Shown here piece after piece: positions 1 through 34,866 of a stretch of 34,866 nt of DNA. The number at the start of each line of letters is the position of its first letter. Within the stretch, counting starts at the first letter, position 1. A program made the translations under genes and the position numbers. A model generated the notes under the pieces. It was given only the letters and a program-made list of their open reading frames with translations. It was not told the DNA's origin and made no database searches. The stretch lies in the NCBI GenBank assembly GCA_007123885.1, contig SLGC01000108.1:1-34866 (forward strand). Reading direction: 5' to 3'. The DNA is from Bacteroidales bacterium. Its GTDB lineage: Bacteria > Bacteroidota > Bacteroidia > Bacteroidales > PUMT01.

Positions 1-1136
1 GGATCCAGGCCATCATAAAATTGCATGCCCTTCACATCTGAACCAAAATCATCATCCTGGAAAAAGACGGTGGCGCGAAGTCTGGGATCTTTATCCTCAA
101 AAGGCTGATAACCATTATCGTAAAGAAAATCCGCCCCTAATCCGGGCTGATTCGCAGAACCATCAATATTTTCATATCCAAGAATAAACTCAAGTACAGG
201 ATTAAGTCTTCCGCCCTGGCCCGCTGAATAGTAATGAGGTACATTGTTTGTAATCCAGCCATGACCGATATTAGGCCCGTCGTAAACCCTCTCGAAGATC
301 ACTTCACTATTGCCTTCGTCAAGAAATATGTTTCGGTAATTGTCAGCCTTATTAGCATGCTCATTGTAGAGCGAGTACCTGCCTGACTGGATTACTGAAT
401 TGGCAGCCGCAGAGGCCTTGGTGAAAAATTCATTTGTACGGCCAGCGGGAATACCCACCAATCCGTTTGCCTGAACCGAACCATATTTTGCAATAGATGC
501 GGTCCACAGGTTAGCTCTTGCCTTTAGCGCATACGCAGTCCATTTATTAATTCGACCCGGTGGCCTGTGATTTTCGCTCAATAACCCGATGGCTATATTT
601 AAGTCTGAATCGATAAAATCGGCGAGTTCCTCTTCAGTGCTGCGCCTGGTGTATTTTTTATCAATCTCACCAAAAGGATCGAGCACGACGTCCACCAGGG
701 GAACGCCGCCATACCGTTTTTGCATTTCAAAATAAACTGCAGCCCTGATAACCCTGACCTCACCTTCCAGCTGGTCTTTGGAAGACTGGATCATTTCAGC
801 ATCACCTATCTTCTCAAGGAAGCCGTTGATTCTTCTTATATAGCCATAATTCCAATAAGCTATGGGGTCACTCGTACGTGACATGGTGCCCCTTGTTATT
901 GCATTTTCATTCTCGGAATGATCGGTTGCTTCATCGCTGTAAGTAGCCCAATTAGTGTTAAATGCTGAAAATGGGAATTCAGTGTATAACCGGGTAACGT
1001 ACGCATCGATCATCGATGGAGTTTGCCAGACATCGGCATCGGATATTTTATCCAATGGCTGCCTGTCAAATATATCATCCCCGCAAGATCCAAACAGGAA
1101 TAAAAATATAATATATATATATGCTATCTTTTTCAT
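1..1136 (-). CDS. SusD/RagB-family outer-membrane nutrient-binding lipoprotein, 3' end cut by window
   Basis: This is the surface glycan-binding partner of the SusC channel next to it. The reading frame starts with an ATG whose complement is at 1134-1136 and stays open to the window edge, giving about 378 residues; family members usually have 450-600, so the C-terminus lies outside. The first residues are MKKIAYIYIIFLFLFGSC, a type II signal peptide with a lipobox and Cys18 as the predicted acylated residue. The mature start (GDDIFDRQPLDKISDADVW) is a typical SusD opening, and the later GEVRVIRAAVYFEMQKRYG stretch fits the TPR-like helices that carry the family. Only 10 bases separate it from the stop of susC upstream, so the two are co-transcribed and probably form one outer-membrane complex. 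The substrate cannot be read from the visible part. Confidence 0.93.
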   Translation of the reverse strand, partial: MKKIAYIYIIFLFLFGSCGDDIFDRQPLDKISDADVWQTPSMIDAYVTRLYTEFPFSAFNTNWATYSDEATDHSENENAITRGTMSRTSDPIAYWNYGYIRRINGFLEKIGDAEMIQSSKDQLEGEVRVIRAAVYFEMQKRYGGVPLVDVVLDPFGEIDKKYTRRSTEEELADFIDSDLNIAIGLLSENHRPPGRINKWTAYALKARANLWTASIAKYGSVQANGLVGIPAGRTNEFFTKASAAANSVIQSGRYSLYNEHANKADNYRNIFLDEGNSEVIFERVYDGPNIGHGWITNNVPHYYSAGQGGRLNPVLEFILGYENIDGSANQPGLGADFLYDNGYQPFEDKDPRLRATVFFQDDDFGSDVKGMQFYDGLD

Positions 1137-1146
1137 AATTTGATTT

Positions 1147-4100
1147 TTAAAAGTTAACAAGCACACCAACGTTGTACATTCCCATTGGCGGGTGATAATC
1201 GCCGAATGTACGACCTGGACTTGTATCAATTTCAGGATCCACATAGTCATTGATGTCTGAGATGGTGAGGAGATTATACCCCGAAACATATATCCTGAAA
1301 TTACTTATCCCTGCGCGGCTGGAAACAGAAGTGGGAATAGTATAACCCAGCTGTAAATTTTTGAGGCGTACATATGATCCGTTAATCAGCCAGTGCTGCG
1401 AGTTGGCGTAGCTTCGATGGTTTCTGTTAGCCCTGTCATACCGGTATATCGGCCACCTGGCATCTGTATTGGCAGGTATCCATGGGTTTTCAGGAGTGTA
1501 GAACTGTTCATACATAAAAGTCTGCGGACTAATGCCCGAGTAAAAAGGCATCATCAGGTAACCCGTGCCGTGCCTCAGATTGAAATTATAGAGCCCGGCT
1601 CCCTGCCACAACATATTAAAGTCAAATCCTTTCCATTTAAGCGACATCTGCAGACCATACATCAACCTTGGCATGGTACCTCTTCCGGCTATTATCATGT
1701 CCTCGTTAGTTATCCTGCCATCACCATTGGTATCGATGAATTTCACATCGCCCGGCATAATGGTGCGGTTACCCTGTCCGTCAATATCCGCCCAGTTATC
1801 AATCTCTTCCTGTGTCTTAAAAAGTCCGTCTGTCGGCAGGGTCCACCATCTATCAGTCCATTGTCCTATCTGGTTGCCCCTGCGCCATGCCTCCATAGAT
1901 GCATATTCAGGTTCATCCCTGAATAAAAGTTTTTCACGGTTCCACGCAACATTGGCACCAATGGTATAAGAAGTATTGCCTATTCTGTTCATATGGTCCA
2001 GAGATAATTCCATTCCCCGATTATCATACTCACGATAATTCTCCCTTGGCATGGTAGCACCAACCACATCGGGAATATCCCTGCTGCGGGATCCAAGTAC
2101 ATCGGTTCTCTTTCTGTAGAAGTAGTCGATATAGCCTCCAAGCAGGTTGCCAAAAAGGTTAAAATCCAAACCTATATTCGAAGCGGTCATCTTTTCCCAT
2201 GTTATATAGGGATTGGGAAGTGCATCTTCGATTATTGAGGGCACTACCTGGTTTCCTTCAAAAATGTAACGGCTGCTCAGCGAATAGGTTGACAGGTACT
2301 GGAAGTCGCCGGCACGGTCATATCCTAGTCTGCCGTGAGAAGCACGTATCTTCAGATTATGCACGAACGGCAGGTTGTCACTTATAAATCCCTCCTCAGA
2401 GATGCGCCACCCTATGGATACCGAAGGGAAAACTCCCCATCGTGTTTCAGGGGGAAAGTTCGGCGAGGCATCCCACCTGCTGTTAACTTCCAATAGATAT
2501 TTTCCCTGGTAATTGTAATTGAATCTGCCTATATAAGCTTTTCTTCCCCCTTCTCTTCCAACCCCTGAATTATCCTTGTTCATATCAGGTCCGGCAAAGA
2601 GGTAGTTAAGCGGGAATTCATAGTCCCGTCTTGATGCCCAATAGCGGTCATAAGTATCGGATAATAATTCATACACAAAAAGAGCGTTGAAATTGTGATC
2701 ACCAAGCCCTCTGTCCCATGTCAAAAAATACTGCTGGTTTATATTTTGAGTGATGCTGTTATCTTCAAACAATTCTGCAGAGGAACCTAATACCCTGCGA
2801 ACGATATATTCGTCCGTTTCGGGAATGTAATCATACTGGTTAACTGCTATCTCCTTATCCTTGAACCGGTAATAGGCACGGTTCATATCATAGACTGCCC
2901 GGGCCCTGAAACCTAAAGGCAGATTATAGGAAAAGTTCAATTTTCCATAACCATAGAGCCTGTTCCATTTTTTGAAACCTGAAATATCCTTGCTTGCAAC
3001 GGCAACAGGGTTAGTTGAAGCACCGGATCCAACTGCAGGGACTTTTGTGGGATCGGGATAAGGATCGAGCGGCCAGTAAGGGCGGTTACGAAATATTACT
3101 GTCATAAGGCCTCCGACACGGGAAGTCCGTTCCAGGTCTGCCCTGGGTCCGATATAATCCTGGTTGGTGAAAGAAAGATCAAATCCGACATCGAAATTAT
3201 CCGTTAACTTCACATCAACATTCGAGCGCAGAGAAACCCTGTTATGATCGATATCGTTTGATTTTAACATTCCGCCCTGGTTTAAGAACGAGATAGATGC
3301 AAAATATTTGTTTCTGTCAGTCCCCCCCCTCACATTCAGATTATGCTGATGTTGCGGTGCAAAAGGCCTTAATGTGGCTGCAACGACATCGACATTGGGG
3401 TAATTCACCGGATCCGATCCATCTCTGAATGTCTGGATCTCCTCTTCAGTCCACGGAAAAGATGTTTTTCCTTCATTGAAATTCGCAAGGTTTTCCATCT
3501 GGGCATATTGGTATGATGCCACAGGTTGCTGCATTTGTGTTATGTACTGCAATGCATAATTGCTTGAGTAGGTAAATTCCGGCGGTGATTCCCTGCCGCG
3601 TTTTGTTGAGACCAGAATTACCCCGTTACCCGCTCTGGCTCCATATACTGCTGCAGATGCACCATCTTTAAGGACACTTATATCTTCAATTTCACTGGGA
3701 TCCAAATTATGGAAATAGCGGGTCGAAACAGGAGTTCCATCAACAATGATAAGAGGGGAGCCAAATCCGCGGATATTCATGCTTATCTTGGTATCGCCGG
3801 GCTGGCCCTGCGTATTCTTTATGAATATCCCGGGTGACCTCCCCATCAAACTCTGCGTCAAAGTAGGCACCGGAACATCGGAAAGTCCCTCGGTATTGAC
3901 AACGGTGATACTACCCGTAAGGTTGACCCTTCTTTGTGTTGCGTAACCCACAACTACAAGCTCGTCAAGAAAGCGCACATCCTCGACCAGTTCTACATTG
4001 ATAACATTCTGCTCACCGATGGCTATTTCCTGGGAAACGTAGCCTACATAGGAAAATACAAGAACTGCATCACGAGATGGTACTGTCAATCTATACTCTC

Positions 4101-4590
4101 CATCAACTCCGGTAGTTGTTCCCATTGTAGTTCCCTGTACTAAAATGGTTGTACCCGGTAGCGGATACCCGGTAACATTATCGGTAACCTGTCCGGAAAT
4201 TACGATTTGCTGTTTCCCGGGCCAGTTTGTGGTTATCGCGATAATATTGTCTTCAAATATCCTGTATGAGGTATTTTCATTAGAAAAAAGAATTTCAAGA
4301 ATATCCTCAACATTATTATTTTCAGCAGATAAGCTGATTGTTCTTTCCAGATCCAACTGATCCGTACGATATAGGAATTTATACTCGCTGCCGGCTTCTA
4401 TTTCCTGTAAAACATATCCCACACTAATATCCTCATAATTGAAATTAAAAGCTGGCTTTTGAGAAAACACCGAGCCAACAGCATTAAAAATGGTTAGCAT
4501 AAAACAAAGTACCAGTAATTTCATAATTCGGTAGGTTTTCTGATTTACACTGCTAACATACAGCAGTTTGATAATTGGTTTTATTTTCAT
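1147..4590 (-). CDS. SusC/RagA-family TonB-dependent outer-membrane receptor with STN signalling domain
   Basis: TonB-dependent channel that imports glycan fragments or another bulky nutrient. The order of parts is: signal peptide ending near SVFSQ, an STN domain (about residues 47-120), a carboxypeptidase-regulatory-like beta domain (about 130-203), the LDELVVVGYATQRR TonB-proximal segment, a plug with the SusC signature VLKDGASAAVYGARAGNG, and a long beta barrel ending in an aromatic residue (VGVLVNF). I chose the start at 4590 (1147 residues). An in-frame ATG at 4683 lies inside a perfect hairpin and would add an unsuitable leader, and a later Met at 4524 is also possible. An STN domain marks receptors that signal through a FecR-type anti-sigma factor, and such a gene is directly upstream. 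susD follows after 10 bases. Substrate unknown. Confidence 0.95.
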   Translation of the reverse strand: MKIKPIIKLLYVSSVNQKTYRIMKLLVLCFMLTIFNAVGSVFSQKPAFNFNYEDISVGYVLQEIEAGSEYKFLYRTDQLDLERTISLSAENNNVEDILEILFSNENTSYRIFEDNIIAITTNWPGKQQIVISGQVTDNVTGYPLPGTTILVQGTTMGTTTGVDGEYRLTVPSRDAVLVFSYVGYVSQEIAIGEQNVINVELVEDVRFLDELVVVGYATQRRVNLTGSITVVNTEGLSDVPVPTLTQSLMGRSPGIFIKNTQGQPGDTKISMNIRGFGSPLIIVDGTPVSTRYFHNLDPSEIEDISVLKDGASAAVYGARAGNGVILVSTKRGRESPPEFTYSSNYALQYITQMQQPVASYQYAQMENLANFNEGKTSFPWTEEEIQTFRDGSDPVNYPNVDVVAATLRPFAPQHQHNLNVRGGTDRNKYFASISFLNQGGMLKSNDIDHNRVSLRSNVDVKLTDNFDVGFDLSFTNQDYIGPRADLERTSRVGGLMTVIFRNRPYWPLDPYPDPTKVPAVGSGASTNPVAVASKDISGFKKWNRLYGYGKLNFSYNLPLGFRARAVYDMNRAYYRFKDKEIAVNQYDYIPETDEYIVRRVLGSSAELFEDNSITQNINQQYFLTWDRGLGDHNFNALFVYELLSDTYDRYWASRRDYEFPLNYLFAGPDMNKDNSGVGREGGRKAYIGRFNYNYQGKYLLEVNSRWDASPNFPPETRWGVFPSVSIGWRISEEGFISDNLPFVHNLKIRASHGRLGYDRAGDFQYLSTYSLSSRYIFEGNQVVPSIIEDALPNPYITWEKMTASNIGLDFNLFGNLLGGYIDYFYRKRTDVLGSRSRDIPDVVGATMPRENYREYDNRGMELSLDHMNRIGNTSYTIGANVAWNREKLLFRDEPEYASMEAWRRGNQIGQWTDRWWTLPTDGLFKTQEEIDNWADIDGQGNRTIMPGDVKFIDTNGDGRITNEDMIIAGRGTMPRLMYGLQMSLKWKGFDFNMLWQGAGLYNFNLRHGTGYLMMPFYSGISPQTFMYEQFYTPENPWIPANTDARWPIYRYDRANRNHRSYANSQHWLINGSYVRLKNLQLGYTIPTSVSSRAGISNFRIYVSGYNLLTISDINDYVDPEIDTSPGRTFGDYHPPMGMYNVGVLVNF

Positions 4591-4597
4591 AGTTTTG
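4567..4597 (+). promoter_or_regulatory. Bacteroidetes-type promoter facing away from susC (antisense strand)
   Basis: The plus strand has TTTG at 4567-4570 and TAGTTTTG at 4590-4597, separated by 19 bases. This matches the known Bacteroidetes primary-sigma consensus (-33 TTTG, -7 TAnnTTTG, about 19-20 bases apart) with no mismatch. It overlaps the susC start codon and points into the susC leader on the opposite strand. No plus-strand open reading frame of note follows, but an intrinsic terminator does. Confidence 0.6.
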
Positions 4598-4602
4598 TAA
4601 TG

Positions 4603-4697
4603 AATAGTTGAACATATCCGCATGGATTCTCTAAAGCCAAAGCGGAATTTAACTGTTTTACAGCCGGAAAATGACTTCACCATTTTCCGGCTTTTTT
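4603..4697 (+). ncRNA. Predicted cis-antisense small RNA over the susC 5' leader (DonS-like)
   Basis: Inferred RNA of about 95 nt, running from a start a few bases after the -7 element (4590-4597) to the end of an intrinsic terminator at 4697. It lies wholly within the fecR-susC gap and is complementary to the susC leader just upstream of the chosen start codon. Small RNAs of this size, antisense to susC-type leaders, are known in Bacteroides (the DonS type) and repress polysaccharide-utilisation loci. The sequence shows promoter, terminator and position; expression and function are inference. The exact 5' end could differ by several bases. Confidence 0.5.
4662..4697 (+). terminator. Intrinsic terminator on the strand opposite susC
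   Basis: A perfect 12-bp stem (AGCCGGAAAATG at 4662-4673, its complement at 4681-4692) with a 7-base loop runs straight into six T residues (4692-4697) on the plus strand. On the minus strand the hairpin has no T tract, so it does not look like a terminator for susC. No plus-strand protein gene ends here, which is why it is assigned to an antisense RNA. It could also act as a hairpin in the susC leader mRNA. Confidence 0.75.
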
Positions 4698-4750
4698 AAT
4701 CCCGGTTATCGGATTTTTAAAGCAGGAGGTTTTTGCATAGGCAACTTCGG

Positions 4751-4780
4751 TTTAGTTTAGTTTAGTTTAGTTTAGTTTAG
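4751..4780. repeat. TTTAG pentanucleotide tandem repeat, six copies
   Basis: Six uninterrupted TTTAG units lie between fecR and susC, about 160 bases upstream of the chosen susC start. The unit length is not a multiple of three, but the tract is non-coding. Slippage would change spacing in 5-base steps, so it could tune or switch the susC promoter if that promoter spans the tract. I found no consensus minus-strand promoter here; an ECF-sigma promoter would look different. Confidence 0.85.
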
Positions 4781-4928
4781 CTTATTGTTAATATTGCAAT
4801 TGTACATTCTTTACTGGTTCAATTTTTATCAGAATTCAGAATTGGTTTTAGGTGCAAATATTACCGGATTGATGTTTCAGAGATGTTTCATTGCCTTCAG
4901 GTTAAAATTAAGTGTGCAACACAGGTCA

Positions 4929-6038
4929 TCATCTGGTAATGAATATGGTATCATTTTGTATGTGATAGTTAAAAGGAGAAACGTACCTTAGAGCACTTAG
5001 CGCCTGTTCCATCGTGACCTCTTCAAACCTTCCCTTGAACCGCTTATTTCTAATTTCGTCATCCTTAATAATTAACCTTGCTCCAAATCTTCTCTCAAGT
5101 TTCACAGCAATACTTTCGAAAGGTTCATCGTCAAAAATAAGCTTGTTTTCTTTCCATGATGTAAATATCTCGGGATCAATACCGCGGCTTAAAATGATCT
5201 TTGGTAAACCGGTTTCTGTATCTCTTTCTCTTTTTACCACATGCCCTGGCCCTGGATCTTCAAATGCATCATGAACTTTCTCTTCTGATAATAATTCACC
5301 ACTCTTTTTGTAATAGGTTATCTGCTGATTCGGCTCAAGTATTAATCCTGCCTCCTTTGACCTGTAATTACTCCTGTTTATTTTTAATGATCCGGATACA
5401 AGGGTGGTCTGGATAATGTCTTCCCCGGGATATGACTTTACATTAAAGCTTGTCCCCAGGGCAATCATCTCAAGCTGGGAGGTCATTACGGTAAAAGGAT
5501 GTTTTGTGGATTGGTGTACAACAAAAAAAGCCTCTCCTTCAAGATTAACGGTACGGTCAAATTCACCAAAATTCACCGGATAACTCAATTTGCTTCCTGC
5601 ATTAAGCCATACAGAGGTGCTGTCTGAGAGTATTATATTACTTCGGGAACCAATGGGTGCTATGACCTCTATCTGACCGGGGATTGTGCCTGCATTTTTG
5701 CTGATAAAATAAAAAAGCAATGAACCGAAAGACATAAAAATAATTGCAACAGCTGCCCAACGGAAAGTTGCTGCAATAAGTTTTCTGGTATTAACCGGAC
5801 CGGAAATTTTTTTGCGGTGAAGGAGGCCGGATCTGAATTTATCATAGGCAGTCCTGTAGTTATACCTCTTATGGTTTAAAATTATATCAATGGAAGTCCA
5901 TAGTTTCTCCCTGGCAGCAAAATCTTCAATATTTTCTTCATTATTCTGGAACCATTCAAGGAAAGATCGTTCATCAGCGGCAGAATACTTTCCTGAAGTT
6001 ATGCGGAATATCAAGTCATTAATTTCTTTTTCTTGCAT
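4929..6038 (-). CDS. FecR-family anti-sigma factor with C-terminal DUF4974-like domain
   Basis: Inner-membrane anti-sigma regulator that holds an ECF sigma factor until the STN domain of a TonB-dependent receptor signals across the periplasm. The 369 residues show a cytoplasmic N-terminal part (about 1-85, starting MQEKEINDLIFRITSGK), one membrane segment (about 90-112), the FecR domain (about 122-225, with GSRSNIILSDSTSVWLNAGS and EGEAFFVV) and a C-terminal beta-alpha domain (about 300-369) of the type that contacts the receptor STN domain. It lies upstream of susC on the same strand, which fits a sigma/anti-sigma/receptor system. The cognate sigma-factor gene, normally just upstream, is absent: the next gene upstream is an unrelated small membrane protein. 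338 bases separate it from susC, so susC probably has its own promoter. Confidence 0.92.
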   Translation of the reverse strand: MQEKEINDLIFRITSGKYSAADERSFLEWFQNNEENIEDFAAREKLWTSIDIILNHKRYNYRTAYDKFRSGLLHRKKISGPVNTRKLIAATFRWAAVAIIFMSFGSLLFYFISKNAGTIPGQIEVIAPIGSRSNIILSDSTSVWLNAGSKLSYPVNFGEFDRTVNLEGEAFFVVHQSTKHPFTVMTSQLEMIALGTSFNVKSYPGEDIIQTTLVSGSLKINRSNYRSKEAGLILEPNQQITYYKKSGELLSEEKVHDAFEDPGPGHVVKRERDTETGLPKIILSRGIDPEIFTSWKENKLIFDDEPFESIAVKLERRFGARLIIKDDEIRNKRFKGRFEEVTMEQALSALRYVSPFNYHIQNDTIFITR

Positions 6039-6267
6039 CTTTTAATTTTTACTCTATATAAAAGACAACAAGAGCAGCATATACAGTTAAAAATAGTTAA
6101 TAAAATAATCCTTTTTTCACAAGTCCAACATAAGTGCTTGCCTTTCTGATTGCCTCTTACCCATCCGCTATGGTGGCCCGGCTACTTGTCCCCTGTGAAA
6201 ATTACCGGGAAAATGGCTTGCTATCGATCATTAGAGCATTTTGAATGCAACCGGAAACTTATAATTT

Positions 6268-6726
6268 TCAGCTCCTTAATGTTTTAAGAACCTCTTCCGG
6301 AGAGGATGTGGAGAGGACAATATCAAAATCGCCCCTCAGTATTTTCAGGGCATATATCTCCTCATCAATTTCCTGCCTGGTCCTGACACCCAGGGCCCGA
6401 AGTACCGGTACCGGCGGGCACCACCCCCGGAGTCCGTGCTGTAAGAGGAATCCGGCTACAAACCCGGAAAGCACGAACCATTTTTTATTTACAAATGTTC
6501 CCAGTATAATTCCTGTCAGGGCAAGAGACGATGCATTCACCTCAATATATCTTTCTATGTCCCATTCTTCCCTCAGTTCTTCCAGCCTGTGGGTTATTTC
6601 AATTGCCGACAAATTTCTGTAGTTCCTCATGTTGTCCAGTATATTCTCATCGACCATCTTTTTTCTTTTTTCAGGGGAAACTTCCCTGACGCGATCCCGG
6701 ACTTGTTCCTGCTGTTTCATATCCAT
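6268..6726 (-). CDS. Small membrane protein, YgaP-like/DUF2892 transmembrane domain
   Basis: A 152-residue protein with a charged, helical N-terminal half (about 1-62) and two short hydrophobic segments (about 66-80 and 83-97), followed by GWCPPVPVLRALGVRT and a C-terminal helix (EIDEEIYALKILRGDF). The hydrophobic pair followed by a GWCP motif is the pattern of the YgaP-type transmembrane domain found alone or fused to rhodanese domains. There is no rhodanese domain here. Function is unknown; a link to sulfur or redox chemistry would be a guess from the YgaP fusion. It stands alone: 229 bases to fecR downstream and 303 bases to the next gene upstream. It occupies the place where the sigma-factor partner of fecR would be expected but is not a sigma factor. 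Confidence 0.65.
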   Translation of the reverse strand: MDMKQQEQVRDRVREVSPEKRKKMVDENILDNMRNYRNLSAIEITHRLEELREEWDIERYIEVNASSLALTGIILGTFVNKKWFVLSGFVAGFLLQHGLRGWCPPVPVLRALGVRTRQEIDEEIYALKILRGDFDIVLSTSSPEEVLKTLRS

Positions 6727-6914
6727 TAAGTTTACTGGTTAATAAATAGATTTGCACACCCATAAAAGTATGCCAGTCAACTAATAAACAATAGTAATAC
6801 CAATAATGTTTGTGCGCAGCAATGATATCAATTTATGGCCGACTGACCCGTAGATGAGTTGTATCCTTTGATAGCTGGATTTAACAAGGACCTTCGTGGA
6901 GTTATATTTCCAAA

Positions 6915-6941
6915 GGCGTGGAAGCTTGCAAAAGCTTCGCC
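6915..6941. repeat. Inverted repeat in a 303-base intergenic stretch (6727-7029)
   Basis: GAAGCTT at 6921-6927 and AAGCTTC at 6932-6938 form a 7-bp stem with a 4-base loop, extended by GGC/GCC at the flanks (6915-6917, 6939-6941) with a small bulge. It lies downstream of the minus-strand SSP411-like gene and could help end its transcripts, but only three T residues follow on that strand. The rest of the 6727-7029 gap shows no open frame or motif that I recognise. Confidence 0.35.
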
Positions 6942-7029
6942 GGGGCAGCTACACACTAAATTCATAACCGGATACGGCAGGGGTTATGCCTAAACCAGGG
7001 GCAGTCCCTGTTTGCAAAATATCTCTGCT

Positions 7030-9078
7030 TTACCGGTTATTCCTGATCTGGTCCAAAGCCAGGGAAAGATCCCGTACGGGCATTTTGCAACTGCCCAGGG
7101 TACAGGCATAGTACCAGGTTTCCCCTGCCTTGCACCTGCCGGCAAAAACCGGTATTTCATTATTTTCGTGCAGTGAACCGGCGACCAGTGCATCCGGAAG
7201 ATAGAGGGTGTTGATGTCCCTGATCCTTCTGTCGGCTTCAGTACCGCAAACAACCAGATTATAGAAAGGAAAGACATAATTTAAAAGCAGTCTGCCCCAA
7301 TTGGCAAAACTGGTGCTTTGTTCAACCATTTGGGAGCTGACATCCCTGAGCATTCTGAAACTGAGTCTTTCCCATTGGCCCCTTTCAAAGAGATGGGACA
7401 GATACAGAAGATTGGCGGCCATAACACTATTTGAAGAGGGAATAACATTATCAGGTATCTCATAATATTCCGACTTGAGGCTTTCGGCACTTACCGTGGA
7501 AAAACGCAGCAAATTGGTAACCGGGGCAGAAAAATTTTCCAATGTATATTCCGTTAGTTCCCGGGCTTTAAGAAGGTAACGGGGTTTTGCCGATACTTCA
7601 TAAAGCCTGATCAGGGAATTGATCAGCAATGCATAATCCTCCAGGAACCCGTCTATTCGGGGACCGGAACCGCGGGGCATGCGAAAGACCCTTCCCTCTG
7701 TTACGGAATTATCAAGAATAAAACCTGCAGCTTTTTCAGACTTTTGCAAAAAAGATCCATCTCCGAATGCAGCATACGCATCTGCCAGACCTTTGATCAT
7801 CAGGGAATTCCAGGATGTAAGTATCTTGTTGTCCAGTCCGGGCCGGGGTCTTTTCAACCGTTCCTGAAGCAGCTTTTGATTGGCATGCCGGATTATCTTC
7901 CGAACATCCTCCGGATCCAGATTGTTTTTACGGGCAAAGATCTCGTCACTTTCATCCCGCAGCAGTATATTTTTGCCATCTTCCCACAGCCCCTTTTTCC
8001 CCACCTGGTAATAATCCTTAACCAGCCGGGAATCTTTACCAAGCAATTCATCAATTTCCTTTTCTTCCCATAAATAAAATTTACCCTCCTCTCCTTCGCT
8101 GTCGGCATCAAGGGCTGAATAATAAGCGCCATCCGGCGAACCGAGTTCCCTGTCGGCAAATTCGACAGTCCGGTAGACAACATCCCTGAACAGTTGTTTT
8201 TTTAATAACTTCCAGGCATTGGAATAGAGGGAGATCAATTGTCCGTTATCATAAAGCATTTTTTCAAAATGTGGCACTTTCCAAAACTCATCAGTTGAAT
8301 ACCTTGCAAACCCACCCCCGATCTGATCAAAAATTCCACCCATGGCCATTCCCTCAAGGCTTATATCAACCTGTTCCAATGCTGAGCTGTCACCCCTCTT
8401 ATAATGATAATGGAGCAGGAATTCAAGATTGACCGGCAGGGGAAATTTGGGTGCCCCCGAAGTGCCTCCCATCAAACTATCCATATGTTTCATTATATTA
8501 TTAAAGACCTGGTCAGCATCGCCTTTTTTTAGTGATTTTTCACTCTCATCAGGTTTTATGAAGCTTGAATTTACCACACCGGTGGTAAGTTTTTCAGCCT
8601 GCTCAATCAGTTCATCGGAGCGGGCCTGGTATAGTTCAATTACTTGAAGCAGAACCTCCTTCCACTGATCCCTGGGAAAGTAGGTGCCTCCCCAGAAGGG
8701 TCTGCCATCAGGAAGTGCAAAGCAGTTGAGAGGCCAGCCGCCCCGCATGGTCAGAAGTTGTACCGCGGTCATATATAAATGGTCGATATCAGGGCGTTCT
8801 TCCCGGTCAACCTTGATACATATAAAATTGCGGTTCATAATTTCGGCTATTTCCTCATCTTCAAAACTTTCTTTTTCCATTACATGGCACCAGTGGCATG
8901 CAGAATAACCTATGCTGACAAGCAGCGGTTTGTTTTCGCGTGATGCCTTCCCGAGAGCTTCTTCGCCCCACGGATACCAGTCCACCGGATTGTGAAGGTG
9001 TTGCAGCAGATAGGGACTTGTTTGTCCCTTTAGGTGGTTGACTGTCAGATTCTTGTTCTTCATGGCAAAGTTTTTCAT
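7030..9078 (-). CDS. Thioredoxin-domain protein of the SSP411/YyaL (DUF255) family
   Basis: The 682 residues match the usual length of this family, which joins an N-terminal thioredoxin-like fold to an (alpha/alpha)6-barrel related to N-acylglucosamine 2-epimerases. The N-terminus carries the family hallmarks: [21 protein letters not shown] (about 21-41), the redox motif CHWC at 61-64, KVDREERPD (about 89-97) and [13 protein letters not shown] (about 113-125). The C-terminal half contains [20 protein letters not shown] and [16 protein letters not shown], typical of the barrel. No signal peptide is visible, so it is probably cytoplasmic. The biochemical role of the family is not settled. The start could be Met1 or Met6 (9063), since family similarity begins at about residue 10. 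The DUF4197 gene is divergent, with 126 bases between them. Confidence 0.93.
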
Positions 9079-9204
9079 ACAAATTCATAACTCCTTACGG
9101 TAATTCAAACAAAAAAAATGAAAGAAGGTTTTAACAGTTATGGTATCAGTTTTGTTAAAATGCAACAAGCGGGAAATAATCCCGTATGATCCTGAAAACA
9201 CATT

Positions 9205-9951
9205 ATGATGATAAAAAGAATTTTACCTCTGATTTTGTTAGTAACATTTACAGGCTGCGAAGAACTGAGACGTATTGCCGATCAGGCAGAAAGGCATCAG
9301 CCCCTGACGAACCGGGAGGTTGTAGAAGGTCTCAGACAGGCTCTTGTCATAGGATCGGATTCTGCCGCCTCCCGTCTGGCTATACGGGATGGATATTACC
9401 GCGACGAACTGGTAAGGATAATGCTCCCTCCTGAAGCTCAGGTTATCACCGAACATCTTTCGCTTATTCCCGGAGGTGAAAAATTAATCCAGGATGTTAT
9501 CCTGCGTATCAACAGGGCGGCAGAAGATGCCGCAAGAGAAGCTGCCCCGGTGTTTGCCCGGGCAATTAGCGGCATGACAATACAGGATGGGTTCAGCATA
9601 CTCAGAGGTGAAGAAGATGCTGCAACACAATACCTCAGGGCCCGGACCGGGAACGAATTGTTTAACCTCTATCAGCCCCGGATAAAGAATTCAATTGAAA
9701 AGCCTCTTGTCGGTAACATTTCCACCCTTGAATCCTGGAATACACTGACAACACAGTGGAACAGGCTGGCAGGATCGGCTGCCGGAAGAATATATAACCT
9801 TGAACCCGTGGATACTGATCTTGCTTCCTATCTGACAGAACGGGCACTGGATGGATTATTCCTTAAGCTTGCGCAGGAAGAACTGCGAATACGTACCGAT
9901 CCCCTCGCACGGGTAACAGACCTGCTCAGGAGAGTATTCGGAAATCAATGA
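9205..9951 (+). CDS. DUF4197-family lipoprotein
   Basis: A 248-residue protein with a lipoprotein signal peptide (hydrophobic PLILLVTFTGC, Cys18 predicted acylated). The mature part has the DUF4197 hallmarks: LTNREVVEGLRQALVIGSDSA near residue 35, then RDELVRIMLPPEAQ, and a helical remainder. Family members are all-alpha envelope lipoproteins with no established function. It is the only plus-strand gene in the first 27 kb, divergent from the SSP411-like gene and convergent with the Nudix gene 141 bases downstream. The 9952-10092 gap holds no clear terminator. A start one codon later (9208) is equally possible. Confidence 0.88.
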   Translation: MMIKRILPLILLVTFTGCEELRRIADQAERHQPLTNREVVEGLRQALVIGSDSAASRLAIRDGYYRDELVRIMLPPEAQVITEHLSLIPGGEKLIQDVILRINRAAEDAAREAAPVFARAISGMTIQDGFSILRGEEDAATQYLRARTGNELFNLYQPRIKNSIEKPLVGNISTLESWNTLTTQWNRLAGSAAGRIYNLEPVDTDLASYLTERALDGLFLKLAQEELRIRTDPLARVTDLLRRVFGNQ

Positions 9952-10092
9952 TCAACTTCTGCCCGGCAGATCAACGATCCCTTGACTGACCTTTGACAGG
10001 CCTCATATGCAATATTGTTCATGCAACTGCACATGGGTGCAAAATTCATTTCTAATGTCACCTGGTACCATGTAGTATTCAACTGCATCTGA

Positions 10093-10794
10093 TCAGGACA
10101 GGGGCATGAAAACATGTTTTTCGAGGTATTCTGTGTATTTATCCCTGTTGAAACTATAATACCGGTCAACTGTTTCTGATTGTTCCGCACTACTTTCAAC
10201 AGGAACCAGTACCCCGAGCTCACGCATTTTCCCGCTGTAATACCCTGAGGGGGATTGATTTTCAAAAACGGTGTCGAAAAGCCGGTCGAGAACCTCCGGT
10301 GAAAACTGTTCATCAAGCAGCTCAAAAGCTCCGCCGCCAAAACGCACTTTATCATTCAACCTGGATATCGCTGTTTTTAAAATGAGGTCATGATCGAATG
10401 CCAGGGGCGGAATATCGGTCAATTTGAACCACTGGGCATCAGCAGCGTCATCGCCGGCAACAACCTTGAATTCCGACATTTTCAGCAGACCAAGATAGGC
10501 CACTGTGATCACCCTGCCCCTCGGATCCCTGTCAACATCGCTGAAAACATCCAGTTGTTCCAGGTCTGCCCGGTCAATTCCTGTTTCCTCCCCCAACTCT
10601 CTATGTGCACATTCAGTTATTGTTTCGTCCATATCCAGGAAACCTCCGGGAAAAGCCCATTTGCCTTTGAAAGGTTCCTTGCCGCGTTCGACAAGGAGGA
10701 TATTCAGATCTCTGCCATCAAAACCGAAAAGCACGCAGTCGGCACTTACCGCCGGCCTTGGATAATCATAACAATGTTTTTGCTTTGCCATCAA
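10093..10794 (-). CDS. Nudix hydrolase-domain protein with NrtR-like C-terminal winged-helix region
   Basis: The N-terminal two thirds is a Nudix domain with an intact Nudix box at residues 51-73 (G-x5-E-x7-RE-L-x-EE-x-GI: Gly51, Glu57, Arg65, Glu66, Glu69, Glu70, Gly72), so the metal-binding residues for hydrolysis are present. The C-terminal part (about 150-228: AFELLDEQFSPEVLDRLFDTV, then SGKMRELGVLVPV and YYSFNRDKY) matches the winged-helix tail of NrtR/ADP-ribose-sensing regulators. It may therefore be a transcription factor that senses a nucleoside diphosphate derivative, a hydrolase, or both. No NAD-biosynthesis or sugar operon is next to it, so the target is not evident. Met1 and Met2 are both possible starts. 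Confidence 0.87.
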   Translation of the reverse strand: MMAKQKHCYDYPRPAVSADCVLFGFDGRDLNILLVERGKEPFKGKWAFPGGFLDMDETITECAHRELGEETGIDRADLEQLDVFSDVDRDPRGRVITVAYLGLLKMSEFKVVAGDDAADAQWFKLTDIPPLAFDHDLILKTAISRLNDKVRFGGGAFELLDEQFSPEVLDRLFDTVFENQSPSGYYSGKMRELGVLVPVESSAEQSETVDRYYSFNRDKYTEYLEKHVFMPLS

Positions 10795-11031
10795 ACATAA
10801 TTTAATTATAACTTCTTAATTTCAATCTCAAAAACGCGTAAACCCTAAGGTTACCATCCTCTTTCGGGTTCGATCCGGGAAAAAAATAATCCGGCAAATC
10901 ATGCTGTTATCCATTATAGAATAAGCCGATCGACCGGAAATCAATAGGATTCCTATTTTCCACAGCAGATAGTGATTAACTCTACCACAATAACTGCATC
11001 TTTCCCGGAAGGTTATTTATGACGAAGTTTC

Positions 11032-12573
11032 CTATCCGGCAGCAATCTGTCCGGTCACGAAAAGCTCCCACTGTTCAAACTGTTCTTCAAGCATTACCCT
11101 CGGCACCTTTGTCTGCCCTCCCTTTTTTTTATTTGCTTCGGCCCACCGGTAAAAAATGTCGGCCGGAACCAGTCTGGTTTCTGGATCATTCAAAGCCTTT
11201 GTACGGGCAACCTTATAATTCTTATTCATATCCTTATAAATATTGTCAAGCCGGCCGGCAAGCTCTGATTCACTAATACCGGGATCAACATCCCTGCATC
11301 CCAGGTACCAGCGGTGAACATACCTGTCATTTTCATACCTGACAGCGCTGACAGTAAATTCCTTTATATCCAGATCGTATTTTAATTCCAGTTCTTTCAT
11401 AGCCTGTATCATCTGGTATTCTGACAATTGTGATCCAACTATGTTCAGGTAAGATTTCGTTCTCCCTGTAATTTTTATTTCTGCTTTTTCCTTATCCGTG
11501 AATTTAACGGTATCTCCGATCATATATCGCCACGCCCCTGCTACCGTACTGATTATCAGGATATAATCTATATCCTCCTGCACCTGTTCCAGGCCGAGTG
11601 CCCTGGCATCCCCGGCAACATTACCGTTTTCATCTATATTTTCGGGTGAAAGGGGCACAAATTCAAAATATATGCCATTGTCCGGGAAGAGCGCCATCGA
11701 GGTTGTATCCTTTCTCAACTGTGTGGCAAGATATCCTTCTGATGCAAGATAGGTGTCAAGAATAATGACAGGCCTGCCGAAGATCTTCCGGAAACTTTTG
11801 CTGTACGGATCAAACGTGATGCCTCCGGAAGTATATACCTGCAGGTTTGGCCAGATATCATGGATATTCTTTATATTGTTATATCTTATTACTTCCCTCA
11901 GCATCAATTCTATCCATGCCGGAATACCGGAAAGGCCTGCAATATCCCATTCAGGTGCCTTTTTTGCAATCTGTTCCACCTTTTCATCCCAGTTATCCAT
12001 GGCGGATATTTCCGGCCCCGGCCTGTAAAATCCTTTGAACCAGAAGGGAAGATTATAGGCTGAAATACCGCTGATCTCACCTTCAAGGTGTCCCTTTACT
12101 TCCTTAAGATTGGTACTGCTGCCAAACATCAGCACCTCTTTTTGAAAAAATGAAGCCGGCAGATTCAACTCGGCCAGGCTCAATACCTGCTTAATGCCCC
12201 CATTCCGTATTGAGGTAAGCATTTCATCGGTGACGGGAATATATTTTGAATTGCTTGTTGTACCGCTTGTAAGCGCAAAGAAACCGGGTTTCCCGGGCCA
12301 GGTCACATCTTCCGCCCCCTCATGGACAACTTTCCACCACCGGGTAAACATCCCGTCATAATCATAAAAAGGAACTGAGAGTGCAAATGCCTCCTGTATG
12401 TCATTTTGAGACAAAATTTCCCTGAACCTGTGATATTTACCGAATGAAGTGCCTTCAGCTTTTTCCAGGAGATATTTGAGTGTTTCATGTTGCGCCTGAC
12501 CAGGGTCAGGATTTGACTTTACATTGTAGGAAAGCTCTATTGCCCTTTTTATCAGTTCTCCGATTATTGCCAT
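11032..12573 (-). CDS. GH3-family acyl-adenylate-forming protein
   Basis: A 513-residue protein of the GH3 family, best known from plant acyl acid-amido synthetases and common but uncharacterised in Bacteroidetes. The nucleotide-binding motif I is seen as LTSGTTSNSKYIPVT (about 101-115). YTSGGITFDPY and DTYLASEGYLATQ in the middle correspond to the next conserved motifs, and YMIGDTVKFTDKEKAEIKITGRTKSYLNIVG, near the start of the C-terminal lobe, is the third ATP-binding region. It probably activates a carboxylic acid as an acyl-adenylate and may join it to an amino acid or other amine. The neighbours are separated by more than 230 bases on each side and give no clue to the substrate. No signal peptide. 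Confidence 0.9.
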   Translation of the reverse strand: MAIIGELIKRAIELSYNVKSNPDPGQAQHETLKYLLEKAEGTSFGKYHRFREILSQNDIQEAFALSVPFYDYDGMFTRWWKVVHEGAEDVTWPGKPGFFALTSGTTSNSKYIPVTDEMLTSIRNGGIKQVLSLAELNLPASFFQKEVLMFGSSTNLKEVKGHLEGEISGISAYNLPFWFKGFYRPGPEISAMDNWDEKVEQIAKKAPEWDIAGLSGIPAWIELMLREVIRYNNIKNIHDIWPNLQVYTSGGITFDPYSKSFRKIFGRPVIILDTYLASEGYLATQLRKDTTSMALFPDNGIYFEFVPLSPENIDENGNVAGDARALGLEQVQEDIDYILIISTVAGAWRYMIGDTVKFTDKEKAEIKITGRTKSYLNIVGSQLSEYQMIQAMKELELKYDLDIKEFTVSAVRYENDRYVHRWYLGCRDVDPGISESELAGRLDNIYKDMNKNYKVARTKALNDPETRLVPADIFYRWAEANKKKGGQTKVPRVMLEEQFEQWELFVTGQIAAG

Positions 12574-12827
12574 CTTTTCCCCGTATTAGTCATTAATTCA
12601 TTGCATTAACATCTGAAAATCAAGAAAGTTCGGCCATGTCTCACAAAATTTTAAATGGAATTTTATGATGACAATCAGCGCTATGCGTACCCCGGCTACC
12701 CTCTGACCGATGCGGGGAATGGCAGAACTGACATGGCTGGAAACAGCCATAGAGAGGTTTCTGAATTCATAAAGAATCCCCCCGCCACTACATATGAATT
12801 ATTTGAACAACGTCAATTACATACTGT

Positions 12828-14069
12828 TCAGTTTGAATAATATGGCCCGTGAACTGCTGTAATTCTGTAGCTTTCTTCCGTATCATCCAGGATATAGATC
12901 ATATAGGTAGCGCCACCTGGGTTTACCCTTACGACAATATGCCCCTGCTGGCTTTTAAGATTATCGATCCGTGGACCAATTATCTCCCTGGTTTCATCCA
13001 TTATGTTTGTTGAGAAAACATCACGCGGACCCGGGTATGAACGTCCTGACATCATCCGGGCCAATGAAGAATTTGATGGATGGGTGGGACAGGATGATTG
13101 AACAATATGAACTCTGGGCCGGGTAGCCTGAAGGAATGAAACACTCATTGCATCAAAGAAGGCATGATGATTGGCGATGCAAACATCAACCGGCCCTGTT
13201 GCCATGGCAATGGGGGTTTCAATATCCCTCCAGTGACCGGGGTTCCCACCAATAATATCTCCGCCGTTAAAATAGTTGAATCTTCCGTAAGCCAGTCTGA
13301 ATGCAATGCTGCACATATTCTCACTGGGAAATTCCTCTGGCGACAGACTTTCAAGTGGAGGGAAATGATTTCTTACATTAGTACCAAATCCGGTCCATAC
13401 AACACCATTGGCAGCGATATTCCGGAATTCGAAACCGGGGTAGCCTGCGGGATCATGGACAAGTATAACCTGATCATTTAGTCCGGGCTGGAATTGCTCA
13501 TAATTGGCACCAAGGTTTTGCACCTGCCAGTTGACAAATTCCATATAATTTACAAAATAATCTGCTTTTGATGGTTGAGGATAGTCCCAGCCACGGTCAA
13601 TTACTTTATTGAAACCAACCAGTTCCCCTACCCTGGTAATCCCATTGAGCATGTAATTTCCCCGGGTCGAAGGTTCGGCACCGCTAAGATCTCCTATATG
13701 ATCGCTGTGAAAATGGGTTACAAGAATATAATCGAGCTTCCTGTCCGACTGTCCTTCCAACATGTGCAGTATATACCTTGAAATCCATTCACCTGGAGTC
13801 CTGCTGTCATTAGGTTTTACTTCGGGTCTTTTTGGTCTCTGCCGGTCAGAGTCGCCCGCATCCACAAGCATTGTTGTTCCATCCGGGAAAATAAAGAATG
13901 CCGACTCTCCCTTACCGGTATTGATATGGTGAATATCCAGGTAGCCCGGTGACCATCGCGGAAATACCTGGCCCACATGGGCGTGCAGCTGGCCGGTGAA
14001 AATAAAGGTGCAAATCAGAATTATCATGTTCCCTAAAAGGAACCGGAAGGGATAATCACTCTTTTTCAT
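12828..14069 (-). CDS. Secreted metallo-beta-lactamase-fold hydrolase (ComEC/Rec2-like type)
   Basis: A 413-residue protein with an N-terminal hydrophobic segment (LLGNMIILICTFIFTG, about 11-26), best read as a signal peptide for export. The mature part begins DIHHINTGKGESAFFIFPDGTTMLVDAG, the N-terminal strand of the fold, and carries the zinc motif THFHSDHIGD (His119, His121, Asp123, His124). A later ANHHAFFDAM segment may supply another ligand. The arrangement resembles the metallo-hydrolase domain of ComEC and related stand-alone proteins, but the substrate (nucleotide, phosphodiester or other) cannot be inferred. It follows the two-component cluster on the same strand with 45 bases between, so it may be read from the same transcript. 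Confidence 0.85.
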   Translation of the reverse strand: MKKSDYPFRFLLGNMIILICTFIFTGQLHAHVGQVFPRWSPGYLDIHHINTGKGESAFFIFPDGTTMLVDAGDSDRQRPKRPEVKPNDSRTPGEWISRYILHMLEGQSDRKLDYILVTHFHSDHIGDLSGAEPSTRGNYMLNGITRVGELVGFNKVIDRGWDYPQPSKADYFVNYMEFVNWQVQNLGANYEQFQPGLNDQVILVHDPAGYPGFEFRNIAANGVVWTGFGTNVRNHFPPLESLSPEEFPSENMCSIAFRLAYGRFNYFNGGDIIGGNPGHWRDIETPIAMATGPVDVCIANHHAFFDAMSVSFLQATRPRVHIVQSSCPTHPSNSSLARMMSGRSYPGPRDVFSTNIMDETREIIGPRIDNLKSQQGHIVVRVNPGGATYMIYILDDTEESYRITAVHGPYYSN

Positions 14070-14114
14070 TTTCTCAATAATTTATATATAAAAAACCACG
14101 AATCTTCGCTGGAA

Positions 14115-16031
14115 TCAAACCAGGAATTTATTTATTGCTTCTTTCAGGTCTTTGCGCATAAAGGGTTTGGAAAGATATTCATCGCACCCGGCCTCTATCG
14201 CCTTTTCGCGGTCGCCGGGAAGGGCATGTGCGGTAAGTGCAATAACCGGGAGATAGGGCCTGCTGCTTTTAATTAGTTTTGTAGCTTCATAACCTCCCAT
14301 AACCGGCATTTTAATATCCATAAGAACCAGATCTATATCAGGATGTTTTTCCACAAGTTCAATGGCCTGCCGGCCGTTTGTGGCATGCAGTATCTTTGTC
14401 CGGAAATCACCCAACATCTCCTTGAGCAGAAGATAGTTGCTCTCTTCATCCTCAGCCACAAGCAATTTCCTTCTTGCCGTTTTTGCGGTTTTGTCATATC
14501 TCTTCCGTTCGGCCTTTACAGGTTTCCATGGTATTGTGAAATAAAACACAGATCCCGATCCGGGTTGAGATTCAAGCCATATCCTGCCACCGAGAGATTC
14601 AATGAAAGCTTTGGATACGGGAAGGCCGAGTCCCAGGCCACCCCTTTTCTGAGAAAGTTCTATTTCGGCCTGATGGAATCTCTGGAATATTTTCTCATGC
14701 ATATCCTTATCTATTCCTATCCCTGTATCGGAAACAAAAAACTGCAGCTGCCTGTTTTCAAGGGTGCACCCAAACTCGACCAGCCCCTCATCCGTGAACT
14801 TAAGGGCATTATCAACAAGATGTGTAAGAATGCGCTCAATTTTATGCATATCTGATATGATCATTGTATTTCCCCCGTTAACATCAATAGAATAGTTAAG
14901 TTCAACACCTTTTAGCTCAGCCTTTATATTAAACCGGGCTTTTACCTTGCTCATCATCTGTTCGAGCTCAAATTCGGTTTCGTAAATTTCCAGCTGGCCG
15001 GTTTCAATGGTAGAGATGCTTATGATATCCTCTACTACATGTATTAGCTGATCGCTGCTCTGGTGTATCACATCAATGCAATATCTTATATGTTCTCTCG
15101 GAACTCCCTGATCCTTGATCATATCAGAAAAGCCAACGATAGCGTTAAGCGGCGTCCTTATTTCGTGTGAGAGGTTGTTAAGAAATGAAGTCTTCAGCCT
15201 GTCGCCCTGCTCGGCCTTTTCCAGTGCCGCCTTGAGATCCTCCTCTGCTTTTTTCCTGCCGGTAATATCCCTCACTATACTCTCTGTGGATAGCAAATTC
15301 CCATTCTTGTTATGAATATAAACGTTTTTCTGCTCCGTCCATATAATTTTGCCATCCTTCCTGACCCATCTCATTGTCAGCATCTTTCCTCCGGATTCAT
15401 GCTCACTGATTATCAATGAGCCGATCTTATCGCGGTCATCCGGATATACTAATTTTTTGAACAATTCCGGATCAGAATAATACTCATCCGGGGTATAGCC
15501 TGTCATTTGGGTTGATGAGGGACTGACATATACGAACCTTCTTTCGGGAAAAAAGTCATACCGGTATATCATGTCGCTGGCATTTTCCGCAAGCTTACGG
15601 AAGCGTGCCTCGCTTTCAACAAGTTCCTGCTGTGCCTTTTGCGCATCCTTTTTGGCAGCGGCAAGCTCCAGCGCCCGTTTCACTGCCGGCCCCAGTCTTT
15701 TCATATGCTCCTTGATCACATAGTCGGTCGCCCCTGCCTTCATGCATTCAACTGCAGTATCCTCATTAATTGATCCCGTATGCATAATGAAGGGGACAAG
15801 CGGAGTTTTTTCCCTGCTCAGATGAAGGGCAATCATACCATCAAATTGCGGCAGCTGATAGTCGGCTATTATCACATCAGGATGAAACTTATCCAGAGCA
15901 TTTATAAAATCTTTCCTTGTTTCAACTATTTTGAAAATGCAGTTTTTTATTGTAACAGAAATTTCCCTTTCTGCAAGTTCTGCATCTGTCGGTACATCTT
16001 CAAGAATAAGTACTTTTATTCTCTGCTCCAT
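14115..16031 (-). CDS. Hybrid histidine kinase, REC-PAS-HisKA-HATPase-REC
   Basis: A soluble 638-residue phosphorelay protein without membrane segments. The order is: N-terminal receiver domain (phosphoacceptor Asp57 in IIADYQLPQFDG), a short helix, a PAS domain (about 141-262), the dimerisation/phosphoacceptor helix with SHEIRTPLNAIVGF (His289), the ATPase domain (N box around 399-414, VSDTGIGI at 433-440, GGLGLGLPVSK at 464-474) and a C-terminal receiver domain (Asp572 in LVLMDIKMPVMGG, Lys622). The N-terminal receiver suggests that it takes phosphate or a signal from another kinase, and the C-terminal one can pass it on or store it. It lies 92 bases downstream of the single-domain response regulator in one direction with the membrane kinase, so a branched relay is likely. 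Confidence 0.93.
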   Translation of the reverse strand: MEQRIKVLILEDVPTDAELAEREISVTIKNCIFKIVETRKDFINALDKFHPDVIIADYQLPQFDGMIALHLSREKTPLVPFIMHTGSINEDTAVECMKAGATDYVIKEHMKRLGPAVKRALELAAAKKDAQKAQQELVESEARFRKLAENASDMIYRYDFFPERRFVYVSPSSTQMTGYTPDEYYSDPELFKKLVYPDDRDKIGSLIISEHESGGKMLTMRWVRKDGKIIWTEQKNVYIHNKNGNLLSTESIVRDITGRKKAEEDLKAALEKAEQGDRLKTSFLNNLSHEIRTPLNAIVGFSDMIKDQGVPREHIRYCIDVIHQSSDQLIHVVEDIISISTIETGQLEIYETEFELEQMMSKVKARFNIKAELKGVELNYSIDVNGGNTMIISDMHKIERILTHLVDNALKFTDEGLVEFGCTLENRQLQFFVSDTGIGIDKDMHEKIFQRFHQAEIELSQKRGGLGLGLPVSKAFIESLGGRIWLESQPGSGSVFYFTIPWKPVKAERKRYDKTAKTARRKLLVAEDEESNYLLLKEMLGDFRTKILHATNGRQAIELVEKHPDIDLVLMDIKMPVMGGYEATKLIKSSRPYLPVIALTAHALPGDREKAIEAGCDEYLSKPFMRKDLKEAINKFLV

Positions 16032-16123
16032 TATCTGTTATTTAAATATTTCAATTTTGCCCTTCACGCTGGAAACTCCTTGCTCCGGAAAAAAACCGCA
16101 AGGATGCAGGATGACACGCAGTA

Positions 16124-16564
16124 TCATGGGGACTCGTTTAAAAACATCCAGTAATAGCCGCTAGCGGATATAGCTTCCATAAAGTTACTAAAATCTACCG
16201 GTTTGACAACATAGGAATTCGCACCCAGATCATAGGCGCTCTTGATATCCGGAGCTTCCCTGGATGAACTGATAATGACAACCGGAAGCTTTCTGGTTTT
16301 GGGGTTGTCTTTGATCCTTCTGAGCACCTCCATGCCGTCAAGGCCGGGTAGTTTAAGATCAAGAAAAACAACCCTGAGAGGAATATCAGGGTTCCTTTCA
16401 CTGAATTTTCCTGTGCAGAAAATGAAATCCAGTGCATCCTCTCCGTTTTCAGCCAGGTAGAGCCTGTCTGAGAGGTTATGTTTATTGAATGCTCGCAGAA
16501 TAAGTTCCGCATCATCGGGATTGTCCTCGACTATCAGCATTTCCGCAGGATAATTGTAGGGCAT
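16124..16564 (-). CDS. Single-domain response regulator (Rcp1-like CheY family)
   Basis: A 146-residue receiver domain with no output domain. The acidic pocket is MLIVEDNPDD (Glu13, Asp14), the phosphoacceptor is Asp69 in VVFLDLKLPGLDG and the conserved Lys is Lys121 in VVKPVDF. The insertion between the first helix and the phosphoacceptor strand (GEDALDFIFCTGKFSERNPD) is typical of Rcp1-type regulators that pair with phytochrome-like kinases. It lies between two histidine-kinase genes, 77 bases after the larger one. It probably shuttles phosphate from the membrane kinase to another protein, possibly the hybrid kinase encoded next. Confidence 0.94.
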   Translation of the reverse strand: MPYNYPAEMLIVEDNPDDAELILRAFNKHNLSDRLYLAENGEDALDFIFCTGKFSERNPDIPLRVVFLDLKLPGLDGMEVLRRIKDNPKTRKLPVVIISSSREAPDIKSAYDLGANSYVVKPVDFSNFMEAISASGYYWMFLNESP

Positions 16565-16641
16565 AGCTGTATTTTTAGTTTAACTTTTCCAATTAATACC
16601 TGTGTTTCAGAATTAATTGTTTATCAGCCAGCACCCTGATT

Positions 16642-19380
16642 TTATTGATTTACCGGAAGAGTAAAGCAAAATTCAGCTCCCCCGCCGGGTTCCCCGTATG
16701 CTCTTATAGTTCCGCCATGTTTATGTACTATCCTTTGAACGATCGAAAGGCCGACGCCAGAACCTTCAAATTCCCTTGTACTATGCAGCTTCTTGAATAC
16801 CTCAAAAATTCTGCCGGAATATTTCATGTCGAAGCCAACCCCGTTATCCTTTATGCAAAATTCATTGTATGAGTTTTTCCGGCTGCATGATATGGTGATA
16901 ACGGGTTCACGTTCAGATGATGTAAACTTGATGGCATTTGATATCAGGTTTGCCCATACCTGCCTTATCATGGCAGGATCACCATATCCCGGGCAGGAAA
17001 GTTCGCAGTTAAAAACTATCCTTTTTCTATCCTCAGGCAATGAAACTTCTTTATAAACAGACTCGACAAGCCTGGCCATATTTATTTCCGTATGATAGAT
17101 ATCCTGCCTGCCAAGCCGTGAGAAAGCAAGCAGCTCATCGATCAGCCTGCCCATCCTGCTGGTATTTTCAACTATTGTATTACATATCCTTTTACCCTCC
17201 TTATCAAGTTTTGCAGAATGGTCTTCCATCAATATGCGGGAAAATCCGTCAATTGCCCTTAACGGCGACCTAAGGTCGTGTGATATTGAATAACTGAATG
17301 CCTCCAGCTCCCTGTTCGACTCTTCCAGCTGTCTTGTCCGTTCCTGCACCCTTTTTTCAAGCTCCTCATTAAGCTTTCTTATCTCTTCTTCGTTCCTTTT
17401 TCTTTCCGTTATATCCTGAACGCCTCCTACGATGTGAACGATTTTACCGGAACTGTCCCGCTCCGCAACTCCCAGGTTCCTGACCCATATCCTGTTACCT
17501 TTTGCGGTAATTATCCGGAGTTCTTCATCATAAGGCTTCCCTTCCTGTATGCACTCATTCCATACCTTGAGGATCCTGCTTCTGTGTTCCGGAGCATAAA
17601 AATTGATTGCCTCCTCCACCGAAGGAGAATAATCGGGAGGAACCTCATGAATGGCATTAACCTGTTCGGACCATATTACCTTTTCATCTGAAAGCCTCGC
17701 CATCCAGCCTCCTGTCTTTGCAAGCGAACCGGCCATCCGCAGCAGGAACTCGTTCTGGCTGAGCTTTGCCAGGTCCCTCTTTCTTCTGGTAATGTCACGG
17801 GCAACGACCTGGATAGCGGGTTTCCTTTTATATGTAAAAGATGAAGCCGCCACCTCTACATCTATAACGGTACCATCAAACTTCATCATTTTTTCCTCGA
17901 TAACCGGAACGTTTCCTCCCTTTAGTACGATCTCAATTCTCTCTCTTATTAGATCGTGAAAATCTTCCCGGAAGAAGTCATACGGGTTTCTGCCCAGCAC
18001 CTCTCCTGCATCCGCAGCTCCAAAAAGTCTCACCGCCGCCGGGTTGCAAAACACTATCCGGTTGTCCTGGTTGATCCATATGGCATCCTGGGATATCTCA
18101 ACGAGCGACCGGTACTGCTCCTCGCTTTCGGCCAGCTTCATTTCGGTTATCTTTTTTTCTGTTACATCATCGACCAGTGACAGTATCGAGGCCATCTCGC
18201 CGTCCCGGTCCACCAAAACCGAAATATACCATACGCAGTAAAGAAGCTCGCCATTTTTTGTATAATTACGAAGCGGCAAAACTGCTCCTCTTTCCTTACC
18301 CCCGATAATCCGGCTCATCGTCTTGTCTGCCGCTTCCCTGTCATCTTCATGAACAAAATGCCATTCGTCCGACCGCTTGCCGGCCAACTCTGAAAGCTTC
18401 CAGCCGAACATCTGTTCTGCCTGCCAGGACCATTTCCTTACCCGGAACTCATTGTCCCATTCCACCATGGCAAGGGGAGAATTTTCTATATGATACCGGA
18501 GCTGCCTGTTAGCAATATAGGCCTTATCTTTTGCTTTTTCATTTGCTTGATCTATTGCCTCTATTGAGCGGAGAAAATGGAGTGAGAGGATCACAAAACC
18601 TATAACCAGGAAGGCTGTAACCAGGTGAATGTCATCGGCAAGCACAAGCATTTCCATCCTGTCTACCAGCAGCAGGATCCATACAAGTACAACGGGCAGC
18701 AGCAGCGCCATGGGGATAAGCCTGCGTGCAATATACCCCCCCATCCCTGTGGAGGATAGCACTGCCATTATCCCCGAGCGGGGATATGCGACCATAATAC
18801 CTGCACCGGCAAAAAGGAAAAGCAAAACAACAGGCAGCGGAGGGCCCGGATAACCGGGAAAAACATGGGGGGTGCCGTATATATCGCAAACAACGGGCAC
18901 CAGGCTGAACAGAACAACTATAAGTGCAAGCACCTGCGATATATTGACCAGTTTTTCCTTTCTGGTGGCTAATAAAATCAGCGAGCCTGCGGAAACGAAT
19001 AGGAGGATTGCTGAATCGGGACTCATCCGGTCATGCCAGTAACCTGTTCCGGCAATATAGTGAAGCAGGACGATCAAACTGAAAATCATGATCATAACAG
19101 CCAGTATGCCGGAAATCAGCTGCCTGTAGGGGATCTCACTTTTATGGAAAATATAGAGGGAGCAACCTGTTAAAAAAAAACCTGACGCTGTTCCCAAAGG
19201 GATGGCAACAAAACCAAAGAAAAGCCCCTTAAGCAAATCTATATCGAAGATCCACCCTGCCAGTATGATCAATGAAGCCCCGGTTACAATTAGCGATGCA
19301 TAAACCGAGACACTTCTCAGCATCATGTTCAGTTGCCGTTTTAACCCGGGCCTGATAAATTTATCTTCAAACTTTTTCAA
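16642..19380 (-). CDS. Membrane multi-PAS sensor histidine kinase
   Basis: A 912-residue sensor kinase. The N-terminal 270 residues contain seven or eight hydrophobic segments (roughly 25-45, 52-76, 88-110, 122-138, 148-167, 180-199, 222-240 and 252-270), forming an integral membrane sensor module of no type that I can name. Three PAS domains follow (about 290-410, 420-533 and 545-660), each ending in the usual DVT/DIT-x-RK linker. Then come a coiled coil, SYSISHDLRSPLRAIDGFSR (phosphoacceptor His701), and the ATPase domain (NLISNAIKFT at 811-820, DNGVGFD at 845-851, GSGVGLSIVQRIV at 873-885). The catalytic part resembles phytochrome-class kinases, which fits the Rcp1-like regulator encoded just downstream. 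The signal is unknown. No bilin-binding GAF domain is present. Confidence 0.93.
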   Translation of the reverse strand: MKKFEDKFIRPGLKRQLNMMLRSVSVYASLIVTGASLIILAGWIFDIDLLKGLFFGFVAIPLGTASGFFLTGCSLYIFHKSEIPYRQLISGILAVMIMIFSLIVLLHYIAGTGYWHDRMSPDSAILLFVSAGSLILLATRKEKLVNISQVLALIVVLFSLVPVVCDIYGTPHVFPGYPGPPLPVVLLFLFAGAGIMVAYPRSGIMAVLSSTGMGGYIARRLIPMALLLPVVLVWILLLVDRMEMLVLADDIHLVTAFLVIGFVILSLHFLRSIEAIDQANEKAKDKAYIANRQLRYHIENSPLAMVEWDNEFRVRKWSWQAEQMFGWKLSELAGKRSDEWHFVHEDDREAADKTMSRIIGGKERGAVLPLRNYTKNGELLYCVWYISVLVDRDGEMASILSLVDDVTEKKITEMKLAESEEQYRSLVEISQDAIWINQDNRIVFCNPAAVRLFGAADAGEVLGRNPYDFFREDFHDLIRERIEIVLKGGNVPVIEEKMMKFDGTVIDVEVAASSFTYKRKPAIQVVARDITRRKRDLAKLSQNEFLLRMAGSLAKTGGWMARLSDEKVIWSEQVNAIHEVPPDYSPSVEEAINFYAPEHRSRILKVWNECIQEGKPYDEELRIITAKGNRIWVRNLGVAERDSSGKIVHIVGGVQDITERKRNEEEIRKLNEELEKRVQERTRQLEESNRELEAFSYSISHDLRSPLRAIDGFSRILMEDHSAKLDKEGKRICNTIVENTSRMGRLIDELLAFSRLGRQDIYHTEINMARLVESVYKEVSLPEDRKRIVFNCELSCPGYGDPAMIRQVWANLISNAIKFTSSEREPVITISCSRKNSYNEFCIKDNGVGFDMKYSGRIFEVFKKLHSTREFEGSGVGLSIVQRIVHKHGGTIRAYGEPGGGAEFCFTLPVNQ

Positions 19381-19502
19381 TTCTAAAGGATTTTATTTAC
19401 CGGCTTCTGTATTAAAAATAACAAATAAATTCCATCTTTCAATTAAAAGATCAGGATATAGATCATTTGTTGATAATATAGGGTGCAGGAGGGATATGGC
19501 AG

Positions 19503-20117
19503 TCAGGAAAAGATGAAGGAACGGGCCCTGTCAATTTCTTTATCTGTAATAGTATGGCCCCTTCCGGGGAAAATGTCGAGCATTACCTCTGCCCCCATAC
19601 TGTCAAGCTGCTTTTGTGTCTCTTCCGAACGGTACATGGGGATATGAGGGTCATTGTCACCATTGCTGATGTAGATCTTTGTCCCCTTTAAATTGCCATT
19701 GTAGTTTTCAGCATATATCCTCTCCCCGATCAGTCCCCCGGTAAACACACCAACTCCCCCGTACCGGGTGGCAAACCGGGCGGCAACTTCCGCCGAAAGG
19801 CAGGCTCCCTGGCTAAATCCCATAATGTAAATATCCTTTTTGTCTATGTACCGGGATATATCTTCAAGCAGCCTGCTGATATAGTCTACAGCACTGCTCA
19901 GCCAGGGTTCGTTTTGGGCAACCGGGGTCATGAAGCTGTAAGGATACCATTGGGAACCGGTTGCCTGGGGTGCGGCAACATACCAGGTCTTATCGGCAAA
20001 GAAACCGGCAAGCGAAAGGATATCTTCAGAGCTTGCACCCCGGCCGTGAAGAAGTATCAGTGCTTTGGAGGCTTGCGGCAGACTGCTGCCCGATTCTTTG
20101 ATATCGTATCTGTGCAT
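19503..20117 (-). CDS. Phospholipase/carboxylesterase-family alpha/beta hydrolase (MhqD-like)
   Basis: A 204-residue serine hydrolase of the short carboxylesterase family. Visible landmarks are the oxyanion-hole motif LILLHGRGAS (about 20-29), the nucleophile elbow GFSQG with Ser102, the acid Asp156 in SNGDNDPHIPM and His188 in GRGHTI. No signal peptide, so cytoplasmic. An esterase of this kind next to a glyoxalase-fold ring-cleaving dioxygenase recalls the mhq genes of Bacillus subtilis (MhqD with MhqE/MhqO), which protect against quinones and hydroquinones. The dioxygenase gene is on the same strand 263 bases upstream, with a repeat-rich spacer between. The functional link is inference from family and position. 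Confidence 0.88.
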   Translation of the reverse strand: MHRYDIKESGSSLPQASKALILLHGRGASSEDILSLAGFFADKTWYVAAPQATGSQWYPYSFMTPVAQNEPWLSSAVDYISRLLEDISRYIDKKDIYIMGFSQGACLSAEVAARFATRYGGVGVFTGGLIGERIYAENYNGNLKGTKIYISNGDNDPHIPMYRSEETQKQLDSMGAEVMLDIFPGRGHTITDKEIDRARSFIFS

Positions 20118-20136
20118 AGAGTTTTGAATTGTTTTC

Positions 20137-20206
20137 CTGATTCCTGTTCCCTGTTCCCGGTTTCCTCTTTACTCTTTTCTGTTCCCTGTTTCCGTAACCG
20201 TTTCCC
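20137..20206. repeat. Pyrimidine/purine-biased degenerate repeat tract
   Basis: The plus strand carries recurring GTTCCCTGTTCC, GGTTTCCTC and TTTTCTGTTCCCTG units; the minus strand is the purine-rich equivalent. A related block lies at 20309-20337, about 120-150 bases away. It is non-coding and lies between the stop of the dioxygenase gene and the start of the esterase gene. Both blocks belong to the duplicated segment described at 20236-20427. Confidence 0.6.
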
Positions 20207-20235
20207 TGCCTGGCCCCGGCCGGCATCGGCAGGGG

Positions 20236-20427
20236 GGATCGCCGGGGGCAGATCCGGATGCAGCTAATCCCTGGATTTATCGATATCCAGGCTAACCGGT
20301 TCCAGGTTTCCGGTTTCCTCTTTTCTGTTCCCTGTCCGGTCGCCGGCCGGGGTGATCGCTGATGGCAGGTCCGGATGCAGCTAATCCCTGAATTTATCGA
20401 TATCCAGGCTTACAGGTTCCAGGTTTT
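20236..20427 (-). repeat. Imperfect tandem duplication of the dioxygenase gene 3' end
   Basis: The last codons of the dioxygenase gene and the bases after its stop (about 20352-20427) recur 117 bases further downstream (about 20236-20309). The second copy would still read NLEPVSLDIDKSRD and a stop, against NLEPVSLDIDKFRD in the gene. Similarity continues past the stop codon (CTGCATCCGGA then diverging) and into the purine-rich block. It is therefore a DNA-level duplication with later divergence and not a second gene, because the upstream part of the frame is absent. Confidence 0.85.
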
Positions 20428-21346
20428 TCTCTATTTGCTCCCTCTTGCTCTCATGCCAGGGAGCAAGCTTTAGCGATTCGCCAAGGCGGGCGGCGTCCTC
20501 ATCAATATCCATCCCCGGCGGTAATGTGGCAACCTCAAACAGCACTCCGCCCGGTTCCCGGAAGTAGATTGAATGAAAATACTGCCTGTCGATTACCGGG
20601 GTAACATGCACACGCATTTCGATAAGTTTTTCCCTTATTTCCAGCTGGGATGCATCATCATGTGTTGCAAATGCCACGTGATGGACCGAGCCGCTGCCCT
20701 GCCGGCCGGTTCCCGATCCGTCTGCAACCACGTCTACCAGGGCTCCCGGTTTGCCGTTTGGCGAATACCGCCTGCGGCCGTTCTCTTCCTGCACCGGCTT
20801 ATGATCCAGCAAACCGGTAATAAATCCTTCGGTTCTTTCGAAGTGCTGCTCACAAAGGGTGATGCCGTAAAAGCCGCGGATAGCATATTCCGGTGGAATA
20901 TTACCACGGGTAAATCCTTCCCTTTCGTCATCACTGCATACTATAAGCTCAATACCCAGTCCGTCATCATCTTCAAGATATATGAATTCCTCGTCAAACC
21001 TTTTCGAATGGTTGCTCCGGGATACGCCGAATTTATCAAGCCTTTTCAACCAGTAATCGATCGAACCTTCAGGAATGGAGAAGGATGTGACCGTCAGCTG
21101 TCCGGTCCCCTTACGCCCCCGTTCCAATCCCCTGTAAGGGAAGAAAGTCATCAGCGTGCCGGGCGATCCCAGGTAGTCGCCATAATAGAGGTGGTAAACA
21201 TCGGGTGCATCGAAATTCACTGTCTTTTTGACCATCCTCATTCCCAGTATCCCCGCGTAGAAATCGACATTTTTCTGTGCATCTGACGACAGGGCGGTCA
21301 CATGGTGGAGTCCAAGTATCTTGCTGCTATTGTTATCTTTTTTCAT
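20381..21346 (-). CDS. Ring-cleaving dioxygenase, glyoxalase/VOC fold (MhqO-like)
   Basis: A 321-residue protein made of two vicinal-oxygen-chelate modules. The metal ligands expected for the family are visible: HHVT at 14-17, VHHVAFATHDD (His222/His223) and LFEVATLPPG (Glu271). The opening GLHHVTALSSDAQKNVDFY and the internal YYGDYLGSPGTLMTFFP are typical of the MhqO/LinE-like group that cleaves hydroquinones. It probably opens the ring of a hydroquinone or catechol with Fe(II). Upstream on the same strand, 110 bases away, is a small cupin gene, and downstream is an MhqD-like esterase, so a small detoxification operon is plausible. No MarR-type regulator, the usual partner in Bacillus, is present. 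Its 3' end is partly duplicated downstream. Confidence 0.9.
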   Translation of the reverse strand: MKKDNNSSKILGLHHVTALSSDAQKNVDFYAGILGMRMVKKTVNFDAPDVYHLYYGDYLGSPGTLMTFFPYRGLERGRKGTGQLTVTSFSIPEGSIDYWLKRLDKFGVSRSNHSKRFDEEFIYLEDDDGLGIELIVCSDDEREGFTRGNIPPEYAIRGFYGITLCEQHFERTEGFITGLLDHKPVQEENGRRRYSPNGKPGALVDVVADGSGTGRQGSGSVHHVAFATHDDASQLEIREKLIEMRVHVTPVIDRQYFHSIYFREPGGVLFEVATLPPGMDIDEDAARLGESLKLAPWHESKREQIEKNLEPVSLDIDKFRD

Positions 21347-21456
21347 TGTCTGCCTCTTAATTTGGTATACATTAAACGATAGTGCCCGGGAATGAAAAAG
21401 AGGCTGGCAGTTGGGGGAAGTAAACTGTTTTTACAGGAGCAATGCTGTTCTGTATT

Positions 21457-21816
21457 TTAAATTTTCACAAACAGCGACCTTCTTAACTGTTTTACAAGGT
21501 TCCTTGTACGGTGCCCTTTCCCTTCAGTATCCTCCACAAGCAATATATCACCGCCTCCGAATTTCCTTTTATCCCCACGGCTGGTGGTTATCTCGATTTC
21601 ACCGTCCAGCAGGATCACAAATTGTTTTGCAGGCGCATTATGAAAATCCCAGTCGTAATCTGCCTCATTTAGCCTGAACTGAACCGAGCTGACACCAAAT
21701 TCCCGTGAAATATAACCGGCAATACCCTCATCATCCAGGGGTACTGCTACATCCTCAAAATTGCTTTCACCCAGCTCATCGCTATACAAACGGGTATATA
21801 TCAACTCCTTTTTCAT
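21457..21816 (-). CDS. Small cupin-like protein
   Basis: A single-domain cupin of 119 residues if started at MKKELIYTRLYSDE (21816). The open frame extends to 21963, but the extra 49 residues are rich in Cys and Arg and unlike the family, so I prefer the later start. The beta-barrel motifs are seen as WDFHNAPAKQFVILLDGEIEI (first cupin motif, with His and the later Glu) and GGGDILLVEDTEGKGHRTRN (second motif, with His). The resulting fold may bind a metal, but I cannot say whether it is an enzyme or a sensor. It precedes the dioxygenase gene on the same strand. Its substrate is unknown; a role in the same quinone or aromatic pathway is only suggested by position. Confidence 0.8.
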   Translation of the reverse strand: MKKELIYTRLYSDELGESNFEDVAVPLDDEGIAGYISREFGVSSVQFRLNEADYDWDFHNAPAKQFVILLDGEIEITTSRGDKRKFGGGDILLVEDTEGKGHRTRNLVKQLRRSLFVKI

Positions 21817-22063
21817 TTTCCCGGCACATACTTTTATGAACTTTAATATGCGGTTAACAAAAAGATTTGAGATATGTTCACCGACATTCCGAACCGGTAA
21901 ATGCAGGGAAAAGCGGGTGCCTTGAACAATGGAACATGTGTTGCACTGTTTAAACGGCATCAAATAAAGCTGAGGAAAAAAGATTTAAGGAAGTGAGAAT
22001 GAGCCTGATGATAAACACCTCAGTTATAGTTCCAGTGAATTCTTATTCAGAAACGGGGATCTC

Positions 22064-23533
22064 TTATCTTTCAAATTTTCCTGGTCTGGGCCATTGCCTG
22101 TTGGGCAAAGGTGCTCCTGTAGCCCTGTCAAACTCATCGGGAGTCCTTACCTCCGGTATAACATCATCTGTCGAATCCATAAACTCCTTCAATACCGTTC
22201 GCATCCTTTCCAGCTCGGCGGCAAAGCCCGGATCACCTGCCAGATTGTTAAGCTCAAAAGGATCATTATCGAGGTCATACAGCTCCTCTTCAGGGGTGGG
22301 ACTTATAAATACATTTTTCTGGTCCGCAGTGAGCCTTCCCTCCTCTTTCAGTTCGACCATTTTGTGAAATGTCATGCTGTATAAGGCATCTGCCGGAGGC
22401 GTATTGGGCAGGTCGGGGTAAAAATTCCGTATATACTTGAACCTGCTGTCCCTTACGGCACGGTACATTCTTTCCATATCATGCCAGTGGGCCTGGGCAA
22501 ATATATAATCCCTTATTTCAGTGGCCGGATCAAGAAGCAGGGCACTGAAGTCTGTACCGGAAAAATTATCGGGTGAAGGTACACCGGCAAGCTTCAGGAG
22601 AGTCGGGGCTATATCTACCGCGCTTACCATTGATGGTGTGACGGTGCCGGGGCTGACGGCCGCAGGCCATTGCAAAATAAAGGGTGTTTTGATGCCCCCG
22701 TCATACATCGTGGTTTTATCACGGGGAAAAGGTCGGCCGTTGTCGCTGATGAAAAGTATCAGTGTATTTTCTGTCACTCCCTGCTTTTCCAGTTCACCGA
22801 TAACCTGTCCGATGTAAGAATCCATCCTGGAAATTTCATCATAATAGAGTGCAAAATCCTTTCTCACTATTGGATCGTCAGGCATATAGGGGGGTATTAA
22901 GGCGTCTGAAGGATCATGTGGTTCGGGAATGATGTTTTCATAATATGGTCTGTGAGGATCCAATGCCGCAAGCCACAGGAAAAATGGCCTGTCATCCGGC
23001 CGTTGGTTGAGGGTCGGGGTCCAAAGGTGACATCCGCTTCCGTCACCGGCCGGCAGGTCAACCTTTTCCTCTCCTGCCGCATCCCGGAAGGCTTTTTCAG
23101 ATGCAATAAAATCGAACCTTCCGGTCATCGCATCACCCAGGTGCCATTTTCCTGCCTGAGCCGTCCAGTATCCTGCATCCCCCAGCAGTTCAACGAATGT
23201 AATCTTATCAGCCGGTACAGGCCAGTGAAGCTGTTCGGCATCGGTCTGGTGCGGATACATGCCGGTGATGATGCTTGCCCTGGAGGGACTGCATGAGCTG
23301 GTGGTCAGAAAGGCATTGGTGAATTTTATCCCGTTATCCGCCAGCCGGTCAATATTTGGAGTCCGGATATGCGGATGCCCGTATGCGCCGCAATCATCCC
23401 AGTTCATATCATCGGCAATGATCAGGATAATATTGGGCCTTTCCGGGAAAACCTCTTCAGGTTTTTGCTGGCAGGAGGAGGCAAAAAGCAGCACCCCCGG
23501 AAGCGACCATTGTGCAATTTTCACCGGGGTCAT
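22064..23533 (-). CDS. Lipoprotein sulfatase, type I (N-sulfoglucosamine sulfohydrolase-like)
   Basis: Formylglycine-dependent sulfatase that removes sulfate from a glycan or small ester. With a start at 23533 it has 489 residues and a lipoprotein signal peptide (MTPVKIAQWSLPGVLLFASSC). The longer frame from 23623 would put 30 polar residues before it. The calcium-binding NIILIIADDMNWDD and the maturation motif SCSPSRASIITG are intact, with the modified residue being Cys81 in this numbering (a Cys-type site needing an anaerobic or FGE-type maturase, not seen in this window). AGKWHLG and FISDNGRPFPRDKTTMYDGG give the other active-site residues; the last resembles heparan N-sulfatase relatives. 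It is downstream of the GntP permease gene on the same strand, with 203 bases from this start. Confidence 0.92.
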   Translation of the reverse strand: MTPVKIAQWSLPGVLLFASSCQQKPEEVFPERPNIILIIADDMNWDDCGAYGHPHIRTPNIDRLADNGIKFTNAFLTTSSCSPSRASIITGMYPHQTDAEQLHWPVPADKITFVELLGDAGYWTAQAGKWHLGDAMTGRFDFIASEKAFRDAAGEEKVDLPAGDGSGCHLWTPTLNQRPDDRPFFLWLAALDPHRPYYENIIPEPHDPSDALIPPYMPDDPIVRKDFALYYDEISRMDSYIGQVIGELEKQGVTENTLILFISDNGRPFPRDKTTMYDGGIKTPFILQWPAAVSPGTVTPSMVSAVDIAPTLLKLAGVPSPDNFSGTDFSALLLDPATEIRDYIFAQAHWHDMERMYRAVRDSRFKYIRNFYPDLPNTPPADALYSMTFHKMVELKEEGRLTADQKNVFISPTPEEELYDLDNDPFELNNLAGDPGFAAELERMRTVLKEFMDSTDDVIPEVRTPDEFDRATGAPLPNRQWPRPGKFER

Positions 23534-23736
23534 ACCGGTGATAAATTTTGAGGTCCCGGCATTATCAAAATCACGGGTATTACATGTATCCTTAGGCCAA
23601 AATTTACTATCATATGAGATCATAATCGTGTTTTTAAAGCATTAGGATTTTTCGTATCGATAATGCCATCGGGCGTTAGTCAATTTTTTCCAGTTTCAGG
23701 AGTTGAAAGTGCTTGTTCCTGCACGATCTTGTATGG

Positions 23737-25098
23737 TTATAGTATCAGATACAAAAGCCATGCAAATAGCAATCCCGTAACAGCAATAATAGTCTCCATT
23801 ACAGTCCAGGTCTGCAGGGTCTGTTTCTCATCCATGCCCAGATATTTACCCACCAGCCAGAACCCGCTGTCATTGACATGGGAAAGAATAGTGGCCCCGG
23901 CTGCTATAGCAATAACCACGAGGGCTTCCTGTGGCGGCGAAGCCTCAAAAACGGGAAGTATGGGACTTATGATGCCGGCAGCGGTTATCATTGCAACCGT
24001 GGCAGAACCCTGCGTTACCCGCACAACCGACGCGATGATCCATCCCAGCACAACCGGGTTTATGCTTCCCGAAGCCACTGCTGCTGCCAGAGTGTCGGCA
24101 ATACCGCTGTCTATCAATATTTGCTTGAGAACCCCGCCGCCGCCTGTAACAAGTATGATGATCCCGGCCGGACCAAGCGAGGCATTGCTTATTTCCTGAA
24201 GCTTTTTCTTTTCCACGCCTTTTCTTATACCGAGAAAATACATGGCCAGGAAGGTGGCTATTAAAAGTGCGGAAAAAGGATGTCCTATGAAAATAAGGAA
24301 CTGGGTCGGAAAGGTATCCGGAATATGTCCGGCATTAACAAGTGCAGAGGTAATTGTGTTTAAAAGTATGAGCACAAGCGGACATCCTATTATCATGATC
24401 ACCAGCCGGAATGCCGGGTATTTATCCGGAGAAACGGTATTTCCTTCTGTCTGATCGTATACGCCCGACGGTGGAGTTATCTTTACCTTTTCACTTATAT
24501 AGCGTCCAAAGATGGGTCCGGCAATGATGACCACAGGTATTCCCACAACAAATCCCAAAAGTATGACCCATCCAAGATTTGCCCCCAGAATTTCGGATAC
24601 TGCTACCGGTCCCGGCGTTGGAGGAATAAAGCTGTGTGTGGCGGCAAGACCGGCGAGCAACGGTATGCCGTACAGCAGCAGTGATTTCTTTGTCTTCCTG
24701 GACAGGGCATAAAGTATGGGAACAAGGATAATAAAGGCAACATCAAGGAATACCGGGATGGCAATTATAAATCCGGTTATGCTGAGTGCCCATGGAGCCT
24801 TTTCCTCGCCAAACTTGTTTATAAGGAAAAGGGCCAGCGCCTCCGCGCCCCCGGAATATTCAAGGATTTTTCCAAATATTGCTCCCAGGCCGATAACCAC
24901 GGCAATAAATCCCAATGTTCCGCCCATGCCCGTCTGGATGCTCTGGATTATTGAAACCGGAGTCATCCCGGCCAGATAGCCGGTAATAATACTTACCAGT
25001 ATCAGGGAGATGAAGGCATGAATCTTCAATTTCAGAACAAGGAACAAGAGGGACGCAACAGCAGTAACGATTATCAGTACCAGTATTATTGGATCCAT
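23737..25098 (-). CDS. GntP-family gluconate:H+ symporter
   Basis: A 453-residue integral membrane protein, the usual length for GntP permeases, with about a dozen hydrophobic segments across its length. Family signatures include GFIAVVIGLGAIFGKILEYSGGA near residue 65, SFIPPTPGPVAVSEILGANLGW near 160, and GSATVAMITAAG and LSHVNDSGFWLVGKYLGM in the C-terminal half. It is likely to import gluconate or a related sugar acid with a proton. It lies between a sulfatase gene and a YfeH-like transporter gene, all on the minus strand; no gluconate kinase or Entner-Doudoroff gene is nearby. The dehydrogenase and Gfo/Idh genes 2.4-4.7 kb away could work on sugar acids, but this is speculation. Confidence 0.92.
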   Translation of the reverse strand: MDPIILVLIIVTAVASLLFLVLKLKIHAFISLILVSIITGYLAGMTPVSIIQSIQTGMGGTLGFIAVVIGLGAIFGKILEYSGGAEALALFLINKFGEEKAPWALSITGFIIAIPVFLDVAFIILVPILYALSRKTKKSLLLYGIPLLAGLAATHSFIPPTPGPVAVSEILGANLGWVILLGFVVGIPVVIIAGPIFGRYISEKVKITPPSGVYDQTEGNTVSPDKYPAFRLVIMIIGCPLVLILLNTITSALVNAGHIPDTFPTQFLIFIGHPFSALLIATFLAMYFLGIRKGVEKKKLQEISNASLGPAGIIILVTGGGGVLKQILIDSGIADTLAAAVASGSINPVVLGWIIASVVRVTQGSATVAMITAAGIISPILPVFEASPPQEALVVIAIAAGATILSHVNDSGFWLVGKYLGMDEKQTLQTWTVMETIIAVTGLLFAWLLYLIL

Positions 25099-25172
25099 AA
25101 TATCAGGTTTGTTTAATCCATAAATATAAGACTCATTTTTGATTCACTAAAAGTTCCTGTAAAAAATTCGCT

Positions 25173-25205
25173 AATTACCCACCTCAAAGAAAAGTGGATG
25201 TAATT
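25173..25205 (-). terminator. Possible weak terminator hairpin after the YfeH-like transporter gene
   Basis: AATTAC-CCAC at 25173-25182 and GTGG-AT-GTAATT at 25194-25205 can pair over 10 bp with a two-base bulge and an 11-base loop. On the minus strand a run of six T residues follows after about six bases. It sits between the stop of the transporter gene (25307) and the start of the permease gene (25098). The A/T-rich stem makes it a weak candidate. Confidence 0.35.
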
Positions 25206-25306
25206 CCGGTTTTTGCTTTACACCGCCTTTTTTGAATACACAGATCCTCATTCAAAGCCCCACATGGACATTACTTCGCCCGGAAGATGCGGGTTGTTAA
25301 AAAGAA

Positions 25307-26263
25307 CTAAGCGCTTCTGCCATACCGTGCGGCAAAAATGCTTGTAATAAATATCTGCCATGCATGGAACAGCATAAGGGGCACCAGGACAAGGCCGGCT
25401 GCATGGAAACCGGCAAACAGGACACTTGAAAAGACTGTGCCGTGCACCAGCGATTTGTTGGATCCGCAAAAAAGGGCTGTTATCCTGTCTTCCCTGTTTA
25501 ACCCCAATATCGATGAAACTCCGTAAATCAATCCGTAAACCAGGTGGAACAGCCCAATGACAATAATTACAAGAAGTCCCAGATCAATGAAATGCAGTGA
25601 TCCGAAAACATCTTCATTGAATGAATTTGCAAAGCTTATAAAGATTATCAGCAGGATAACGGATTTGTCAAACCTGGCGAGTTCCCTTAAATGCTTCATG
25701 GCAAAGGAATAGAGCATCCTTCGCATTGCCAGTCCGACGATAACCGGTAATATGATGCTTATGAAAAGCCTGAAATATATCACAGTGAAGTCATACCCCC
25801 CGTCTGCATGCTGCAAAAAAAGCCCCATCCATAAAGGAGTAATAATGACTCCTGCCAGACCCGATACACTTGCGTTAAAAATTGCTGCAGGGATATTACC
25901 TTTCCCGATCGATACCATCACCACCGACGAAGAGACTGTTGAGGGAACAGCTGCCATAAAAAAAAGACCGAGCCAGAGTATTTCATGCTCCTCAGTCTTG
26001 ATAAAGGGATGAAATATCATGACTATCAGTGGAAACAACAGGAAGGTGGCAGACTGGACCAATAGATGAAGGCGCCAGTTTGTTAATCCCAGCATGATCT
26101 TTTCAGTACTCAGCCTGATCGCGTAAAAGAAAAAAATCAGGAAAATGCCTGCTGTGCTGATATGGCCGAGAATCACGCCGCCCTGCCCCCTGACCGGGTG
26201 TGGAAAAAAGTATGCAAGTATAACTACGGCAATGATCGCCAGAACAAATTTATCCAGTTTCAC
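25307..26263 (-). CDS. Bile acid:sodium symporter-family protein, YfeH/SLC10A7-like
   Basis: A 318-residue membrane protein with nine or ten hydrophobic segments along its whole length, matching the SBF-like family. Typical landmarks are LAYFFPHPVRGQGG at the N-terminus, IFLIFFFYAIRLSTEKI, and the central AAVPSTVSSSVVMVSIGKGN, which holds the crossing helices of the transport site. GLNREDRITALFCGSNKSLVHGT in the C-terminal half is characteristic of the YfeH/SLC10A7 branch, not the true bile-acid carriers. The substrate of this branch is not well established. The gene is followed by the GntP gene on the same strand. The 399-base gap upstream (26264-26662) contains no gene; it carries copy 1 of a 108-bp repeat. 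Confidence 0.88.
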   Translation of the reverse strand: MKLDKFVLAIIAVVILAYFFPHPVRGQGGVILGHISTAGIFLIFFFYAIRLSTEKIMLGLTNWRLHLLVQSATFLLFPLIVMIFHPFIKTEEHEILWLGLFFMAAVPSTVSSSVVMVSIGKGNIPAAIFNASVSGLAGVIITPLWMGLFLQHADGGYDFTVIYFRLFISIILPVIVGLAMRRMLYSFAMKHLRELARFDKSVILLIIFISFANSFNEDVFGSLHFIDLGLLVIIVIGLFHLVYGLIYGVSSILGLNREDRITALFCGSNKSLVHGTVFSSVLFAGFHAAGLVLVPLMLFHAWQIFITSIFAARYGRSA

Positions 26264-26464
26264 CGGCAGAACAGCTTTTATTTATCCCGCCCGGAAGTTT
26301 GCAGACGCAGGCAGGTTTGATATTGACAGGGTAAGCAGTCAGTTGATTACAATGATCCTGCTTCCGGAAAGGCAAATATACATGAATTTTCCATCAGTTG
26401 AAAAACCTACATATAGCAATGTATTGCATGGAAAATCGACCTTCAGGTCAAATTTATTTCAGCT

Positions 26465-26572
26465 AAATTACACACACACGGATTAAAAAATTTTATGGTA
26501 AAGCGAAGCGGTTCCTCCTGTCCGTCAAAATTTTGTAACTTCTCCACGAAATTTTGACTCTTGTTTTTACAG
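26465..26572 (-). repeat. Copy 1 of a 108-bp dispersed element with conserved hairpin
   Basis: Read on the minus strand, this copy aligns without gaps to 34753-34860 on the plus strand, with 10 mismatches in 108 bases. It begins 90 bases after the stop of the macro-domain gene and points the same way as that gene. Positions 26524-26558 form a hairpin with a 10-bp perfect stem (GTCAAAATTT with its complement), one mismatch and three to four further pairs. The rest is a conserved GGAACCGCTTCGCTTTA block, a T-rich run and a GTGTGTG-containing end. There is no transposase nearby and no obvious target-site duplication. Confidence 0.85.
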
Positions 26573-26662
26573 GTGAAATCTAAATTATTTGCCCAACATT
26601 CCATTACCATGTTAAAAAAGGCAGATATCATCGGATTGTTCCTGAAATTCTCCCTTTCCTGT

Positions 26663-27196
26663 CTATAATCCCGCAGGAGGCAGCACTTCATCATAAACAT
26701 CCAGGTCCTCCTTGCTGAAAAGAACAATACGTACAGTCTTAACGTGCCGTAATTGCGGGATCATCTCCATGATCGCACTTATGGCCACTCTCGCAGCCTT
26801 TTCCACCGGGTAGCCGAAAGCTCCTGTGGATATCGCGGGAAAAGCAATTGATCCGGCCTTTTTTTCATCAGCCAGTTTAAGTGCATTCCTGTAACAGTTC
26901 ATCAATAATTCATCCTCAGGCTTATCCTGACCATATACCGGCCCCAGGCAATGAATCACATAATCATTCGGCAGCTTGTGAGCGCCTGTTATAACAGCCT
27001 CACCCGGCTTTATGGGTGCAAGCGGCCTGCACTCTTCCTCGAGTCCGGGTCCGGCAGCCTTATGGATTGCTCCGGCCACCCCTCCCCCCGGCCTGAGCCA
27101 GGCATTGGCAGCATTGACCACAGCCTGCATATCTGACTGCATTGAAATATTTCCCTGTACTGCTTCTAATTTAATACCCGATATTGATTTTTCCAT
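26663..27196 (-). CDS. Macro-domain protein (O-acetyl-ADP-ribose deacetylase-type)
   Basis: A 177-residue single macro domain, which binds ADP-ribose and in this subgroup removes acyl or ADP-ribosyl groups. Seen in sequence: MQAVVNAANAWLRPGGGVAGAIHKAAG (about 23-49), which holds the adenine-side Asn and the glycine-rich catalytic loop; GEAVITGAHKLP; YVIHCLGP; and IAFPAISTGAFGYPVEKAA, the distal ribose/phosphate loop. No other domain and no signal peptide. It is the last minus-strand gene before the strand switch and is divergent from the dehydrogenase gene. Whether it acts on O-acetyl-ADP-ribose, ADP-ribosylated protein or nucleic acid is not decided by sequence. No ADP-ribosyltransferase is adjacent. 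Confidence 0.92.
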   Translation of the reverse strand: MEKSISGIKLEAVQGNISMQSDMQAVVNAANAWLRPGGGVAGAIHKAAGPGLEEECRPLAPIKPGEAVITGAHKLPNDYVIHCLGPVYGQDKPEDELLMNCYRNALKLADEKKAGSIAFPAISTGAFGYPVEKAARVAISAIMEMIPQLRHVKTVRIVLFSKEDLDVYDEVLPPAGL

Positions 27197-27279
27197 GACC
27201 TGTCCTCCATAGTTCTTTAAAAGTTTTATATTTTAGCTGACCTGAAACCGGATTTATTAAGGAATACCGCCCTTATTAA

Positions 27280-27305
27280 CAAATATAGCGATTTAAAGTA
27301 ACAAA
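27280..27305 (-). promoter_or_regulatory. Possible promoter of the macro-domain gene
   Basis: On the minus strand TATATTTG (27287-27280) matches the Bacteroidetes -7 consensus TAnnTTTG, and TTTG (27305-27302) lies upstream of it. The spacer is 14 bases, shorter than the usual 19-20, so this is only a candidate. Transcription would start about 75 bases before the macro gene start codon. Confidence 0.3.
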
Positions 27306-27309
27306 ATCA

Positions 27310-27351
27310 GGGTTTGGGTATCTGCTGTTGCCATGCAACCCCCATGAACCC
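27310..27351. repeat. Compound inverted repeat in the divergent spacer
   Basis: GGGTT at 27310-27314 pairs with AACCC at 27347-27351 and GGG with CCC inside it. An inner perfect hairpin GTTGC-CAT-GCAAC lies at 27327-27339. It is in the 295-base gap between the divergent macro and dehydrogenase genes, about 140 bases before the dehydrogenase start, and could be an operator or a leader structure. No known riboswitch is recognised. Confidence 0.3.
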
Positions 27352-27491
27352 AGACAGACAAGAATAAGAGGAACAACCAGGGTGCAGTGAATTTAATTCG
27401 AATCACATCCTCTCTCAGTTGGTAGTTTTACACGATGATTAAAATAAATGCAAAATAATTCCATATAATAACCTTTTAATACTGCAATAAT

Positions 27492-28523
27492 ATGAAAGCA
27501 CTGGTGCTTGAAAACTATATGGACCTTAAATACAGGGATGTCCCCGATCCCGTTTTAGAATCTGATGAAGTGCTGGTTGAGGTAAAAGCCTCAGGAATTT
27601 GCGGAAGCGATATACACGGTATGGATGGCAGCACGGGAAGAAGGATACCTCCGGTAATCATGGGACATGAAGCAAGCGGGATCATAAAGGAAACAGGCAA
27701 AGATGTTAAAGGCTGGAAAACCGGCGAGAGGGTTACCTTTGATTCGACTATTTATCCGCTGGATGACTGGTTTACAAGAAAGGGTATGTATAATCTGAGT
27801 GACGGCAGGATGGTCCTGGGTGTTTCGGCAAAAGAGTTCAGGCGCGACGGGGCTTATGCCCAATATGTTGCCGTCCCTCAACATATTCTGTACAGGATCC
27901 CTGAAAATGTGAGCTTCACAAGGGCCGCCATGGTAGAGCCGGCAGCCGTGGCACTTCACTCCATAAATCTAACACCGGTTGCAGTGAATGATACAGCTGT
28001 GGTTGTTGGCGCCGGAATGATAGGGCTTTTTGTTGTTCAGCTGCTGAAGCTATCCGGATGCACAAGGGTTGTTGCCGTTGATATTGACGATGATAGACTT
28101 GCACTGGCACAACAGCTCGGTGCCTCACTCATGCTTAACCCTGGCGAAAAAGATGTTGCCCTGGAGGTCATGGAAATAACTGAAGGACGGGGTGGTGATA
28201 TTGCATTCGATGCCGTGGGCAACGATCCGGCTATAAACACTGCACTCGGTTCACTAAGAAAAGGCGGCACTCTTACATTGATAGGCAACCTCAAGCCGGC
28301 TGTTGAAATCCCCTTGCAGGCAGTAGTTACCAGGCAAATCCGCCTGCAGGGCTCATGCGCCATTAACGGAGAATATCAAGCCATTCTTGACCTTATGGAA
28401 GGCGGACTTATCAATACAGATATAATACTTAGTGCCGAAGCCCCTCTTGCCGAAGGGGCGGATTGGTTCAGGCGGCTTTACAATAAAGAGAAGGGCCTCC
28501 TGAAAGTTGTTCTTTTACCCTGA
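27492..28523 (+). CDS. Medium-chain zinc-type dehydrogenase (sorbitol/galactitol-phosphate DH-like) lacking structural zinc site
   Basis: A 343-residue NAD(P)-dependent polyol or sugar dehydrogenase of the MDR superfamily. The catalytic zinc ligands are in place: Cys37 in SGICGSDIHG, His59-Glu60 in MGHEASG and Glu149 in MVEPAAV. The Rossmann motif is VVGAGMIG (about 171-178), followed by VDIDDDRLALA, whose acidic end of the second strand suggests NAD. The lobe that normally carries four cysteines for the structural zinc (about 84-112, DSTIYPLDDWFTRKGMYNLSD) contains none, so that site is lost. The gene starts a plus-strand series and is followed 133 bases later by a Gfo/Idh-family gene, suggesting joint oxidation of a sugar or cyclitol. 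Substrate unknown. Confidence 0.93.
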   Translation: MKALVLENYMDLKYRDVPDPVLESDEVLVEVKASGICGSDIHGMDGSTGRRIPPVIMGHEASGIIKETGKDVKGWKTGERVTFDSTIYPLDDWFTRKGMYNLSDGRMVLGVSAKEFRRDGAYAQYVAVPQHILYRIPENVSFTRAAMVEPAAVALHSINLTPVAVNDTAVVVGAGMIGLFVVQLLKLSGCTRVVAVDIDDDRLALAQQLGASLMLNPGEKDVALEVMEITEGRGGDIAFDAVGNDPAINTALGSLRKGGTLTLIGNLKPAVEIPLQAVVTRQIRLQGSCAINGEYQAILDLMEGGLINTDIILSAEAPLAEGADWFRRLYNKEKGLLKVVLLP

Positions 28524-28656
28524 AGCCGGATTTCAGCAGCAGGACAGAAAATGCAGCTTTATGACATTTGTCGGCACCATTCCGGATGAATTATAATAAA
28601 TTTAATATCAGTATTAGTATTAGTATAACAGACCAATAATCCAAAATAACTATTTT

Positions 28657-29793
28657 ATGAACCGGAAACTTCTTACAGGAATAATAGGATGCGGGAAAGT
28701 AGCACACCTTCATGCCAGGGCATTGATAAATGCAGAAAACTCAGAGTTCAGGGCTGTATTCAGCAGGTCTGCAGAAAAAGGAAGCCGGTTCGCCGCCGGT
28801 TATGATGTCAGCTCATATACTTCAGTTGAGGAAATGATCCACAGGGAAAAGCTGGATGTTGTGGTTGTTTGCACACCACACCCCTTTCACAGGGAACCGG
28901 CAATCAAGGCGATGGATGCAGGTGCACACGTACTGGTAGAAAAACCCCTTGCCTCCACCCTGCAGGATTGTGACGAGATGATCGCTGCATCTGTCAGAAC
29001 CGGCAAGACCCTTGGAGTTGTAAGTCAAAGAAGGTTCTACTCACCGTGCATACGAATGCATGAAGCAATTTCCCAGGGCAGGATCGGTACTCCCGCCCTG
29101 GGAACTGTTCTCATGCTCGGATGGAGGGATCAGGATTATTACCGCAGTGATGAATGGAGGGGAACATGGGAGTTTGAGGGTGGTGGTGTACTGGTAAATC
29201 AGGCCCCGCATCAGCTCGATTTGCTGCAATGGTTTATGGGCGGTGAGATCGAAGAGCTTTACGGTATAAGGAAAAATATAAACCACCCCTATATCGAGGT
29301 TGAAGACACCGCCGTTGCAGTACTCCGTTTCAGCAATGGCGGAGTTGGAAATATTGTGGTCAGCAATTCCCAGAAGCCCGGGATATTCGGCAAAGTACAT
29401 ATTCACGGGTCAAACGGGGCATCCCTCGGTGTTCAGACTGATGGCGGGGCCATGTTTATTGCAGGAATGTCGGGTATACTTGAACCTCCAGTAAATGACC
29501 TGTGGACAATACCCGGCCAGGAAAAGATGCTTGATGCCTGGGTAAAGGAGGATTCTGATGAATTCACAAGCATTGATGCCACTGAATACTACATCAGAAA
29601 GCAAAATGAGGAATTTATCGATGCAGTGATCAATGGAAGGGATCCCCTGGTTACTGCAATGGAGGGCAGGAAAACAGTTGAGATATTTACTGCAATCTAC
29701 AGGTCACAGCGTGACAATATTCCTGTAAAGTGGCCACTTAATCCTGAAACCAGCCGGAATGACATGGATGGAAGAATGGCTTCCGATATTTAA
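28657..29793 (+). CDS. Gfo/Idh/MocA-family oxidoreductase
   Basis: A 378-residue NAD(P)-dependent sugar or cyclitol oxidoreductase. The N-terminal Rossmann fold has GIIGCGKVAHLHARAL (about 8-23), VVVCTPHPFHREPAIKAMDAG and the signature EKPLA at 95-99, where Lys96 is the usual catalytic residue. The C-terminal alpha/beta domain includes GWRDQDYYRSDEWRGTWEFEGG and NQAPHQLDLLQWF, whose His is a typical active-site residue. No Tat or Sec signal is present, so it is cytoplasmic, unlike many secreted relatives in this phylum. It lies just downstream of the dehydrogenase gene on the same strand and is probably part of one pathway. The short gap before it holds a repeated AGTATT stretch (28610-28624) of unclear meaning. 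Confidence 0.92.
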   Translation: MNRKLLTGIIGCGKVAHLHARALINAENSEFRAVFSRSAEKGSRFAAGYDVSSYTSVEEMIHREKLDVVVVCTPHPFHREPAIKAMDAGAHVLVEKPLASTLQDCDEMIAASVRTGKTLGVVSQRRFYSPCIRMHEAISQGRIGTPALGTVLMLGWRDQDYYRSDEWRGTWEFEGGGVLVNQAPHQLDLLQWFMGGEIEELYGIRKNINHPYIEVEDTAVAVLRFSNGGVGNIVVSNSQKPGIFGKVHIHGSNGASLGVQTDGGAMFIAGMSGILEPPVNDLWTIPGQEKMLDAWVKEDSDEFTSIDATEYYIRKQNEEFIDAVINGRDPLVTAMEGRKTVEIFTAIYRSQRDNIPVKWPLNPETSRNDMDGRMASDI

Positions 29794-30025
29794 CAACCCC
29801 TGACTGAACCACCCTGATCTCACTTAACACCTCCGGTTATTCCGAACAGACGGTCTTTCGGGCAAAGCCCCGCCAGTTATTATAAGATATATTAACTTCT
29901 TCCATAGAGTTTTTATGTTTTTAACCTAACTTTACTATAAGGTTTTTTGTTTATTCATTCCGAATAAAGATTAAACCATAATGGTATGAAATTTGAAATT
30001 CTTTTTGCTGTGAAATTGTAGTTAA

Positions 30026-32413
30026 ATGATAAAAACATCACCCATGAATGATAAATATTCCGATCGTAGCGGACTTGTTCTTGTTTCAGATGTTTTTCCC
30101 GATAATATTATTGTCCTCCCTCTTGAAAACAAACCTGTTTTTCCCGGATTAACCATCCCTATTGCCTTCAATAACAGAGATATGGCAGAGAAGGTCGAGT
30201 TTTCCTTCAAGCATAACAACAAATTCATAGGTGTCTCTCTCGCAAAAAATATCAATCCCGAAAATATGCTTGAATCGGAAAGATATACCACCGGCACTCT
30301 TTTGAAGGTCCTGAAAATAATGCACAGGGAAGAGGACGGTATTCAGTTCATGGCACAGGCAGTGACACGCTTTCAGAAAATAAAGGATGTAACAAGAGCC
30401 GATCAGCCATTCTGGCAAGTAAAATATGTCTATGAAGAAAAAGAGCCTCCTTCCCAGGAACTTAAAGCTTACACCCTTGCCGTTATAAATTCTGTAAAGG
30501 AACTGATCCAGCTTAACCCCATGTTCCAGGAACAGATCAAACTGGCACTTTCGCAGGTTGGCATGGAAAAACCCGGATTACTAATGGATCTTGTTGCTGC
30601 ATTCCTTACAGCAGATGGCCATCGTATGCAGGAGGTACTTGAGGCTGTCGACCTTTTCGAACGCAGCAACAAACTATTGGTATTGCTGAAGGAAGAGATT
30701 GAACTGAGCCAGTTGCAGCAGGATATCCAGAAACAGATCGAAGAAAAAATATCAAAACAGCAGCGGGAATTCTTCCTCAGGGAGCAATTAAAGGTAATAA
30801 AAAAGGAACTTGGCCTTGAAAAAGAGGGAAAGGCTGCCGAGATTGAAGCCATTGAAAACAAAATAAAACACCTGAATCCGACAGAAGAAGCCTCAAAGGT
30901 TATTAAGGAAGAGATGGAAAAGATGAAAACCCTTGAAAGTGCTTCCCCCGAATTCCAGGTTACCCGCTCTTATCTGAACTGGCTGACCGATCTCCCCTGG
31001 GGCATCTATTCGGAGGAAAACTATGACCTTGTAGAGGCTGCCAGGATACTGAACGAGCAGCATTACGGACTGGATGATGTGAAGCAAAGAATACTTGAAT
31101 TCATAAGCACAATTATAAAGCGCGGGAAGGTATCGGGCAGTATAATTTGCCTTGTTGGCCCTCCCGGAGTTGGAAAAACCTCAATAGGAAAATCAATTGC
31201 CGATTCCCTCGGCCGTAAGTTTTACCGTTTTTCACTCGGAGGAATGCGCGATGAAGCAGAGATAAAAGGACATCGCCGTACATATATAGGGGCAATGCCA
31301 GGGAAATTTGTACAAAGCCTTAAGCGGACCGAAGTTTCCAATCCGGTAATAATGCTTGATGAAATAGATAAGGTCGGGGTCAGCTTCCATGGAGATCCTG
31401 CATCTGCACTTCTGGAGGTACTGGATCCGGAGCAGAATACACAATTCCTGGATCACTACCTGGATGTGCGATTTGACCTGTCAAATATCCTTTTTGTAAC
31501 TACGGCCAATGTGCTGGATACCATCCCCCGCCCGTTGCTGGACAGGATGGAAATAATAAAGCTTTCGGGATATATCCTTGAAGAAAAGATCGAAATAGCC
31601 AAACGTTTCCTTATCCCCAAACAGCGAACCGAACATGGACTTAAAGCATCAGAAATTAATATTACCGATAAGGCACTTGAAAAGATTGCCGACGGTTATG
31701 CCCGCGAAGCGGGAGTAAGGAGCATGGAGAATCATATAAAAAAAATAATGAGGAAGGTGACCCTTGAACAGGCAAAAAAAGATTCTGGAAAAATAACCAT
31801 TTCCCCCAGAAACCTGACAGAATTTATCGGACAGCCTGTTTTCACTACCGAGGAACTGTATAAAAAACCGATTCCAGGTGTAACCCTTGGACTGGCCTGG
31901 ACACCCCTTGGAGGGGCTACCATCTACATAGAGGCATCTGCCATAAAATCCAGGTCCGGCAGCCTGAAGCATACCGGGCAGCTGGGGAAAGTGATGCAGG
32001 AATCGGTTGATATTGCATATTCCTATGTACAGTCATTTAGCAATGATGATGATTATTACAGGGATTTTTTTGATAATCATCGGATCCATCTTCATGTGCC
32101 TGCCGGGGCCACACCTAAAGACGGACCTTCAGCCGGAATAACCATGGCTCTTGCCCTTTATTCACTGGCAAAAAACAAGCCGGTTAAAAGCGGGCTGGGA
32201 ATGACCGGTGAGCTAACACTTACAGGCAGGGTCCTGCCGGTCGGAGGAATTAAGGAAAAGACCATTGCAGCCCGAAGGGTCAAGGTTTTCGATCTGATTT
32301 TCCCCAGGGACAACAAAAAAGATTTTGACGAACTTCCCGGTTACCTGAAAAAGGATGTAAAAGCCCATTTTATCGATTATTTCGACGAGGTTCTTAAAAT
32401 CGCCTGGTCCTGA
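30026..32413 (+). CDS. lon: ATP-dependent protease Lon
   Basis: A 795-residue hexameric AAA+ protease that degrades damaged and regulatory proteins. The N-terminal substrate-binding domain (about 28-230, LPLENKPVFPGLTIPI at its start) and a long coiled coil (about 225-310) precede the AAA+ module: Walker A GPPGVGKTS at 378-386, Walker B VIMLDEID at 441-448 and an arginine-rich sensor region around RPLLDRMEI. The protease domain holds the Ser-Lys dyad: Ser702 in TPKDGPSAG and Lys745 in GGIKEK, with the E. coli spacing of 43 residues. Full length and intact. It is preceded by 232 bases without a gene and has no functional tie to its neighbours. The start could also be Met7. Confidence 0.97.
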   Translation: MIKTSPMNDKYSDRSGLVLVSDVFPDNIIVLPLENKPVFPGLTIPIAFNNRDMAEKVEFSFKHNNKFIGVSLAKNINPENMLESERYTTGTLLKVLKIMHREEDGIQFMAQAVTRFQKIKDVTRADQPFWQVKYVYEEKEPPSQELKAYTLAVINSVKELIQLNPMFQEQIKLALSQVGMEKPGLLMDLVAAFLTADGHRMQEVLEAVDLFERSNKLLVLLKEEIELSQLQQDIQKQIEEKISKQQREFFLREQLKVIKKELGLEKEGKAAEIEAIENKIKHLNPTEEASKVIKEEMEKMKTLESASPEFQVTRSYLNWLTDLPWGIYSEENYDLVEAARILNEQHYGLDDVKQRILEFISTIIKRGKVSGSIICLVGPPGVGKTSIGKSIADSLGRKFYRFSLGGMRDEAEIKGHRRTYIGAMPGKFVQSLKRTEVSNPVIMLDEIDKVGVSFHGDPASALLEVLDPEQNTQFLDHYLDVRFDLSNILFVTTANVLDTIPRPLLDRMEIIKLSGYILEEKIEIAKRFLIPKQRTEHGLKASEINITDKALEKIADGYAREAGVRSMENHIKKIMRKVTLEQAKKDSGKITISPRNLTEFIGQPVFTTEELYKKPIPGVTLGLAWTPLGGATIYIEASAIKSRSGSLKHTGQLGKVMQESVDIAYSYVQSFSNDDDYYRDFFDNHRIHLHVPAGATPKDGPSAGITMALALYSLAKNKPVKSGLGMTGELTLTGRVLPVGGIKEKTIAARRVKVFDLIFPRDNKKDFDELPGYLKKDVKAHFIDYFDEVLKIAWS

Positions 32414-32496
32414 ACGGTCAACAAACTTAAAGAGCATCGCTGCCCATCAGTTAGTATGTTTATATGGAATGGTAAGGTCGATTTGAATAAAAATTG

Positions 32497-32504
32497 TATT
32501 TTTG
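32497..32504 (+). promoter_or_regulatory. Possible -7 element for the esterase-like gene
   Basis: TATTTTTG matches the Bacteroidetes -7 consensus TAnnTTTG exactly and lies 32 bases before the ATG at 32537. The nearest TTTG upstream (32482-32485) is only 11 bases away, so the -33 element is not convincing. Its place downstream of the alternative ATG at 32456 supports the later start. Confidence 0.35.
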
Positions 32505-32536
32505 ATCTACAGAAGTTAATAAATTCCATATACCAT

Positions 32537-34714
32537 ATGAACTCAAAACTGATAATCAAACTGTCTATCCTCTTTTTATTATTCAGTGCCAACATGTCCG
32601 CACAGGAGGATCTGGATGTTATCCGGACAAGGAACAACTACTGGCTTTACTATACCGACGCCCCGAATTCATTATACAGCCATATTACACAGCAGGCATA
32701 CATGATGCTGGAGGACAGGAATAATGAGGTTTCCCTGATAAATACGCTGGAGGGATGGAAGGAAAGGCAAAAGCAGATAAGAGAAACCCTGTACGAAATT
32801 GTGGGCCCCTTTCCTGAAAGAACGCCACTTAATGCAGAGATTACCAGAACTATTGAAAAAGACGGTTTCAGGGTTGAGCATATCATTTACGAATCCCAGC
32901 CGGGCTTTTATGTTACATCCTCAATGTATATTCCCTACAGGACAGCTCGTGAAAAAAAGCCCACCATAATTTACTGCAGCGGACATGCTGCACAGGGATA
33001 CAGAAGCGATACTTACCAGCACAAGATCATCAATCTTGTAAAAAAAGGTTTTGTTGTTTTTGCCTTTGATCCCGTGGGTCAGGGTGAGAGACTGGAGTAT
33101 TATGATCCTGATACCGGGAGATCAATCGTAGGCGGTCCGACAAGAGAACATTCATATCCTGGCGCCCAGGCATTTATTGCCGGCAGCTCCCAGGCAAGGC
33201 ACATGATCTGGGACGGGATCAGGGCTGTTGATTACCTTCTTACCAGGGATGAGGTAGATCCCGAAAGGATAGGCATTACCGGGAGGTCCGGAGGCGGTAC
33301 ACAGTCTTCATACATAGCAGCCATGGATGACCGGATCTATGCTGCAGCACCTGAAGCATATATTACCAGTTTTACCCGGCTGCTTCAATCCATTGGTCCC
33401 CAGGATGCCGAACAAAATTTCTTCAATGGCATCATGCATGGGATAGATCATGCAGATCTGCTGGCTGTCCGTGCTCCAAAACCGACGCTTATAGTAGCCA
33501 CAACCAACGATTTTTTCAGCATCCAGGGAGCAAGGGAAACCAAAAAAGAGGTTTCCCGGGTATTCACTGCATATGGCAAGCCAGATAATTTGGGGATGGT
33601 AGAAGATATCGGACCTCATGCATCTACCCCGGATAACAGGAAAGCTATGTATGCATTTTTCCAGAAACATCTCAATAATCCAGGTAGTCCGGCTGACAGG
33701 GATGTTGAAATTCCAACCCAGGAAGAGCTGATGGTTACGCCCACAGGCCAGATATCCACCTCATTTGAAGTTGAAACTGTGTTCAGCATCAACCGCAGGC
33801 AGTCTGAAGAACTTCTTTCACAACTTGATGATTCCAGGAAGGACATGGGAAACCACCTTCCTGAAGTGGTCAGATCAGCAAAAAGATTGTCAGGATATAA
33901 GGAACCCGGCGATAATAATAATGAACCTGTTTTTACAGGCCAGGTTGCAAGGGATGGCTATCTTATTGACAAACATTTCATTGAAGGGGAAGGCGATTAT
34001 GTAATTCCCTACCTGTTGATGATACCTGAACAGCCAAATTCAAAACTGATCATTTACCTTCATCCTTCCGGCAAGTCTGCCGCAGCTGAAGAGGGTGGAG
34101 AGATTGAGTGGTTTGTCAACCGCGGATACACTGTTCTCGCTCCCGATATTGTCGGCACAGGCGAAACCGGACCGGGAGTTTTCAGGGGCGATTCGTATAT
34201 TGACGGAATATCTTACAACGTCTGGTTTGCTTCAGTACTCATTGGCCGGAGTATTACGGGAATCCGTGCAGGTGATATCGTCAGACTGGCGCGTCTGGCG
34301 GCTGAAAAAGCAGGGACCAGTGAAGTATATGCACTGGCAAGAGGTGAACTGGCGCCTGAACTGCTTCATGCTGCAGCATTTGAATCATCCCTGTCAAGGA
34401 TAGCGCTTATCGGGCCATACTCATCCTATGGTTCAATAGTTCTGAACAGGATGTATGATCCTTTACTTATCCACGGATCAGTGCCGGGTGCACTTGAAGA
34501 GTACGATCTGCCTGATCTTGCAGGAACCCTTGCCCCAAGAAGGCTGCTGCTGGCAAATGTTGTAGATGCTGCGGCAGAAACCAATGACCAGGCAGAAATT
34601 GACAAAGATCTTTCCATAGTAAGAAATATCTACAGATTCAGAAATGGTTCACGTTCATTGCTGATCAGGACAGGCGATAACCTTGAAGACTTTTTCAACG
34701 AATGGTTGAAATAA
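32537..34714 (+). CDS. Secreted acetyl-xylan-esterase-like protein with two alpha/beta-hydrolase domains, second one degenerate
   Basis: A 725-residue exported protein when started at 32537, where MNSKLIIKLSILFLLFSANMSAQ is a clean signal peptide. An ATG at 32456 would add 27 unsuitable residues. The first hydrolase domain (about 75-385) has CSGHAAQGY, the nucleophile elbow GITGRSGGGTQS (Ser251), and a likely His in DIGPHAS, similar to the acetyl xylan esterase/dienelactone hydrolase group. The second domain (about 455-720) repeats the fold (IIYLHPSGKS, GYTVLAPDIVGTGETG), but at the elbow reads ALARGELAP, with no serine nucleophile, so it is probably non-catalytic. It may deacetylate plant or algal glycans at the cell surface or in the periplasm. 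It follows lon by 123 bases and is followed by copy 2 of the repeat. Confidence 0.87.
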   Translation: MNSKLIIKLSILFLLFSANMSAQEDLDVIRTRNNYWLYYTDAPNSLYSHITQQAYMMLEDRNNEVSLINTLEGWKERQKQIRETLYEIVGPFPERTPLNAEITRTIEKDGFRVEHIIYESQPGFYVTSSMYIPYRTAREKKPTIIYCSGHAAQGYRSDTYQHKIINLVKKGFVVFAFDPVGQGERLEYYDPDTGRSIVGGPTREHSYPGAQAFIAGSSQARHMIWDGIRAVDYLLTRDEVDPERIGITGRSGGGTQSSYIAAMDDRIYAAAPEAYITSFTRLLQSIGPQDAEQNFFNGIMHGIDHADLLAVRAPKPTLIVATTNDFFSIQGARETKKEVSRVFTAYGKPDNLGMVEDIGPHASTPDNRKAMYAFFQKHLNNPGSPADRDVEIPTQEELMVTPTGQISTSFEVETVFSINRRQSEELLSQLDDSRKDMGNHLPEVVRSAKRLSGYKEPGDNNNEPVFTGQVARDGYLIDKHFIEGEGDYVIPYLLMIPEQPNSKLIIYLHPSGKSAAAEEGGEIEWFVNRGYTVLAPDIVGTGETGPGVFRGDSYIDGISYNVWFASVLIGRSITGIRAGDIVRLARLAAEKAGTSEVYALARGELAPELLHAAAFESSLSRIALIGPYSSYGSIVLNRMYDPLLIHGSVPGALEEYDLPDLAGTLAPRRLLLANVVDAAAETNDQAEIDKDLSIVRNIYRFRNGSRSLLIRTGDNLEDFFNEWLK

Positions 34715-34752
34715 CAGAAAGGTAGCTGAGAAAATTTTCCTGTATATTTCTT

Positions 34753-34860
34753 CTGTAAAAACAAGAGTCAAAATTTCGTGAAAAAGTTACAAAATTTTGA
34801 CTGACAGAAGGAACCGCTTCGCTTTAACATTAATTTTTTTCATGCGTCTGTGTGTAATTT
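34753..34860 (+). repeat. Copy 2 of the 108-bp dispersed element with conserved hairpin
   Basis: Starts 38 bases after the stop of the esterase-like gene and points the same way as that gene; it ends six bases before the window edge. The hairpin is at 34767-34801. Against copy 1 (26465-26572), the two changes between the hairpin arms do not disrupt it: one changes a G-U pair to A-U and the other is in the loop. The other eight changes are outside the hairpin. Copies in the rest of the genome cannot be seen from here. Confidence 0.85.
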
Positions 34861-34866
34861 TACGCA

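Follow-up and report, generated by a model that had tools for sequence, protein, structure and literature searches.

A predicted DonS-type antisense small RNA opposite the leader of a FecR-linked susC gene in an uncultured lineage of the Bacteroidia

Analysis of a 34,866-nt stretch of DNA (the window, an entire contig from a 4.5-Mb Bacteroidota draft genome of 463 contigs) leads us to predict that the strand opposite the leader of a susC homologue carries the gene of a cis-encoded, DonS-type antisense small RNA that would repress susC, a reading to which we give a probability of about 80%. A DonS-like RNA at this place had been proposed by an earlier, sequence-only reading, and such an RNA accords with the promoter and terminator that we describe here, with the predicted length and position, and with a conservation that is strand-specific and accompanied by covariation. 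DonS-type RNAs have so far been described from gut Bacteroides; we now find their anatomy, with its strand specificity, in a lineage that is distant and uncultured, and see its outline in flavobacteria and cytophagia as well. What was a Bacteroides phenomenon thus probably forms, throughout the phylum, a layer of control over nutrient transporters that goes with FecR-type susC genes.

The minus strand of the window reads fecR, a gap, susC, and a susD that is cut by the contig end (Table 1), where susD was named from its position and its lipoprotein-like start, and where the STN domain of SusC scores just under the Pfam cut-off. The best named relative of this SusC, encoded in a Prolixibacteraceae MAG, shares 49% identity with it, and at the full-length threshold there is only one orthologue in the genus, itself truncated at a contig edge. 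A less usual feature of the locus is that fecR stands without an adjoining sigma-factor gene: no gene for an ECF sigma factor was found in 6039-7030, where the upstream neighbours of fecR encode a YgaP-like membrane protein and a thioredoxin-like protein. Because no such gene adjoins fecR, FecR may pair with a sigma factor encoded at a distance.

Table 1. Features of the susC locus, numbered by position in the window
Feature	Position	Strand	Basis
susD homologue, truncated by contig end	3..1136	-	Open frame after susC
susC homologue (target gene)	1147..4590	-	Pfam: N-terminal STN, CarbopepD_reg_2, Plug
-33 element of antisense promoter, TTTG	4567..4570	+	Exact match, Bacteroidota primary-sigma consensus
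Spacer of antisense promoter, 19 nt	4571..4589	+	Exact
-7 element TAGTTTTG (TAnnTTTG), abutting susC start codon	4590..4597	+	Exact
Predicted antisense RNA, ~96 nt: 5' hairpin (about 4603-4657) and terminator hairpin	4602..4697	+	Sequence only
Intrinsic terminator of antisense RNA	4662..4697	+	12-bp stem, 7-nt loop, T-run
Candidate leader mini-ORF, MQKPPALKIR then stop, opened by GCCTATG	4706..4738	-	In-frame stop statistics
GCCTATG sense element, upstream of hairpin	4736..4742	-	Survey enrichment
Seven tandem GTTTA copies (CTAAA on sense), between fecR and mini-ORF	4750..4784		Tandem Repeats Finder score 63
fecR, anti-sigma regulator, upstream of susC on same strand	4929..6038	-	Pfam: FecR and FecR_C

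Promoter, terminator and the start of susC

The longest susC frame opens at ATG 4683, and a signal-peptide-like MKLL is found at 4524. Among the 87 STN-type SusC genes that we collected, an upstream start recurs approximately 124-126 aa before the carboxypeptidase-like domain, and by this distance, kept in relatives, the true start of the window susC is most likely ATG 4590. With susC starting at this ATG, the antisense -7 element directly adjoins the start codon, which the predicted RNA leaves uncovered, spanning leader positions from about -12 to about -107. The sequence-only reading had described a no-mismatch TTTG-19-TAGTTTTG promoter that overlaps this start codon; the promoter is exact (4567-4597, plus strand) and does lie at the start of susC on the opposite strand, and the overlap is corrected to a -7 element that abuts ATG 4590.

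The TTTG/TAnnTTTG consensus is documented for the primary sigma factor of the phylum (PMC7366714). Scanning both strands for TTTG-(18-22)-TAnnTTTG identified this single match in the 34.9 kb window, with 0.95 matches per window expected from a dinucleotide model and 0.23 for the exact 19-nt spacer, and a scan for sigma-70 sites was uninformative (27 sites versus 25.7 expected), its consensus being of the E. coli type.

The perfect 12-bp hairpin is located where it had first been described, with its stem 65 nt from the -7 element: the pairs occupy 4662-4692 and are followed by T4693-4697, giving the six T residues of the original description only when the paired T4692 is counted. This terminator is the strongest among the 15 terminator-like sites in 1-12000, and its T-run is present on the antisense strand only. 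The proposal of a transcript of approximately 95 nt over the susC leader agrees with the length predicted from promoter and terminator (Table 1), and the RNA from 4603 to 4700 is predicted to fold at -33.1 kcal/mol (z = -6.5 versus shuffles). We likewise agree that no protein frame is involved, in that a coding role for the 25-aa plus-strand frame inside the predicted RNA (4622-4699) is rejected by the alignment of relatives, where no start codon is kept at that place. In Rfam, no family reached its gathering score at the tested loci, and the weak matches returned (IS102, P31 and BTnc049) were far under their cut-offs.

Antisense anatomy across SusC leaders of the phylum

Our survey covered the leaders of 85 STN-SusC genes, nearly all with FecR detected upstream, and of 104 non-STN SusC genes, sampled in the window's family and in genomes across the phylum, and used simple rules to define start codons and terminators. 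Strong antisense terminators were present in 47 of 85 STN-SusC leaders versus 6 of 104 non-STN SusC leaders (p about 1e-14, a value that, like the other p-value of this survey, overstates independence because leaders share ancestry), strong sense terminators were present in 1 and 8 of these leaders, respectively, and shuffled antisense leaders yielded 0.6 strong terminators. This difference, taken with the expectation for the window, rejects a chance pairing of promoter and terminator. After removal of similar leaders, 43 of 80 STN-SusC leaders contained an antisense terminator, the RNAs predicted in the survey measured 71-139 nt (median about 92), and about half of the FecR-SusC leaders were without a detectable terminator. 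The antisense anatomy is largely restricted to FecR-linked STN-SusC leaders and rare elsewhere.

Exact TAnnTTTG was located at the start codon in 23 of 43 de-duplicated relatives with the terminator versus 6 of 37 without it (p = 9e-4, subject to the same shared ancestry), i.e., -7 motif and antisense terminator co-occur across STN-SusC leaders. In the 43 terminator-bearing leaders the antisense letters beside the ATG read T100 A91 n n T93 T93 T77 G74. The starts of non-STN SusC genes contain the exact motif in 2 of 101 cases, which excludes a generic start-codon context as its sole source; part of the conservation could still serve translation, because the motif overlaps the start context of susC. 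A search of the same antisense strand in relatives had been named as a check of the prediction, and it demonstrated that the putative -7 motif and the predicted terminator recur, in outline, at FecR-linked susC leaders phylum-wide, with the -33 TTTG at an 18-22 nt spacer only weakly kept (7 of 43 relatives). A -33 element is likewise not identifiable in Flavobacterium johnsoniae (PMC7366714).

The FecR association had been taken to place this locus in a different regulatory class from most described cases, a view that both the literature and our survey contradict. A FecR-linked susC is instead the expected setting, because host-glycan PULs are usually those under ECF/anti-sigma control (PMC11697453, PMC11501099), and because mucosa-glycan PULs are where DonS-type RNAs have been described (PMC7366714).

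As a control for our search, we applied it to genomes of Parabacteroides chinchillae, Phocaeicola vulgatus, Bacteroides oleiciplenus, Bacteroides sp. 519, Seramator and Chitinophaga, where 36 of 70 STN-type SusC leaders contained an antisense terminator and 2 a sense terminator. TAnnTTTG was present 25-130 nt before the terminator in 34 of these 36, with predicted RNAs of 66-126 nt; the lengths reported for DonS-type RNAs are 78-128 nt (PMC7366714). In B. thetaiotaomicron, 32 PUL-associated antisense RNAs are annotated, some of them confirmed by northern blot (PMC7366714, PMC10994844), and in B. fragilis such RNAs are placed at 15 PULs in a passage that cites Cao et al. (PMC9723704).

Going by these reports and by those on DonS that cite Cao et al. 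2016 (PMC7366714, PMC10994844, PMC11697453), the window RNA resembles DonS and the cis-antisense RNAs of Bacteroides PULs in being antisense to a susC leader, in its size class and in its PUL context: it would lie at 4602-4697 on the plus strand, opposite the 5' region of a minus-strand susC, and would be an RNA of ~96 nt with its own promoter and terminator, as judged from sequence, and our scan finds equal promoter-terminator anatomy in Bacteroides-group genomes. It differs in that its lineage belongs to the uncultured Bacteroidia, the comparison being one of anatomy, and in that the -7 element at many Bacteroides loci is located ~55-75 nt upstream of the chosen ATG, whereas that of the window abuts the start codon. 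The GibS/FopS RNAs of B. thetaiotaomicron are also alike, in that FopS are transcribed from promoters of the primary-sigma type and repress susC mRNAs close to their start codons; however, FopS are for the most part intergenic paralogues, about 65-70 nt long, that pair in trans through an R1 5' seed common to them (PMC11697453), whereas the complementarity of the window RNA is to the leader encoded opposite it.

Strand, structure and competing explanations

Because inverted repeats fold on both strands, we used a strand-neutral rule to search the STN leaders for hairpins. The imperfect pairs of these hairpins comprise 33 that are G-U on the antisense strand versus 7 A-C (G-U on the sense strand), and a tract of at least five T lies behind the hairpin in 35 leaders when the antisense strand is read, versus 1 for the sense strand. 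The bias in G-U pairs and that in T-tracts both point to an RNA transcribed from the antisense strand. Attenuation of the sense strand through an intrinsic terminator was rejected on the single sense terminator among the 85 STN-SusC leaders.

Alignment of the window sequence with five relatives (n = 6) gave a structure that combines the terminator with a long 5' helix and an inner one, where 88% of cells are paired and nine pairs are changed on both sides; 0 of 500 shuffles were as good, and slid controls were far lower. The covariance model built from this alignment scores the window locus, whose sequence belongs to the model, at 83.6 bits. A search of the whole genome (4.5 Mb) returned seven matches at E up to 1, all in susC leaders, with five on the antisense strand and two being weak reverses of the same sites, and the matches at C142, C328 and C284 lay outside the building set. 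In the genomes of the family, thirteen sites scored E < 0.05, three of which (L277, L279 and L281) are not beside SusC. One of these, L277 (G011:C221:8851-8948, plus strand; E 1.2e-5), is flanked by two open frames, has no SusC in its vicinity, and is possibly a stand-alone copy of the antisense RNA.

Within the genome of the window, antisense TAnnTTTG with an antisense terminator is also present at STN-SusC leaders on C303, C400, C455, C284 and C371, and at three further SusC leaders on C142, C328 and C98. The SusC genes at C142 and C328 (L012/L106 and L013/L107) encode no STN domain, have no detected upstream fecR and carry the same predicted antisense RNA, with covariance-model E values of 1.4e-5 and 6.7e-4, respectively, and at C142 a GH2-like enzyme gene (named by eye) is located divergently upstream.

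If the locus is a cis-encoded antisense RNA gene, its RNA would be made constitutively under housekeeping control, and would pair with the leader of the susC mRNA over about 95 nt just upstream of the start codon. Pairing would shut the initiation region from -12 upward to ribosomes, in bacteria that probably depend on an open A-rich leader and not on a Shine-Dalgarno site, and the RNA duplex would be exposed to cleavage or decay. The transporter would then be silent until a sigma/FecR signal yields an excess of mRNA, and transcription against susC may add to the silencing. DonS is reported as a repressor (PMC7366714, PMC11697453), by a mechanism that the latter states as unknown. Repression at the window locus is probable, not proven, because some antisense/susC pairs of B. 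thetaiotaomicron correlate positively (PMC10994844).

The best-surviving alternative, itself unlikely in our view, makes transcriptional interference the main mode, i.e., polymerases would collide at the susC start, those on the sense strand coming from fecR or from a susC promoter, and the sequence of the RNA would matter little. At the start codon the antisense promoter does point toward approaching sense polymerases; however, the structure of the RNA is conserved and covarying, and DonS repression is attributed to the RNA in a passage citing Cao et al. 2016 (PMC11697453). We are more doubtful still of a terminator that merely insulates fecR from stray antisense transcription, with the short RNA a functionless by-product. 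B. thetaiotaomicron has many antisense start sites, a good part of them weak, and AT-rich genomes are expected to hold chance promoters (PMC7366714), but a by-product of this kind accords poorly with a second, covarying 5' hairpin kept in relatives, or with an anatomy largely confined to FecR-type susC leaders.

An RNA that acts in trans on several susC leaders beyond its own, in the manner of FopS, we regard as similarly improbable. Two loci on other contigs, L002 (C303) and L003 (C400), share a near-identical terminator hairpin, GATTGGGAGAACCCCCATTCTCCCAATC, which is one base shorter at L029 (C98), and all three susC leaders share a near-identical stem, GATTGGGAGAAC..ATTCTCCCAATC, that could permit cross-talk between loci. 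These hairpins and the strong model match in a relative away from any SusC (G011:C221) favor action in trans; however, hairpin and stem sequences mostly differ between susC loci, as cis pairing predicts. Least probable of all is that no antisense RNA is made and that the hairpin belongs to the leader of the susC mRNA itself, or is a dyad in the DNA to which a regulator binds. An inverted repeat folds both ways, and the model weakly matches the opposite strand of the same sites, but it is the antisense strand that holds the T-tract and the majority of the G-U pairs, sense terminators are rare and the -7 motif tracks the terminator.

A sense-strand element and a candidate mini-ORF

The antisense RNA reading provides a searchable signature, i.e., an antisense -7 box at the start codon or close to it, a CCGGGAAATG..CATTTCCCGG-T6 hairpin, and GCCTATG upstream. 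The last of these, a sense element that often opens a start-stop mini-ORF, is a new lead, and our search of the literature on it found nothing relevant. Across 80 STN leaders, GCCTATG occurs in 20 sense and 0 reverse copies, often 15-40 nt upstream (sense) of the hairpin, and its density is 1.9/kb in terminator-bearing leaders versus 0.28/kb in non-STN leaders.

We examined 53 sites in related leaders containing either GCCTATG or GCCAATG. An in-frame stop occurs within one codon at 26 and within six codons at 43 of these, compared with 7 and 6 sites (one codon) and 18 and 14 sites (six codons) in the other two frames, and with 96 of 590 other ATGs of the same regions, where the stop falls within one codon. 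All three stop codons occur. The frames often consist of start, one codon and stop, as in ATGAAGTAA, ATGAACTGA, ATGTAA and the like, and four non-STN leaders hold the motif with longer frames. This suggests that GCCTATG and GCCAATG sites open a mini-ORF, but GCCTATG may instead be a promoter box for a sigma factor.

In the CopA/CopT-tap-repA system of plasmid R1, an antisense RNA covers a leader that may also hold a small leader ORF. We raise, as a speculative extension, that FecR-type susC genes phylum-wide share one ancient leader module, made up of the putative GCCTATG mini-ORF and the antisense-covered region, with an antisense RNA that would begin beside the susC start codon and end shortly before the mini-ORF. 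In such a module the antisense RNA may prevent ribosomes loaded at the mini-ORF from going on to translate susC. If true, a CopA/tap-like device would serve transporter control across the phylum; the likeness to the plasmid system is an analogy only. The tandem GTTTA repeats immediately upstream of GCCTATG are absent from the five nearest aligned relatives, and their copy number could vary, altering promoter spacing.
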